From Thermosipho affectus (GTDB taxonomy: Bacteria > Thermotogota > Thermotogae > Thermotogales > Fervidobacteriaceae), in assembly GCF_001990485.1 (NCBI RefSeq), contig NZ_LBFC01000002.1, forward strand, positions 1 to 61,630: a stretch of 61,630 nucleotides of DNA, written 5' to 3'. This document shows positions 1-61,630 of this stretch, one piece after another. Made by a program: the position numbers and the translations under genes. Position 1 is the first letter of the stretch, and each line of letters begins with the position of its first letter. The notes under the pieces are model-generated. The model saw nothing but the letters and a program-made list of their open reading frames with translations, was not told where the DNA came from and made no database searches.

Positions 1-370
1 ACTCACCTGTCTCATCAAGTACTTCACCTGTTTCTAATACGATAAATGTCTGGATAACCCCCTCTTTTTTTAACGCATTTCTTGCATTTCTAATTCCCCA
101 TGCAAGTTGTTTTTTTCCTAAATCACTTGTCGCATTCATCAAATATGGGGTAAGTGACCCCCCTGTTGCATACTTGTAAATTGGATCGATAATGTTTTCT
201 AGTTCTGCATGTACGTCTTTGGAGATCGAGGTAAGGATGAGTTCGTTTATAGTACTTGCGCTTTTTGAAACGTTTTTGAAGGCAAGATATGATGAAATTG
301 AAACACTTGTTACCGTAGCAATTATTGCTACCAATACTAAGGATAGTATGAGTTTAAATTGTAGTTTCAT
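1..370 (-). CDS. Methyl-accepting chemotaxis protein, N-terminal part (cut by window edge)
   Basis: Reading on the minus strand from the ATG at 370, about 123 residues are visible before the window ends; the signalling domain lies outside. The start MKLQFKLILSLVLVAIIATV is a short cytoplasmic stretch followed by a membrane anchor. An extracytoplasmic helical sensor region (about residues 35-123) follows, resembling dCache-type receptors. The ATG overlaps the hutH stop codon by 4 bases (ATGA), and GGAGGT lies 6 bases upstream, so the gene is translationally coupled to hutH. Without the C-terminal half the chemoreceptor call rests on the N-terminus only; a sensor kinase is an alternative. Confidence 0.6.
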   Translation of the reverse strand, partial: MKLQFKLILSLVLVAIIATVTSVSISSYLAFKNVSKSASTINELILTSISKDVHAELENIIDPIYKYATGGSLTPYLMNATSDLGKKQLAWGIRNARNALKKEGVIQTFIVLETGEVLDETGE

Positions 371-1848
371 TTAACCACCTCCGAAAGTATGTATTCTCTT
401 ACATTTTCAAAATCTTCTCCAAAATATCTATCACCATTCATTTCGATATTAATATTTGAAAGAAAATCTTCAATCATTTTAGAGGACTTTAATGGACGCC
501 TAAATTCCAAAGCAACCCTAACTAACATTGTCTCAATTGATATTAAATCTACTACATTTGTATAAATTTTTCTTAACTTCCTTGCAGAAGTTGCTCCCAT
601 ACTTACATGATCTTCTTGGTATGCAGATGTTGGAATCGTATCACATGATGCAGGATGAGATAAAACTTTATTTTCATTACATATTGCAGCAGCCGCATAT
701 TGCCAAATCATATAACCAGAGTTAAGTCCCTCTTTTCCAGATGCAAGAAATGCAGGTAATCCCCTATTAACTAGTGGGTTTACCAATCTATCAATTCTTC
801 TTTCGATCATATTACCTAAATCAGTTAACGCTATAGATAAATAATCACAAACTAATGCAACTGGTTCACCATGGAAATTTCCACCACTAATTATTTCCTC
901 ATCAAATATTAACGGATTATCCGTTGCCGCATTAATTTCATTTTCAGCAACTTTTTTGGCAAATTCAAGAGTATCATACACTGCACCATAAACCTGAGGA
1001 ATAGCTCTAAGTGTGTATGCATCTTGGACATTAGAACATTTGATGTGTGATTCTCTTAATTTACTCTTATTAAGATATTTTCTCAGTAATTCGGCAATAT
1101 AAATTTGGCCTTTATGATTTCTTACTCTTTGCAATCTATCATCAAATGCGACTGGTGTCCCAAGTAAAACATCTGTTGATGCTGCTGCAATTAAAGTTGC
1201 AATTTCTATTAATCTAAACATATCTCTGACAACAAGTGAAAGTATCGCTGTCATAAATTGCGTGCCATTTAATAAACTTAAGCCTTCTTTTTCTTTTAAA
1301 GTCAATGGTGTTATATTTTTTTCTTTCAATATTTCTCTTGTTTCAACTTTCTTGCCATTCTTTAAAACATATCCTTCACCAATTAGTGCCATTGAAATAT
1401 GTGATAATGGTGCCAAATCACCACTTGCACCAACACTCCCCTTCTCCGGCACATATGGTACAACATCTTTATTCAAAAACTCTACTAATTTTTCTATTAC
1501 CGACACTCTTACCCCTGAAAAACCTTTTGCTAATGAATTAGCCCTCAACAACATCATCGCACGAACGATATCATAGTTCAGTGGCTCACCGATACCTGCT
1601 GAATGAGATAACACAATATTTTTTTGTAAATCCTCTAATTCTTCTTTTGAAATTCTTACATTAACCAATGCACCAAAACCTGTATTCACACCGTAAACTG
1701 GTTTGTTTTTTTCTAAAATTTCTTCAACTTTTTTTCTAGAAAGTTCAACATTTTTTTTGGCCTTATCATCAAGCAAAACTTGTTCATATTTTCTCGATAC
1801 TTTATGAACATCCTCAACGGTTAAGCTATTTCCGTTAATATATATCAA
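367..1848 (-). CDS. hutH: Histidine ammonia-lyase
   Basis: This enzyme removes ammonia from L-histidine to give urocanate, the first step of histidine degradation. It has 493 residues, a normal length. The motif GSVGASGDLAPLSH carries the Ala-Ser-Gly triad (residues 141-143) that self-cyclises to the MIO cofactor. YGVNTGFG (52-59) and SCDTIPTSAYQEDHVS near the C-terminus are also typical. The start is TTG at 1848 with GGGGGG 7 bases upstream. No other hut genes are adjacent: upstream lies a cobalamin adenosyltransferase and downstream a chemoreceptor. It could therefore act in amino-acid scavenging, but that is inference. The family also includes Phe/Tyr ammonia-lyases and aminomutases; the His assignment is by overall similarity. 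Confidence 0.92.
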   Translation of the reverse strand: MIYINGNSLTVEDVHKVSRKYEQVLLDDKAKKNVELSRKKVEEILEKNKPVYGVNTGFGALVNVRISKEELEDLQKNIVLSHSAGIGEPLNYDIVRAMMLLRANSLAKGFSGVRVSVIEKLVEFLNKDVVPYVPEKGSVGASGDLAPLSHISMALIGEGYVLKNGKKVETREILKEKNITPLTLKEKEGLSLLNGTQFMTAILSLVVRDMFRLIEIATLIAAASTDVLLGTPVAFDDRLQRVRNHKGQIYIAELLRKYLNKSKLRESHIKCSNVQDAYTLRAIPQVYGAVYDTLEFAKKVAENEINAATDNPLIFDEEIISGGNFHGEPVALVCDYLSIALTDLGNMIERRIDRLVNPLVNRGLPAFLASGKEGLNSGYMIWQYAAAAICNENKVLSHPASCDTIPTSAYQEDHVSMGATSARKLRKIYTNVVDLISIETMLVRVALEFRRPLKSSKMIEDFLSNINIEMNGDRYFGEDFENVREYILSEVVK

Positions 1849-1864
1849 AAAAATCCCCCCTCTA

Positions 1865-1891
1865 ATATTATCTATGACAAATATATCACAA
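1865..1891 (-). promoter_or_regulatory. Candidate promoter for hutH
   Basis: On the minus strand, TTGTGA (1886-1891) and TAATAT (1865-1870) are separated by 15 bases, just upstream of the hutH start. The spacer is short, so this is only a candidate. Confidence 0.3.
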
Positions 1892-1926
1892 TAAAAATTT
1901 TAATCAAATACCAATTCTTATCTTTT

Positions 1927-2448
1927 TTATAAATCAGATACAGATATCTTATTTATTTCATCATTTTCTAAATATCTTGCAATAACATAAAGTAAATCTG
2001 AAATCCTATTAATATACGCCAATAACTGTAATCTTACATTTTCGACTTTTGACAGTCTAACAATGTATCTTTCGCCTCTTCTTGCAATTGTTCTACAAAC
2101 ATCAAGTAATGCACTTTCCTTTTTAGCACCCGGTATTACAAAAGAGCTTATATTTAATTTCTTTTCGTAATTTTCTACATATTTTGTTACTCTATCAACA
2201 TCTCTTTTGTCAATAAGCTCAATAAATTTTTCACCTTTTGCTAATTCAGTAGCTATTCTAAACAAATCCTTTTGAATTTCTTCAATTATAGTTTTTTCAT
2301 TCACATCCAAACCAATTTTTGCCAATCCAAGAAATGATACCAGCTCATCTATCGTTCCATATGCTTCTACTCTGATATTATCTTTGTCTACTCTCTCACC
2401 ATTTGCCAAAAATGTCTTTCCATCATCACCCATTTTTGTACTTATCAT
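1927..2448 (-). CDS. PduO-type cob(I)alamin adenosyltransferase
   Basis: This is an ATP:cob(I)alamin adenosyltransferase, which attaches the adenosyl group of ATP to reduced corrinoid to make adenosylcobalamin. It has 173 residues and is predicted to be cytosolic. The N-terminal TKMGDDGKTFL is the ATP-binding motif of the PduO family. The central VIPGAKKESALLDVCRTIARRGERY segment, with its double-Arg helix, forms the second conserved motif. The ATG at 2448 shares one base with the TAA of the upstream gene (TAATG), with AGGAGGGG ahead of it. It is the third-last visible gene of the minus-strand run, before hutH. Confidence 0.88.
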   Translation of the reverse strand: MISTKMGDDGKTFLANGERVDKDNIRVEAYGTIDELVSFLGLAKIGLDVNEKTIIEEIQKDLFRIATELAKGEKFIELIDKRDVDRVTKYVENYEKKLNISSFVIPGAKKESALLDVCRTIARRGERYIVRLSKVENVRLQLLAYINRISDLLYVIARYLENDEINKISVSDL

Positions 2449-3191
2449 TATTTATCCCCTCCTAAAATTACTCTTTTAAAAAATTCTAATTCTTTGATAA
2501 TAATATCTATATTTACATCCTGCATTAAAAATGATTTTAAAATAGATAAAGGTATTAATTCCAAAACATTATTTACATTCTTTAAACTATTAAAAAAACA
2601 CTTTTTTTGTATATCAATACTAATATTCATATTTAATTTCTCCACTTCATTCCAAAAACTCTGAAAAAGAGCATAATCACTCTTAAATTTTACCTTATAA
2701 ATTAAAGTATTATCTGAGTTAATTATGTAGCCTAACTTTTCTACAATTCTCAACAATCTAGAAAAAATTATTAAATCAAGGTATTTCTCCGCATTCTTTA
2801 CAGAAAATACGTTAGGATGCTCTATTAAAAAATCCATATTTAAATTTATAATAATTTCATTTTTTTCAAAAGAATTTTCTATTTTTAATACCTCTCTTTC
2901 ACAGTTTACTTTCTTTTTAAATAATTCTTTTGAAACGAAATTTCTAATCTTAAATAATTCAAAATTTTCATCATTAAATTCAATGAAAATATCGATATTT
3001 GAATCTTTTTCCTTACATTTATATATATTAAAATTTATATCATTAAACTCTTCACTGCCAATATAAATACACTCACTTAAATTCCAGTCAAAATAGCTGT
3101 TACAAACAATATATCGTTTTTCAACTATAATTGGTACTAGATAATCAAACACTTCCTTTATCGAAAAGAAAGAATCAATGTATAAAATCAC
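2448..3191 (-). CDS. Hypothetical protein
   Basis: A 247-residue soluble protein not assigned to a family. It begins MILYIDSFFSIKEVFDYLVP and is rich in Phe, Ile, Asn and Lys. No membrane helix, signal peptide or clear catalytic motif is visible. It starts at GTG (3191) with GGGGGAT ahead of it. It lies 2 bases after the preceding two-helix membrane protein and overlaps the cobalamin adenosyltransferase start by one base. The spacing indicates co-translation with its neighbours but does not reveal function. Confidence 0.6.
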   Translation of the reverse strand: MILYIDSFFSIKEVFDYLVPIIVEKRYIVCNSYFDWNLSECIYIGSEEFNDINFNIYKCKEKDSNIDIFIEFNDENFELFKIRNFVSKELFKKKVNCEREVLKIENSFEKNEIIINLNMDFLIEHPNVFSVKNAEKYLDLIIFSRLLRIVEKLGYIINSDNTLIYKVKFKSDYALFQSFWNEVEKLNMNISIDIQKKCFFNSLKNVNNVLELIPLSILKSFLMQDVNIDIIIKELEFFKRVILGGDK

Positions 3192-3193
3192 AC

Positions 3194-3928
3194 CTAATCC
3201 CCCTTAAAAATTTTTTTTAGTTCTTTAATATCATCCTTAAAATCATCTTTGTTTTCGCAATTTTCAATTATATTTTTCAAGATTTTTAATGCTTTAACCG
3301 TCTTTTTTAGCTTTCTTTCAGGTTCCCTTTCAAAACGTTTTAAGTAAAAAAAGAAATAGTAAATAATAAACAAAGAAACTGGGACAAATACAAAATACAA
3401 CATTATATGATGTGCTGGATAAGCAGAATAAACCAAAAAATTCAAGTCTTTTTTTTCAACTATTTTAAATAAAACTTTTTTCCCGTTATAATAAGTAATA
3501 TTACCTTTAACATCAGGAAACATTTCATTAAAACTTACAGAAAAATTGTTACTATTAACTATCTTTTTATCATTAGTAAAAAATACAAAATAAGATGTTA
3601 TTTTAGGAATTGTATAAAAAGCATTATCTTTTACATAAATAAGATTTGAAGTTTCACCAAACTTTACAATTGAAATCCCCTCTGAAAGATTTTCCACTTT
3701 AAAAACCTTCCCCATATAGTATATTTTATTTCTTTCTACTACATAACCTTCTGGTTGTCTGTTTGAAATTATATTTGCAATCAAATTTTCATAATTTTCA
3801 TAATCAAAATCAGCAATTTTTTCATACTCATTTAGTTGAAATTTTGAGTAAGACAAATCCATTTTAAACATTAAATAAGGCAAAACCATAAAAAAAATAA
3901 CAAAAAAAATAACGGGTAACTTCCTCAT
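3194..3928 (-). CDS. Hypothetical membrane protein with two transmembrane helices
   Basis: A 244-residue protein with an N-terminal signal anchor (residues 6-21) and a second hydrophobic helix (about 175-195). Between them is an extracytoplasmic domain of about 150 residues. The C-terminal tail of about 50 residues is strongly charged (KRFEREPERKLKKTVKALK) and probably cytoplasmic and helical. The layout resembles a sensor or anchoring protein, but there is no recognisable signalling domain. It starts at ATG 3928, 4 bases after the acetyltransferase stop, within the minus-strand operon. Confidence 0.6.
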   Translation of the reverse strand: MRKLPVIFFVIFFMVLPYLMFKMDLSYSKFQLNEYEKIADFDYENYENLIANIISNRQPEGYVVERNKIYYMGKVFKVENLSEGISIVKFGETSNLIYVKDNAFYTIPKITSYFVFFTNDKKIVNSNNFSVSFNEMFPDVKGNITYYNGKKVLFKIVEKKDLNFLVYSAYPAHHIMLYFVFVPVSLFIIYYFFFYLKRFEREPERKLKKTVKALKILKNIIENCENKDDFKDDIKELKKIFKGD

Positions 3929-3932
3929 CCTA

Positions 3933-4442
3933 TCATTCCTTTACTTTTGCCATTATTAAAAGATCAACATAATTTCCATCTAAATTCACAGCTTTTTTCT
4001 TTCTACCTTCGATTTTATATCCAAGTTTAATATAAAGATTAATTGCAATTAAATTACTCTCAATTACTTCCAATTGAATTCTTTTTACTCCATTCTTAAA
4101 AACCCACTCTTCTGCAATCTGAATAAGCTTTTTACCAATACCCATTCCTCTAAATTCCCGTAAAACAGATATTCCATATTCAGCAACATGTCTCATACGT
4201 TTTCTTTCATGAATCATTATATCAATTTCACCTATAATTTTGTTTTCTAACTTAGCGATAAAAATCTTTCTTAACTCATTTTCAATGTAGAATTCTACAT
4301 ATTTCTTAAAAGATTTAAAATCCATCAATTCTTCTAGAGAAGTTACTAAAAATTTTGTTTCGCTTAAAACACTTTTTCTAAATTCATATAACTTATTAAT
4401 TTCATTAAAAAAAATTTCCTTAAAAACAAAATCAAAATTCAA
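3933..4442 (-). CDS. GNAT-family N-acetyltransferase
   Basis: A 169-residue Gcn5-related acetyltransferase. The core EYGISVLREFRGMGIGKKL contains the pyrophosphate-binding R-G-x-G-x-G loop for acetyl-CoA. The following LEVIESNLIAINLYIKLGYK is the usual motif B with the Asn and the NLYxKLGY signature. The acceptor substrate cannot be read from sequence; similarity in the C-terminal half is to RimI/ribosomal-type and SpeG-like members. The start is TTG at 4442 with GGAGGAG 8 bases upstream, inside the last codons of the preceding phosphoesterase (11-base overlap). Confidence 0.8.
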   Translation of the reverse strand: MNFDFVFKEIFFNEINKLYEFRKSVLSETKFLVTSLEELMDFKSFKKYVEFYIENELRKIFIAKLENKIIGEIDIMIHERKRMRHVAEYGISVLREFRGMGIGKKLIQIAEEWVFKNGVKRIQLEVIESNLIAINLYIKLGYKIEGRKKKAVNLDGNYVDLLIMAKVKE

Positions 4443-5247
4443 CGTTAAACTCCTCCAATATTTTGTTATTGAGATCTATAACCTTTATATTTAAATCATC
4501 ATTAAGTTCCAACAAAACGAAATGATATTCTTTATAAAACGATACAAGATATTCATTATCAATCACTTTCCCATAAAGTGATGCACCAGCACCTCCGGTA
4601 ATAATATAATGAGTATTATTAACATAAAAATGTTGATAATTATGCTCATGCCCAGAAATAACAATTTTAATACCTTTATCAGCAACAATTTTATCTAATT
4701 TTGACAAATCCAATCTATCTTTCCAATGTGGTCCAACTGTATAAATTGGATAATGCAAAAAGACTATGCTTCTCTCATTTCCATAATTTTCTAAAAATTC
4801 TAAATAACCTTTCGTATACGGATCCAAAAAAATAAGTCTATATTTCTTAAAATCTGCATAATAATTGTACAATCCAAAATACTTTTTATAATAAACATCA
4901 GGATTCTCGTGATTGCCTTTTACTAATTGGAAATAAGAATTTTTTCTCAAGTTTTTTGTTATTTTAAAAAAAGTATTCCACTCCTCTTTCCTATCTCCTC
5001 TATTTACCATATCCCCCAAATGAACTACGACAGTTGGATTATAAGAAGAAATCAACTCTACAATTTTTATATGAACTTTATTTCCAAAACGTGAATCACC
5101 GTATACAGCTACCAAATTTGTTGTGTTAGGAAAAAACTCTCCATCACACAACTTACACATATCATTTTCTTCATACAAATAATAAAAAACATTAGAGAAT
5201 AAAAACATTGGAACAAAAATAAATAAAAATACCATCTTCTTTAACAT
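4432..5247 (-). CDS. Secreted calcineurin-like metallophosphoesterase
   Basis: A 271-residue phosphoesterase with an N-terminal signal peptide or anchor (MLKKMVFLFIFVPMFLFSN). The dimetal motifs are in order: GDSRFG (in place of the usual D-x-H), VHLGDMVNRGD (GD block), VKGNHEN (GNH block), FLHYP and SGHEHNYQH (GHxH block). This is the layout of purple-acid-phosphatase-like enzymes, probably acting outside the cytoplasm on phosphate esters. The first block lacks the usual second His (DSR instead of DxH), which is common in the PAP subgroup. It is translationally linked to genes on both sides. Confidence 0.82.
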   Translation of the reverse strand: MLKKMVFLFIFVPMFLFSNVFYYLYEENDMCKLCDGEFFPNTTNLVAVYGDSRFGNKVHIKIVELISSYNPTVVVHLGDMVNRGDRKEEWNTFFKITKNLRKNSYFQLVKGNHENPDVYYKKYFGLYNYYADFKKYRLIFLDPYTKGYLEFLENYGNERSIVFLHYPIYTVGPHWKDRLDLSKLDKIVADKGIKIVISGHEHNYQHFYVNNTHYIITGGAGASLYGKVIDNEYLVSFYKEYHFVLLELNDDLNIKVIDLNNKILEEFNVEF

Positions 5248-5477
5248 TAATCTGCACTTCCAGAATTTTTTCTAATTTCAACAATATCAAAATCTATATC
5301 CATTTTTAAACTATCTAACATTTTTAAAATGTCCTCTTTAAAATAATCGGTTGTAACAATCCTTAAAATTCCACCTTCGTATTTTCTTATATTAACCATA
5401 TTATCTTGCGCTTCTAAAATGTAACTCAAATAATGTACATCATTCTTATCAATATTCAATAAAATATCAATCTCCAT
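5247..5477 (-). CDS. Small DUF4911-like protein
   Basis: A 76-residue soluble protein, MEIDILLNIDKNDVHYLSYI... It has an alternating beta/alpha pattern and a short ACT-like or ferredoxin-like size. Tight linkage behind a DtxR-type regulator and the general shape recall DUF4911 proteins of Thermotogae; that family name is from memory and not certain. It starts at ATG 5477 with AAGGAGG upstream, overlapping the regulator stop by 11 bases. Function is unknown. Confidence 0.6.
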   Translation of the reverse strand: MEIDILLNIDKNDVHYLSYILEAQDNMVNIRKYEGGILRIVTTDYFKEDILKMLDSLKMDIDFDIVEIRKNSGSAD

Positions 5478-5964
5478 ATTTATCCTCCTTTTTAGTCATA
5501 AATGGACATTTACTTATTATCTTATTATTCTTTAAAAACTCATCAAAATGCTTTAAAAACAATGGCTTTTCCTGCGGGCACTCATTCATAAACTTTGCAA
5601 ATAAAACAAACTTTTCAGCGACTTCATCCCCCAAATCAAAATATATCTTAAAACATGCTTCTTGTGCTTTTAAAGGTTCTATTTTCAAGAATTCTATCAA
5701 AAATCTTCTAAATGCTTGAATGTTTTTATTTTCCTTCAAAGCTATGTTTTTGCCTTCCTCAGTTAAAGTTATAGCTCCTCTTTTTTCATAATAAATCAAA
5801 CCTTTTTTTGCCAATGAATTTAAAGTCTGCTTCGCAGAAGGCATTTTAACTCCTGCATAATCCGATACTTTCTTTAATCTTGTCCAGCCCATTGAGTTTA
5901 AAGTAAGATATACAATCAAAAGATATTTTCTTTCTGCTTTAGTTAAATTACGGTGACTTGACAA
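5467..5964 (-). CDS. DtxR/MntR-like metal-dependent transcriptional regulator
   Basis: A 165-residue regulator. The first 70 residues form a winged helix-turn-helix: SDYAGVKMPSAKQTLNSLAKKGLIYYEKRGAITLTEEGK, with the typical DtxR recognition helix and wing. The remainder (about 75-140) is a helical dimerisation and metal-binding region with Cys, His and Glu candidates (EACFKIYFDLGDEVAEKF, NECPQEKP). It should sense Fe2+ or Mn2+ and repress uptake genes. The start is TTG at 5964 with GGAGGG 7 bases upstream. It leads the small operon running to the chemoreceptor; whether it controls those genes is inference. Confidence 0.8.
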   Translation of the reverse strand: MSSHRNLTKAERKYLLIVYLTLNSMGWTRLKKVSDYAGVKMPSAKQTLNSLAKKGLIYYEKRGAITLTEEGKNIALKENKNIQAFRRFLIEFLKIEPLKAQEACFKIYFDLGDEVAEKFVLFAKFMNECPQEKPLFLKHFDEFLKNNKIISKCPFMTKKEDKYGD

Positions 5965-6008
5965 AAAAATCCCTCCACATAAGTTTATTCTAATTGTATT
6001 TTAACACA

Positions 6009-7040
6009 TCATTCCAATTCAAGATACTTTTGAAGAAGTTTAAGTGTTGCTTCAATTGCATCGACATGAGTTCTTTCATAGCCATGTGACGCATAAATCC
6101 CAGGACCAATTAATCCATGTTTTACGTTATATCCCGCACGCACTGCAGCACTTGCATCAGAACTATAATACGGATATATATCAACAGTAAAATTTACCTT
6201 TGATAGTTCAGCAGCTCTTATCAATTTACCAACTACATCATAATCATATGGTCCACTTGAATCTTTGGCACAAACTGAAACTGAATAGACATCTGAATCT
6301 AAATCATCTCCCACTGCTCCCATATCTACAGCAATAACTTCTGTTACGTCATCTGGAATTCCAGAAGATGCTCCATGACCAACTTCCTCATAACTTGTAA
6401 ACATAATATAGATCTTTCTTTTTGGTTCTATAGTAAAATCTCTTATTACCTTTGCCAAAGTTAGCAAAATACCTGCTCCTGCTTTATCATCTAAAAATCT
6501 ACTTTTTAAAAATCCAGTTCTTGTTAAAACAGTTCTTGGCTCAAATGCTATATAATCACCTGGCCTTATTCCAAGGTTTTCCACATCTTCCTTGCTATAA
6601 ACTTTCTGATCTAAAACAACTTCCACGTTATTTTCATTTCTTTCAATAGTTCCAGTATCATTATAAACGTGGACTGAAGGATGTATGTTATAAATTGTAC
6701 CAGTATATGCTTTGTTATCTCTTGTGAAAACTATACAATTTTCATTTTCAATATGCGAAAAAGGATACCCACCAATTCTTGTTAACTTTAATCTACCATT
6801 TGGTTTTATTGATCTAACCATAGCACCAAGTGTATCAACGTGCGCCATAAGTAATATTGCATTGCTATCCCCATGACCTAAATCTACAATTAAGCTTTTT
6901 TTATTAGTATATTCATATCTAAAACCTAATTTTCTAACTTCATTAATCAAATAATTCATTATCCTATTTGTAAAACCAGTAGGACTTGGAATCTCACACA
7001 AATCAATAATTTTACCGATTGCTTCTTGAACGTACGACAT
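6009..7040 (-). CDS. M42-family metallo-aminopeptidase
   Basis: A 343-residue cytosolic dizinc aminopeptidase of the TET/glutamyl aminopeptidase family (older annotations call relatives 'endoglucanase'). Metal and catalytic residues are visible: AHVDTLG (His67, Asp69), RFLDDKAGAG (Asp184), YEEVGHG (Glu218/Glu219), VIAVDMGAVGDD (Asp239) and HGYERTH (His319/His325). The family assembles into dodecamers that trim peptides, which suits a peptide-fermenting thermophile. It starts at ATG 7040 with GGAGGGATATAA upstream, directly after the MbhD-like fusion gene (stop at 7041). Confidence 0.9.
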   Translation of the reverse strand: MSYVQEAIGKIIDLCEIPSPTGFTNRIMNYLINEVRKLGFRYEYTNKKSLIVDLGHGDSNAILLMAHVDTLGAMVRSIKPNGRLKLTRIGGYPFSHIENENCIVFTRDNKAYTGTIYNIHPSVHVYNDTGTIERNENNVEVVLDQKVYSKEDVENLGIRPGDYIAFEPRTVLTRTGFLKSRFLDDKAGAGILLTLAKVIRDFTIEPKRKIYIMFTSYEEVGHGASSGIPDDVTEVIAVDMGAVGDDLDSDVYSVSVCAKDSSGPYDYDVVGKLIRAAELSKVNFTVDIYPYYSSDASAAVRAGYNVKHGLIGPGIYASHGYERTHVDAIEATLKLLQKYLELE

Positions 7041-7688
7041 TTATATCCCTCCCAATTTATAATTTTTCAAAATTTTCTTCAAATAATCTTGCGTATAAAA
7101 AGAACTAAATTCCATAAATTCAATAGAATTTTTATCGGAAAAAGTTAGGTAAAAAACCTTATTTGAAATTTTTTTTATCTCACTTAAACTATTTAAATTA
7201 ATTAATTCAAAATAACTCAATTCTTTGTTATTAACCATATAATAAGGCACATCTAAAATTTTAAAATCACCTTTGAATGTTATACCTAAATCCACTTCGC
7301 CTTTCTCAATTAACTTCATACATTCCCCAATTGTTAAAACTTCAACGTATTCAATCTTATGATTATACTCTTTTGAAAAATCTTCTAAAATTTTTGGAAT
7401 AATTCCCGCAAAAGTATCTTGATATTTTTGACAAATAACTGGGATCCTTACAACAGCCACCTTCAATTTTGAATGAATTTTAAAAGAGAGTAAGTAAACA
7501 AATGTAGTCAACAAAGCTCCAAGCATTGCTTCGGTAATTGCCACATCTGGTGCTAAATATACAACGTAAATTGCAACCATCAAAACACTCAGTACCGTTC
7601 TATATAAAAAAGAATTAAATACTTTTTTAGAAAAAAACACAAAAATAGTTACCAAAACCGCAAAAAAAGATAAAACATACTGCATCAT
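7041..7688 (-). CDS. MbhD/DUF4040-like membrane subunit fused to a solute-binding-like domain
   Basis: A 215-residue two-part protein. Residues 1-75 contain three hydrophobic helices including APDVAITEAMLGALLTTFVY, the signature of MbhD/DUF4040 subunits of Mrp antiporters and Mrp-linked membrane complexes. Residues about 77-215 resemble a short periplasmic-binding-protein fold (KVAVVRIPVICQKYQDTF..., IEKGEVDLGITFKG) with no signal peptide of its own, so it would be tethered by the membrane part. The gene overlaps the MnhG-like stop (TAATG). The second domain is an unusual addition and could sense or bind a ligand; that is inference. Confidence 0.65.
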   Translation of the reverse strand: MMQYVLSFFAVLVTIFVFFSKKVFNSFLYRTVLSVLMVAIYVVYLAPDVAITEAMLGALLTTFVYLLSFKIHSKLKVAVVRIPVICQKYQDTFAGIIPKILEDFSKEYNHKIEYVEVLTIGECMKLIEKGEVDLGITFKGDFKILDVPYYMVNNKELSYFELINLNSLSEIKKISNKVFYLTFSDKNSIEFMEFSSFYTQDYLKKILKNYKLGGI

Positions 7689-7942
7689 TATCTTTTATCC
7701 TTTCTAACAAAAGAAATTGAAATAAAATAAGTTACTGCAGGCATTCCTATTAACATAATTAAAAGTGCAACTAAAATCTTTTCAATTTGAAAACCGCGTA
7801 TTAATAAACCTATTAATATCAAAATCCCTCCACCAGTATCTCCCGCGCTCAAATAGTGTAGTTTTTTAAACATGTTTTTATTAAACAACGCAAAAATATT
7901 CCCAATTAACATCAAAAAAGCACCAAAAATTATTATCATCAA
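7688..7942 (-). CDS. MnhG/MbhC-like Mrp antiporter small subunit
   Basis: An 84-residue protein with three membrane helices. GAFLMLIGNIFALFNKNMFKKLHYLSAGDTGGGILILIGLLI matches the MnhG/PhaG family (G-x-x-x-L....D..kRLHaas..dt.G). In Mrp-type Na+/H+ antiporters and membrane-bound hydrogenases this subunit forms part of the sodium-translocating module. It overlaps the MnhF-like gene by 4 bases (ATGA). Confidence 0.75.
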   Translation of the reverse strand: MMIIIFGAFLMLIGNIFALFNKNMFKKLHYLSAGDTGGGILILIGLLIRGFQIEKILVALLIMLIGMPAVTYFISISFVRKDKR

Positions 7943-8181
7943 TCACTCCTTGAAAGAAATGAAGTAATAGCAAATGCTCCACCTATTGAAATCAAAACAT
8001 AAAAAATTGCAACATCTACTATTATTGGCAAATCACTATAATATGAATATACCAACAACAAAATTGATATCTTAGTAGAAATAGAAAGAAGAGGAATCAA
8101 TTTTTCATAAACATTCTTAAAATATCCAATCCCAATTATCGAAATAAATAATGAAATCAATATTAACAATATTGCTACCAT
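7939..8181 (-). CDS. MnhF/MbhB-like Mrp antiporter small subunit
   Basis: An 80-residue protein with three membrane helices; the D-L-P-I-I-V-D-V-A-I-F-Y segment corresponds to the conserved D..aiall.al...g family pattern of MnhF. The ATG at 8181 is preferred because AGGTGATTGAG lies directly upstream; a GTG at 8190 sits within that ribosome site. The gene follows the MnhE-like stop (8183) by one base. Confidence 0.72.
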   Translation of the reverse strand: MVAILLILISLFISIIGIGYFKNVYEKLIPLLSISTKISILLLVYSYYSDLPIIVDVAIFYVLISIGGAFAITSFLSRSD

Positions 8182-8182
8182 C

Positions 8183-8527
8183 TCAATCACCTAATTTATG
8201 AATATAAAGGAATCTGTCATCGTGATCAAAAGCTATTGTCTTTGGTGTTAATGTTATATACAATATCTTTATTAACATCTCAAAATCATCTTTATATTCC
8301 TCAAATTCGATTTTTTCATTTTTAATAAAGAAAACCAAAATTGATTCATACAAAGTTTTGGGAATATACTTTAAAAGTAAAAACACCAATTTAGAAAAAT
8401 TTAAAACATTTTGTTTGAAAATTTCATATACTATTATTGAAACAAAAAGATTTAGAAAAAAATATTCTTTCCCCGAAAATACACTCAAGAACAAAGTACC
8501 TAAAATAATATTAATTAAATGTACCAT
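8183..8527 (-). CDS. MnhE/MbhA-like Mrp antiporter subunit
   Basis: A 114-residue protein with two N-terminal membrane helices and a cytosolic tail. The tail contains LTPKTIAFDHDDRFLYIHKLGD, the conserved 'TPGT....l.IH.l' element of MnhE/PhaE. Together with the next three genes it forms an E-F-G-D order module, as in Mbh/Mbx complexes, but MnhA/B/C/D-type large subunits are absent nearby. Its ATG lies inside the end of gpsA (13-base overlap). Confidence 0.78.
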   Translation of the reverse strand: MVHLINIILGTLFLSVFSGKEYFFLNLFVSIIVYEIFKQNVLNFSKLVFLLLKYIPKTLYESILVFFIKNEKIEFEEYKDDFEMLIKILYITLTPKTIAFDHDDRFLYIHKLGD

Positions 8528-9486
8528 TCTTCTTTTAATGGCCTCCTCATTAAATCCAACATAGATAGCCTTGGATTTTTATTTGCGTATAGTATTTTAA
8601 ACACTTCACTAGAAATAGGCATATCTATACCTCTCTTTAAGGAAAGCTCAACAACAGCTTTCACAGTATACATACCCTCTGCAACCATTTTGGTATTTTT
8701 CATTACCTCTTCAAGTGTTTGACCTTTTGCTATTAACTCTCCCAAAAGTCTATTTCTACTATGTCTACTATTACATGTGACCATCAAATCTCCTACGCCT
8801 GAAAGTCCAAAAAAAGTTTTTTCCTGTGCTCCAAAGATTTTTCCAAACTTTATCATTTCATATAAAGCACGTGTCATTAGTGCCGCTTTTGAATTATCCC
8901 ACCCACCTAATCCATCTAAAACTCCTGCGGCAATTGCCATAACATTCTTCAAAGCACCAGAAATCTCTATCCCAACCACATCATCAGAGGTATACACTCT
9001 AAAATAATCATTACTGAACAATATTTGTAATTCTTCAACATTTTCACCGGCGATTGTTACAGCTGTAGGTATATTTTCAGCTACTTCTTCAGCATGTGAT
9101 GGTCCTGAAAGAACGGTATAGGGTATACTAACAAAATCTCTTATAATTTCCGAAACTCGTTTTAAAGTCTTTATCTCTAAACCCTTTGATAAGTTAACGA
9201 TTCCTTTAACATTATCCCAATACTTAATCTTACTTAAATTTTCCCTTATAAATTGCACAGGTATAGCTATAACAAGATAGTCCGAAAAATCCACAACTTC
9301 TTGTATGTTATCTGAAGCATTAAATTTTGGTCTAATCCCATTTAAATAACTTATCTTTTTTAAAACATTTATTTCAAATACTACTTCCTTTCTTCTAGCC
9401 CAAACCAATACATCTTGTCCATTATCAACCAACAAATTTGCAAAAGCACATCCCCAACTTCCTGCACCAATTACTCCAAATTTCAC
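8515..9486 (-). CDS. gpsA: Glycerol-3-phosphate dehydrogenase [NAD(P)+]
   Basis: This enzyme reduces dihydroxyacetone phosphate to sn-glycerol 3-phosphate for phospholipid synthesis. The N-terminal KFGVIGAGSWG is the Rossmann nucleotide site; LSGPSHAEEVAE and ISGALKNVMAIAAG (catalytic Lys) and GLSGVGDLMVTCNSRHSRN are family signatures. The GTG at 9486 is chosen because GGAGGT lies 6 bases upstream and the product then begins directly at the Rossmann strand (323 aa). It overlaps the trmB stop as GTGA. Confidence 0.93.
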   Translation of the reverse strand: MKFGVIGAGSWGCAFANLLVDNGQDVLVWARRKEVVFEINVLKKISYLNGIRPKFNASDNIQEVVDFSDYLVIAIPVQFIRENLSKIKYWDNVKGIVNLSKGLEIKTLKRVSEIIRDFVSIPYTVLSGPSHAEEVAENIPTAVTIAGENVEELQILFSNDYFRVYTSDDVVGIEISGALKNVMAIAAGVLDGLGGWDNSKAALMTRALYEMIKFGKIFGAQEKTFFGLSGVGDLMVTCNSRHSRNRLLGELIAKGQTLEEVMKNTKMVAEGMYTVKAVVELSLKRGIDMPISSEVFKILYANKNPRLSMLDLMRRPLKEEWYI

Positions 9487-10412
9487 TCGAGCACCTCCAT
9501 AATCTTTTTTACGGACCACTTTACAGCAGGTGTTCTATACGGGTTTGATTCACTATCTAATTTTAATACCCACTTCATCTTCTCCTTAGGGTATAAAACT
9601 AAAAAGTAATGTTGCGTAAATTCATCATCAGAAGATATAATTTTAAATATATAAGCATCTCCATTTACTTCCTTATAAACATTTTTAACCACAAAAATCT
9701 TATTATCTTCCTTAAAAACTTGTCCCTTTAATTCCAATACCTTTTGTTCTGTTATTTTTCCCACAGCATGTGGCATATCATCCTCACTCCTCAACAAACG
9801 TGTTATCTTTCCCTTTTTGATTTTCCAAACCTTTAATCTAAAAATATCTCTATTAAATCTTATCCATTTTTTCTCATATCTGGTTAAAAATTCACGTTTA
9901 GGGTTTTTTTCGATATCATTTACTTTAAAGTATCCGCTCTCCTTTGCATTTTCGTATGCTTCAATTGCGTACCACTCTTGATCAGTAACAAGTTCAAATT
10001 CCCCATTGTATTTTAAAACTACTGACAATACATTGAAAAAATCCTTAATTATTATTCTTCTATGTGCCTGTGAATTTTTATACCAAGGAACAGGAAAATT
10101 CATTATCAACTTATCAATAGAATCGTCGCTAAAAAATTCTCTCACACCAAACCTTGCATCACAGAGAATTAATTTTGCATTTTTTATACCATTTCGTTTT
10201 AATTTTCTTTGTGCTTTCACCATAGATGTAATTGAAAGCTCAAATCCAATATAATTAATATTCTTATTCTTACTAGTATAGTAAGCCGCATATTCCCCAT
10301 TCCCAAAACCAAGTTCCACATGAATTGGACCATAATTTCCAAAAATTTCATCCCAATTTAAAGGAAACTTATTTAAAAATTGAGGTTTCAACTCAAATTC
10401 CGGATATATCAT
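9483..10412 (-). CDS. trmB: tRNA (guanine-N7-)-methyltransferase with C-terminal extension
   Basis: This SAM-dependent enzyme makes m7G46 in tRNA. Residues 30-200 contain IHVELGFGNGEYAAYY (SAM loop), the GFELS acidic strand, ILCDARF, MNFPVPWYKNSQAHRR (the TrmB 'FPDPWpKkrHhKRR' motif) and ELVTDQEWY. The protein is 309 residues, about 90 longer than typical TrmB. The extra C-terminal part (KGKITRLLRSEDDMPHAVGK onward) is found, to my recollection, in Thermotogae relatives and may help bind tRNA. ATG at 10412 has GGAGGT upstream; it overlaps the previous gene by 4 bases. Confidence 0.9.
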   Translation of the reverse strand: MIYPEFELKPQFLNKFPLNWDEIFGNYGPIHVELGFGNGEYAAYYTSKNKNINYIGFELSITSMVKAQRKLKRNGIKNAKLILCDARFGVREFFSDDSIDKLIMNFPVPWYKNSQAHRRIIIKDFFNVLSVVLKYNGEFELVTDQEWYAIEAYENAKESGYFKVNDIEKNPKREFLTRYEKKWIRFNRDIFRLKVWKIKKGKITRLLRSEDDMPHAVGKITEQKVLELKGQVFKEDNKIFVVKNVYKEVNGDAYIFKIISSDDEFTQHYFLVLYPKEKMKWVLKLDSESNPYRTPAVKWSVKKIMEVLE

Positions 10413-11512
10413 CTGAGACCTCCTACTCTTTCAATAAAATACTTTGCATGCTTGCTATAAGTACTATTTGGAAATCTTTCTATAAAATCTTTAAATAACA
10501 AGTAAGATTTTTCAAAATCACCTATCTGATAATAATTTAAAGCTCTATAATAATATGTATCATCTAAGAAATAAATATTCTTCACATTCAAAGAAACAGC
10601 TTTATCTATTACAAATTCCAAAATATTAATCGACATTAAATAATTTTTCTGTCTATAATATTCATATCCCATTAACCATAAAAAACGTAAGGTTTCAATA
10701 TTTTTTGGATTTAACCTTTCAAATAGTTCAACACTTTTTGTTTCTTTATCTTTGGAATTTTCAAGTACTTTTAAGTTTTCTTCAACTTCAGAAAGTTTTA
10801 AAATAAGATTTTTAGAACTTTCCTGTTGTAATGTTTTTATTTCCTCCAAGATTTTAGAGACTGTTTCATTCGAGGAAATAATCTCATTTTTTACTTCATT
10901 ACTTGATTCCAAAATTTTTGTATTCAATTTTTCAAAATTAACTTCAATTTTTGAATTTATTTTATCTAAAGAATTTTTTAATGAAAATATAGTCGGATTA
11001 AACAATGAGATAATTGTAAAAATCAATATAATAATCAAAGTTCCCATAATAAATATGTTAATATTTTGTGGTTTTTTTTCTTGGAGTTCTAAATCTAAAT
11101 TTGGTTCGAAATTTAATAAAATACCTTTCAAATATCTTATAAGCTCTTTATCATTATTTCTAATTGCTTTTTCTAATTCAAGTCTTATCACTTGAACAAC
11201 TTCTGGATACTCACTTTTTATTGAATTATAATCTATATTTTTATCAAGTTCATTATAAATTTTTTCTACTGCATTTTCTAAATCACCAATCTGTATCTCT
11301 CCCGTTTTAAGTGCAATGCCATAAAAAAATTTCTCTTCATAACTCAAACTTTCAAATATCTTTCTTGCATTTTCTAAATCACCTGAAAAAACAGCATATT
11401 CAAATTTTAAAAATGGATATTCTCTTTCAACTATTTGTATTATACTTTCCGCTAACTGGTATTTCCCCTCTTTCATAATTTTTCTAATAAATCTTACAAG
11501 ATTGTCATTCAC
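10409..11512 (-). CDS. Membrane-anchored coiled-coil protein with TPR-like C-terminus
   Basis: A 367-residue protein of unknown function. An N-terminal helical repeat-like region (1-145) is followed by one membrane helix (about 150-170, IFIMGTLIIILIFTIISLF). A coiled coil of about 90 residues follows (SLKNSLDKINSKIEVNFEKL...SEVEENLKVLENSKD). The C-terminal tetratricopeptide-like repeats (about 270-362) include YYRALNYYQIGDFEKSYLLF. The end resembles the YbgF/Bam-type TPR fold. The start is GTG 11512 with GGAGGTGATAAA ahead, overlapping the nnr stop by 4 bases. A scaffolding role at the envelope is possible but unproven. Confidence 0.65.
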   Translation of the reverse strand: MNDNLVRFIRKIMKEGKYQLAESIIQIVEREYPFLKFEYAVFSGDLENARKIFESLSYEEKFFYGIALKTGEIQIGDLENAVEKIYNELDKNIDYNSIKSEYPEVVQVIRLELEKAIRNNDKELIRYLKGILLNFEPNLDLELQEKKPQNINIFIMGTLIIILIFTIISLFNPTIFSLKNSLDKINSKIEVNFEKLNTKILESSNEVKNEIISSNETVSKILEEIKTLQQESSKNLILKLSEVEENLKVLENSKDKETKSVELFERLNPKNIETLRFLWLMGYEYYRQKNYLMSINILEFVIDKAVSLNVKNIYFLDDTYYYRALNYYQIGDFEKSYLLFKDFIERFPNSTYSKHAKYFIERVGGLR

Positions 11513-13008
11513 TTTATCACCTCCGTAATAGCTTTTGGTAAATAATCAAGAATTTCACTAACGAAATTACGCCCCTCGTATTTATACATCTCAGCAGCAA
11601 GTCCCATTGTATAAATTCCTGTAAGTACTCCATTTAATACCTCATGGTTCTGTGCAACAAATCCTGCTATAACTCCACTTAATATATCTCCACTTCCACC
11701 TTTTGACAAAGAGGAATTTCCCGTTAAATTGAAATAAATACTTTCTCCATCCGAAATTATAGTCGTAACATCTTTTAAAGCAATTACTAAATTATATCTT
11801 TCTGCAGCTTCTTTTACTAGTTTATAATTATATTTTACTTCAGATATTTTCATTTCCATAAATTTTGCAAATTCACCTGGATGAGGTGTTATTACAACTT
11901 TTTCTTTAAATAAAATTTCATCTTTAAATCTTGAAAGATAGTATATACCATCTGCATCAACTATTATCGGTACATTTACATTTTCAAAAACTTTCTTTAC
12001 AAATTCACTTATTTCTTCTCTTCTTCCCAATCCAGGTCCAATTACAACAACTGTATTTGGATCAAGCACCTTTTCTATCTCATACAAACTATTTTCAGTA
12101 AAATCTATTGTAATAGGAATAATTCCAGGCTCATAATTTACCGCATTAACTACAACTTTATTATTACCTGCAATATACACCCTTCCAACACCAGCCCTTA
12201 AAGCCCCTAACACAGATAATAAAGGCGCACCTATATAATTTTCAGAACCACCAATAACAATAACTTTTCCATAAGTCGATTTATTACTTTCCTTTAATCT
12301 TTTTGGAACCTCAAAATAACTTTTCGTTAAAAGTAATTTATCACATGGGTAAATAGCCCCCAAAATCTTCGGTATACCAATTTTAACTACTTTTAACTTT
12401 CCAGTAAGTGCTCTTCCAGGAAATAAAAAATGGCCAACTTTTGGGTATTCAAAAGTAACTGTTAAATCTGCCTTAATTGCCGTTCCCAAAACTCTTGCAG
12501 TATCAGCCGAAACACCTGTTGGTATATCAACTGAAACCGTAAATTTTGAATATAAATTTATATAATCAATAATTTCTGCATAAATTCCTTCCACTATTTT
12601 TGATAATCCAGTACCAAAAATAGCATCTATTACCACATCACTGTTTCCCAATAATTTAGGCACTTCCAAAATATTCTCCTTTGAAATTTTTATTACCTCT
12701 CCGCCAAACGATTTATAAACTTCAAAATTCTTTTTTGCCTCTTCTGTAACAAAATCATCTATAAAAACTACTTTTACTGCTTCTGTATAATTTAACAGTT
12801 CTCTTGCAATTACAAGACCATCTCCTCCATTATTTCCAGGTCCACAAAACACTAAATAACTGTATTTTGATAATTTTTCCAATTCATTCCATAAAACTTC
12901 TACTGTTGACACTCCAGCTCTTTCCATTAAAATCAAACTATCTATTCCAAAATCGTTTATAGCCTTTTTTTCTAATTCCTTCATTTCTTTAGATGACACT
13001 ATTCTCAA
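11509..13008 (-). CDS. nnr: Bifunctional NAD(P)H-hydrate epimerase / ADP-dependent dehydratase
   Basis: This repair enzyme restores damaged NAD(P)HX. The N-terminal epimerase half (1-210) shows FCGPGNNGGDGLVIAREL and VIDAIFGTG. The C-terminal ribokinase-like dehydratase half (about 225-499) shows GKVIVIGGSENYIGAP, VVIGPGLGR, IVDADGIYYL, TPHPGEFAKFM and KGGSGDILSGVIAG. The size (499 aa) matches the fused family. The TTG at 13008 is preferred: GAGGTGA lies just upstream and the GTG at 13017 is part of that site. It follows the transglycosylase stop by one base. Confidence 0.93.
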   Translation of the reverse strand: MRIVSSKEMKELEKKAINDFGIDSLILMERAGVSTVEVLWNELEKLSKYSYLVFCGPGNNGGDGLVIARELLNYTEAVKVVFIDDFVTEEAKKNFEVYKSFGGEVIKISKENILEVPKLLGNSDVVIDAIFGTGLSKIVEGIYAEIIDYINLYSKFTVSVDIPTGVSADTARVLGTAIKADLTVTFEYPKVGHFLFPGRALTGKLKVVKIGIPKILGAIYPCDKLLLTKSYFEVPKRLKESNKSTYGKVIVIGGSENYIGAPLLSVLGALRAGVGRVYIAGNNKVVVNAVNYEPGIIPITIDFTENSLYEIEKVLDPNTVVVIGPGLGRREEISEFVKKVFENVNVPIIVDADGIYYLSRFKDEILFKEKVVITPHPGEFAKFMEMKISEVKYNYKLVKEAAERYNLVIALKDVTTIISDGESIYFNLTGNSSLSKGGSGDILSGVIAGFVAQNHEVLNGVLTGIYTMGLAAEMYKYEGRNFVSEILDYLPKAITEVIK

Positions 13009-13009
13009 A

Positions 13010-13468
13010 TCAATCACCTCGATATAAAAATTTATAAATATAATACGCAGTATAGACTTTCTTTAAGTATCTTTTACCAGCACTTTCTTTAACCTCTTTT
13101 GATGCATGTGGGCCTGTATTATAACCAATTAAAGCATCCGCTAAATTACCGTTAAGTTCATACAGATACTCAAGATATTTTATTCCCAATTGTATATTAT
13201 CCTTTGGAACATAAAGATTGTAATTTTTATCAAACTTTTTATTAATCCACTCAGAAGTTTGTGGCATTACCTGCATTAAACCATAGGCACCAAGCGGAGA
13301 AACAGCATCTTTTATAAAACTACTCTCAACTTTTATAATGCTTAATATCAAGAGCTTATCAAAAATTGTTTCTGGAAAATATTCAGTATATTTATACGGA
13401 AAATTTTTAAATAACCAAAACAAAAAAAATAAACAAATTACTGAAACAAAAAACATAAATATTCTCAA
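13010..13468 (-). CDS. Lytic transglycosylase (SLT domain)
   Basis: A short (152 aa) membrane-anchored murein hydrolase. A signal anchor (IFMFFVSVICLFFLFWLF) leads into a compact SLT domain: IIKVESSF with the catalytic Glu, SPLGAYGLMQVMPQTSEW, and ALIGYNTGPHAS, the 'AYNAGp' motif. It probably opens peptidoglycan strands for growth or assembly of an envelope machine; it is next to a prepilin peptidase. The TTG at 13468, with GAGGTG 6 bases upstream, is the likely start rather than the GTG 9 bases earlier. Confidence 0.85.
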   Translation of the reverse strand: MRIFMFFVSVICLFFLFWLFKNFPYKYTEYFPETIFDKLLILSIIKVESSFIKDAVSPLGAYGLMQVMPQTSEWINKKFDKNYNLYVPKDNIQLGIKYLEYLYELNGNLADALIGYNTGPHASKEVKESAGKRYLKKVYTAYYIYKFLYRGD

Positions 13469-13478
13469 ATTAAACACC

Positions 13479-14175
13479 TCAAAAATATTTTAACATAAAA
13501 AAATACAATAAATATCCAGAAATTGAAATAAATGGTCCAAATGGTATTATTTTTTTCTTTCTAATCAATGAAAATAACAAACCCAAAACAGACGAAAGGA
13601 GTAAATGATAAATTGAAAATGGTAGGCTTAGCAAAAATGAAAAAGGGACAATTAAGTAGATATCGCCTTCTCCTAATTCATCTTTATAAAATTTCTTCAA
13701 GAGTAAAAATATACTCAACATTAAAGTTAGAGAAATTATTCTTAAATACCAAAAATACTGATTTCTAATTAAATCCAAAATTGCTGAAATCCATAACAAA
13801 ACCCAAGTAAAATCTGGTATCATCAAAATTTTCATATCAACATAAACCACTACAACAACTGAAAAAATCATTATATCTAAAATTAAACTTTCAAATCTTG
13901 TGAAAAATACACTATGTACTAAAAACATAATACCTGTAAAAAGCTCAACAAAGAAGTACCTGAAAGGTATTTTAACTCCACAATTCCTACACCTTCCACC
14001 CAATAAAATATAACTTAAAAGTGGTATGTTATCATACCACTTAATTTCCACTTTGCAATAAGGGCAAAAAGAACGTGGAGGATCGTTAACCTTTAATCCC
14101 TCCACGCTTCTATATAATATTACATTTAAAAAACTCCCGAATATCACTCCCAAAACAAAATTTACGAAATACCAC
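13479..14175 (-). CDS. Prepilin peptidase (type IV leader peptidase, A24)
   Basis: A polytopic aspartic protease of 232 residues that cleaves and methylates type IV pilin-like precursors. Visible hallmarks are GSFLNVILYR, the zinc-type pairs CPYC and CRNC (about residues 38-69) for the methylase part, the first catalytic Asp in YVDMKILMIPD and the second in GEGDIYL. At least six hydrophobic helices follow. The start is a GTG at 14177-14175 with GGAGAAA 8 bases upstream, inside the end of the TPR gene (16-base overlap); the gene therefore extends to 14177. No pilin gene is adjacent in the window. Confidence 0.88.
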
Positions 14176-15220
14176 ACAATTGTTTCTCCTTATTTGTTAA
14201 ATATTTATCAAAAATTTCCTTTTTACCAAACAAGTACCAAAAATCATTTTGTTTTAGCTCCTCATAAAATTTTCTGGCTTTTTCAGTTTTACCTAATTTT
14301 ATATATGGAACTATCAATAAAGCTTTGAGATGTAATGATTCAATAGATTCATCTATCATTGGTTCAATAGCTTTTACAATTTCTTCGTACTTTCCATATT
14401 TCATTTTTATTTTAGCCCAAATTTCCATTCCATTTGGATCGCTTGGCTTGGAATTTAAAATTTCCTGCTCTACAATCTCTGCTTCCTTTTCTTTTCCAAT
14501 CTCTCTGTATATTTGTGAAAGTTCATACATTGCAATTACATTATCATTATCAATTTCAATTAATCTATTTAAAATTTCAATTGCCTTCTCATAATTTTTG
14601 GATCTAGTATATGCATCTGCAATCATAAAATAAGTAAAAATATCATTTGGTGAATATTCTATCTCTTTCAACCAATAACCAATCGCCTTATCATATTCTC
14701 CTTTATTGTAATACACTTCACCAAGAGTAGAATACGCCTGAACAAGCCAAGGATCAACTTCAATAGCTCTATTTAAAAATTTTATTCCCTCATCAAAATT
14801 CCCCTGTTCAATTAATATAGTTCCCAAAAATTCGTATGCAGGAGCAAAATTTTTATCAATCTTAAGTGCAAATTCTAAAATATTTTTCGCATCACCAAGT
14901 AAATCCTTATCAGCATACTCTATTGCAAGTTCATATAATCCATCAACCGTACCATGCTCAAACTTATCAGGATGTATATTTCTTTTATTTAAAAATGCAA
15001 TAATCTCTGACCAAATAATTGGACCATAAAATGCTTCACCTAAAATAGTGATATTTTTTTCAATAAATTCCAAATCTTCAATTTCATTTACAAATTCGGT
15101 AAAATCCTTCTTCATGTTATACCAATCTCCACCATAAAACAAATCTCTCAACATTATAAAGAAAGGAGTCTCATCTGTTAAAATTAATGTTTTATCTTTT
15201 ACCATCATTTCTACCTTCAT
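14162..15220 (-). CDS. Tetratricopeptide-repeat protein
   Basis: A 352-residue cytosolic protein. After an N-terminal region of about 95 residues, at least five TPR units are visible, for example APAYEFLGTILIEQGNFDEG, VQAYSTLGEVYYNKGEYDKA and TYFMIADAYTRSKNYEKA. TPRs are protein-protein scaffolds, so the partner is unknown. The ATG at 15220 is preferred, with GGAGGTGATAATT upstream; the TTG 15 bases earlier lies in the ribosome site. It heads the long minus-strand run that continues through prepilin peptidase. Confidence 0.82.
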   Translation of the reverse strand: MKVEMMVKDKTLILTDETPFFIMLRDLFYGGDWYNMKKDFTEFVNEIEDLEFIEKNITILGEAFYGPIIWSEIIAFLNKRNIHPDKFEHGTVDGLYELAIEYADKDLLGDAKNILEFALKIDKNFAPAYEFLGTILIEQGNFDEGIKFLNRAIEVDPWLVQAYSTLGEVYYNKGEYDKAIGYWLKEIEYSPNDIFTYFMIADAYTRSKNYEKAIEILNRLIEIDNDNVIAMYELSQIYREIGKEKEAEIVEQEILNSKPSDPNGMEIWAKIKMKYGKYEEIVKAIEPMIDESIESLHLKALLIVPYIKLGKTEKARKFYEELKQNDFWYLFGKKEIFDKYLTNKEKQLCGIS

Positions 15221-15374
15221 AATTATCACCTCCAAAAATCTTGTTACTTTCTATTTACATTATAACACAACATGTAAAATTCGAAAACTATATTTTAGAA
15301 CTAAAAAAGTTACAAATTAGTCAAATAAGATGGTAATTGAAGATAATTACTAATAATCTCAGGAGGTGAAAAAC

Positions 15375-16733
15375 ATGAAAAAAAGTTTAGTTGTAGTATT
15401 CTTTGTCACTTTGTCAATTTTAACATTGGGATTTGTAAACCAAAATTACGAAAGTCCTATTACAAATGTTGTAGAAGCGGCAGCTCCAGCCGTCGTTAAA
15501 ATTGAAGCAACGGTTTACTCAACTTCGTATATTGATCCATTTATAGAAGATTTCTTTAAAAGATGGTTTGGAGATATACCAAAACAATATCAACAAAAAG
15601 GTACAAGTTTAGGTTCAGGATTTATTTTTGATAAAGAAGGATACATTTTAACAAACTTTCATGTTGTAGACGGTGCTGAAGATATAAAGGTAACTCTATT
15701 GGATGGTACAGAATTTAAAGCAAAATATATTGGTGGAGATAGAGAATTAGATATTGCCATACTTAAAATAACTCCAAAAAACAAAGAAATTCCAACTTTG
15801 GAATTTGGTAATTCCGATAAATTAAAAATTGGTGAATGGGCAATAGCAATTGGTAATCCTCTTGGATTCCAACACACTGTAACAGTAGGTGTTATTTCAG
15901 CAACAGGTAGGAAAATCCCCAAACCAGATAATAGCGGATACTACACAAATCTTATCCAAACTGATGCTGCGATTAACCCTGGAAATAGTGGAGGTCCATT
16001 ATTAAATATTCACGGTCAAGTTATAGGAATTAATACCGCTATAATAGCCCCTTCTGAAGCAATGAATATTGGATTTGCAATACCGATTAATACTGCAAAA
16101 AGATTCATTGAAAGTATAATAAAAACTGGAAAGGCAGAAAAAGCATATTTAGGTGTATACATGCAAACTGTTACAAATGAACTTGCAAAGGCTCTTGGAC
16201 TTAAAGTAAATAAAGGGGTATATATTTCACAAGTTATCGAAAATTCTCCAGCAGAAAAAGCAGGATTAAAAGAAGGAGATGTTATCACTGAAGTTGAAAA
16301 TCTGTCTGTAACTACCGCTAGTGAACTTGCTTCAATTATCCATAATTATACACCAGGTTCAAAAATAAAGATAAAAATAAATAGAAAAGGAAAAGAAATT
16401 GAACTTGAAGTAGTCCTTGGAAAATCTGAAAATAAAAAAGAGACCATTGAAACGAAAGAATTCATAGGAATAACAGTTAAAGAAATTACAAATTCTGATA
16501 GAGAAGAATACCAAATACCAGAAAAAATTAAAGGAGTATTGGTTATAAACAGCAAAAACAATTTTATAAAAGAAGGAACAATAATATACAAAATTGCAAT
16601 AAACGGAAAAGTTTATAATATTAAAAATTTAAACGATTGGAATGAAACAATTTCAAAGGTTAAAAAAGGTGACTATGTGGCTTTATTCTACTTTTATAAA
16701 GGTGCTACTGGTGTCTTTTCATTTGGTTACTGA
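15375..16733 (+). CDS. HtrA/DegP-type periplasmic serine protease
   Basis: An envelope quality-control protease of 452 residues with a signal peptide (MKKSLVVVFFVTLSILTLGF). The trypsin-like domain has the triad His96 (TNFHVVDGAE), Asp126 (ELDIAIL) and Ser205 (NPGNSGGPLL). One clear PDZ domain follows (about 255-345, YLGVYMQTV... SPAEKAGLKEGD). The C-terminal 95 residues look like a degenerate second PDZ. The ATG at 15375 follows AGGAGGTGAAAAAC; a GTG at 15366 is within that site. The gene stands alone between a divergent promoter region and its own terminator. Confidence 0.92.
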   Translation: MKKSLVVVFFVTLSILTLGFVNQNYESPITNVVEAAAPAVVKIEATVYSTSYIDPFIEDFFKRWFGDIPKQYQQKGTSLGSGFIFDKEGYILTNFHVVDGAEDIKVTLLDGTEFKAKYIGGDRELDIAILKITPKNKEIPTLEFGNSDKLKIGEWAIAIGNPLGFQHTVTVGVISATGRKIPKPDNSGYYTNLIQTDAAINPGNSGGPLLNIHGQVIGINTAIIAPSEAMNIGFAIPINTAKRFIESIIKTGKAEKAYLGVYMQTVTNELAKALGLKVNKGVYISQVIENSPAEKAGLKEGDVITEVENLSVTTASELASIIHNYTPGSKIKIKINRKGKEIELEVVLGKSENKKETIETKEFIGITVKEITNSDREEYQIPEKIKGVLVINSKNNFIKEGTIIYKIAINGKVYNIKNLNDWNETISKVKKGDYVALFYFYKGATGVFSFGY

Positions 16734-16764
16734 AATCCTGGCTAAAAAGCCAGGATTTTTTTTT
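16734..16764 (+). terminator. Rho-independent terminator after htrA
   Basis: AATCCTGGCT and AGCCAGGATT pair around an AAAA loop immediately after the htrA stop codon and are followed by a run of eight or more T. Confidence 0.93.
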
Positions 16765-16797
16765 ATCATCAAAAATCTTCGTAATTCTTTTTATTCC

Positions 16798-16827
16798 TTG
16801 ACATTTCATAACAAAAAATGATAGAAT
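16798..16827 (+). promoter_or_regulatory. Sigma-A promoter for glgP
   Basis: A perfect TTGACA (16798-16803) and TAGAAT (16822-16827) are separated by 18 bases. The start codon of glgP lies about 48 bases downstream, leaving room for a short leader carrying GGAGGT. Confidence 0.75.
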
Positions 16828-16874
16828 TTAAATGTCAAATCTACTGGAAACGATTCCGAATGGAGGTTTTCAAA

Positions 16875-19358
16875 ATGGGAGTTACTAAAAAGATAAAAGA
16901 AGATAAAAGGTTTAGAACTTCTAAAGGACTCATCAAAGAAAACTATTTAGATCACATCAATCTAACCCTTGGAAAAACACTTGAAAATGCAACATCATGG
17001 GACAAGTATAATGCACTTGCACTCTTGGTTAAAGACCAAGTAGTAGAAAAATGGTTGCAAACTCAAAAAAAATACTTTGAAAATCCTGATACCAAAAGAG
17101 TTTATTATTTCTCAATTGAATTCTTAATTGGTAGACTACTTTACAATAACCTATTAAACTTACAAATCTACGATGACGTAAAAAAAGCGATGCAAGATTT
17201 AAATCTAAAATTAGAAGAAATAGCCGAAATTGAGCCCGATGCAGGATTGGGAAATGGCGGACTTGGAAGACTTGCAGCGTGTTTTCTAGATTCTATTGCC
17301 ACGCTTGGTATACCTGGATATGGTTACGGTATAAGGTACGAATATGGTATATTTAAACAAATAATCAAAGATGGTTTTCAAGTTGAACTACCAGATGATT
17401 GGCTCAAAAATGGGAATCCATGGGAAATCGAAAGAAAAGATAGAAGCGTAAAAATTAAATTCTTTGGAAAAACAGAGAGTTACAAAGACAAAGATGGAAA
17501 TTTAAGATTTAGATGGGTAGATACATACGATATTTTAGCGGTTCCCTATGACACACCGATAATTGGATATGGAAATGAAGTTGCAAATACATTAAGACTT
17601 TGGTCTGCAAGGCCAATCAATGAATTTGATTTTGACAATTTTCAAAAAGGAAATTATATAAAATCCGTTGAATCTCAAGCAATTGCAAGTGCAATCTCCA
17701 AAGTGTTATATCCAAACGATGCTTTTTACGCAGGGAGAGAGCTAAGACTAAAACAAGAGTACTTCTTTGTTTCAGCCTCCATACAAGATATTATAAGAAG
17801 ATTTAAAAAACAATTTGGAAACAATTTTGATATATTCCCAGATAAAAACGTAATCCAGCTAAATGATACACATCCAGCACTTGCTATTCCAGAATTAATG
17901 AGAATTTTAGTTGATGAAGAAAAATTATCTTGGGAAAAAGCATGGAAAATTACCACTAAAACTTTTGCATATACAAATCATACAGTTATGCCAGAAGCTT
18001 TGGAAAAATGGGAAGTACATCTTTTGGAAAGGCTGCTTCCAAGACATCTTGAGATTTTATACGAAATAAATGCAAGGTTTTTAGATAACGCAAATAAAAT
18101 ATTTAGTGGAAACATTGATAAAATAAGGAATGTTTCTATTTTTGAAGAAGGACATGTAAAGCAAGTCAGAATGGCTAATTTATCAATAGTTGGCTCTTTT
18201 TCAATTAATGGTGTATCTAAATTACACACAGAAATACTTAAAAACAGTGTTTTTAAAGATTTTTACGAAATATGGCCAAAAAAATTCAATAATAAAACCA
18301 ATGGAATTACTCAAAGAAGATGGTTATTGCAATGCAATCCAAATCTTTCAAATCTAATTAATGAAACACTTGGAGATAATTGGATTATAAACCTAGACTA
18401 TCTAAAAAATCTTGAAGCCTATGCAAATGACAAAAACTTTTTAGATAAGTTCTTTGAAGTAAAACAACATAACAAAAAACAACTTTCAAACTATATAAAA
18501 AAGGAATTAGGTATAAATGTAGATCCTGAATCTATCTTTGATGTACAAGTAAAAAGGCTCCACGAATATAAAAGACAGCTTCTCAATGTGATGCATATTA
18601 TATATCTTTACCAGACTTTAAAAGAAAATCCAAATATTGATATCTATCCTAGAACATTTATCTTTGGCGCAAAAGCTGCACCAGGATATAGAATGGCAAA
18701 GTTGATAATAAAACTGATAAACAGTGTAGCAGACATAGTAAATAATGACAAAGAAATAAACGATAAAATAAAAGTTGTATTTATACCAAATTATAACGTA
18801 TCCCTTGCAGAAATAATAATACCAGCCGCAAATGTAAGTGAACAAATATCAACTGCTGGAAAAGAAGCATCAGGTACTGGGAATATGAAATTTGCATTAA
18901 ACGGGGCATTGACCATTGGAACACTTGATGGTGCAAATATCGAGATAAAAGAATGCGTTGGTGATGAAAATATCTTTATATTCGGATTAACTGCAGAACA
19001 AGTCCAAAAACTAAAAGAAAGTAGGCTTTACAATCCATATGACATATACTTGAGAAATGAAAATATTAGAAAAATACTAGATGCTATAAACAATGGATTC
19101 TTCAACAAAGAGAATCCTGACTTGTTTAAAGATATATTTCAAGCGTTATTATTTGGTTTAAATGGCTCACAAGCAGATGAATATATGCTACTTGCAGATT
19201 TTGACAGTTATAAAACTAGACATAAAGAAATAGACATAACATATAGAGATAAATATCTTTGGAATAAAAAAGCATTACTAAACGTTGCAAGAGTCGGCAT
19301 TTTCTCAAGTGATAGAACGATAATGGAATACGCAAAGGATATTTGGAATGTGAAATAA
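16875..19358 (+). CDS. glgP: Glycogen/starch phosphorylase
   Basis: This PLP enzyme releases glucose 1-phosphate from alpha-1,4-glucans. It has 827 residues, the usual length of the GT35 family. Visible signatures are EIEPDAGLGNGGLGRLAACFLDS near the N-terminus, IQLNDTHPALAIPELMR, VQVKRLHEYKRQ, and EASGTGNMKFALNGALTIGT with the PLP-binding Lys672. The ATG at 16875 is chosen because GGAGGT stands 8 bases before it; an upstream in-frame ATG (16818) has no ribosome site and lies close to the -10 element. It is a single-gene transcription unit with its own promoter and terminator. Confidence 0.95.
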   Translation: MGVTKKIKEDKRFRTSKGLIKENYLDHINLTLGKTLENATSWDKYNALALLVKDQVVEKWLQTQKKYFENPDTKRVYYFSIEFLIGRLLYNNLLNLQIYDDVKKAMQDLNLKLEEIAEIEPDAGLGNGGLGRLAACFLDSIATLGIPGYGYGIRYEYGIFKQIIKDGFQVELPDDWLKNGNPWEIERKDRSVKIKFFGKTESYKDKDGNLRFRWVDTYDILAVPYDTPIIGYGNEVANTLRLWSARPINEFDFDNFQKGNYIKSVESQAIASAISKVLYPNDAFYAGRELRLKQEYFFVSASIQDIIRRFKKQFGNNFDIFPDKNVIQLNDTHPALAIPELMRILVDEEKLSWEKAWKITTKTFAYTNHTVMPEALEKWEVHLLERLLPRHLEILYEINARFLDNANKIFSGNIDKIRNVSIFEEGHVKQVRMANLSIVGSFSINGVSKLHTEILKNSVFKDFYEIWPKKFNNKTNGITQRRWLLQCNPNLSNLINETLGDNWIINLDYLKNLEAYANDKNFLDKFFEVKQHNKKQLSNYIKKELGINVDPESIFDVQVKRLHEYKRQLLNVMHIIYLYQTLKENPNIDIYPRTFIFGAKAAPGYRMAKLIIKLINSVADIVNNDKEINDKIKVVFIPNYNVSLAEIIIPAANVSEQISTAGKEASGTGNMKFALNGALTIGTLDGANIEIKECVGDENIFIFGLTAEQVQKLKESRLYNPYDIYLRNENIRKILDAINNGFFNKENPDLFKDIFQALLFGLNGSQADEYMLLADFDSYKTRHKEIDITYRDKYLWNKKALLNVARVGIFSSDRTIMEYAKDIWNVK

Positions 19359-19362
19359 TAAA

Positions 19363-19398
19363 AATAAAGGCTCCTTAAAAGGAGCCTTTATTTTATCC
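19363..19398. terminator. Bidirectional terminator between glgP and lepB
   Basis: A 14-base perfect inverted repeat (AATAAAGGCTCCTT / AAGGAGCCTTTATT) sits between the convergent glgP and lepB genes, with T-rich flanks on both strands. The lepB stop codon lies inside the right arm. Confidence 0.9.
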
Positions 19399-20254
19399 CA
19401 ATTGGTTGAACTGGTCCAAAATTTTTCAATGGCCAAATTCTCAATATAGGTCTTCCAATAACAGCTTCTTTGGGAACGAATCCAAAATATCTACTATCTA
19501 AGCTTTCCCTAGAATTATCTCCCATAAAAAAGTAGAAACCGTTTGGTATTTTTACAAAGACTTGCCCATTTTTTTTCCATATATAATCTTCAAAATTTAT
19601 ATTCTTTGGTTTTAAATATTTATCCACATATTCATAATACGGGATACCGTATTTCACTGGTTCCATTCCGCCAACTATACTAAAAACTATATTGGCAAAT
19701 TTTGAACCTTTTTTCAAAGCAAGTTCATAGAGAAATTTCCTATATTCTGTTTGATTATTTCTCAATCTACTAGCCTTATCTAAATAATTCCAAAGTTCCG
19801 GATATTCAAAAACACCTTCAGGTAAGTAATTAACATCCCTTAAATTTTCTGGAATCTCTCCATTAACAAATAGTTTCCATTTACCATCAACTAACTTTAA
19901 CGTAATAACATCGCCTTCTTTTGCCACAAGCCTTTTTACATATTTTACATGTCCTTTAAATTCCTTGGGGGAAAACAAATCCATAAATTTATCAAACGCT
20001 CTAAGCATCTGTTGAGCTCTCTCATCGCGGAAAGGCGTCCAAAATACTGTTATTTCACCTATTTCAGGTTCTCTCGCTTGAAAAGTTATTTTTTCAATAA
20101 AAAGGCGGTCCCCAATGTTAATAGTTGGTATCATAGAACCTGTGGGGACCATCATAGTTTCAAAAACAAACAGCCTAATAATTGTAGCTGCAACTATAGC
20201 ATAAACAAGCGTAATAACTGTATCCTTAAAGATTTTTGAAGGTCTTTTTTTCAT
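19388..20254 (-). CDS. lepB: Signal peptidase I
   Basis: A membrane-bound serine/lysine protease that removes signal peptides. One N-terminal membrane helix (about 12-31) precedes MVPTGSMIPTI with the nucleophile Ser40; KYVKRLVA holds the general base Lys107; GDNSRESLDSRYFG is the box E motif. At 288 residues it has a long insertion (about 120-215) between boxes D and E that is absent from small Gram-positive enzymes. It ends the minus-strand rpsP-rplS cluster; the gap to rplS is 5 bases. Confidence 0.92.
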   Translation of the reverse strand: MKKRPSKIFKDTVITLVYAIVAATIIRLFVFETMMVPTGSMIPTINIGDRLFIEKITFQAREPEIGEITVFWTPFRDERAQQMLRAFDKFMDLFSPKEFKGHVKYVKRLVAKEGDVITLKLVDGKWKLFVNGEIPENLRDVNYLPEGVFEYPELWNYLDKASRLRNNQTEYRKFLYELALKKGSKFANIVFSIVGGMEPVKYGIPYYEYVDKYLKPKNINFEDYIWKKNGQVFVKIPNGFYFFMGDNSRESLDSRYFGFVPKEAVIGRPILRIWPLKNFGPVQPIGIK

Positions 20255-20259
20255 TTAAA

Positions 20260-20607
20260 TTACCTTCTCTCCTTAATTTTCACCTTTCCGCGGATGTTTC
20301 TCAAGTAATATAGTTTTGCCCTTCTAACTTTACCACGCCTGACAACCTCAATTTTTTGAATTATTGGTGCATACAGTGGAAAGATTCTTTCAACACCTAC
20401 ACCATTAGCACCAATTCTCCTAACTGTAAATGTTTTTCCAATACCAGAACCTCTTAAAGAAATTACAATTCCCTCAAAAGCTTGTGTTCTTTCTTTGTTG
20501 CCTTCTTTAAATTTAACATATACTTTTACAGTATCTCCAGGTCTAAATTCTGGCACCTCTTTAATTTGATTCTTTTCAATAATTCTAATAAGGTTATCCA
20601 TACTCAT
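20260..20607 (-). CDS. rplS: Ribosomal protein L19
   Basis: A 115-residue protein of the large subunit at the 30S-50S interface. [29 protein letters not shown] and RAKLYYLRN are L19 signatures. The ATG at 20607 follows AAGGAGGGATTTAT, so it is preferred to the in-frame codon at 20628, which lies inside the upstream methyltransferase. Confidence 0.96.
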
Positions 20608-20620
20608 ATAAATCCCTCCT

Positions 20621-21913
<1,293 letters not shown>

Positions 21914-21917
<4 letters not shown>

Positions 21918-22450
21918 CCTAACCACTCCGGAAGCCTGACAACTATCTTTCTATCTTTCTTGTCAATTAAAACAACATAGTCCTTAATAACAGGTATCAT
22001 AAGTTCATTTTCGGTATCCTTATTTATTACAAGAACATCGTTACTACCCGTTTGTATAATCTCATCAACTTTTCCTATGTTCTTACCATTCTCATCAAAG
22101 ACATTTAAACCTAAAATTTCGTAAAAATAATACTCATCATCTTTTAAAGATGGCAACATACTTTTTTCAATATAAAGTTTAGACCCCACAAATTTTTTAG
22201 CGTCATTCACAGAATCAATTCCCTTAATTTTCACAATGTAATAACCATTTGACAATACCATGTATGAGATTCTACCAAATAGAAACTTTTTTACCTTTTC
22301 GTTATATATAAAAACTTCATCTAAAGATTCAATAACTTCAGGTATATTAGTTAATGGTAACAACCTTAACTCTCCACCAAGCCCGTGCGTTTTCCCAAGT
22401 ATTGCAACTGGGACTTTGTCTTTTAAAAGCTCATGGAGAGTCTTAATCAT
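21914..22450 (-). CDS. rimM: 16S rRNA processing/30S maturation factor RimM
   Basis: A 178-residue protein that binds S19 and assists maturation of the 30S head. VAILGKTHGLGGELRLLPLT is the N-terminal RimM signature; the PRC-barrel half begins near residue 100 (YYFYEILGLNVFDENGKNIGKVDEIIQTGSNDVLVI). It overlaps khpA and trmD by 4 bases on each side, in the standard order. Confidence 0.93.
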
Positions 22451-22671
22451 CTTACCACCTTCAAAATAAAATCATTTTCATCGGTTATTGAAGATAAAAG
22501 TATCTTAATTGACTTTATTGTTCTTCCATCCTTTCCAATAACCTGCCCAACATCTTCAGAATTTACCGATATTTCAAATATTCTTTTTCCATCCTCATTA
22601 AATTCCAAAACAACTACCTCTTCGGGATTTTTTACAATCCCCTTGAGTATGTACTCAAGGAGCTCTTTCAT
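22447..22671 (-). CDS. khpA: KH-domain RNA-binding protein KhpA
   Basis: A 74-residue single-KH protein. [19 protein letters not shown] carries the G-x-x-G RNA-binding loop. It lies between rpsP and rimM as in many bacteria and partners with KhpB/Jag in some. The ATG overlaps the rpsP stop (ATGA). Codons near its start form a perfect inverted repeat (CCTTGAGTA tg TACTCAAGG, 22641-22660), which may be chance. Confidence 0.92.
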
Positions 22672-22955
22672 TGATTAGCCTCCTTCTTTTTTGCATTTTT
22701 TATTTCATCAACTTTTTTAAAGACCCCTGCCTTTCTCAAAAGGTTTCTTGCCGTTTGGCTTGGTTGTGCACCTTTTAAAATCCAATCAACTGCCTTATCT
22801 ACATCAACATTTAAAACATAAGGGTCCTTAATAGGATCATAATATCCCAAACTTTCAATGTATGCACCATCTCTTCTTTTTCTTTGATCAACTACCACAA
22901 TTCTGTAAAATGGTTGTTTCTTTTTACCCATACGTGTTAACCTAATCCTTACCAC
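22668..22955 (-). CDS. rpsP: Ribosomal protein S16
   Basis: A 95-residue small-subunit protein. [20 protein letters not shown] and the SLGYYDPIK segment are diagnostic. The GTG at 22955, with GGAGGTGTTTA upstream, yields the standard N-terminus VVRIRL; the in-frame ATG at 22970 lies upstream of that ribosome site and is unlikely. Confidence 0.96.
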
Positions 22956-22978
22956 ACTAAACACCTCCATACAAATTT

Positions 22979-24286
22979 TTATAATTTAAAACCTCTTAAA
23001 TTAAATGGTAACTTTCCTTTTTTAAACATTTTCATCATTTTTTTCATTTCCTCATAGTTTTTTATTAATTTATTAACTTCTTGTACACTAGTTCCACTAC
23101 CTTTTGCAATCCTTTTCTTTCTGCTTGCATTAAGTATCTTGGGATTTCTTCTTTCCTCAGGAGTCATTGAATTTATTATCGCCTCTGTTATTTTTAATTC
23201 TTTTTCACCTTGATCTAAATCAACCTTCGGGGCACCTGGTAAAAGATCAATAATTTTTGAAAGAGAACCAAGTTTTTTTATTTCCTTCAACTGTTCTTGA
23301 AAATCTTCCAAGGTAAACTCCGCATTTATCATTTTCTTTCCTAAATTTTTCATTTTTTCTTTATCAAGTTCCTGCTCTGCCTTTTCAATTAACGTCAAAA
23401 CATCCCCAAGCCCCAATATCCTACTTGCAATTCTTTCTGGATAAAACTCCTCAAGGTCCTCTATTTTTTCACCGGTTCCAATAAATTTCACAGGTTTTTG
23501 TGTAACATATCTAATTGATAAAATCACTCCGCCCCTTGCATCACCATCCATCTTTGTTACCACAAATCCCGTGACATCTAGCCTTTCATCAAAAGTTTTA
23601 GCAGAGTTTACCGCATCTTGCCCAGTCATTGCATCAACTACCATCAAAATTTCATCCGGGTTTAAAATATCTTTAATTTCCACCAATTCGGACATCATTT
23701 CTTCATCTATGTGCAATCTCCCAGCAGTATCAAATATTACTACATCATATCCACTATCTTTTACTTCTTTTAAAGCCCCTTTTACTATTTTAATTGGATT
23801 TTTTTTATCACCATAGTAGACAGGTACGTCTATCCTTTTACCCAAAGTTATCAATTGATCAATAGCCGCAGGTCTATAGGTATCTGCTGCGACTAAATAT
23901 GGTTTTCTACCTCTTTTTTTAAGTAAATTTGCAATTTTAGCCGCACTCGTTGTCTTACCACTTCCTTGCAATCCAACCATCATAATATATGAAGGAGAAT
24001 GAATCATTTGCAATTGCGATTTTTCCCCCATTAATCTAATTAATTCATCTTTCAAAATCTTAATAAACATTTGATCAGGAGTCAAAGATCTCAAGACTTC
24101 TTCTCCTAACGCTTTCTTCTTTACTTCATCTATAAATTCTTTTACCACTTTATAATTAACATCAGCTTCCAGCAAAGAAAGCTTTACTATTCTAATAGCT
24201 TCTTTAATATTTTTTTCCGTAATTTTTCCTTTTCCAGATAAACTTTTAAACGCCTTTGAAAGTTTTTCTTGTAGTCCCTCGAACAA
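22979..24286 (-). CDS. ffh: Signal recognition particle GTPase
   Basis: A 435-residue SRP54 protein that delivers nascent membrane proteins to the translocon. The order is a four-helix N domain (1-90), G domain with [13 protein letters not shown] (P-loop), [20 protein letters not shown] and [10 protein letters not shown], then a methionine-rich M domain (about 300-435) for signal sequence and 4.5S RNA. The TTG at 24286 has AAGGTGA just upstream and starts the protein at FEGLQEKLS; the GTG at 24295 sits in that site. The 4.5S RNA gene was not found nearby. Confidence 0.95.
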
Positions 24287-24486
24287 ATAAATCACCTTCC
24301 TTTTTCTTCCTAATTTAGTATATTATACTTTTTCCTTTTTTCAATTAAATTTTTGTACAACTTTGAAAACAAACACAAAATTATATGTAACAAATAAATT
24401 ACACCAGTTCGATTGCTTAACTTAACACATCGAATAGTTTTAACATTTACGTAAAAATTTATGTTTTTGAATTAATCAACCTGATG

Positions 24487-24492
24487 TATAAT
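24487..24492 (+). promoter_or_regulatory. Candidate -10 element of the thi operon
   Basis: TATAAT stands about 13 bases before the riboswitch aptamer. A weak TTTTTG (24464-24469) lies 17 bases upstream as a possible -35. Of the gene-free stretch 24287-24635, the part before 24464 shows nothing else recognisable. Confidence 0.55.
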
Positions 24493-24501
24493 AGAATTAA
24501 C

Positions 24502-24592
24502 CCAAGGGGAGCTCCATATTCCGGGGCTGAGAGGAAGGTGGAAACCTTCGACCCTTTGAACCTGACCCAGATAATACTGGCGGAGGGATGGG
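24502..24592 (+). promoter_or_regulatory. TPP riboswitch (THI element)
   Basis: The conserved thiamine-pyrophosphate aptamer is clear: GGGGAGCTC near 24507, GGGGCTGAGAGGAAGG (24522-24538), ACCCTTTGAACCTGACCCAG (24551-24570), ATAATACTGGCGGAGGGATGGG (24571-24592). In other bacteria this RNA turns off thiamine synthesis and uptake genes when TPP is bound. Here it precedes a terminator and the thiB-thiP pair, so premature termination is the probable mechanism. Confidence 0.96.
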
Positions 24593-24597
24593 AAATA

Positions 24598-24622
24598 CCC
24601 TCCAAAAGGAGGGATTTTTTTT
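24598..24622 (+). terminator. Riboswitch-controlled terminator
   Basis: CCCTCC and GGAGGG pair across AAAA and are followed by eight or nine T, ending just before the AGGAGG ribosome site of thiB. The left arm follows the aptamer's 3' end by only a few bases, consistent with a switch between aptamer pairing and read-through. Confidence 0.88.
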
Positions 24623-24635
24623 AGGAGGTGAAAAA

Positions 24636-25613
24636 ATGAAAAAATATATTGTAAGCTTGTTTGTTCTAATTGGAGTACTTTATTTTTCTACCCAAACATT
24701 GGTAATTTACACATACGATAGTTTCGTCTCAGGGATTGGTTATGAGGTAATTCCAATTTTTGAAAAAATGTATGATTGCAAAGTCGATCTTAGATCTTTC
24801 GGAGATGCCGGAGCCGTATTAGCAAGGTTAATATTAGAAAAAGATAAGCAAAAAGCAGACGTAATAATAGGACTTGATCAGGCTTTACTACATAGGGCAA
24901 AAAAAGAAGGGTTACTTGAAAAATATTCACCGATAAATTATTCTTTATTAAAATATCCAGAATTAAAAGATGAATACGGTGTACCGTTTGATTTTGGTGC
25001 CATTGCAATAGTTTACAACAAAAACACTGTAAAAAATCCACCGAAAAGTTTTTCGGATTTATTAAAAAAAGAGTTCAAAAACAGAATAGTTGTGGAAGAT
25101 CCACGCACTTCAAGCACAGGAATTAGTTTTTTGTTGTGGACAATCGCTGTCTATGGAGATAACTATTTAGATTTTTGGAAAAAATTTAAAGAAAACATAC
25201 TAACAATAACACCTGGCTGGGATGAAGCGTTTGAGATGCTCGAAACTGGTGAAGCAGATATCATGGTAAGTTACGCCACAGATGGTGCATATAGTTATTA
25301 CAACTATGGTAAAATTACATATGTACCAGTAATTATGAAAGAAGGAGCATTTGTACAAGTTGAATATGCTGCAATAGTAAAAGGTGCAAAAAACATGGAA
25401 CTTGCAAAAAGATTTTTAGAGTTTGTATTAATGGACAATTTTCAAGAAAAAATTCCATTAAATCAATGGATGCTTCCTGTAACTAATGTCAGTATTCCAG
25501 ACGCATTTAAATATGTGCCAAGAATGGAAAAAATTTTGAAAATAAATCCCAATTTATATGAAAAACAAGAGGAGATATTAAAAGAATGGTCAAAAGAAAT
25601 TATTGGTGGGTAA
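24636..25613 (+). CDS. thiB: Thiamine ABC transporter substrate-binding protein
   Basis: A 325-residue extracytoplasmic binding protein with a signal peptide (MKKYIVSLFVLIGVLYFSTQ). TLVIYTYDSFVSGIGYEVIPIFEKMY, KADVIIGLDQALLHRAKKEGLLEKY and LETGEADIMVSYATDGAY match the thiamine/thiamine-phosphate binding family ThiB/TbpA. The preceding TPP riboswitch strongly supports thiamine as ligand. The ATG at 24636 follows AGGAGGTGAAAA. An upstream in-frame ATG lies inside the riboswitch and is rejected. Confidence 0.93.
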   Translation: MKKYIVSLFVLIGVLYFSTQTLVIYTYDSFVSGIGYEVIPIFEKMYDCKVDLRSFGDAGAVLARLILEKDKQKADVIIGLDQALLHRAKKEGLLEKYSPINYSLLKYPELKDEYGVPFDFGAIAIVYNKNTVKNPPKSFSDLLKKEFKNRIVVEDPRTSSTGISFLLWTIAVYGDNYLDFWKKFKENILTITPGWDEAFEMLETGEADIMVSYATDGAYSYYNYGKITYVPVIMKEGAFVQVEYAAIVKGAKNMELAKRFLEFVLMDNFQEKIPLNQWMLPVTNVSIPDAFKYVPRMEKILKINPNLYEKQEEILKEWSKEIIGG

Positions 25614-27136
25614 TTCCTTTGTTATATGTTATTGGGGGACTTTTTGTCCCCCTATTTTTTCTATTTTATAAATTTGGTGGAATAAACTTTTCCGCTATAA
25701 AAGATCACTCAAATGTTATCAAATTTACTATAACCCAAGCAATTGTTTCATCGATTTTTACATTGCTTCTTGGACTACCCGGTGCATACATTGTTGCCAG
25801 AACAAAAACACATCCATTTTTAAAATCTATTTTTAGAATATTGTCATCAATTCCTTTTATTTTACCTGGTGTTACCATGAGCATTGGATTTTTAATGGCT
25901 TTTGGAAGAAATGGACTCTTAACTAAGTTATTGGGAATACTAGGATTTGATGGGAAAATTTTGTATACATTCACCGCTGTAATTCTAGGACATGTCTTCT
26001 ATAACTTTCCACTTTTCATAAGGATAGTTGGAGAAACATGGGAAAAAATAGATGCAAGTTTAATCGAAGCAGCAAAAATAGATGGTGCAAAACAATACAG
26101 AATTTTTTGGAAAGTGGAACTTCCAATTTTAACTCCATCAATTTTAAAAGCATTTCTTTTAACTTATGTCTATACTTTTACAAGTTTTTCAGTTGTTTTA
26201 ATACTTGGTGGAATAAAATATTCAACTATTGAAGTTTCCATATATATGTATACAAAAATACTCTTTGATTTTAAAAGTGCTCTTTCACTTTCATTTTTTC
26301 AAATCTTATTCATCTCTGTAGTTTCATATATGCTTTCATTTGAAAAGTTTGAATTTCTCAATGGAACTTCTTTAAAAGAAAAATTCCCCATTTGGGGATA
26401 TTTCTATATAATTCTAACCATTGCAATCATATTCATTCCACTAACATATTCTGTCCTTTCAGGATTTATAAACTACGGTGGAGGATTTGGAATAGAAAAC
26501 TTCAAAAGACTTTTATCATTAAATTTAAAAAGATACATTGGTACCACTTTTTCATCTATGTTTGTATATACAATCTCTTTTAGTATAATCTCTTCAATTA
26601 TTTCAATAATTATCTCAATAATAAGCTCTTTTTATAAAATCCAAAAGCTTCAATATCTAATGTTTTTACCCGCATCAATTTCTCCAGTTACTCTTGCTTT
26701 CTCATATGTATCTCTAAATATTAGTCAATACATTTCAATTCTTGTAATATATTCGTTAATTTCGCTTCCAATAGTATATGGAATAATCTCAAGTGGTTGG
26801 AAAACAATTGATCCATACTCTATCGAAGCAGCTAAAATAGACGGTGCAAATACATTTAATTTAAACTTAAAAATAAGGTTTCCACAAATTAAATACCATC
26901 TACTAACAGCTTTTGTATACGCTTTCACCTTATCAATAGGTGAAATGTCTGCAACTATAACATTAAGTAACCCACCAGTTTCAACACTATCTATATCCAT
27001 ATACAGACTCTTAAGTTCCAGAAAAATTCCAGAAGCAAGAGCCTTAAACACAATTTATTCATTTATAGTTATTCTTTTATTCTCAACAATTGAATATTTA
27101 AGAAATAAAAAACTAAAGAATGTCTATATTAAATAA
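25586..27136 (+). CDS. thiP: Thiamine ABC transporter permease (fused two-domain)
   Basis: A 516-residue inner-membrane permease made of two homologous halves with about 12 helices. Each half has an EAA loop: IEAAKIDGAKQYRIFWKVELP (about residue 160) and IEAAKIDGANTFNLNLKIRFP (about 415), which dock the ATPase. It overlaps the thiB end by 28 bases. No thiQ ATPase gene follows; instead the gene overlaps a convergent minus-strand gene by 24 bases, so the ATPase must come from elsewhere. Confidence 0.9.
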   Translation: MVKRNYWWVIPLLYVIGGLFVPLFFLFYKFGGINFSAIKDHSNVIKFTITQAIVSSIFTLLLGLPGAYIVARTKTHPFLKSIFRILSSIPFILPGVTMSIGFLMAFGRNGLLTKLLGILGFDGKILYTFTAVILGHVFYNFPLFIRIVGETWEKIDASLIEAAKIDGAKQYRIFWKVELPILTPSILKAFLLTYVYTFTSFSVVLILGGIKYSTIEVSIYMYTKILFDFKSALSLSFFQILFISVVSYMLSFEKFEFLNGTSLKEKFPIWGYFYIILTIAIIFIPLTYSVLSGFINYGGGFGIENFKRLLSLNLKRYIGTTFSSMFVYTISFSIISSIISIIISIISSFYKIQKLQYLMFLPASISPVTLAFSYVSLNISQYISILVIYSLISLPIVYGIISSGWKTIDPYSIEAAKIDGANTFNLNLKIRFPQIKYHLLTAFVYAFTLSIGEMSATITLSNPPVSTLSISIYRLLSSRKIPEARALNTIYSFIVILLFSTIEYLRNKKLKNVYIK

Positions 27137-27979
27137 CATCTTAGCAATAATTCCTATTATAAAAGACAAACCCATAACTCCAAAACTAATTAAAAACATT
27201 TCAGAAAAATAACCTTTAAAACTCTTATTTTGAACTATTGAAACAAAATATGAAAAGAACAAAATAATTACTAATGCAATAACCAGCAAGAAAATTAAAG
27301 CAAAAAATGGATTAGGTACCAATATATATGGCATAACCAATAAAAATACTGTAAAAATGTAAGCAATACCTGTATAAATAGCAGATTTTAATGGATTTTG
27401 TGAATTTGGATCAGACCTTTGTGATAAATATTCGGAAGCAGACATTGAAAATGATGCTGCAATACCAGTTATCACACCTGAAAGGGCAACCAATTTTGAA
27501 TTTTGAAATGCAAAAGTTAATCCTGCGAGCGTTCCTGTTAATTCAACAAGAGCATCATTTAATCCCAAAACCATTGAACTAATATATTTTATCCTTTCTT
27601 CGTCGATAAGCTTTAGTAACTCTTTTTCATGTAAATCTTCATCTAATATTATTTTTTCAATTTCCGGTATTTCATCTTTTAACATCAAATAATTTTTTTG
27701 GGCTTTTTCTTCCGCCTTTTCCATAGCATTCAAAGAGAAAGTTAATCCCAAAATAAAGTAAACAAAGATATGCCAAATTATTTTCAAATAATTCGGATGA
27801 AGATCTTTTTTCGAATATTTTTTTAAAATGTTATAGTGTCTAAATTCATCTTCTGCAATTTTTCTAAGAACTTTACTATTTTTATTTTTAGAAATCTTTG
27901 ACAAAAATTTATAGACATAAAATTCTGTAATTTCATTTCTTTGAAAACCATATAAAATTTTTCTCAACTTTTTTGTCAA
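27113..27979 (-). CDS. Ferritin-like/VIT1 fusion membrane protein (MbfA-like)
   Basis: A 288-residue probable iron or manganese transporter. Residues 1-135 form a ferritin/rubrerythrin-like helical domain with metal-ligand candidates (NEITEFYVY, EDEFRHYNILKKY, DEDLHEKEL). Residues about 140-285 are a VIT1/CCC1 membrane domain (MVLGLNDALVELTGTLAGL, SMSASEYLSQRS). In MbfA-type proteins this pair exports Fe2+. The start is TTG 27979 with GGAGGGATATT upstream, overlapping the next gene upstream by 4 bases. Its 3' end overlaps the thiP 3' end tail to tail. Confidence 0.82.
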   Translation of the reverse strand: MTKKLRKILYGFQRNEITEFYVYKFLSKISKNKNSKVLRKIAEDEFRHYNILKKYSKKDLHPNYLKIIWHIFVYFILGLTFSLNAMEKAEEKAQKNYLMLKDEIPEIEKIILDEDLHEKELLKLIDEERIKYISSMVLGLNDALVELTGTLAGLTFAFQNSKLVALSGVITGIAASFSMSASEYLSQRSDPNSQNPLKSAIYTGIAYIFTVFLLVMPYILVPNPFFALIFLLVIALVIILFFSYFVSIVQNKSFKGYFSEMFLISFGVMGLSFIIGIIAKMLFNIDIL

Positions 27980-28752
27980 AATATCCCTCCTTTTATTACA
28001 ACTTTTTCAACTAATTTTTCGGCAATTATTTTCCTTGTTCCAGCACCATGTGCAATTAATTTAAATAATTTTTTTGAATCTAAAACTCTTACTCCAGCAA
28101 GGAATTTCACCGGTATTTTTTCCACAAGTGGTGTAGATGGTCCTACAATAATAACCCTTTTTGTATTTACATATTTTAAAATCCAATCTATTGTTCCATT
28201 AACAACTGTTGCACCAGTTATGATTACTACTGTACACTTAGGCAAAAGATCAACTATAGCCCAATCTGGAAGCACATCATCACTATTCCTATTCCTATCA
28301 AAAACTAAAACATCCCAAGCAACAGGTTTAAGATATTCAATTAATGGTTCTATTTTTCCAACAACTCCTACCGTGTCATCAAAAGATACATCTAAAAACT
28401 TAGTTATGTCTCCTTTCAGATATTTACTTTCATCATAATAAAAAACGGAATTTAATACCGCATATGCCACTGATCTTGTCAAAGGATCAGGGGAAAATGC
28501 CCCTATTTTCAAAATTTCTCTTACACCCATTCCAACATCTATCTTACTTACTGGATTACCCGTACTTGAAGTACATTTAAAAAACTCTTCACATTTTCCA
28601 AGTGTATCTTCTCTTAATGTGTAACTAACACCACATCTACCATCACTTAACAACGCAGCAGTTAAACCATATCCAATTATATAATCTTCCAAAAAAACAG
28701 AATTATCTACAAACTCAAATGCCTCATTAAACAACACTTCCGAAATTTTCAT
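27976..28752 (-). CDS. DUF4213/DUF364 protein, putative heavy-metal chelation
   Basis: A 258-residue cytosolic protein. The N-terminal part (YIIGYGLTAALLS, GVSYTLRED) looks like DUF4213 and the C-terminal part (DVLVFDRNRNSDDVLPDWAIVDLLPKCTVVIITGATVVNGTIDWIL) like the Rossmann-like DUF364. Members are linked by context to metal uptake or chelation, and here it is translationally coupled to a ferritin-like/VIT transporter, which fits. Biochemical function is not established to my knowledge. Confidence 0.78.
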   Translation of the reverse strand: MKISEVLFNEAFEFVDNSVFLEDYIIGYGLTAALLSDGRCGVSYTLREDTLGKCEEFFKCTSSTGNPVSKIDVGMGVREILKIGAFSPDPLTRSVAYAVLNSVFYYDESKYLKGDITKFLDVSFDDTVGVVGKIEPLIEYLKPVAWDVLVFDRNRNSDDVLPDWAIVDLLPKCTVVIITGATVVNGTIDWILKYVNTKRVIIVGPSTPLVEKIPVKFLAGVRVLDSKKLFKLIAHGAGTRKIIAEKLVEKVVIKGGIF

Positions 28753-28762
28753 AAAATCCCTC

Positions 28763-29377
28763 CTATTTTTCGACTTTTCCCTTTAAATAATACCATAAAT
28801 ACATATCAAATTTCCCTGGACATTCTCCAAATTCATCTGCAAGAGCTTTAAAAACTTTTTCAATTTCAAGATATCTTCTTTTACTCCAATTTTTGGGTAT
28901 AATATCAATATAACCATACTTATTTAACAACCTCAAAACATGTTTATCTAAAATTGCAACTTCACAAAAAGCTACATTTCTCAAAAAATGCGAAGATTCT
29001 TTCCATGAAATTCCTTTAACATTTTTTACCAAAAACTCCCTTGCTTCTTCAACGGGTAAACTCAACAAGTTTCTTAAATTTCCAACAATCCATCTATTTT
29101 CATATATATACCTTGCCCTTGCCCTTGGAAACCTATGCCCGACCTTCATTAAAGATATCTCTAATTCTTCTAGAGAAAATGTATAAAATCCCTCACCAAT
29201 TTTCTCTTGCGCAATCATTCCACCTTTTGCAGACCAATTTGCAGTTAAAACACAAAAAGATAATTCAGAAAAAAGATCTATTTCACTACCATTTTTCCTA
29301 AGTTCTAAAAATTCATTCCATCTTTCATTTACCATTTCTTCGGCTTCACTTTTTATTTGTTTTATCTCTAAAATCAC
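28763..29377 (-). CDS. 8-oxoguanine DNA glycosylase/lyase, Ogg2 type
   Basis: A 204-residue helix-hairpin-helix DNA repair enzyme. KGISWKESSHFLRNV contains the catalytic Lys126 and CEVAILDKHVLRLL the conserved Asp144, spaced as in archaeal Ogg2. N-terminal LSFCVLTANWSAK is also typical. It removes oxidised guanine and nicks the strand. It starts at GTG 29377 behind AGAGGTGAAATA and is the first gene of a three-gene minus-strand unit with the metal genes. Confidence 0.9.
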   Translation of the reverse strand: MILEIKQIKSEAEEMVNERWNEFLELRKNGSEIDLFSELSFCVLTANWSAKGGMIAQEKIGEGFYTFSLEELEISLMKVGHRFPRARARYIYENRWIVGNLRNLLSLPVEEAREFLVKNVKGISWKESSHFLRNVAFCEVAILDKHVLRLLNKYGYIDIIPKNWSKRRYLEIEKVFKALADEFGECPGKFDMYLWYYLKGKVEK

Positions 29378-29457
29378 TATTTCACCTCTTTTTTCAATTA
29401 AAAACTTTTAAAAATTTAAAAAAATCATAATAAAATTATCTCCACAATATGATAAAA

Positions 29458-29463
29458 TATAAT
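29458..29463 (+). promoter_or_regulatory. Candidate -10 element for the BTAD regulator
   Basis: TATAAT lies 24 bases before the ATG at 29488. The -35 region (TTATCT at 29436, 16-base spacing) is weak. Confidence 0.4.
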
Positions 29464-29487
29464 CAAAAGGAATATAGGGGGGATTAA

Positions 29488-30237
29488 ATGTACATTAAAA
29501 TGTTCGGAAAATATGGTATTTATCTAAAAGATGAAAAAATACTTTTAAACAGCAAAAAAGCCGAATACATACTATACTATTTAATTTTAAACGTCAAAAG
29601 GAAAATATTTGTAAATGAAATCCTAGACTTATTTTTTGAAGGTTATGACAAAATATACTCGAGAAAAAACCTAAATACACTTTTATATATGATTAGAAAA
29701 GGATTAAACATAACCAAAGACGATCTCAAGATAGAAAAAAATATGATATTCCTTAATCCTAGAAAACTCAAATGTGATTATCTTGAATTCCAAAAACTTA
29801 TGGAAAAAAAACCTTCTAATGATGTCTTACAAAAAATCACCCAGCTTTACTCCGGTGAACTTCTAAGTGGATTAGATTTTGATTGGATAATGCCTTTTAG
29901 AAAACTATGTGAAATGCAAATTTTATTAATGACTCAACAACTAAAATTACCTAATAATTTTGAAATAACAAATTTACCAACAAGAAATGAAATATCTATG
30001 GAACTTGCAATAAAACTAATTGCTCTAGATAAAAAAAGGCGAAATCCAATGTTTTATCCTATTTTGCTAAAAACAAAAGAAGATATAAATGAAAAAATAA
30101 GAAAAAGTGATTTTTATGTTAGATTATCTCAAAACAGCTACCTTGTATTATTTGAAACAGGAGATTCGAATATTGAAGCACTTAAAAACATATTAAAATT
30201 TAGATTCAATAACATAGAAATTGTAAAAGAAATTTAA
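29488..30237 (+). CDS. SARP/BTAD-type regulator with degenerate GGDEF-like tail
   Basis: A 249-residue protein. Residues 1-95 resemble the OmpR-like winged helix of SARP regulators (MFGKYGIYLKDEKILLNSKKAEYILYYL). Residues 95-150 resemble the start of a BTAD helical-repeat domain (CDYLEFQKLM..., LYSGELLSGLDFDWI). The C-terminal 85 residues (NLPTRNEISMELAIKL..., IRKSDFYVRLSQNSYLVLF) fit the flanks of a GGDEF domain without its active loop. It stands alone behind AGGGGGGATTAA, with a terminator following. Target genes and signal are unknown. Confidence 0.65.
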   Translation: MYIKMFGKYGIYLKDEKILLNSKKAEYILYYLILNVKRKIFVNEILDLFFEGYDKIYSRKNLNTLLYMIRKGLNITKDDLKIEKNMIFLNPRKLKCDYLEFQKLMEKKPSNDVLQKITQLYSGELLSGLDFDWIMPFRKLCEMQILLMTQQLKLPNNFEITNLPTRNEISMELAIKLIALDKKRRNPMFYPILLKTKEDINEKIRKSDFYVRLSQNSYLVLFETGDSNIEALKNILKFRFNNIEIVKEI

Positions 30238-30262
30238 CCCCTCTAGATGGGGTTAAATTTTG
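30230..30262. terminator. Bidirectional terminator
   Basis: A 12-base inverted repeat (AAATTTAACCCC / GGGGTTAAATTT) with a 7-base loop and flanking T tracts lies between the BTAD regulator and the convergent GAF gene; each stop codon lies in or next to an arm. Confidence 0.88.
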
Positions 30263-31062
30263 TTAAATACACCTGTAAATAATTTTGAAAGTACATTTGC
30301 AAGGTACATATAGTTTTCATTTTCAAATGCAAATTCATTTTCAAAGTTGTATAAAGATATAAACCCGAATAATTCATTATTTTTATAAAAAGGAATGGAC
30401 AACATCGATAATATTCTAGTTAAATGTGCGTACTTCATTAAAAATTCTACTTTTTTCATCCTTTCATTATCTACATTCAGATAATATTCCTCAGCAACAT
30501 CATCTAATTTAACGATCATTGGTCTTTTTAATCTTTCAGAGTATACTTCATCTAAAGTAAAAAAAACATCTTTCATTATCTCATAATCAAAACCTGATGC
30601 ACCTCTTATGCGTAAAATATCACCATCTCTCGTGGAGAATAAAGCACCATCTATCTCTGGAAAATTTTCAACAAAAAGTTCAGTTAAATTACTATAGTTT
30701 TCTTTTCTATTAAATCCTTTTTCCAACCATTCACAAATAAATTTATCAAGTATCTTTCCTAAAATATTAAACATCTTTGCTTTTAAATCCTTACTAACTA
30801 AATCATTAATCTTTTTAAAACTAATTATATATTTATAGCCATCTTTTTCCACATCTACTTCAAAAATTTCATCTTCAAATTCAAAAAAGAATTTATCCAT
30901 TCCATCCAACAAATTAAATCTATTTTGTTTAAGAAACAAACTAAATATTTTCTTCACTCTTTCCTCAGAAAAAATAGTTGAAACTATTTCAAAATCATCT
31001 GATTCATAGACTAATAAAATATCCGTTAGCTTTTTCAAAATTCCTTTAAAGATAATCCACAC
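30253..31062 (-). CDS. GAF-domain protein
   Basis: A 269-residue soluble protein. Residues about 120-265 look like a GAF domain (VENFPEIDGALFSTRDGDILRIRGASGFD..., RILSMLSIPFYKNNELFGFISLYNF). The N-terminal 115 residues are not recognised, and no kinase, cyclase or DNA-binding output is present. It may act as a small sensor in a complex. The start is uncertain: GTG 31062 almost abuts AGGAGGT, while a TTG at 31038 has AAAGGA at proper distance. Confidence 0.65.
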   Translation of the reverse strand: MWIIFKGILKKLTDILLVYESDDFEIVSTIFSEERVKKIFSLFLKQNRFNLLDGMDKFFFEFEDEIFEVDVEKDGYKYIISFKKINDLVSKDLKAKMFNILGKILDKFICEWLEKGFNRKENYSNLTELFVENFPEIDGALFSTRDGDILRIRGASGFDYEIMKDVFFTLDEVYSERLKRPMIVKLDDVAEEYYLNVDNERMKKVEFLMKYAHLTRILSMLSIPFYKNNELFGFISLYNFENEFAFENENYMYLANVLSKLFTGVFNKI

Positions 31063-31100
31063 CTCCTTATTTCAAAAATATTATAGCATAATTATCCAAA

Positions 31101-31133
31101 TTAAAAACTCCTCAAGCTCATACGCTTGAGGAG
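31101..31133 (-). terminator. Rho-independent terminator after argF
   Basis: On the minus strand CTCCTCAAGC pairs with GCTTGAGGAG across a 6-base loop, followed by TTTTTAA. It lies about 80 bases beyond the argF stop. Confidence 0.85.
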
Positions 31134-31211
31134 AAAAATACGCTTTATTTAACTGTTTGTTTTTTAAAAGTTTCACCACTAAATTCTAAAAACAACAAGA
31201 GGACTTTTTAT

Positions 31212-32150
31212 TCATATTGTAGCAAGCATAACAGCCTTTATCGTATGTTTTCTATTTTCAGCTTCATCCCAAACTTTACTTTGAAGTCCTTCAATAACCT
31301 CAAAAGTTACTTCTTCTCCTTTTACAGCTGGCAAACAATGCATAAATATTGTTTCAGGTTTTCCAGTTTTTTTCATAATTTCTTTATTAACCTGATATGG
31401 CATAAGTAACTTTCTTCTTTCTTCTGCTTTTGACTCTTCACCCATTGATGCCCAAACGTCTGTGTATATTACATCAGCACCTATCACTGCTTCATCTACA
31501 TTATCTGTAAATTCTATTTTTGCACCTGTTTCCTTTGCAATTTCCAAACATCTTTTAGTTAATTCTTCATTTGGTCTTAATTCTTTTGGAGAACAAATCA
31601 CATAATGTAAACCCATTTTTGCAGAACCTATCATCAAAGAATTAGCCATATTATTTCTTCCATCACCCATAAATACCAACTTTACGCCTCTCAACTTTCC
31701 AAAATTCTCCTCTATTGTCATCAAATCGGCAAGAACTTGAGTTGGATGATACAAATCAGTTAATGCATTATATACAGGGACACCAGAATACTTTGCCAAT
31801 ATTTCAACTGTTTCTTGTTTAAATCCTCTAAACATTATTGCATCAACCATTCTCCCAAGAACTCTTGCAGTATCTTCAATAGATTCTTTAGCACCTAATT
31901 GAATATCCTGAGTAGATAAAAATAATGGATGTCCTCCTTCCTCACCAAAAGCAGTTTCAAAAGCAACTCTTGTTCTTGTAGATCTTTTTTCAAAAATCAT
32001 TGCAAGTGTTTTTCCTCGAAACCTTTGATGGATAATTTGCGATCTACTATCCGCTTTACATGTTTTTGCTATTTCAATCAAATATTTGATTTCATCTGTA
32101 GAAAAATCAAGCAACGTTAACAGGGATTTACCTTTTAAATTAACTCCCAT
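31212..32150 (-). CDS. argF: Ornithine carbamoyltransferase
   Basis: This enzyme joins carbamoyl phosphate and ornithine to citrulline in arginine synthesis, or works in reverse in arginine breakdown. Of 312 residues, FEKRSTRTRVAFE (STRTR at 57-61) binds carbamoyl phosphate, and FMHCLPAVKGEEV carries the HCLP motif. LTDLYHPTQVLADLMT is also diagnostic. It starts at ATG 32150 with GGAGGGATGTACAA. The only neighbour in the unit is the COG2403 GTPase upstream; other arg genes are not in the window. Confidence 0.94.
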   Translation of the reverse strand: MGVNLKGKSLLTLLDFSTDEIKYLIEIAKTCKADSRSQIIHQRFRGKTLAMIFEKRSTRTRVAFETAFGEEGGHPLFLSTQDIQLGAKESIEDTARVLGRMVDAIMFRGFKQETVEILAKYSGVPVYNALTDLYHPTQVLADLMTIEENFGKLRGVKLVFMGDGRNNMANSLMIGSAKMGLHYVICSPKELRPNEELTKRCLEIAKETGAKIEFTDNVDEAVIGADVIYTDVWASMGEESKAEERRKLLMPYQVNKEIMKKTGKPETIFMHCLPAVKGEEVTFEVIEGLQSKVWDEAENRKHTIKAVMLATI

Positions 32151-32200
32151 TTGTACATCCCTCCCACTAAAAGATAGCGGGGGAATCTCCCCGCTTTTTA

Positions 32201-33535
32201 TTATAACAAACCTTTTTTCTCGAGAAATTCTTTCAAAATATCTTCAAGTGTTGGTTTTCCAATTTCTTGTAATTCATAAGTAACTCTTACAGCAGGTTTA
32301 TTTAATTTCGTTACTCTTCTAAGATCAATAGGTGTACCTATAATTACGAGATCAGCATCTGCTCTATTTATTGTTTCTTCTAATTCCTTCATCTGTTTTT
32401 CACCATATCCCATTGCGGGAAGAATCATATCAAGGTGAGAATATTTCTTGTATGTATCAACTATAGAACCAACTGCATATGGTCTTGGATCAATTATTTC
32501 TGCTGCTCCAAATTTTTTCGCTGCTACGTATCCCGCACCATACCTCATTTCACCGTGTGTTAGGGTTGGTCCATCTTCTACTACAAGCACCCTTTTACCT
32601 TTAATTGCTTCTGGATTCTCAACAAAGATTGGAGATGCTGCATCAACAACAGTCGCATTTGGATTCCACTTTTCAATATTTTCTCTTACTTTTTGAATAC
32701 CTTCAATATCTGCTGTTTCTTCTTTATTAATCACTACAACATCCGCCATCAACAAATTAGACATACCTGGGTAGTATAAAACCTCGTGACCTGGTCTGTG
32801 AGGATCAACAACCGTAATCAACAAATCCGTTTTGTAGAATGAAAAGTCATTATTTCCTCCATCCCAAAGTATAATATCTGGATCTTCTGCTTCAGCTGCT
32901 TTTAAAATAGCTTCATAATCCACCCCTGCGTAAATTACACTCTTTCTATCAATATGTGGTTCGTATTCTTCTCTTTCTTCAATTGTACATTTGTGCTTGT
33001 CCAAGTCAGAGTAATCAGCAAATCTTTGCACCTTTTGAGCAACAAGGTCACCATATGGCATTGGATGCCTAATAGAAATAACTTTTTTACCAAATCCTCT
33101 TAAAATATCAAGAACACGCCTTGTTGTTTGACTCTTTCCACATCCTGTTCTAATTGCGCAAACTGAAATAACAGGCTTTGTTGACTCAACCATTGTATTT
33201 CTTGGCCCCATTAATTTAAAATCAGCTCCTGCCGAAAGAACGGTTTCTGCTTTTTCCATAACGTATTGATGTGGAAGGTCACTGTAAGCCAAGATCACCT
33301 CATCCACGTCATATTTCTTAATTAATTCTACCAACTTTTCTTCCGGCTCAATTGGAATACCATTCGGATAAAGTTCACCGGCAAGTTCTGCAGGATATAC
33401 CCTTCCTTCGATATCTGGAATTTGCGTAGCAGTAAATGCCACTACCTCATAGTCTGGGTTATTTCTAAAATAAGTGTTAAAATTATGAAAATCACGACCC
33501 GCTGCTCCCATTATTATAACTTTTTTCTTTCCCAT
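32201..33535 (-). CDS. COG2403-type GTPase / cyclic 2,3-diphosphoglycerate synthetase-like protein
   Basis: A 444-residue protein of the family annotated as cyclic 2,3-diphosphoglycerate synthetase or P-loop GTPase. The N-terminal Rossmann region (KVIIMGAAGRDFHNFNTYFR) is followed by a nucleotide-binding loop ISVCAIRTGCGKSQTTRRV and IILWDGGNNDFSFY, then EDGPTLTHGEMRYGAGYVAA. In methanogens a relative makes the thermoprotectant cDPG. Its place beside argF in this lineage suggests a link to carbamoyl phosphate or arginine metabolism, which is inference. It starts at ATG 33535 behind AAGGAGGTG. Confidence 0.78.
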   Translation of the reverse strand: MGKKKVIIMGAAGRDFHNFNTYFRNNPDYEVVAFTATQIPDIEGRVYPAELAGELYPNGIPIEPEEKLVELIKKYDVDEVILAYSDLPHQYVMEKAETVLSAGADFKLMGPRNTMVESTKPVISVCAIRTGCGKSQTTRRVLDILRGFGKKVISIRHPMPYGDLVAQKVQRFADYSDLDKHKCTIEEREEYEPHIDRKSVIYAGVDYEAILKAAEAEDPDIILWDGGNNDFSFYKTDLLITVVDPHRPGHEVLYYPGMSNLLMADVVVINKEETADIEGIQKVRENIEKWNPNATVVDAASPIFVENPEAIKGKRVLVVEDGPTLTHGEMRYGAGYVAAKKFGAAEIIDPRPYAVGSIVDTYKKYSHLDMILPAMGYGEKQMKELEETINRADADLVIIGTPIDLRRVTKLNKPAVRVTYELQEIGKPTLEDILKEFLEKKGLL

Positions 33536-33674
33536 GAAAACACCTCCTTAAATTACGTTCTACCACTTAAAAGTATATCTAAAAACTTCTTATTTATCAA
33601 CTAAATTCTTGTATAATTATAAAAACTTATCACATTAAATCTTTTTTTTGCTTTAGTATGCGTAAATATGCATA

Positions 33675-33702
33675 AAAATGAGGGGATATATCCCCTCATT
33701 TT
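33675..33702. terminator. Terminator after the chemotaxis receptor
   Basis: An inverted repeat AAAATGAGGGGA / TCCCCTCATTTT with a 4-base loop lies next to the receptor stop codon and is flanked by A/T tracts on both strands; it is in position to end the minus-strand receptor transcript. Confidence 0.88.
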
Positions 33703-35293
33703 ATATTTTATACTTTAAAACTATATTCTTCAGTGTGTTAGTACCATCTCTAATATCCTCTACCTCATCTACTATTTCCTGAACATTAGCATTCACTTCT
33801 TGAAGTGATGCATTAATATCACCGATATTGTAATTTATCTCTTCAACACTCTTTGAATTATCAACCATTGCCGTTGAAATCTCATCTACGGCCGCAGTTT
33901 GTTCTTCAACAGATGCAGCTATATTCTGTAGCATTTCGTTTATTTTCTGTATTGCTCCTATTATCTCATCAAGTTTTTTATCAGCTACATCAGTTAATTT
34001 TGTTCCTTCATCTACCTGGATAGTTATTTCTTGTGAAACACTTTGTGCTTCTTTTGCAATGCCTGAAATCTCATCAACAACGACTTTTATTTTTTCTGAT
34101 GCAACTTTACTTTCTTCGGCAAGCTTTCTAATTTCATCAGCTACTACGGCAAATCCTTTTCCTGCTTCGCCAGCACGTGCAGCTTCTATCGCCGCATTGA
34201 GTGCTAGTAAATTTGTCTGTTCTGCAATGGCATTAATTGTTTCAATAAATTGTGTTATATCTTCTGCTCCTTTATTAAAACTTTCAACCACTCTTTCTAC
34301 ATCTTTTGTAGAATCTGCTATCTTTTTAGTTGTTTGAATAACGGACTTTAATATATCTGCTGCATCTTTTGCAAGATCTGTACTTTGTTCTGCAAACATT
34401 GCGGAATCTTGCGCACTATCTGCTATATGCTTGGTAGCAGCACTAATTTCCTCTGCACCAGCTGTCGTTTCCTGTATTGATGCGGAAATCGTTTGAATTC
34501 TTGCAGAAATGTTATCCATACGTTTTACAATATTATCAGATTGACTTGCCAGTGATACAGTAGAATCAGAAATTTTATCAATGTTTTCCACTATATCAAT
34601 TGTTTTTCTTTGGATTTTCTTTAAATTATCCCTAAGATAATCAACAAACTTTTTAAATGATTTTAAAAGAACTCCCATTTCATCTTTCGTTTTAGCTTCA
34701 TTAATATCAACTGTTAAGTCATTCTGCGTAAGTGAGTTAGTCACTGTAACTAACAATGTAATATTTTTGAAAATTTTAGAAGAAACTATTAAAACAAAGA
34801 ACACAGAAATTACCGTAATAATTATTGGTAAAAAGACAAGTAAAACCTTTATCATAGAATCTGTATAATTTATTGCCTCGTTTAAGTTATCTTTCTTTTT
34901 TTCAAGATTAAAAAGTATATCTTTTTTTACATTTTCGGTAAATTTTACCACATCAGAAACAAGGTATTTATTGCCATCTTTTATACCTTTTAATTTCTTT
35001 GAAAGTGCGTCAATATTTTTCTTCAACATTGGTATATCATTAGAAACTTTTTGTAATTCAACAAAAAGTTTGTTTAATTCCTCGAAATTTTTTGCACCGT
35101 ATTGGTACGCTTTAACACTTGCTTGAAAATCAGAGAGTTTTTCAAGTACGTAAGTAGCTTTTTCATATTCTTGAACTTTTTGTAAAACATCTTTGTTACT
35201 ACTACTGACCATACTTGCAGTAAACATTCCAATCACAAATAATACTAGAAGAGGTAAAAAGACTAATAATAATATCTTTGTTTTAAGATTCAT
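33701..35293 (-). CDS. Methyl-accepting chemotaxis protein
   Basis: A 530-residue chemoreceptor. Two membrane helices (about 7-27 and 145-168) enclose a helical extracytoplasmic sensor of about 115 residues. A HAMP-like linker (about 170-225) leads to a long cytoplasmic coiled coil with the hairpin tip [45 protein letters not shown], which contacts CheA/CheW. The ATG at 35293 has GAGGAGGTGGGG upstream; an in-frame ATG at 35323 precedes that site. Ligand unknown. Confidence 0.9.
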
Positions 35294-35405
35294 ATACCCC
35301 ACCTCCTCTTTAAATAATTTCATTTTATTAATTTCCTTTTACGATTATATCACTTCTTGTTATTTTTTAAATCGCAAATGGATAATATGATTCATTATCT
35401 AATTA

Positions 35406-36353
35406 CTAGAACGTATTCTCATTTTTATTTTTTAATTTTTTTAGATACCTTTCATTATCATATTCCACAAACTTCACTTCTTTTTGTAATTTTTTTAACA
35501 CTTCATCTATTGTTTCTTTAAAATATTCTGCTATTTCTTTTGCTTGATCATATCTTAATGGATGTTTTTCCGTTATATCTAAAATTGCTTCACATGCATT
35601 CGTATACTTATTAACATCAAACTTACCTTCTTCCCTAAAATTAATGGGTATAGCATTTGGGAGTTTTTCCTGAGCATACATCAAACTTCTTTTATCTGGT
35701 ATAGTCACCCACTTTTCTGTCGGCGGTCTAATGGGAACATTTATATAAACCCTTTCAGGTATAGGAAAAATAGAATTTATTATTTTCGAAATTTTATCAA
35801 TATCTTCTCTGGAATCATTAATATCTTTCATCAACATGACTTCAATCCAGATTTTTCCATTAAAATTTCTTGCAAAAAGTTTTAAGCCATCTATTATTTC
35901 TTCGTATCTAATTTTCATGACTGGTCTATTGATTAACCTGAACTTTCTTTCATCAGGAGCATCTATACTAGGAAGAACCAAATCGGCATATAGCAAATCA
36001 TTACATACTTCATTTAAATACAACAACGACCCGTTTGTAATAACTGCAACCTTAAAATTTGTTTTTTCTTTTATCCATCTGATTATCCTTCCAATTCCCG
36101 AATGCAAAGTTGGTTCACCATCACCTACAAAAGTTATATAATCTATATTTAAAGTAGTATTTTTGATAGCATATTCCAATTCATTTATTATTTTTTCTGT
36201 AGGATAATATTCCTTTCTTTCGTTTGTAAAATAATTTGTTTTTCCCAATTGACAATAAACACACGAGTAATTGCACGTTTTCAAAGGAACTAAATTAACT
36301 CCTAATGAGTTTCCCAATCTCCTTGATGGAACAGGTCCAAACACATTAGCCAC
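35406..36353 (-). CDS. Radical SAM protein (COG0731-like)
   Basis: A 315-residue iron-sulfur enzyme. LKTCNYSCVYCQLGKT has the CxxxCxxC cluster motif, followed by FVGDGEPTLH (GGE-like SAM motif) and VITNGSLL. The N-terminal VFGPVPSRRLGNSLGVN is typical of a COG0731 subgroup related to wyosine-type enzymes; the C-terminal 80 residues are mostly helical. Substrate unknown. GTG at 36353 follows GGAGGCGAAAAA and starts at VANVFGPVPS; an upstream ATG (36395) is less likely. Confidence 0.85.
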   Translation of the reverse strand: MANVFGPVPSRRLGNSLGVNLVPLKTCNYSCVYCQLGKTNYFTNERKEYYPTEKIINELEYAIKNTTLNIDYITFVGDGEPTLHSGIGRIIRWIKEKTNFKVAVITNGSLLYLNEVCNDLLYADLVLPSIDAPDERKFRLINRPVMKIRYEEIIDGLKLFARNFNGKIWIEVMLMKDINDSREDIDKISKIINSIFPIPERVYINVPIRPPTEKWVTIPDKRSLMYAQEKLPNAIPINFREEGKFDVNKYTNACEAILDITEKHPLRYDQAKEIAEYFKETIDEVLKKLQKEVKFVEYDNERYLKKLKNKNENTF

Positions 36354-36482
36354 TTTTTCGCCTCCTTTTCTATTGAATACTATAACTCTATTCACAAAAG
36401 TTTTGTAAAAATTTTTTCAACAACTTTGAAAGTTTAACTATGATATAATTTTAACGATACAATTCATGAAAGTTGGTGATAG

Positions 36483-36770
36483 ATGATGTATGACTGTGCT
36501 ATATTGTATGGTACCCATTTTACATCCTCTGATGTAAAAAGCATCATTAAATACAAAGAACTAGGCTTTGCAAAAAAATTTATCGTTTTTGTTTCCAAAA
36601 AACCAATAGGATATCCCAATGAATTTTCAAAAAAAGTGGATTACCTTGAAATAATAGTAACACCAAAATTTGTAAACGATGCAAAGAAAATCTTCAAAAC
36701 CACAAAAAACTCTTATATTGCACCTTTGGATGAATTTGGTTTTAGAGGGATGGAGCGTGATCCCTGTTGA
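36483..36770 (+). CDS. Small hypothetical protein upstream of the sensor kinase
   Basis: A 95-residue soluble protein, MMYDCAILYGTHFTSSDVKS..., with an alternating beta/alpha pattern and no recognised domain. Its stop overlaps the TTG start of the LytS-like kinase by 4 bases (TTGA), so the two are translationally coupled. It starts at ATG 36483 with GGTGATAG just ahead. A signalling accessory role is possible but only from position. Confidence 0.6.
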   Translation: MMYDCAILYGTHFTSSDVKSIIKYKELGFAKKFIVFVSKKPIGYPNEFSKKVDYLEIIVTPKFVNDAKKIFKTTKNSYIAPLDEFGFRGMERDPC

Positions 36771-38329
36771 GCATTACAAACGCTCTAATTAACTTACTTT
36801 CCAGGTTATCACTTCTTATTGTCATAATGTACATGATACTTACATTATACAATACTAGAAGCTTATTTATAAAACTCATAAAATCGCATAATGCAATACT
36901 TTTAGGAATTCTTGGTGCTATTTTTGGAATAATTGGAACTTATTTAGGAATATGGTACAAAGGGGCAATAATAAACTACAGGGATGTTGGTGTGATATTT
37001 ACTTCTTTAATTGGTGGATTTCCATCTGCTTTTATTGCTGGAGGTATAGCTTCTGCACATCGACTTTTTCTAGGTGGAATCTCAGCAATCCCTTGCGCTA
37101 TTGGAACATTTCTTTCTGGAATTATTGCCGCATCTATCCACTATTTAACACACGGTAATCCTTCTATAATTACAATTTTTTTTACAGCGTCTTTTGCAGA
37201 AACAGTTCATCTTGCAATTGCTCGTTATATGATATTTCCAGAAAGTTTAGCAATAGATATAACTCACAAAATCTTTATTCCCATGGTTGTTGTAAATACA
37301 TTTGGTGTTACACTACTTGCTACTATGTTTAAAAATTTCGAATGGCAAATGCAACTTGTGTCAAAAATCACTACAAACTGGTTTATATCCATTTTTGAAG
37401 AGCTAATTGGAACTATCAATACAAAAAATAGCGAACAAAATATCTCAAAAATATGCCAAATAATAGCACAAAATTCACCTGTAGACGGCGTATTTGTAAC
37501 CTCGCAAAATTCCATTATCTCGAAATATCCAGAAGATCTAAATCTTGAAATAGATTACAAAAAATCCATAAAAAGCAAAAAGATTTTGAAATTCTTTAAA
37601 AATGGGACATGGTATATAGTTTTCCCTATTACAATTGGAGATGATACAGCTGGAACATTAATCTTTTTCTCCAAGGACAAGATGAAAGAAGTTCATATAT
37701 TCTTTGGAAAAAAAATAGTTCACATACTATCACTTGTTTTTTCAATTCAAAAAGCCGTAATTGAAGCAAAACTTGCAAAAGAAGCACAACTTCGTGAATT
37801 CACTTCTAAACTTAGCCCACATTTCCTCTTTAACACACTAAGTACAGTAAGATATTTTTCAAATGTAGAGCCAAAAAAGTCCGTAGAATGTATAGACAAA
37901 CTTTCTGAATTACTACGTTATATTTATGAGAGGAAAGATAAATTAACAACTTTAGAATCCGAAATAAATGCAATAGAAAATTATCTTGGAATAATGAAAA
38001 TGAGATATCCTGAAATTTTAGAATACAAAATAAACTGCCCCAAAATAGATGTAAAAATTCCTCCTTTTATTTTTCAACCTGTAATTGAAAATGCAATTAA
38101 GTATGGAAGGAAAAATAATAAAATAAAAATTGAAATATCATGCCATATCAACGAAGATCGAATAAGGATTGAAATTCGCGATCACGGGCCAGGTATAGAT
38201 AAAATTACAATGGGAACAGGTCTCAAACTTGTTAGCGAACGTTTAAAGCTGATCTACAACAACCAGGCTTCTCTTTTATTTGAGAATTCCAATGGACTAA
38301 AAGTAATATTTGATCTACCTGCGAGGTGA
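36767..38329 (+). CDS. LytS/BtsS-type sensor histidine kinase
   Basis: A 520-residue membrane sensor. Residues 1-200 hold about six helices with the 5TM-LYT signature (GTYLGIWYKGAIINYRDVGVI, FPSAFIAGGIASAHRLFLGG). A GAF-like region (about 210-325) follows. The HisKA-like segment LREFTSKLSPHFLFNTLSTVRY holds His352, and an HATPase domain (QPVIENAIKYG, RDHGPGIDKITMGTGL) ends the protein. It starts at TTG 36767. With the adjacent LytTR regulator and cstA it matches pyruvate-sensing systems such as BtsSR-BtsT, so extracellular pyruvate is a plausible ligand. Confidence 0.88.
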   Translation: MSITNALINLLSRLSLLIVIMYMILTLYNTRSLFIKLIKSHNAILLGILGAIFGIIGTYLGIWYKGAIINYRDVGVIFTSLIGGFPSAFIAGGIASAHRLFLGGISAIPCAIGTFLSGIIAASIHYLTHGNPSIITIFFTASFAETVHLAIARYMIFPESLAIDITHKIFIPMVVVNTFGVTLLATMFKNFEWQMQLVSKITTNWFISIFEELIGTINTKNSEQNISKICQIIAQNSPVDGVFVTSQNSIISKYPEDLNLEIDYKKSIKSKKILKFFKNGTWYIVFPITIGDDTAGTLIFFSKDKMKEVHIFFGKKIVHILSLVFSIQKAVIEAKLAKEAQLREFTSKLSPHFLFNTLSTVRYFSNVEPKKSVECIDKLSELLRYIYERKDKLTTLESEINAIENYLGIMKMRYPEILEYKINCPKIDVKIPPFIFQPVIENAIKYGRKNNKIKIEISCHINEDRIRIEIRDHGPGIDKITMGTGLKLVSERLKLIYNNQASLLFENSNGLKVIFDLPAR

Positions 38330-38333
38330 AAAT

Positions 38334-39014
38334 ATGATAAAAGTATCAATAGTTGAAGATGAATTTGCATCACGTGAACACCTAAAGAAACTTATACTGT
38401 CAATTAATGAATTCGAACTTATAGGAGAATACCAATCAATTGACGAAATTAAAAACTTAAACAACTTGGATATTTTATTCTTAGATATAAACTTAAATGG
38501 AAAAAATGGATTGGAATTTGCGCGTTTTTTAAAAGATATAAAAGTTGTTTTTGTTACTGCATATCCAGAATATGGTGCAGAGGCATTTGAAATTAACGCA
38601 ATTGATTATCTTGTAAAGCCTGTTACTGAAACACGCTTTAAACAGTGTGTTGATAAGATTCTAGAGTTATTTAGACCACATTTTGAAAAACTTCCCGTTA
38701 TAGATCAAGACGGCATCTTACTTCTAGATATAGAAAAAATTCTATATATTGAATCTTTCGGCAAAACAGCAACTGCAATAACTTTAGAAAAAGAATATAA
38801 AATTCACAAACTAAACATTGGAACCTTGGAAAAAAAGCTCCCAGATAGTTTTTTACGCGTTCACAAATCTTTTATCGTAAACATGAATAAATTAAAAAAA
38901 ATAACCAAAGAAAGAAAAAACTTACTTTTAAAACTTGGTGACTCTTGTGAAATTACTATACCAGTTAGTAAAAAATATTCTAAACTTGTCAAGCGATATT
39001 TGCACCTCTTATAA
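38334..39014 (+). CDS. LytTR-family response regulator
   Basis: A 226-residue regulator. The receiver domain (1-115) has the acidic pocket VEDEF, phospho-acceptor Asp51 (ILFLDINLNG) and Lys in YLVKPVTETR. The C-terminal LytTR DNA-binding domain (about 130-226) shows ILYIESFGKTATAITLEKEYK and FLRVHKSFIVNMNKLKKI. The ATG at 38334 follows GAGGTGAAAAT and overlaps no gene, 4 bases after the kinase stop. It most likely controls the following cstA. Confidence 0.9.
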   Translation: MIKVSIVEDEFASREHLKKLILSINEFELIGEYQSIDEIKNLNNLDILFLDINLNGKNGLEFARFLKDIKVVFVTAYPEYGAEAFEINAIDYLVKPVTETRFKQCVDKILELFRPHFEKLPVIDQDGILLLDIEKILYIESFGKTATAITLEKEYKIHKLNIGTLEKKLPDSFLRVHKSFIVNMNKLKKITKERKNLLLKLGDSCEITIPVSKKYSKLVKRYLHLL

Positions 39015-39120
39015 TTCATATTTAACTTTTCATTCCAAATTTTGCTCTAGTTGTTCCTTCATATTATTAATCCACGTTACAATGGATATACCAAAACTTT
39101 ATAATGGAGGTGGTTAAACC
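39015..39120 (+). promoter_or_regulatory. cstA upstream region with candidate regulator sites
   Basis: Between the regulator gene and cstA there is a 106-base gap. It contains two TTCATATT copies (near 39015 and 39059), a third TTCAT between them and a TACAAT -10 candidate near 39080 without a good -35. Missing -35 plus upstream direct repeats is how LytTR-activated promoters often look; the exact boxes are not established. Confidence 0.35.
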
Positions 39121-40818
39121 ATGAACTCCGTATTTCTCGTTTTAATAGCTTTCTTTGGATATATACTTGCATACCAAACCTATGGTAAATGGATTGCAAA
39201 AAAACTCATGGGCTTAAACGACAAAAACCCTGTCCCATCAAAGGAATTTTATGATGGCGTAGATTATGTACCAACCAAAAAGCACATACTTCTTGGCCAT
39301 CATTTCACAACAATTGCTGGAACAGGTCCAATTGTTGGACCGGCTATAGGAGTTATCTGGGGATGGGTTCCTGCATTTTTATGGGTTCTACTCGGACCAA
39401 TTTTTATGGGTGCAGTTCACGACTTTATGGCACTTGCTATAAGTGCTAGAAACAAAGGTAGCACTCTAGGTGAATTAACAAGAGGAGTTATCTCTAATAG
39501 AGTAGGAATAATATTTCTACTTCTTATCCAATTTTTGCTTTGGATTGTAATAGCGATTTTTGGTTTAATTATGGGAATACTATTTAACATGTATCCTGCA
39601 AGTGTCTTTCCAGTTTGGATGGAAATACCTATTGCTATTTGGCTTGGATATATGGTGTATAAAAAGAATAAAAACGATACCATATACTCGATAATAGCAG
39701 TATTTTTGATGTACGTTACTATCTTTATTGGACTTTATTTCCCAATAAAAGTTCCAGCACTTGGTGGTTCTCCAATAATAACGTGGATCATCATACTGTA
39801 CATCTACGTATTCTTTGCGTCAACTTTACCAGTACATAGGTTACTTCAACCTCGTGATTACATAAACTCACATGAACTTTTAATAGCAATGGCATTACTT
39901 CTTTTAGGTGTATTTATTGGTCACCCAAAGGTAGTTGCCCCGGCATTTCATCATGTAAGTGATGCTCCATCTATTTTTCCAGCTTTATTTATAACAATTG
40001 CTTGTGGTGCAATTAGTGGGTTCCACAGTCTTGCAGCTTCTGGAACAACAGTAAAACAACTTGAAAAGGAAACAGATGCGTTGCCAGTAGGTTTTGGTGG
40101 AATGTTACTTGAAGGTGCTCTTGCAACTTTAATAATTGTTGCAGTAACAGCGGGGATTGGCATGAACGGTGGAGGCACAGCAGCATTCACACAACATTAC
40201 GCTTCATGGGCCACCGCTAGTGGATTAGCGGCAAAACTAAAAGCAGTTATAGATGGTTCTGCAAATTTGATGAATTCATTTGGAGTTCCTCTAGAACTTG
40301 CACGTTCAATAATGGCTGTCTTTATCGTTTCATTTGCAGGCACAACACTTGATTCTGCAACACGTATACAAAGATTTGGACTTCAAGAGCTTTTAAGAAC
40401 AAAAAATGGAAAAGTAATAAAACCATTCAACAACAGATATATTGCAACATTCATCGTCATACTATTAGCCTTTGGACTATGTATGGTAAGTCCTGGTGGA
40501 AAAGGTGCATTAATACTTTGGCCAGTTTTTGGAGCACTTAACCAGCTTCTAGCAGGACTTGCACTCTTGGTTGCCACTGTATATCTTGCCAAAAAAAGAA
40601 AACCCATATGGGTTACTGCTATTCCTATGATAATAATGCTAATCGTTACATTAACTGCATCATATCAAAATCTTGGAAAATTTATTTCTCAACACAATTG
40701 GTTACTTGTTTTTGTTTCATCAATAACTTTGTTTATAGCCATATGGATGATCATCGAAGGAATCATTGCTATGTTTAAATACTCAAGGGAAATTGAAATA
40801 GAAGAAACAATAGAATAA
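39121..40818 (+). CDS. cstA: CstA-family pyruvate/peptide transporter
   Basis: A 565-residue carrier with about 16 membrane helices. GHHFTTIAGTGPIVGPAIGVIWGWVPA, the SRFN-equivalent region HDFMALAISARNKG and GALNQLLAGLALLV are CstA signatures. Family members import pyruvate (BtsT, CstA) or peptides. The length is shorter than E. coli CstA (about 700) and matches the short archaeal/thermophile type. It starts at ATG 39121 behind TGGAGGTGG and is followed by a strong terminator. Confidence 0.92.
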   Translation: MNSVFLVLIAFFGYILAYQTYGKWIAKKLMGLNDKNPVPSKEFYDGVDYVPTKKHILLGHHFTTIAGTGPIVGPAIGVIWGWVPAFLWVLLGPIFMGAVHDFMALAISARNKGSTLGELTRGVISNRVGIIFLLLIQFLLWIVIAIFGLIMGILFNMYPASVFPVWMEIPIAIWLGYMVYKKNKNDTIYSIIAVFLMYVTIFIGLYFPIKVPALGGSPIITWIIILYIYVFFASTLPVHRLLQPRDYINSHELLIAMALLLLGVFIGHPKVVAPAFHHVSDAPSIFPALFITIACGAISGFHSLAASGTTVKQLEKETDALPVGFGGMLLEGALATLIIVAVTAGIGMNGGGTAAFTQHYASWATASGLAAKLKAVIDGSANLMNSFGVPLELARSIMAVFIVSFAGTTLDSATRIQRFGLQELLRTKNGKVIKPFNNRYIATFIVILLAFGLCMVSPGGKGALILWPVFGALNQLLAGLALLVATVYLAKKRKPIWVTAIPMIIMLIVTLTASYQNLGKFISQHNWLLVFVSSITLFIAIWMIIEGIIAMFKYSREIEIEETIE

Positions 40819-40886
40819 AAAATATTCATCAATTTTGGATTTATTAGCAGGTTAAACAAAAAGAAAATTCACTTAACTAAAAAAAT

Positions 40887-40921
40887 ATGGCTCCAATATT
40901 ATGCTGGAGCCATGTTTTATT
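40887..40921. terminator. Terminator after cstA
   Basis: ATGGCTCCA and TGGAGCCAT pair across a 9-base loop and are followed by GTTTTATTT on the plus strand; A-rich sequence precedes it, so it may also end the convergent glycosyltransferase unit. Confidence 0.85.
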
Positions 40922-40964
40922 TGAGCTTTTCTTAATTTTTTTGACGCTAATAACATATTATTTT

Positions 40965-42110
40965 TTAATTTTTCTTTACCTTATACCAATCTAGTTTTTT
41001 CTTAAACTTTTTTAATTGTAAAAAAGAAACTAGTACAATTCCCGCATCAACAAATACCATCAAAATAATTCCCGCAATCGTTTTTATTATATTTGATTTT
41101 AACTTGTAAAAAATTTTCAATTCAATCCCTAGTATTGATAAAACAGACAAAAACTCTACTAAAAAAAGTATATTAAAATGTGAAAAAAATGGTAATATTA
41201 CAATTGACCATATCCCTCCTATTTCTATTCCAAAAGAGACAAGAACTCTTTTAGCCCCATTTTCCACGGCTTCTGCCATTCCTTTACCATACCATCTAAA
41301 TCTTTGTTTTACGAAATCTTTCATACCTACTGTTGCATATTCTAAAAGTACTGGGCCATAAAAATATTTAAATTTAAATCTTCCTTGATCAACTGCGCTA
41401 TTTATCATTGCCCCATCATCAACACCTTGATAATTCAAATGATTCTTTATATATTCGAAAACTTTTTTTCTAATAAACATTCCTCTTCCAGTGAAGGAGG
41501 AAAAAATATTAGTATACCTTAAAAAACTTAAAAGAAGTATCTCTATAGTATGCATTAAAGCTGAAAAAGAATCTTTCTCGTTATACGATCCAAGTGTACT
41601 TTCAGTTACATCAACGTCTTTCATCCTTTTTACATAATATTCTATATAATTCTCTGGAATAATATTATCCGCATCCATAACAAAATAAATATCTGCGTCA
41701 AATTCTTCTGTTACTTTTAAAATATTTTTCAATTTTCCTTGACCTTTTTCATTTCTTTTAACATGAATTCTATCAGGGTATATTTTTTGATACTCACACA
41801 TTATTTTATAGGTACTATCAGTTGATCCATCATCAACAAGAACAATTTCAATGTTTTTATAACTTTGAGAGAGAAGACTTTTTATAGATCTCCTAATTGT
41901 TTCTACTTCATCCTTTGCAGAAACAATTGCGCATAATTTTTCCTCTTGATTATTTTCTGCAACATTCTTCGACTTATTTATATTTAACAAAATTTTCAAA
42001 AGAAAAAAAACAACCACTCCTAAAAAAAGAAAGATATTTGTAAAAAATGAATACCCTAAAAAAGAAATTGCTACAATTGAAAGTACTATACCAAATATAA
42101 TATAAATCAT
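40965..42110 (-). CDS. Membrane glycosyltransferase family 2
   Basis: A 381-residue membrane glycosyltransferase. Two N-terminal helices (1-44) precede the GT-A domain: CAIVSAKDEVETIRRSIKSLL, VLVDDGSTDSTY (first Asp pair), YFVMDADNIIP (DxD-like metal site), VDDGAMIN and the processive-type QRFRW. Two or three helices end the protein. It probably builds an envelope glycan or glycolipid; the sugar is unknown. It is paired with the following UPF0104 membrane protein. Confidence 0.85.
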   Translation of the reverse strand: MIYIIFGIVLSIVAISFLGYSFFTNIFLFLGVVVFFLLKILLNINKSKNVAENNQEEKLCAIVSAKDEVETIRRSIKSLLSQSYKNIEIVLVDDGSTDSTYKIMCEYQKIYPDRIHVKRNEKGQGKLKNILKVTEEFDADIYFVMDADNIIPENYIEYYVKRMKDVDVTESTLGSYNEKDSFSALMHTIEILLLSFLRYTNIFSSFTGRGMFIRKKVFEYIKNHLNYQGVDDGAMINSAVDQGRFKFKYFYGPVLLEYATVGMKDFVKQRFRWYGKGMAEAVENGAKRVLVSFGIEIGGIWSIVILPFFSHFNILFLVEFLSVLSILGIELKIFYKLKSNIIKTIAGIILMVFVDAGIVLVSFLQLKKFKKKLDWYKVKKN

Positions 42111-42123
42111 ATGAATTTTTCAC

Positions 42124-43113
42124 CTACTCTTCAACATGTTTGTTATTTATCCAAAGCATAAAAGTTCCCAACACCAGCTGTAAATAATAAGCTATAAATC
42201 TCCAACCAGTTATTGCAATAAGTGATATCTCAGAATTACCAACAATACTTGAAAGCACATATTGATAAGTTGCTTCTATCCCACCGGATGAACCCGGAGT
42301 AGGAATAAAATACGCTATTGCATTTACTGCATTAATTGATCCAAACAAAAACCAAAAATTTATTTTCAAAGATGATATACCCTTAAGAATATAAAATAAA
42401 GAAAAAAGCTGAAGCATAACTATAAAGAACCAACCTAATATATCTACAATCATTATGTAAGTGTTTTCTTTCCACATATACTCAAGACTACTCTTGAAAT
42501 TTGAAACCCAATTTTCAAATCTAGTAACCCAATTTGTTTTTCTTAATATCTTTGACATTCCTCTAACTATCGGTATCATAACTTCAGGGACAACCATTGA
42601 CAAAATAAGTATAAATGAAGAAATTAAACTTATAGCAATTCCTAATAAGACTAATTTTCCCTTATCCATAATCCATCCCATACTTGTGTTAAGCATTATT
42701 ATTGCAATAATCGCTCCACCTAAAGAGTTTTGCAAAACCCTTGCAACCATAATCCCTGTTGCATAACTTGAATCAACGCCTTTTTTTACTAAATGATAAA
42801 TCTGAAAGGGTTGGCCTCCCATGGCAAAAGGCGTAAGATAAGAAAAGAAATACCCCAATATATTGTTATACAACAACGAAAAATAACTTACCTTGTACCC
42901 TCTATGCCATAAAAGATACATCATACGAAATGCCTCTAAAAAATACGAAGAAAAAAATATTAAAAAAGCCACTAAATAAATTTTTATTGGTACAGAAAAA
43001 ATTAGGGAAACTATATTAATATTCCCTTTGTGTAAGAAATTCATAATTGAAACTACAGTAAGTCCAGAAATAACCGCAAATATAATTGATAAAAATATTC
43101 TTTTATTCTTCAT
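42124..43113 (-). CDS. UPF0104/LPG synthase-TM-like membrane protein
   Basis: A 329-residue protein with about eight membrane helices of the lysylphosphatidylglycerol-synthetase transmembrane (flippase-like) family. YLTPFAMGGQPFQIYHLVKKG and AYFIPTPGSSGGIEATYQYVL are the two signature loops. There is no aminoacyl transfer domain. Pairing with a glycosyltransferase suggests export or scanning of a glycolipid. It starts at ATG 43113 with only a weak ribosome site. Confidence 0.82.
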   Translation of the reverse strand: MKNKRIFLSIIFAVISGLTVVSIMNFLHKGNINIVSLIFSVPIKIYLVAFLIFFSSYFLEAFRMMYLLWHRGYKVSYFSLLYNNILGYFFSYLTPFAMGGQPFQIYHLVKKGVDSSYATGIMVARVLQNSLGGAIIAIIMLNTSMGWIMDKGKLVLLGIAISLISSFILILSMVVPEVMIPIVRGMSKILRKTNWVTRFENWVSNFKSSLEYMWKENTYIMIVDILGWFFIVMLQLFSLFYILKGISSLKINFWFLFGSINAVNAIAYFIPTPGSSGGIEATYQYVLSSIVGNSEISLIAITGWRFIAYYLQLVLGTFMLWINNKHVEE

Positions 43114-43304
43114 CTTTTTTAATTATATCAAAATTTTAATCTATATCAAGAAACAAAAAGGTATATTTCAAGAATAAAAAGGAAGATTATTAAATCTCCC
43201 ATGATATAAACATAAAGAAAACATTAATCCTAACCATCACTAAAAATAATTACTTTACGCACTACCTCAATCATATATATCAATGTTTTAGTATACAAAA
43301 TTCT

Positions 43305-43640
43305 TCAAAAACCTAAATCATCTAAAATTTCACCCAAAGTTGCCCCGTCTATATTACTTAAATCTTCGCCTAAAATATCTTCAGCAGTTTCTCTCCAAAA
43401 ATCCCAACAATCATCCTCTTCATAATCGTATTCATCTTCGTCATCTTCTCCAATATGATCTTCCCAGTAAAAATACCAACCACACCGATAACATATTTTC
43501 TCTGAATCATCCAGATACTCTCCACATCTTGGGCATTTTTTCTTATAAAATTTCCAACCACATTTACAACTTTTTCTATTATCTCTAACTTCCTCACCAC
43601 ACCTTGGACATTCTTTCCAGCCAAATATCATAACTTTCAC
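43305..43640 (-). CDS. Zinc-ribbon protein with acidic tail
   Basis: A 111-residue protein. Two tandem zinc ribbons are visible: CPRCGEEV...KSCKCGW and CPRCGEYL...ICYRCGW (residues 11-54). An acidic stretch (GEDDEDEYDYEEDD, 64-77) and a short helical C-terminus follow. The layout is typical of small nucleic-acid or protein-interacting adaptors. The start is uncertain (GTG 43640, or ATG 43631); neither has a good ribosome site. It lies alone between gaps of about 190 and 230 bases, where nothing else was recognised. Confidence 0.65.
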   Translation of the reverse strand: MKVMIFGWKECPRCGEEVRDNRKSCKCGWKFYKKKCPRCGEYLDDSEKICYRCGWYFYWEDHIGEDDEDEYDYEEDDCWDFWRETAEDILGEDLSNIDGATLGEILDDLGF

Positions 43641-43827
43641 ATCGCTCTTATTGTTTTAGATTACTATAAAACATTATCACTTAGAGAAAGTTATATCTAA
43701 CTCTACTTCTATGTTTAAACTTAAAAATATCATAACATATTTTTCATATTACTTCAAGAATTCAAACTTTAGCTGTTACCTTAAAAATTCAGGCCATATT
43801 AAATATTCATGTTTAATATTTTTGTCG

Positions 43828-43833
43828 TATAAT
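43828..43833 (+). promoter_or_regulatory. Candidate -10 element for the helicase gene
   Basis: TATAAT lies 35 bases before the ATG at 43868. A weak TTCATG (43806-43811) is 16 bases upstream. Confidence 0.4.
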
Positions 43834-43867
43834 ATAAAATAAGTATATGATAAAATGGAGGGATTTA

Positions 43868-46036
43868 ATGTTCTTTAACACTAACTTTGAAGATAAAAAA
43901 TATGCTATAGAAACATTAGAAGATTTTATAAACAATCTATTAGATTTTCTCATTATCTCTGGAAGTGCAGGTACTGGTAAAACTTTTCTTATATCTAAAT
44001 ATGCACAATACTTAAATAAAAAAAACATCAATTTTGTCCTTCTTGCACCTACTGGAAGAGCGGCAAAAATACTCTCAGAAAAATCTGGCTTTGAGGCTAA
44101 GACTATACACAGTGAAATTTACAGTTTTACCAATATGGAAATTAAAGAAAAAAACGACGAATTAAAAATATATTTTTCTTTAAATATTAACAAAAGTGAT
44201 AAAACAATTTACATTGTTGATGAAAGCTCTATGATTTCCGATGTAACCAACAACAATTTTTTAGTATTTGGAAGCGGAAAATTATTAACAGATCTTATTA
44301 CCCACATAAAATATGGGAAACATAACAAAATAATATTTGTAGGAGACAACTACCAACTTCCTCCTGTCAATTCTTCATTTTCACCTGCACTTGATGAATT
44401 TTATCTAAAAGAAAAATTTCATCTCGATGGTAAAAAAATTACATTAGATAAAGTAGTAAGACAAAAATCAGATAGTTTTATTCTAAAAAATGCGCTTCTA
44501 ATAAAAAAACATATTCAAAATAATAATTTTTTTGATTTAAACTTATCACTTTCAAATGATTTCGTAGAAACTCCAAATTTAATTTCACAATACGATGTTA
44601 ATAATACAAATAACAATATAATCATATGTTCGACGAATAAAAAAGCACTTGAATATAACAAAAAAATTAGAAAAATGAAGAATCTAAAACAAACATTCGA
44701 AATAGGAGATATATTACTAAATACGCGAAATGTTCATTTTCAAAACCAAACTATCTTAAACGGAGAATTCTTTGAAGTTTTAGATATTATCTCAAACGAA
44801 AAGCAAAGTATTTATTTACGTGGTAAAAAACCAATAGATTTAATATTTTATGATTTAAAACTCAAAAATATACTAACTAATAATGTAATAAAATTCAAAG
44901 TCCTTGCAAACAGTCTTTACACAAAAAGTACAAGTGAAAGAGATTTACAAATAGCATTAATCGTATTAACTAAAAATATGGTTGGAAATATTAAAAATAA
45001 TGAATTACATAAACACCTTGAAAACAACCCTTACTTTAACGCACTATATGTGAAATATGGATATGCTATTACCACCCACAAAGCACAGGGAGGAGAATGG
45101 GAAAATGTTTATGTTGATACCGAATTTTACAATTCCTTGAAATCCAAAGAATATTTTAAATGGCTATACACATCAATTACACGTGCAAAAAAGAAAGTAT
45201 ATATAACACCGTTACAAATCAATTCTATAGAAAATAATAATATTAAAATCTCTGATAAGTATGTTATAAAAAGCAAAATAAAAATTCCAGTTGAAAATGA
45301 AAAATTAAATAAAGAATGTTCTAAAGTTATACATAACAAATTAATAAAAAACATAACTTCTTACAATTTTAAAATAATTTCCATAAAACATTTTGATTAC
45401 CAAGAAGTATATTATCTACAAAAGGATAATAAATATCTTAAAATACAAGTATTTTATAACAAAAAATGTGATATTACGAGAATAATTTTGTCAGAAGCAA
45501 CTTCGGAAAAAATTGTCAAAGATTTTCTTAATATTTTCAATGCTAAAAACAAAAATTATAACAACACAATCAATAATAATCAAAATTATGATTGTATAAA
45601 AGCTTTTGTTGATGGTAGTTATGATGATAATTTAAAAAAATTTGGTTCAGGACTAGTAATTGTCAAAAAAAATAGAATTGAAAAATACTGTAAAAATTAT
45701 TCCATAACAAAATTCATTGAAAGTAGAAATGTATCAGGTGAAATATTTGCAACGTTACTTGCTTTTGAATATGCAAAACAAGAAAATTTAAAATGTATTG
45801 AAATAAATTACGATTATGAAGGAATTGAAAAATGGGCTCTTGGATATTGGAAAACAAAAAAGGAAATATCTAAATTTTACAAAGAAAGGTATGATTATTA
45901 CTCAAAATTTGTAAATATAAAATTCAAAAAAATTCAAGCACATTCAGGAAATAAATACAATGATTTAGCAGATAAGCTTGCCAAAGAAGCTATTTACAAC
46001 AATTGCAAATCCATAAAATATGAAATAAAAATTTAA
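43868..46036 (+). CDS. RecD-like SF1 helicase fused to a type 1 RNase H domain
   Basis: A 722-residue fusion. Residues 1-470 are an SF1B helicase: SGSAGTGKTFL (Walker A, Lys38), LLAPTGRAAKILSEKSG, YIVDESSMIS (Walker B), FVGDNYQLPPV, GYAITTHKAQGGEWENVYVD and LYTSITRAKKKVYI. After a linker, residues about 578-715 form an RNase H fold with Asp582 (FVDGSYDD), Glu625 (SGEIFATLLAFEYA), Asp649 (INYDYEGIEKW) and Asp699/Asp702 (NDLADKLA). It could unwind and cut RNA-DNA hybrids. ATG 43868 follows GGAGGGATTTA; the in-frame ATG at 43847 has no such site. Composition is unusually rich in Lys, Asn and Ile. Confidence 0.88.
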   Translation: MFFNTNFEDKKYAIETLEDFINNLLDFLIISGSAGTGKTFLISKYAQYLNKKNINFVLLAPTGRAAKILSEKSGFEAKTIHSEIYSFTNMEIKEKNDELKIYFSLNINKSDKTIYIVDESSMISDVTNNNFLVFGSGKLLTDLITHIKYGKHNKIIFVGDNYQLPPVNSSFSPALDEFYLKEKFHLDGKKITLDKVVRQKSDSFILKNALLIKKHIQNNNFFDLNLSLSNDFVETPNLISQYDVNNTNNNIIICSTNKKALEYNKKIRKMKNLKQTFEIGDILLNTRNVHFQNQTILNGEFFEVLDIISNEKQSIYLRGKKPIDLIFYDLKLKNILTNNVIKFKVLANSLYTKSTSERDLQIALIVLTKNMVGNIKNNELHKHLENNPYFNALYVKYGYAITTHKAQGGEWENVYVDTEFYNSLKSKEYFKWLYTSITRAKKKVYITPLQINSIENNNIKISDKYVIKSKIKIPVENEKLNKECSKVIHNKLIKNITSYNFKIISIKHFDYQEVYYLQKDNKYLKIQVFYNKKCDITRIILSEATSEKIVKDFLNIFNAKNKNYNNTINNNQNYDCIKAFVDGSYDDNLKKFGSGLVIVKKNRIEKYCKNYSITKFIESRNVSGEIFATLLAFEYAKQENLKCIEINYDYEGIEKWALGYWKTKKEISKFYKERYDYYSKFVNIKFKKIQAHSGNKYNDLADKLAKEAIYNNCKSIKYEIKI

Positions 46037-46155
46037 CTTAAAACTAACAAAAATTACAATCTATAACAAAAATAAAATTTACACAATCTGATCTTTTGGT
46101 ATATAATATTCTTCGGAGTTTTTTTAAAAATCTTGATGGAAAAGAGGAATAAAAA

Positions 46156-47433
46156 ATGCCTTTAAAACACATATTAGTTATTATCATTGTTTTAACTTCC
46201 TATTTATACATAATTTTCGGAAAGAAAAATAAACCTGCTGTTGTATTTAGTCTAGCGCTGTTAATTTCAGCTTTAAGACTGGTAAATGGACTCAATTCGG
46301 AGAATTTTAGTCACATTGTTGACGTGGATACTCTGGGTTTATTAACAGGAATGATGATGATTGTTGCCTTTCTTAATAAATCTGGATTTTTCGAGTATTT
46401 TTCTATAAAAATAATCAAATTTGGCGGAAAAAAATTCTTTTTAACCATGACTTTACTAATGATTATTGTTGCATTAACATCTGCATTCTTAGACAATGTT
46501 GTCACTATTCTTGTAATGGCCCCTATGATTTTTTTAATTTCTGATATGTTAGAACTTAATCCTATCCCATTAATTATGCTTACTATTCTAATGGATAACA
46601 TAGGTGGTTCTGCCACACTAATAGGAAGTCCTCTAAATCTTGTAATAGGATCAATTAGCGGTTATTCGTTTAACGATTTTATTAAAGTAATGGGACCTGT
46701 TTCAATTTTAGCTTTTATAGGTGTTTTATTATACTTCAAAAAACACCTAAAAGTTGATGAAAAATCTCTAAAAAATATTGAAAAATTAAACCAAATGGAT
46801 GAAAAAAAGGCTATCACAAATCCAAAAATGATGTGGTTTTCATTAATAGACTTTATAATAGTAATTATTTTATTCATTCTACATTCAACTTTAAATTTAG
46901 AATTATCTGTAATTGCACTCATAGGTGGTTCAATATTAATAATTAAATTTTCAAATGGATATGAAGATGTCGGAAAAGATATTGATTGGGATATGTTATT
47001 TTTCTTTGCAGGACTTTATATGACTTCCTATGCTCTAGAAGAGATAGGTTTTACTCAACAAATTGCTAATCTATTTTTACCATTTAAAAGTAATAACCTG
47101 ATAATATTAGGAGTATTTTACATCTTATCGATAATTACAATTCCAATATTAAATAACGTACCATCTGCTCTAATATTAGCACCTGTAATAAAAATATTAG
47201 TATCACACGGTGTTAACCCTATACTGTGGTGGACATTTGCCATAGCTTCAAACTTTGCAACAAGTTTAACACCACTTGGCGCAGTTCAAAATTTAGTTGC
47301 CGTAAATTACTTGGAAAAAAATTTAGGAAGAAAATTTGGATTTTTTGAATACATGAGATGGAAAATAGTACCTGTTTTTCTTACATTAATTATAGGAATA
47401 GTTTATATATTCTTCTTAACCTTAATTCATTGA
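46156..47433 (+). CDS. ArsB/NhaD ion-transporter superfamily permease
   Basis: A 425-residue carrier with 10-12 membrane helices. SAFLDNVVTILVMAPMIFLISD and DNIGGSATLIGSPLNLVIGS in the first half, and IPILNNVPSALILAPVI and SNFATSLTPLGAVQNLVAV in the second, are the paired re-entrant signatures of the IT superfamily (ArsB arsenite, NhaD Na+/H+, citrate and dicarboxylate carriers). Substrate cannot be chosen: no arsR or arsA is adjacent. ATG at 46156 has GAGG 10 bases upstream. It follows the helicase gene by 119 bases. Confidence 0.82.
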   Translation: MPLKHILVIIIVLTSYLYIIFGKKNKPAVVFSLALLISALRLVNGLNSENFSHIVDVDTLGLLTGMMMIVAFLNKSGFFEYFSIKIIKFGGKKFFLTMTLLMIIVALTSAFLDNVVTILVMAPMIFLISDMLELNPIPLIMLTILMDNIGGSATLIGSPLNLVIGSISGYSFNDFIKVMGPVSILAFIGVLLYFKKHLKVDEKSLKNIEKLNQMDEKKAITNPKMMWFSLIDFIIVIILFILHSTLNLELSVIALIGGSILIIKFSNGYEDVGKDIDWDMLFFFAGLYMTSYALEEIGFTQQIANLFLPFKSNNLIILGVFYILSIITIPILNNVPSALILAPVIKILVSHGVNPILWWTFAIASNFATSLTPLGAVQNLVAVNYLEKNLGRKFGFFEYMRWKIVPVFLTLIIGIVYIFFLTLIH

Positions 47434-47567
47434 TGTAATGAGTAAAACAACTGAAATGTTTTTGTAATTAAATTCAAAAAATAATTAGCTTATTTTCCTT
47501 ATCAATAATGAAAGAAGTTTTTTAAAAGAAAGAACGATTTTTATATTTATACTACCCACTATTATCC

Positions 47568-48296
47568 TTATATCTTTTCAAGTAACCCAAACCCCTGTGA
47601 ATTTTTTGCACCAATTCCTGCTTCATATGCTATCTTAATCAACTCTTCATCACCAAATAAATCAAAAGCTGTCATCCAACCCACAATTTTAAAACCTTTA
47701 TAATAAACAACAATTCTTTTGGGATTTTTTCCAACATGCTTGATTTTGATAAATCCTTTTGGTTCTTTTTTATAAATAGAATAATATTTTTTATAAATAT
47801 TTTGTTCGATTATTTGTTTAAATTTTGGATCATCTGGATGATAATACAAGGTTTTTTTCTTTCCATTTTCGTCTAAATAAGTCGAATAAACTGTAACCGG
47901 AGATTTTGTAATGGTCTTTAAACTGTTTTTAGATTCAAAATAATCAACTTCAATACTTTTTGGAGATACAAAATTTCCTCCTAAATAAATATTTTCAAAG
48001 CTTAAAAACCTTTCTGCAAGATATCGACAAAACATATCATCATAAGATGAAACAATAAAATTTGCACTGTCAAAAAATGTAATCTTTCCCTTTTCTTTGT
48101 CGATACTAAACTTTCCATATATTCTTGAAAAAGTATAAAGTTTGAACTTTCTCTTTTCATAAATATATCCTTGATCATGAATAAAACTCTTAAAATCATC
48201 ATTGGAAATCAAATTCAAAATAGTAGATTGTAAAATATGGTTATAATCTATTGGAAGAACTAACTTTTCAAATTCAAAGCTCACTTTTAATCTCAT
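47568..48296 (-). CDS. cas6: CRISPR endoribonuclease Cas6
   Basis: A 242-residue RAMP-fold nuclease that cuts pre-crRNA in the repeats. The N-terminal RLKVSFEFEKLVLPIDYNHILQSTILNLI is the Cas6 signature with candidate catalytic His20. The C-terminal EAGIGAKNSQGFGLLEKI is the glycine-rich loop. It is the last gene of the cas run, overlapping the preceding Cas6-like gene by 23 bases, with GGAGTGATAAATA before its ATG. Processing should leave an 8-nt handle ending in GGAAAC. Confidence 0.92.
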   Translation of the reverse strand: MRLKVSFEFEKLVLPIDYNHILQSTILNLISNDDFKSFIHDQGYIYEKRKFKLYTFSRIYGKFSIDKEKGKITFFDSANFIVSSYDDMFCRYLAERFLSFENIYLGGNFVSPKSIEVDYFESKNSLKTITKSPVTVYSTYLDENGKKKTLYYHPDDPKFKQIIEQNIYKKYYSIYKKEPKGFIKIKHVGKNPKRIVVYYKGFKIVGWMTAFDLFGDEELIKIAYEAGIGAKNSQGFGLLEKI

Positions 48297-48852
48297 TATT
48301 TATCACTCCAAATTTTTTATCTTCAACCAAAAATCCTCTATATCCCCCTGTACCATAAAGTCCTAATACATTTGCCAAATTAATTAATTCTTTTGAACCA
48401 AAGAATAAAGCTTTTTTATAATTTTTTCCATTCTTAATTATTACAACCAAAGAATTATCATCAGGATTTTTACCATACAACTCTCTATATTTTTCAATCA
48501 ACTTTTCTCTTATAAAATCACTATAATCTTCTACTAAATCTAAATCTAAATTGCTGTTCAATACATAAAACTCTCTATTAAAATTTAATCTATTTATGTA
48601 AATTTTATGTGGTTTTAACCCGTATATTTTATTATTTAAAATATCCGCTATCCTTTTGTTAAAAAATGTCTTAATTATAAAAAACGCTCTTGATTTTATA
48701 TAAAAGCCATTTTCAGATTTAAAAACTTTATCCGATAAAAAACCCGAAAAACTAAAATCGGAAAACCCTACACTGGTTAATTCATTTTTGAGATTCTCAA
48801 AATTACCTTTTCCCAAATACAATGGAAAATCAAGTTTAAACTCGAAAATCAA
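48274..48852 (-). CDS. Second Cas6-like RAMP protein
   Basis: About 192 residues, between csm5 and cas6. The end (ALFFGSKELINLANVLGLYGTGGYRGFLVED) parallels the end of the following Cas6 (FDLFGDEELIKIAYEAGIGAKNSQGFGLLEK), and the beginning (FEFKLDFPLYLGKG) resembles a Cas6 first strand. A catalytic His is not obvious. It may be a paralogue that has lost activity, a heterodimer partner, or a crRNA-binding subunit. The TTG at 48852, with GGAGTGAAA ahead, is favoured; an ATG at 48891 inside csm5 is the alternative. Confidence 0.68.
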   Translation of the reverse strand: MIFEFKLDFPLYLGKGNFENLKNELTSVGFSDFSFSGFLSDKVFKSENGFYIKSRAFFIIKTFFNKRIADILNNKIYGLKPHKIYINRLNFNREFYVLNSNLDLDLVEDYSDFIREKLIEKYRELYGKNPDDNSLVVIIKNGKNYKKALFFGSKELINLANVLGLYGTGGYRGFLVEDKKFGVINNEIKSEL

Positions 48853-48860
48853 TTTCACTC

Positions 48861-49949
48861 CTATTTTTTCGTTAAAGTTACCATAATCCATCCTAATGGT
48901 TGCATCACCCCATCTTTTTTTACCACTCTTTTTGTCAATGGGAAAAACTCTGGTTTGTAATTTCTCGCCCTTTTACCTAAAATACTTTTTAAAAATTTTA
49001 CTTGCTTTACTTCCAAATGCTTTACAAAAATTGTTTTTGAATAAAACCCTGTTGAAAAACCTAGTTGTAACAAAAACTGATTTTCATTCAAATTATTTAA
49101 CTTATCTTCCAACATATTGTAGAATCTTTTTAAATCTTCAATACCTTGTTCAGTTACTATTTCTTTTTCTTTTTCAATATACCTTTTTACACCCAAATTT
49201 ATGTTTTTCACAAAATCATTGAAAATTAAACGTGGATCTTTGTAATAATGCCTCAAAATAAAATCCATACTTCCATACTTTTCAAAATCATCAATTTTAA
49301 TTGTTCCATTTAATACTTTTCCACTATCCAAATACTCAGCATAAAGATCTAATACAGTCTTATTCTTTAACAAATGATAAACTTGAATATTTGCTATTTT
49401 TAAATCATTGTACTCTAAATAATTAGAATCAGAAACCTTTAAAAGTTTAAAAGGTGACATAACAGCTTTTCCGAAAACTTTTAAATCAATATTTTTTACA
49501 AGTTTCTTAATATCTTTCTTATTATCTTTTTTAGATTCTAATAAATATTGAAATTTCTTCTCATACTCTCCTTGAAATTGAGTCCCTTTAATCAAAAAAG
49601 TTCTAATTGCACCTTTTAAGGAAGATCCAGGGATATAAGGCCTTCCAGCAGTTTTTACAAATTCACTAACTTCCGTGTTTCCCTTTATATAACCTTTAAT
49701 TTCATTTTTAATATAATTCTTATAATTTATATTCAATCTTTTTAACGTATTTAGAAAGTTATTCCTATCCCCCAATATTTCTGGATAATTTATTACAAAA
49801 TTCATAAAATTTTCTTCATTTCTTATTAACCTATCAAAATCAACAACAAATGCTTTATTACCATCTTTTATTATTTCAAAACTTTTTATTTTATCTCCAG
49901 AAAGTATAACTGTAGGAGTTAAAATTTCTATTTTATAATTAAACACCAT
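48861..49949 (-). CDS. csm5: Type III-A RAMP subunit Csm5
   Basis: A 362-residue Cas7-like protein that caps the 3' end of the Csm backbone and assists crRNA maturation. VFNYKIEILTPTVILSGDKI, GRPYIPGSSLKGAIRT and LQLGFSTGFYSKTIF match Csm5. ATG at 49949 lies one base after the csm4 stop, with GGAGG 12 bases upstream. An in-frame TTG at 49973 within csm4 is the other possible start. Confidence 0.92.
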   Translation of the reverse strand: MVFNYKIEILTPTVILSGDKIKSFEIIKDGNKAFVVDFDRLIRNEENFMNFVINYPEILGDRNNFLNTLKRLNINYKNYIKNEIKGYIKGNTEVSEFVKTAGRPYIPGSSLKGAIRTFLIKGTQFQGEYEKKFQYLLESKKDNKKDIKKLVKNIDLKVFGKAVMSPFKLLKVSDSNYLEYNDLKIANIQVYHLLKNKTVLDLYAEYLDSGKVLNGTIKIDDFEKYGSMDFILRHYYKDPRLIFNDFVKNINLGVKRYIEKEKEIVTEQGIEDLKRFYNMLEDKLNNLNENQFLLQLGFSTGFYSKTIFVKHLEVKQVKFLKSILGKRARNYKPEFFPLTKRVVKKDGVMQPLGWIMVTLTKK

Positions 49950-49950
49950 A

Positions 49951-50889
49951 TTATTTAAGAGCCTCCTTTTCAATTGGAATTAAATAGGCTCGCGCATATT
50001 TATAAACCCTATGATACTTAAAACCTTTAGGTGTAATATCTAGTATTTTTCCTACAACTTTATCTGAAAATACGCTACCTTCGCTAAATAATCGAACTAT
50101 TGGTTGTCTTTTGGTATTATCATATAGCGAAAAAACATAACCAGTCTTTTCATAAATTTTGTAATAAATAACTTTTCTTACTTCTGATTGATCCTTGGGA
50201 TAATAGGAGGACAGCAACAAAAACATTTTACCTTCACTTTTTAAATCTACTTCTTCCACATCAAACTCAAATGCTCCATATCCATATGTCCTTTCTCCAC
50301 CAATTCCTTCATCTCCTAATAACTTTAAAGAAGCAAAAACTTCATTTTCCAAACTTTCATCAACATCTAAAAAAAACCACAAACCACTATCTTTGTCAAA
50401 AGTAACATATGACATATAAAAGATACTTACCTCATTTGTAATTCTATCATTGACTATTCTTGGAACATCTCTAACATGGACAAACTCTTCTACATTTTTT
50501 CCATTCGTTGCAAATTTGCCAAATATAACTGGATTTTCAACATTTCCTTTCAAAAATTCTTCTGAAACAAACTCTAATTTCTTTAATTTTTTCATATCAT
50601 CTAGGTAAAACTTATCCAAACCAAAGTTATACCCAAAGGGTTTAGGATAAAAGTATATATCTTTATAATAGAAAAATGAAGACGAAATTCTAAATATATC
50701 TGGATTTTCAATAATTACATTGAGAAATTTTTCGGTTTTTTCACCACCAAATAAAATATTATACGCATTTACCAAACCAGAAAATATTGTATCAGAATGC
50801 ACAAACTTGGAAACCGCATTATAAATATTATCTTTTTCTCCAACATGTAGAGGGGTCCTAAACTTTAACTTTACCCTATATTTTTTCAT
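49951..50889 (-). CDS. csm4: Type III-A RAMP subunit Csm4
   Basis: A protein of about 312 residues (Cas5-like) that binds the crRNA 5' handle and Cas10. KKYRVKLKFRTPLHVGEKDN starts the RAMP fold, FVHSDTIFSGLVNAYNILFGG is typical, and LLGDEGIGGERTYGYGAFEF is the glycine-rich loop. The ATG at 50889 (behind GGGGTTTGATAAG) starts directly at the first strand; an ATG at 50904 adds five residues. Confidence 0.92.
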   Translation of the reverse strand: MKKYRVKLKFRTPLHVGEKDNIYNAVSKFVHSDTIFSGLVNAYNILFGGEKTEKFLNVIIENPDIFRISSSFFYYKDIYFYPKPFGYNFGLDKFYLDDMKKLKKLEFVSEEFLKGNVENPVIFGKFATNGKNVEEFVHVRDVPRIVNDRITNEVSIFYMSYVTFDKDSGLWFFLDVDESLENEVFASLKLLGDEGIGGERTYGYGAFEFDVEEVDLKSEGKMFLLLSSYYPKDQSEVRKVIYYKIYEKTGYVFSLYDNTKRQPIVRLFSEGSVFSDKVVGKILDITPKGFKYHRVYKYARAYLIPIEKEALK

Positions 50890-50905
50890 CTTATCAAACC
50901 CCATT

Positions 50906-51697
50906 TCATTCTATTTTCATACTTTCCCAATCTATCTTTTCAGTAGTATCATTCAATTTTTTTAATTCTTTTTCATCCGAAATTCCCAAGTAAAATCCTT
51001 TATCTCTAAACGAAATAGAAATATTTTCAAATTTCACCTTTCCATATCCCCTTGAACCAGAACCACCCAAATAATCATCTTCAAGTAATTTCATAGCAGT
51101 TATCAACTCTTTTAAATATTTTACTTTTTCATCGTTATACACATTAATGACAAATTCAACTTTAAACCTTGCTCCAGCAGGTACTCTTTCATTTTGTCTT
51201 GGATTAGCAGAAGAAGTTATTCTATCAATTGTATTTTCGTGTTTTACTTCTGTATAACTAGTATCTAGATTATTTCTCATTTCATCTGTAATACTTTCCT
51301 GTATTAATTTGGCATCTCTAACTATTAACCTTGTAGGCATTAAATTCTCAAACATTTTATTTTCATCATTTACAAAGGTATGTTTCCCATGATTTCTTCC
51401 AAACAAATTACACACAGGGCAGTCTTTATCATCGCACATATGAATTTTAATTTCACCTTTCTTTACCCAAACAAGTTTATTTTCATCAATTTTTTCATGA
51501 TAGTATTCCATAAGTGTTCTAAGTTTTCCTTTAAGACTTGTTCCAGGAATATACGGTATACCACGTTCATCTTTTATAACTGGATTATCAATACCTCCAA
51601 TCTCTATCGTATTATCTTGCCCCCCAATATGTAGTCCAGTAAGTAAAACTAATTCAGCCTTTACAATAAATTTTCCTTTAAAATTTATTCTTTCCAT
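50906..51697 (-). CDS. csm3: Type III-A RAMP subunit Csm3 (target RNA cleavage)
   Basis: A 263-residue Cas7-like backbone protein that cuts target RNA at 6-nt steps. Asp37 in GGIDNPVIKDERG matches the known catalytic Asp, so slicing should be active. IPYIPGTSLKGKLRTLMEYY, a Cys-rich loop (HMCDDKDCPVCNLFG) and GGSGSRGYGKVKF complete the family pattern. ATG 51697 follows GGAGGGAGAAT. This subunit is present in several copies per complex in characterised systems. Confidence 0.95.
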   Translation of the reverse strand: MERINFKGKFIVKAELVLLTGLHIGGQDNTIEIGGIDNPVIKDERGIPYIPGTSLKGKLRTLMEYYHEKIDENKLVWVKKGEIKIHMCDDKDCPVCNLFGRNHGKHTFVNDENKMFENLMPTRLIVRDAKLIQESITDEMRNNLDTSYTEVKHENTIDRITSSANPRQNERVPAGARFKVEFVINVYNDEKVKYLKELITAMKLLEDDYLGGSGSRGYGKVKFENISISFRDKGFYLGISDEKELKKLNDTTEKIDWESMKIE

Positions 51698-51715
51698 ATT
51701 CTCCCTCCTTAAAAA

Positions 51716-52129
51716 TTATCTTCTTTTATTTGTAGTTTCTAGATATTTATGATATGCTACTAATGCTTCCCAAAAATCCTTAAATCTTTTCAAGTAGTTT
51801 ATATCCCCTTCATCCAAAGTCAAAACCATATTTTTCATTGAATTTGCAAAATTTTCCGCTTGATTAATAATACTCCTATAATTTGATAACTTCTTTATAT
51901 TGTACAAAAAAACAGCTAAAAATCTTTTAACCTCATACTTAAATTTACTTTCATCCATGGAAATCTTTTTTACTTCACTAAAATATTTTCTAATTTGATT
52001 TGAATTAATACTTTTAACTTCTTCTGCCAATTTCTTAGCATATTCAAATAGCAACTTCCCATCTGGATCTTTCTCAGGATTAAGCATTTTTTCAGATAAT
52101 TCTTTTGATATCAACACTTTATTTTCCAT
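51716..52129 (-). CDS. csm2: Type III-A small subunit Csm2
   Basis: A 137-residue all-helical protein between cas10 and csm3, the standard place for Csm2 (Cas11-like), which lines the target-RNA groove. FEYAKKLAEEVKSINSNQIRKYFSEVKKI is typical of the N-terminal half. ATG at 52129 follows AGGGAGGGATAAT, one base after the cas10 stop. Confidence 0.88.
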   Translation of the reverse strand: MENKVLISKELSEKMLNPEKDPDGKLLFEYAKKLAEEVKSINSNQIRKYFSEVKKISMDESKFKYEVKRFLAVFLYNIKKLSNYRSIINQAENFANSMKNMVLTLDEGDINYLKRFKDFWEALVAYHKYLETTNKRR

Positions 52130-52130
52130 A

Positions 52131-54395
52131 TTATCCCTCCCTAGTTTCGTATTCTACCCAATAAGTAATTGAATCAATATGTTTATACAACTTGTTATCA
52201 TTTCTAAGTATTAAATCTAAAAATCCAAGTATTTCTTTTCCTATTTCTTTGTTTCTATCAGCAAGTCTTGAAAAATAATAAAACAACCTCCATATTTTTC
52301 TATTTTCACCTGAAAAATGTCTTAGAACATATAAAACTTTTCTAGTAATATTTTTGTTAATAAAGCTTTCTAACTTTTCCTTTATTAGGGTATACTCTTC
52401 AAACTCTTCCCAACCAACTACCTTGTTGAAATTAAAAAATGCATTTTTTTCATACCCATTCCTTTTGTAATTCTTTGCAATGTCCAAGTTATTTCCAGCA
52501 CCCAATGCTACCCGGTAAACGGGATATTTTTTTGCGGGAGCAAATTCCATTGCCATTGAAACTGTTATATCTTTATTTTCCCCACTAAAACTTCTTAGAC
52601 TTTTTTGTATTTCCCACGCCAAATTCGGTAAATCACTCCAAGGTCCCAAAATAAAGAAATCATCTCCTCCAGAATATATAACACTAGAATTTGGAAATCT
52701 TTCCCTAACAATATCTTCTAAAAATTTCCCAAAGAATATTTCAATTTCTTGTGAAAGTGTAGCTTTTTTTGATATTGGTGGTTTATCACCTAACCCCTTC
52801 CCAAAAACCTTTCCTAAATTATCTACATCTCCTCTTAAAACACCCCATTTCTTTATCCCATTTGAATTATTAGCTATAGTCTCTAAATCGGCTATACTTC
52901 CATCATCTTTCTTTGGAACATAATTAGCAGATTTTATAATATATATATATCTTCCAAAATCTATTTTTTTATCTTTTACCGTCAAATAAGAATCTTTTAA
53001 ATTATCTCCAAACTTTATTTCGTATCCAAACAAATTAAAAATATCGTTATAACTATTTATCTTTTCTACCTTTTTATTTGTTTTTAAAATTTTGAAAGAA
53101 TTTTTCTTTGTGAGAAAATCCCCTAATTCTGCAAAAGACTCACAAAACTCACATTTTTCACCTATTAATTCTCTGTGACAATAAGGACACAAATTTTGTG
53201 AAACATCCTTTAGGTTAAATATTTCTTCATGGTTTTTTTTCAGAATACTTTCAAATTTTCTAAACTTTTTATCTTCAACTTTTTCGGAAATATTTTTGAA
53301 TAATTCACCGCTAAGTTCATTGAGTGATATTTTTTCTCCAGATAAATTTACGGTTAATTCTATGCCGTGTGCTTTAAACAAATTTTCTTCGATTTTTTTC
53401 TGATAATACGAGAGTTTATCAATTAAGATTGCCGGTCCAAGAAGATAAAAGTGTCCACCACCATTGTATATTACATTACTAATTGACAATTTTTCAGAGT
53501 AAATTATATACCTTGCAATGATTTCCAAAAGATATGAAACATAAAAAGAGCGACCTCTAAGCTTTTTTACAGCATGTTCCTGTGAGACGTTATATATAAA
53601 ATTTTGTATCCCAGAAACATCACCTTTTACTATACCCATTATCTTTTTGTCACTCTTAATACCTTTGAATATGTTTATATCTCCATTTTTAAAACCATCT
53701 TCATATTGTTTGAAAATAGATATAGCAATTGCTGCAGTGGTACTTAAATGAGAAAACAGGGAAATTTCAGGTTCAGAATAAAAAAATGCAGATGGCACAT
53801 TAGATGTATATTCTTTCAATAGATAATATATTTTCTCATAGAATGGATCAGTAATATCCAGTTTTTCTGTATTTTTGTGTTCTCTGACAATGTTTTTTAC
53901 TTGTTCTTCAAACTCATTCCATAAATTTTTGTATGAAAGTTTTATATTCTCCTCTTCTCTATCAATTAACTCCTTGAATTCTGATAGTCTGGACACTCTT
54001 TTATATTTTTTATTTTTTTTGTTATATTTCAAAGAAACCAAAGAAAGAGTTGAAACCATATTTTTTACTCGTTCGTTTTCAGAAGAAATATAGTCCTCTC
54101 TTTCGTTTGCCGAAACATGATCAGCCAATTGAACTAACTCTGATAACAAATTTATGGGGCTATGGTGATTTAAAATTACACCTTCAATCTCATTTTTATA
54201 AGGTAAACCTGAGTTTTTATAAAAATACGCGCCCCATTCTTGGTGTCTTGGACTATAACTTTTCGAACTTTCAATAGAATATCTATAAGTTTCTGTTATT
54301 ATCTTCTTTAAAGAATTAATTTCTGCTCTTTGATAAAATTTCCCAATATCGTGAAAAATACTAGCCAAAAATACTTTTTCAACTGTAAGTTCCAT
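52131..54395 (-). CDS. cas10: Cas10/Csm1, cyclic oligoadenylate synthase and DNase
   Basis: The 754-residue large subunit. ASIFHDIGKFYQ holds the HD nuclease pair (His15, Asp16). The first palm has GIVKGDVSGIQNFIY and GGGHFYLLG; a zinc site follows (Cys403, 406, 415, 418). The second palm has VLRGDVDNLGKVFG and IYSGGDDFFILG, with GGDD at 576-579 intact. Both ssDNA cleavage and cyclic oligoadenylate synthesis are therefore expected on target RNA binding. The C-terminal domain is helical (D4). ATG 54395 follows AAGGGGTGAAATT. Confidence 0.96.
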   Translation of the reverse strand: MELTVEKVFLASIFHDIGKFYQRAEINSLKKIITETYRYSIESSKSYSPRHQEWGAYFYKNSGLPYKNEIEGVILNHHSPINLLSELVQLADHVSANEREDYISSENERVKNMVSTLSLVSLKYNKKNKKYKRVSRLSEFKELIDREEENIKLSYKNLWNEFEEQVKNIVREHKNTEKLDITDPFYEKIYYLLKEYTSNVPSAFFYSEPEISLFSHLSTTAAIAISIFKQYEDGFKNGDINIFKGIKSDKKIMGIVKGDVSGIQNFIYNVSQEHAVKKLRGRSFYVSYLLEIIARYIIYSEKLSISNVIYNGGGHFYLLGPAILIDKLSYYQKKIEENLFKAHGIELTVNLSGEKISLNELSGELFKNISEKVEDKKFRKFESILKKNHEEIFNLKDVSQNLCPYCHRELIGEKCEFCESFAELGDFLTKKNSFKILKTNKKVEKINSYNDIFNLFGYEIKFGDNLKDSYLTVKDKKIDFGRYIYIIKSANYVPKKDDGSIADLETIANNSNGIKKWGVLRGDVDNLGKVFGKGLGDKPPISKKATLSQEIEIFFGKFLEDIVRERFPNSSVIYSGGDDFFILGPWSDLPNLAWEIQKSLRSFSGENKDITVSMAMEFAPAKKYPVYRVALGAGNNLDIAKNYKRNGYEKNAFFNFNKVVGWEEFEEYTLIKEKLESFINKNITRKVLYVLRHFSGENRKIWRLFYYFSRLADRNKEIGKEILGFLDLILRNDNKLYKHIDSITYWVEYETREG

Positions 54396-54413
54396 AATTT
54401 CACCCCTTGAACT

Positions 54414-55775
54414 CTAAATATCCTTGAAATTTCCAAGAATATTTTTCATTTGAGGTATTATCAAAATATCATTTTTTGTCTTTTTGATTTTAAAAGTTCT
54501 ATTTGAAAGTCCTGCATGTGCCAAAAAGTTTCTTTTTTCGCTGGAATAAATTTTAGAATAAATTTGTTTACTTTGTTTATTCTCATTATCTTTGCTCTTA
54601 GTATAAATAATCTCACCTTCTGGCAACCCTTTAGCATAATTTTTTATATCGCTTAACTCCTTTTTTATAGAAAGTGCAGAAAAAACATTTATGTAATTAC
54701 CTTCCTCATTTATCTTCCATACAAAATTTGAAATACTTTCTAAATAGTCAATTGGATACTCATCCTTTAAATGTATTTTTTCATCATATTCATCAAACAA
54801 TTTGACAAATAATTTACTAAAAATGGACGAAAAAATAATTCCTTTAAATGAAGGAGTAATTGCAAGTTTTCTTTTTACTATTTTTTTATCAACGCCATTT
54901 TCGATATCCAAAACATCTTTATATATTTCAATTCCTTTTAAAATGATTTCATCAAAATCTACCTTTTTAAGCATTAAAGAAAATACCAATGGGAATCCAT
55001 AGTAAATTGACTTTAAAAATATTCTAGACTCATTTATAACTTCACTCTTTTTTAATTCTCTGTAAAAATCATTTAACCTGTTCTTTCCGATTATTCTTTT
55101 TTCTTGATTATCCACAAAACTTGAAAACCCAAAAATTTTTTCCCCTTGAAAATCTTTTATATTTAAAAATGGAATTATTCTTTTTTCTTCAATTTTATGA
55201 ACAAATAATATATTTTTTTCTTCTCTACTAAATGGTGACTCTGAATTTGTAACAACAAATTTTACGGGTTTAATAAATGAAATTAATTGCAACAAATCAA
55301 TCAACGAACTATAAAGCATATTAGTATGGTAATTAATTCCAAAAGTAATATCTAAATACACTTCCAAATCATCATTTATATTTAAATCTTTGAAAAGATT
55401 ATAAAAATAATATAAATTCAAATAGTAAAGATCAGTAATTGTACCTTTAAATCTGTATTCCATATCTTTTCTATTTCTAAAAGTGCCTACACCTGGAACA
55501 ACTTTAACTTCAAAATTTTCAAACTCACTGTGACTACTAAAATACTCTGAATATTTCTTAATTAAAAAATTCTCCATCTCATTGTAACTTTTAGGTTGTT
55601 CATCAGTCAAATTAGGATACAAAGTATCTAAAACGAAAATCATAACCTTGTCAATATTAAACTCATTGATTAACAAATTTGGTAAAAAATCATAATTATT
55701 TGATTGTTCTAATTTATAAACAACGCTATTTTTATATGTTCTAATATTGCCAAGTGGCATCAAAAGAATTTTCAA
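54414..55775 (-). CDS. csx1: Csx1-type CARF-HEPN ribonuclease
   Basis: A 453-residue accessory RNase switched on by cyclic oligoadenylate. The CARF half includes ILLMPLGN, VKVVPGVGTFR and LEVYLDITFGINYHTNMLYSSL. The C-terminal HEPN domain ends in SSEKRNFLAHAGLSNR, with the R-x4-H motif at Arg415/His420. Csx1 proteins of this layout usually respond to cA4. TTG at 55775 overlaps the Lon-SAVED stop as TTGA, with GGAGGG 6 bases upstream, so the two effectors are translationally coupled. Confidence 0.9.
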   Translation of the reverse strand: MKILLMPLGNIRTYKNSVVYKLEQSNNYDFLPNLLINEFNIDKVMIFVLDTLYPNLTDEQPKSYNEMENFLIKKYSEYFSSHSEFENFEVKVVPGVGTFRNRKDMEYRFKGTITDLYYLNLYYFYNLFKDLNINDDLEVYLDITFGINYHTNMLYSSLIDLLQLISFIKPVKFVVTNSESPFSREEKNILFVHKIEEKRIIPFLNIKDFQGEKIFGFSSFVDNQEKRIIGKNRLNDFYRELKKSEVINESRIFLKSIYYGFPLVFSLMLKKVDFDEIILKGIEIYKDVLDIENGVDKKIVKRKLAITPSFKGIIFSSIFSKLFVKLFDEYDEKIHLKDEYPIDYLESISNFVWKINEEGNYINVFSALSIKKELSDIKNYAKGLPEGEIIYTKSKDNENKQSKQIYSKIYSSEKRNFLAHAGLSNRTFKIKKTKNDILIIPQMKNILGNFKDI

Positions 55776-57214
55776 ATCCAATCCCTCCTTATATTTTCAA
55801 TTTCAAATGCTTTAATATAACTTCCTGTTTCTTTATCTAATTGATAAATACCTCCTTTTGAAAAATCACCATAAGCCATTCCCAAACCAAAAGCAATCGG
55901 AAGTGGTGCACTAATGAAAAAATGAACATTTTCACAGCCAGTACAAGACCTTACATTTTGTGTAATAGACATAATTTCAGAAACTATTTTAGTCCAATCT
56001 CCAGGTTTAATATTTCCTTTACCATTTTTGTATTCAATAAAAATTATTTTAGATGAAATATTATTATTCAACAAAAATTTTCGAACATCCTGTATAGGAT
56101 TATGTGAAGCAAGATAAATGACATATGAACAATCTTCACCTTCACCTTCAACTGTATACTTAACAAATCTATAATCTTCAGTAATCGATTTAACTTTTCT
56201 AACATTGTCAGTTAAGTCTAAAACTCTATGATATTCTCCATTTTGATGATGGTAAAATACTAACTTATTATGTGTTCCTAATGTTACTCCCAAAGCCATC
56301 GCCATTGCAACAGGTCCTACAATTGATATATGTGGTATTCCGTTATTTGAAATTATACTATTTAACACTTTTCTTGCATCTTTTAGAACTTTTTTCCACT
56401 CATTATTTTTTATTTCATCTGAAACATATGTTTTCTTAAAATCGTATAATTTTTCAAATATATCAACAAAATTCAACGGAAATTTTTCTCCAACTTTTTC
56501 TTTCAATTTCTCATAGGAATTATCTACAAACTCTTCATCACGTTTCTGAAACACGAACAACACTGGCACATGATATTCTTTTGCTTCGAAAAAGTCTTTT
56601 AATTCAAATACATTATTAACATCCAAAGCACTTATTAACTTCAAATTTTCTCTTTCACAAACAGATTCTTTAAAATGTAAATTTCTTATATTCTTCAATA
56701 TACTACCATCACTATCAACTTCACCAGTAAAGGCTACATTTTTTGGAATTTTACTAGTTAATCCTCCCATGGTTATTGCTAACATAAAGGAATTTCCTGT
56801 AAAATGGGAGTCAAATATTACTCCCAAGTTTTTCTGAACTATATTTTCAATATTTTTTATCTTATCTGTAAATCCTTCTAGATTTACATACGTTTTCTCA
56901 TTTTTAAAAACTATAGCCCTTGCTATCTTTCCATTACCAGAGTCATTTACAATCGGAAATCTAACCTCATTATATCCATTTCTATACAAGTTCAAAACTG
57001 TCAAATCATCATTTAATAATTTAATCAACAACTCTATTGACGATGTCTTTTTTGTCTCTAATATCTTTTTTATTATTTCATACAAAACAAAACTTTTTTG
57101 TGGAAAATCTTCGCATTTTAAATATGAATCAACAGCTTCATTTAAACTTATCAAATCTTTTTTTACTAAAAGAACAAAGTCCTCAATATTTTGCTTTAAA
57201 ATATTAATATACAA
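55772..57214 (-). CDS. calpL: Lon protease-SAVED fusion (CalpL-like)
   Basis: A 480-residue effector. Residues about 80-200 resemble the Lon proteolytic domain: DSHFTGNSFMLAITMGGLTSKIPKNVAFTGEVDSDGSILKNI, with candidate Ser142 and Lys182 (LHFKES) 40 apart, as in Lon dyads. The C-terminal half (about 285-480) is a SAVED domain with two repeat halves: HISIVGPVAMAMALGVTLGTHNKLVFYHH and VHFFISAPLPIAFGLGMAYGDFSKGGIYQ. This matches CalpL, the cA4-activated CRISPR protease known from Sulfurihydrogenibium. No AAA+ module or membrane segment is present. Start TTG 57214 with GAGGTG ahead, 3 bases after the CalpT-like gene. Confidence 0.87.
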   Translation of the reverse strand: MYINILKQNIEDFVLLVKKDLISLNEAVDSYLKCEDFPQKSFVLYEIIKKILETKKTSSIELLIKLLNDDLTVLNLYRNGYNEVRFPIVNDSGNGKIARAIVFKNEKTYVNLEGFTDKIKNIENIVQKNLGVIFDSHFTGNSFMLAITMGGLTSKIPKNVAFTGEVDSDGSILKNIRNLHFKESVCERENLKLISALDVNNVFELKDFFEAKEYHVPVLFVFQKRDEEFVDNSYEKLKEKVGEKFPLNFVDIFEKLYDFKKTYVSDEIKNNEWKKVLKDARKVLNSIISNNGIPHISIVGPVAMAMALGVTLGTHNKLVFYHHQNGEYHRVLDLTDNVRKVKSITEDYRFVKYTVEGEGEDCSYVIYLASHNPIQDVRKFLLNNNISSKIIFIEYKNGKGNIKPGDWTKIVSEIMSITQNVRSCTGCENVHFFISAPLPIAFGLGMAYGDFSKGGIYQLDKETGSYIKAFEIENIRRDWI

Positions 57215-57217
57215 AGT

Positions 57218-57970
57218 TTACACCTCGCTTATTTTTAAATTTTTCTCTATTTCTTCTTTGGTCAAACCATCAATATTTGTAATTTTAATGTGATCATGTA
57301 CAACTCCATTAAAAAGTTCTCTGTCATCATAAAACACCTTTACTTTCTTTTCCAAAAGACTATCATCTAAATAAATTATTAGCGATTTTTCCTTAATTAT
57401 TCCCACATAATTTTCACCTTTTACACCATCTGTATCGGCTGCCAAAATTTCTTCATGTCTTTTTAATTCTTCCGGAAATTCTATACATACTTCGTTTGAA
57501 TCATCATAAACTATTTTTTCAAAGAAAAGTTCATATAATTTTTCAATTTTCTTTGCCTCTAAACTAAAGAATTCTTTTCTTGGGCCAGAATACACTTCAG
57601 ACACCAAGATATTGTAATTTTCTACAATTTCTTCCACATCTACGTGTTTTATAAATTCACAGTACTTGTCTGAAAATTCATCGTCAAAATAAAACTTCAT
57701 ATGAGTTAATATAACAGTTGAAACTAAATGATTAATTTTCAATCTCGTGGCTGTTGAGCTTGCTAAAAACGGCTCAGTTGTCAAATAAACAGCTTCGTTC
57801 AAATCATCCGTTTTACTAACTATCACACCATAAATTGGATATTTCGTTGTGTAAATAACGAAAATATCACCTGCAACTAATCTCGAACCGTTGTTTATTT
57901 CTATAAAATCCGCTTTAAACTCTTTATTATATTCTTTATAAAGTTCTAATTCATTTTTTAAGAAATTCAT
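57218..57970 (-). CDS. calpT: CalpT-like sigma-factor inhibitor (MazF-like barrel)
   Basis: A 250-residue protein between the protease and the sigma-like gene, the place of CalpT. Residues 25-110 (SRLVAGDIFVIYTTKYPIYGVIVSK..., YLTTEPFLASSTATRLKINHLVSTVILTHMKF) look like a MazF-like beta barrel without an obvious toxin active site. A charged helical part (111-175) and a small C-terminal beta domain (190-250) follow. The Ala177-Ala178 region (EEILAADTDGVKG) is a flexible candidate cleavage loop. In the known system the protease cuts CalpT to release CalpS. Assignment rests on context plus fold impression. Confidence 0.72.
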   Translation of the reverse strand: MNFLKNELELYKEYNKEFKADFIEINNGSRLVAGDIFVIYTTKYPIYGVIVSKTDDLNEAVYLTTEPFLASSTATRLKINHLVSTVILTHMKFYFDDEFSDKYCEFIKHVDVEEIVENYNILVSEVYSGPRKEFFSLEAKKIEKLYELFFEKIVYDDSNEVCIEFPEELKRHEEILAADTDGVKGENYVGIIKEKSLIIYLDDSLLEKKVKVFYDDRELFNGVVHDHIKITNIDGLTKEEIEKNLKISEV

Positions 57971-57994
57971 AATACCCTCCTTTTTTATTCCTCT

Positions 57995-58663
57995 CTATTT
58001 ATTATTACGTAACTTTTCACAAATTTCTGACATATAAATACGGATAGCCAACAAAAATTCTTTTTCAGTGATACCATTTTCTTGAACAAGTTTCTTTAAC
58101 TTTTCCTTTGTTCTTTGGATAATCTTATATTTTGCATTTTTTGTTTTTTCAGAAAAACATATTTCTTCAGAACGTGATACTTTGTATAAATAAAAGCACA
58201 AATACTCATCATTCATTTTACATAGCTCTTTAAAAAAATACTGTGCTACAACCACAGTTTCAGAGCTGTCACTTAAACTGTCATTTAAATCTTCTGAATG
58301 AAAAAAATATTCAATTCTATTTTCAAAATCATCACTTTCATTGTCTAAAGAAATATTAAATCTATAATTCCTCAAAACATCCACAATATGATTTTTTATC
58401 ATGGTATACAAATACGCGCCATGATTATCTGATAAATTTTTAAATATATGTGCTTTATTCTTTATTTTTATCAAAATATCGTTTAATATATCATTTATTG
58501 CATCTTCAATACTTCCGTAACATGCCTTAATCCCACTTTGATATGTTTTGTTTTTTGAAATAATACTTATTACAATTCCTTTTACAGAATTTAAAAATTT
58601 TTCACTAACTTTATTATTTATAATATAATTCAACAACTCTTTCCTAAACAAATCTTTTTTCAA
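57995..58663 (-). CDS. calpS: Sigma-factor-like protein (CalpS-like)
   Basis: A 222-residue protein. Residues 45-105 (YGSIEDAINDILNDILIKIKNKAHIF..., NHGAYLYTMIKNHIVDVLRNYR) match region 2 of ECF-type sigma factors, which binds core polymerase and the -10 element. The C-terminal half (about 135-215) is helical and Lys-rich with only a vague region 4. In the Calp system the freed sigma factor redirects transcription. TTG 58663 follows GGGGTGAAG, 7 bases after the upstream gene. Targets are unknown; its own operon promoter is one candidate. Confidence 0.75.
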   Translation of the reverse strand: MKKDLFRKELLNYIINNKVSEKFLNSVKGIVISIISKNKTYQSGIKACYGSIEDAINDILNDILIKIKNKAHIFKNLSDNHGAYLYTMIKNHIVDVLRNYRFNISLDNESDDFENRIEYFFHSEDLNDSLSDSSETVVVAQYFFKELCKMNDEYLCFYLYKVSRSEEICFSEKTKNAKYKIIQRTKEKLKKLVQENGITEKEFLLAIRIYMSEICEKLRNNK

Positions 58664-58670
58664 GTTTTCT

Positions 58671-59081
58671 TCACCCCTTTAAAAAATCATCTAGATTCTT
58701 CTTACATACCCCACACTTTTTAAAATATTTATCTACTATCTCTCTTGGGATACCATCAAAAATAAACTTACCTTTCTTCTTAAAAGCATAAGACATTCTA
58801 TTTAAATTACATTCTTTCGAAACAGAACACTCCCTTCTTATATCTATCTTTATTTTGGAATAATTTTTTGTTGATAAGAACAAAAGTCTACACGTATTAT
58901 TTTCTAAATATTCAACAAAAACAGGCCTAGTAGTTCTAGGCCTCTCTTTTGATCTCCAAAGTGATTGTGTTTTTACTATTTTCGAAAATTCCCTCAACCC
59001 TGTCATTATACCTATTACAGATTTAAAGTATCTTTTAAATTCATTTTCAGTTTTAAATATTTCATCAATCAATTTTTTCAA
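58671..59081 (-). CDS. Unknown protein opening the Calp module
   Basis: A 136-residue basic protein I cannot assign. The N-terminal 40 residues are helical. A beta-rich centre (TRPVFVEYLENNTCRLLFLSTKN) vaguely recalls the first strands of PemK/MazF-type barrels. Four cysteines at 85, 91, 123 and 126 (RRECSVSKECNL, KKCGVCKKN) could bind zinc. It is separated from calpS by only 7 bases and sits directly behind a strong promoter. TTG 59081 has GGTGAT 6 bases upstream. It may be a partner, target or regulator of the sigma-like protein. Confidence 0.65.
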   Translation of the reverse strand: MKKLIDEIFKTENEFKRYFKSVIGIMTGLREFSKIVKTQSLWRSKERPRTTRPVFVEYLENNTCRLLFLSTKNYSKIKIDIRRECSVSKECNLNRMSYAFKKKGKFIFDGIPREIVDKYFKKCGVCKKNLDDFLKG

Positions 59082-59099
59082 TTTTACATCACCGTAAAG

Positions 59100-59127
59100 A
59101 TTATAACATATTCAATAAAAATTACAA
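59100..59127 (-). promoter_or_regulatory. Promoter of the Calp/Csm module
   Basis: On the minus strand TTGTAA (59122-59127) and TATAAT (59100-59105) are 16 bases apart; the -10 is extended (TGTTATAAT). The -35 overlaps the end of the second cas2. It is well placed to start the transcript carrying the unknown protein, the Calp genes, csx1 and csm genes independently of cas1-cas2. Confidence 0.65.
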
Positions 59128-59391
59128 AAGATTATTTGAAACAATCCATTTTACTTTTCCATCAACTTCTTTATTAAAAACAGCACTTGAATTAAAGTAA
59201 TATATTACAACACTATCCTTTCTTTCATCAATTACTCTCTTTAGTCTTCCTATTAACTGTTTTAAATTTGATTGTGTTATTTTTCCTTCAAATGTTGAAT
59301 TTTGTTGCCATACAAGATATTCTTTTACAATTTTATGTACTCTACTTACCCTCTTTTCATTAACATCATATGCAAGAAGAATGTATCTAAT
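59122..59391 (-). CDS. cas2: CRISPR adaptation protein Cas2 (second copy)
   Basis: An 89-residue Cas2. RYILLAYDVNEKRVSRVHKIVKEYLVWQQNSTFEGKIT is the Cas2 core with the conserved Asp of YDV and the SxFEG segment. Start is unusual: the normal N-terminus would begin at an ATT codon at 59391, with GGGGGTGA 4 bases upstream overlapping the cas1 stop. The only in-frame GTG (59433) lies inside cas1 with no spaced ribosome site and would add 14 odd residues. Confidence 0.85.
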   Translation of the reverse strand: MRYILLAYDVNEKRVSRVHKIVKEYLVWQQNSTFEGKITQSNLKQLIGRLKRVIDERKDSVVIYYFNSSAVFNKEVDGKVKWIVSNNLL

Positions 59392-59395
59392 AAAC

Positions 59396-60382
59396 TCACC
59401 CCCTATCCCTAAAACCCCGATAATTTTCTTCACCCTTGAGATGCCTTATAAGTTTATAACATTCATGTAATATAACAGTTTTAAAAGAAACTTTTTGATT
59501 TGGATATATTTCTACTGTTTTTTCTAATCTTTTTTCAAGTTCTAAAACAAATTTCTTTTTTCCTTCTTTTGACAGATAAATTCCATCACTTATCGGTTCA
59601 AAATCAGATTTCTGGACAATTTTATTGTTTACCAGATATAAAATTACCTTATCAACTATAATAGGTTTAAAAATTTCAGAAATATCAAGTTGTAAAGAAA
59701 ATTTTTTGTTTTTAGGTTCATGTAGAAAACTTATTTGAGGTTCTAAAGAAGTCTTATAAATCTCAGATAACACTATATTGTACAAAATTGTATTTCCATA
59801 ACTTATTAAAGCATTTATTTCGTCTTTCGGAGGTTTTCTTTTTCTTTCCTCAAAACTAAAATCTTTCTTACCAACTATCTTTCCAAAAGCTTTGTAATAC
59901 CTTTTTCTTATATTTCCTTCAATAGCCATTAAAGCTGGAATATTTGTCTGTTTATCAAGCGTTGATTTAATCTTTTCAATATACAGTATTTCATCATATA
60001 CCAGTTCCTTAAAACTCCTTAAAACTTTCAACATATTATGAACAGCAGCTTTTAATATCTCTTTTGCAATTAAGATACGTTTTTCCATATCGTTATAATG
60101 TTCAAATTGCAAAAGCAATGTCTTTCCCGTTTTATTCTTTTCCCTTGGATAAAAAGTTCCCAGATAATTTCCATAATAGCCAAAAAAATGCAATGGTATT
60201 TCTTCTTTACAGAGCATTTCTAAAAACCTTTTATTTATACTCACTTCTGAAAAAATCATAATAGAACTAACATTTTTTAATGGAACAATCATTGGTTTTT
60301 TTTCTTCAGATTTTGGAATCAAATACATCGCATTATTTTTCTTTCTGATTTCGCCATCTGTAAAAACATATAATGTTTCCAT
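59396..60382 (-). CDS. cas1: CRISPR integrase Cas1
   Basis: A 328-residue integrase that inserts spacers. Metal ligands are intact: Glu155 (MAIEGNIRKRYYKAFGK), His221 (SFLHEPKNKKFSL) and Asp233/Glu236 (LDISEIFKP). The N-terminal METLYVFTDGEIRKKNNAMYL is the beta-sandwich start typical of I-B/III-associated Cas1. ATG at 60382 follows AGGAGGGAGTTT; the upstream extension to 60451 overlaps the first cas2 and is rejected. No cas4 or reverse transcriptase is attached. Confidence 0.95.
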   Translation of the reverse strand: METLYVFTDGEIRKKNNAMYLIPKSEEKKPMIVPLKNVSSIMIFSEVSINKRFLEMLCKEEIPLHFFGYYGNYLGTFYPREKNKTGKTLLLQFEHYNDMEKRILIAKEILKAAVHNMLKVLRSFKELVYDEILYIEKIKSTLDKQTNIPALMAIEGNIRKRYYKAFGKIVGKKDFSFEERKRKPPKDEINALISYGNTILYNIVLSEIYKTSLEPQISFLHEPKNKKFSLQLDISEIFKPIIVDKVILYLVNNKIVQKSDFEPISDGIYLSKEGKKKFVLELEKRLEKTVEIYPNQKVSFKTVILHECYKLIRHLKGEENYRGFRDRG

Positions 60383-60392
60383 AAACTCCCTC

Positions 60393-60656
60393 CTATATAA
60401 TACTGGAAATTGTTGATTTGGGTTCACCAATATAGTGCCTATAAGGAACAAACTCTTTTTTTAAAATATACCAATATATACTATCCTCATTTTCAACAAT
60501 TATGTTCTGTATTTCCATTCTCAATTCATTAAAATCTTTCTCTGTTATTCTACCCTCAAAAACAGATCTTTGTACCCAACGTAAATATTTTCTAGCAATT
60601 CTTAAAACTTTTGAAACCCTTTTTCTATTAACATCGTAAATCATAATAACATACAT
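60393..60656 (-). CDS. cas2: CRISPR adaptation protein Cas2
   Basis: An 87-residue Cas2 of the dimeric ferredoxin-like type that bridges Cas1 dimers. YVIMIYDVNRKRVSKVLRIARKYLRWVQRSVFEGRIT is the family core, close to the other copy. ATG at 60656 follows GGGAGGGAATTTT; the TTG at 60671 lies inside that site. It is the gene nearest the array and 10 bases before cas1. Confidence 0.93.
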   Translation of the reverse strand: MYVIMIYDVNRKRVSKVLRIARKYLRWVQRSVFEGRITEKDFNELRMEIQNIIVENEDSIYWYILKKEFVPYRHYIGEPKSTISSII

Positions 60657-60752
60657 AAAATTCCCTCCCAATTAACTCTCCTTTCATTTATAATTACGAA
60701 TCTAAACAAAAAAATCTGACAAAATAAAAAATTTTTTCAAATAAAAATTTTA

Positions 60753-61541
60753 CATCCCATTCCTCATAGGCATGTTCTAAACTTTGCATGGAAGAAACGG
60801 AGGTGCTGCGGTGGGAGCGGTTTCCATTCCTCATAGGTATGTTCTAAACTGAATAACCGAGGAAGGGAGTAGGGCTCCCGCTTGAACCCGTTTCCATTCC
60901 TCATAGGTATGTTCTAAACAAAAAATTGAGAATCTTTCGAAAAGATATTCGAAAGATTCTTGTTTCCATTCCTCATAGGTATGTTCTAAACGAAAAACAA
61001 ATATCAGTAAAAAATATAGCCCCATTTCTTCGGTTTCCATTCCTCATAGGTATGTTCTAAACAATTATTGGAGTTGAGTAATGTGTGGAATGAAGTTAAT
61101 GGTTTCCATTCCTCATAGGTATGTTCTAAACTTGTTTCAGTTAAGGATGCACTTGCTGATATATTTGAGTTTCCATTCCTCATAGGTATGTTCTAAACTT
61201 ATTAACTGGTTAGACGAACATCTCCCGTCAATATTTATGGAGTTTCCATTCCTCATAGGTATGTTCTAAACCAGAAATATGATAAGGTATTTGAAAACGA
61301 GATTTGAGTTTCCATTCCTCATAGGTATGTTCTAAACTGATTATCAAAGTAGAAGTTGTCCAGCCGACAACTCGCGTTTCCATTCCTCATAGGTATGTTC
61401 TAAACACACATCGACGAAAGAGACCCCGTCTTACTAAGATTCTTGTTTCCATTCCTCATAGGTATGTTCTAAACTTAAACGCCCCAATAATAGACGATTG
61501 GGGCGTCTTGAGTTTCCATTCCTCATAGGTATGTTCTAAAC
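60753..61541 (-). CRISPR. CRISPR array, 12 repeats of 30 bp, 11 spacers
   Basis: Eleven identical 30-bp repeats (plus-strand sequence begins GTTTCCATTCCTC and ends GTATGTTCTAAAC) start at 60820, 60890, 60962, 61033, 61102, 61169, 61242, 61308, 61376, 61445 and 61512. A degenerate copy at 60753 differs at four positions. Spacers are 36-43 bp. Read on the minus strand, the repeat ends GAATGGAAAC, matching a normal Cas6 5' handle, and the degenerate copy is at the far end. Transcription is therefore on the minus strand toward cas2, in the same direction as all cas genes. Confidence 0.98.
60920..60960 (-). terminator. Terminator-like hairpin inside a CRISPR spacer
   Basis: The third spacer from the trailer end contains a perfect 13-bp inverted repeat (60929-60941 / 60948-60960) with a 6-base loop. 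On the transcribed minus strand it is followed by CAATTTTTT. It looks like an intrinsic terminator, but function within the array is unknown. Confidence 0.45.
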
Positions 61542-61630
61542 CAATTAAAAAACCTTATAAATTATTATAAACCAAGATATTTTCATTTGGATTAACTGGA
61601 AGTTACCTAAAAGTAAACATGTTATTTTAA
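61542..61630 (-). promoter_or_regulatory. CRISPR leader (partly outside window)
   Basis: An AT-rich 89-base stretch adjoins the intact repeat at the high-coordinate end. On the minus strand it contains TTTATAATAATTTATAAGG as a possible -10 about 25 bases before the first repeat. It contains no gene and is the expected insertion end for new spacers; the leader may continue beyond the window. Confidence 0.7.

Follow-up and report, generated by a model that had tools for sequence, protein, structure and literature searches.

What does the gene at the head of the Calp module in Thermosipho affectus encode, and what does its product add to a pathway with three named components? The window analysed here, the whole 61,630-nucleotide stretch of contig NZ_LBFC01000002.1, carries this gene ahead of calpS, and we gave its product the working name CysP. 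A sequence-only reading had described a 136-aa open reading frame lying 7 bp before calpS and right behind an extended -10 promoter, and had proposed that it is a fourth Calp component: a sigma partner, an anti-sigma factor, a regulated effector or a toxin-like barrel. The answer to which we give about an even chance is that, in one branch of the type III CRISPR Calp systems, CysP serves as a dedicated fourth subunit: a MazF/PemK barrel with a Cys4 site that would act as a ribonuclease held silent until CalpL cuts.

Judged from profile matches, cysP lies in a genuine Calp module (Table 1). CalpS is a divergent protein with a weak match (3e-5) to ECF-type sigma factors; the profile of the CalpT family, over its C-terminal part, matches CalpT10 of PDB 8b0u. 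Beyond calpL are genes for Csx1, Cas10/Csm1, and Csm2; cas1, two cas2-like genes, and a CRISPR array are located on the opposite side. The Calp system of Sulfurihydrogenibium sp. YO3AOP1 likewise combines a Lon-SAVED protease, a CRISPR-T-type anti-sigma factor with a CalpT10-like end, an ECF-type sigma factor, and type III cas genes (PMC11417357). That system is described as tripartite, with no fourth protein mentioned in the excerpts of the report available to us, whereas the window contains a gene for a predicted MazF-fold protein ahead of calpS. The two cas2-like genes of the window (59122-59433 and 60393-60671, minus strand) differ from each other and lie on either side of cas1, an order also present in L031, L032, L033, and L035; in Fervidobacterium-type loci, both cas2 genes stand together on opposite strands. 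Adjoining the cas cluster is a gene for a PIF1-like helicase (43847-46036, plus strand), the C-terminus of which resembles RNase H by eye.

The coordinates and promoter of cysP were re-read and agree with the earlier description. The TTG start is backed by alignment of the homologues at an N-terminal M-K-x-L-I, and this TTG is the sole in-frame start codon found downstream of the promoter. The promoter is of the sigma-A type, with the TG one base ahead of the -10 element. A single site of this kind is weak proof because the region is AT-rich, with 42 promoter-like sites compared with 39 in shuffled sequences; a TGnTATAAT motif was, however, found within 130 nt upstream of cysP in 10 of 11 Thermotogota loci (shuffles: mean of 0.2, maximum of 3). 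From the end of cysP, 7 bp lead to the TTG of calpS (58663), and the two genes share a housekeeping or constitutive-type promoter and are translationally coupled. The gene is present in one copy in the genome (1.77 Mb, 27 contigs) and is under purifying selection, with dN/dS values of 0.20 and 0.05 for two close pairs. Identity of CysP to six close relatives is 37-47%, and all four cysteines are invariant across these seven proteins.

Table 1 Features of the cysP region and related open reading frames. Positions refer to the window unless a locus is named.
Feature	Position	Strand	Remarks
Promoter of cysP	59100..59127	-	Sigma-A-type, TTGTAA-16-TATAAT, extended -10 (TGTTATAAT)
cysP	58671..59081	-	136-aa protein of predicted MazF/PemK fold; first gene of the Calp module; TTG start
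Arg52 codon	58926..58928	-	Corresponds in alignment to the catalytic Arg of MazF, R25 in the B. subtilis/B. cereus proteins (PMC7354611)
Ser70 codon	58872..58874	-	S/T in 16/16; corresponds in alignment to the catalytic Thr of MazF, T48 (PMC7354611)
Cys85 codon	58827..58829	-	Putative metal ligand; invariant (16/16)
Cys91 codon	58809..58811	-	Putative metal ligand; 12/16
Cys123 codon	58713..58715	-	Putative metal ligand; 12/16
Cys126 codon	58704..58706	-	Putative metal ligand; invariant (16/16)
Shine-Dalgarno-like sequence of calpS	58673..58680	-	AAAGGGGT, wider stretch AAAGGGGTG; over the last cysP codons and stop; translational coupling; read directly
calpS	57995..58663	-	ECF-like sigma factor; sigma region 2 weak, no region 4 match
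calpT (CRISPR-T)	57218..57970	-	Anti-sigma factor; PADLOC CRISPR-T, 3e-35
calpL	55772..57214	-	Lon-SAVED protease; PADLOC CRISPR-Lon, 6e-148
CalpT10-like stand-alone ORF	L037:11131-11370	+	Locus with calpL apart from calpT
CalpT10-like stand-alone ORF	L041:10968-11297	+	Locus with calpL apart from calpT
CalpT10-like stand-alone ORF	L038:7311-7613	-	Locus with calpL apart from calpT

Homologues of CysP were sought by profile searches in approximately 530 genomes. Seventeen real homologues were obtained: 12 from Thermotogota, including that of the window (103 genomes, single-protein and profile searches), and five from a second phylum, the first of which was met in G197 during a wider draw of 390 genomes and the rest in a search of that phylum. 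Reading of the neighbourhoods placed all 17 genes directly 5' of calpS-calpT, often with cas2 upstream of cysP, and most loci show a cysP-calpS overlap of 4-50 bp. The association with calpS-calpT persists in the Fervidobacterium-type loci L037 to L042, in which calpL stands elsewhere in the cas cluster, apart from these genes. No homologue was found by profile search outside Calp loci in the approximately 530 genomes, or in plasmids, phages, and viral contigs; CysP-like matches in G335, G391, G160, G045, and several Thermotogota genomes contained stop codons or fell within long open reading frames and were discarded as chance. The proposal of a fourth Calp component is supported by this linkage in two phyla. 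Two findings named beforehand as counting against it, homologues mainly away from calp or cas loci and a lack of conservation at the protein level, were not encountered.

A survey of whether homologues and calpS always occur together had also been suggested. Every CysP is indeed beside calpS, but at least four Calp loci are without CysP: it was not found at four clear ones, L098 and L099 of Thermotogota and L143 and L144 of the Cloacimonas type, which possess calpS and calpT (or equivalents) together with calpL. A search of the Cloacimonas-type phylum for CysP, run without a positive control, was empty, and a contig scan with CalpL gave matches in Thermotogota only. CysP is frequent in Calp loci and not universal; these four loci therefore mark it as accessory to one or two lineages of Calp and not as belonging to the core.

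Several loci in this survey showed further peculiarities. The cysP gene of a same-genus relative (L034:9750-10205, plus strand) has in-frame stops at its 5' end and the substitution T71A, and its promoter is kept approximately 100 nt upstream despite these stops; decay or a late start may account for this arrangement. The cysP gene of G197 (L112:9758-10260, minus strand) shows an apparent frame change near the NH2-terminus relative to its relatives L151 and L152. In L099 (8995-17668), calpS and calpT are followed by genes for two helicases, one UvrD-like and the other PIF1-like with a TBP-TOTE-like end (the latter comparable in type with the helicase of the window), and for two CalpL-like proteins; no cas genes were recognised on the 18.7-kb stretch of L099, which is possibly a non-CRISPR Calp locus. 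Stand-alone open reading frames of approximately 80-109 aa show similarity to CalpT solely over its C-terminal CalpT10 portion (E of 1e-7 to 1e-9), and their products are possibly decoys or adaptors for CalpL.

Searches with the sequence of CysP against Pfam, NCBIfam, PHROGs, and PDB returned nothing usable; an isolated match to an unrelated enzyme, 2h1r (0.002), was lost when a profile was used. PemK was the best Pfam match of one CysP member, below the cut-off: the highest score of any member against PF02452 was 13.9 bits compared with a gathering cut-off of 23.1, and no member passed. In profile-profile comparison, CysP and MazF gave a score of 31.6, with a maximum of 16.6 among 200 column shuffles, and an hhalign probability of 58%. 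No match to a sigma family was found when sigma region 2 and region 4 domains were looked for, and a sigma-factor identity was put aside.

Structure models were obtained with AlphaFold2 for CysP of the window (12 sequences; pLDDT of 85, pTM of 0.80) and with AlphaFold for a member from the second phylum (16 sequences; pLDDT of 71). Plain Foldseek with the window model gave no significant match in PDB. On structural realignment, MazF chains ranked at the top (Z of 6.0-4.5), with CptIN and CcdB after them; rows 1-36 of the VIA-align output were all MazF, CptIN, or CcdB (Z of 6.0-4.0), and the next, unrelated entry scored 3.5. The best viral structural match of this model was a phage PemK/MazF toxin. 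For the second-phylum model, all 50 matches listed were to MazF, Kid, CcdB, or CptIN (Z of 7.2-5.7), and Foldseek placed three E. coli MazF chains on top (E of 0.03-0.07, probability of 0.93-0.98), the next entry having an E of 1.6. The likeness to MazF becomes clear only through structural realignment and the second-phylum model, and all Z values of the two models against MazF-fold chains are below 8. The models support a predicted SH3-like beta-barrel of the MazF/PemK type, and among the identities suggested earlier it is the toxin-like barrel that this evidence favours.

Conservation was counted over 16 aligned CysP sequences. The profile comparison aligned R52 with the catalytic Arg of MazF and S70 with its catalytic Thr. 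All 16 sequences, from both phyla, have R52 and either Ser or Thr (the latter in six) at position 70. MazF loses most of its activity when the catalytic Arg or Thr is mutated, and one MazF of Mycobacterium carries Ser in place of this Thr (PMC7354611). The RP motif could instead be kept for the fold rather than for catalysis. The four cysteines noted earlier (85, 91, 123, and 126) are present in the window protein, which has a fifth at position 65, but the exact set occurs in only 12 of the 16 members. In the remaining four, of the Fervidobacterium/Thermotoga type, C85 and C126 are retained and at least two additional cysteines occur at other positions, a pattern suggesting that the ligands of a metal site have shifted. 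The protein of the window contains no histidine and is a predicted beta-barrel, not a helical domain, which excludes an anti-sigma factor of the zinc-binding (ZAS, HX3CX2C) type; the sequence-only reading had listed an anti-sigma factor among its options.

CysP thus shares with the MazF/PemK/Kid toxins (PF02452) the predicted fold and the catalytic positions Arg and Thr/Ser, and differs from them in scoring below the Pfam cut-off, in having extra N-terminal helices and the Cys4 site, and in its partner gene, which encodes a sigma factor, with no adjacent MazE. We did not file CysP as a MazEF toxin because no member passes the PemK cut-off and no MazE is beside the gene. The PADLOC model PDLC01080 (C3a162; function unknown, no fold in the model) matched the second-phylum members at L153 (5.6e-6) and L151 (0.0086), so that part of the CysP family has already been clustered as an anonymous defence-associated protein. 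The same model did not match CysP of the window and gave chance matches only against its relatives. The available excerpts of the Calp literature do not mention CysP as a Calp component, and a Calp module with a fourth, predicted MazF-fold member appears to be new.

In other Calp systems, according to excerpts of two reports, cA4 activates CalpL, CalpT is cut, and release of CalpS follows (PMC11417357, PMC12751052). In the mechanism that we propose, CysP, a barrel carrying a Cys4 site that probably binds zinc, would be made constitutively from the housekeeping promoter and coupled in translation to CalpS. It would most likely be a ribonuclease; made in advance, it would therefore have to be kept silent by its partners, in a complex with CalpS, CalpT, or both. 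On production of cA4 by Cas10, CalpL would cut CalpT, and CysP might then be freed or activated alongside the sigma factor. The linkage in 17 of 17 loci, the predicted fold, conserved R52 and S/T70, the constitutive-type promoter, and the overlap with calpS speak for a ribonuclease subunit; the lack of a Pfam or NCBIfam match, the Z values below 8, the hhalign probability of 58%, and the four Calp loci without CysP speak against it. A narrower form of this proposal, which we regard as tentative, is that CysP is a MazF-type ribonuclease with CalpS (or CalpT) as its antitoxin, such that one cut by CalpL frees both a transcription factor and a toxin. If this is true, the role of antitoxin in such a toxin-antitoxin pair would fall to a sigma/anti-sigma switch controlled by CRISPR.

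The strongest rival makes CysP a structural partner of the sigma/anti-sigma pair that is catalytically silent and cuts no RNA: its barrel would pair with the MazF-like part of CalpT or clamp CalpS, so that the sigma factor is properly held or delivered. We consider this possible rather than probable. It fits the linkage to calpS-calpT, which persists in loci with calpL far away, and a 23-kDa fragment of CalpT is reported, in the accessible part of one paper, to be MazF-like (PMC9704534). The CysP profile matches CalpT weakly (score of 27.6), and MazF folds act as dimers, so that a heterodimer is plausible. Profile comparison of CalpT with MazF itself aligned poorly, and for the MazF likeness of CalpT we therefore rely on the published statement. 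On the other hand, conservation of R52 and S/T70 in 16 of 16 members of two phyla is more than a pure scaffold needs, and Calp modules without CysP retain CalpS and CalpT.

A predicted MazF-type fold with a catalytic pair and a toxin-antitoxin-like overlap with the next gene would also suit an addiction toxin that travels with the CRISPR locus and penalises cells that lose it, independently of cA4. This appears improbable, given that no MazE-type antitoxin is adjacent, calpS is the partner in every case, and the search of approximately 530 genomes gave no homologue away from Calp. Slightly less probable still is an effector gene turned on by CalpS after infection, as the regulated effector of the earlier reading would be. 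The gene is first in the module and has its own promoter, but that promoter is a conserved extended -10 element of the housekeeping type and the same transcript makes CalpS; the shared constitutive-type promoter and the coupling in translation therefore disfavour this role. A chance open frame, which AT-rich DNA, a TTG start, and the missing Pfam match might have suggested, is refuted for practical purposes by dN/dS of 0.05-0.20 and by 17 homologues at the same place in two phyla.

The regulon of freed CalpS is not given in the parts of the Calp literature accessible to us, which describe CalpT as having been read first as a MazF-like toxin and shown later to be an anti-sigma factor. CysP is a second protein of predicted MazF fold; its catalytic pair looks intact, and its gene is tied to calpS in two phyla. 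It is a concrete candidate for a toxic output of the Calp pathway, and the cA4-controlled alarm may release a toxin besides a transcription factor. In the available excerpt of their description (PMC10028731), the type III-E CASP/Craspase systems similarly combine a protease-cleaved sigma inhibitor and a sigma factor with another conserved gene, csx31, whose role is unexplained, and CysP hints at a parallel with csx31. A second pairing of MazF and sigma genes was observed away from Calp in a Thermosipho-type genome (L116:1483-3169, plus strand), where a MazF/PemK gene of the canonical kind and a sigma-70-family-like gene overlap.
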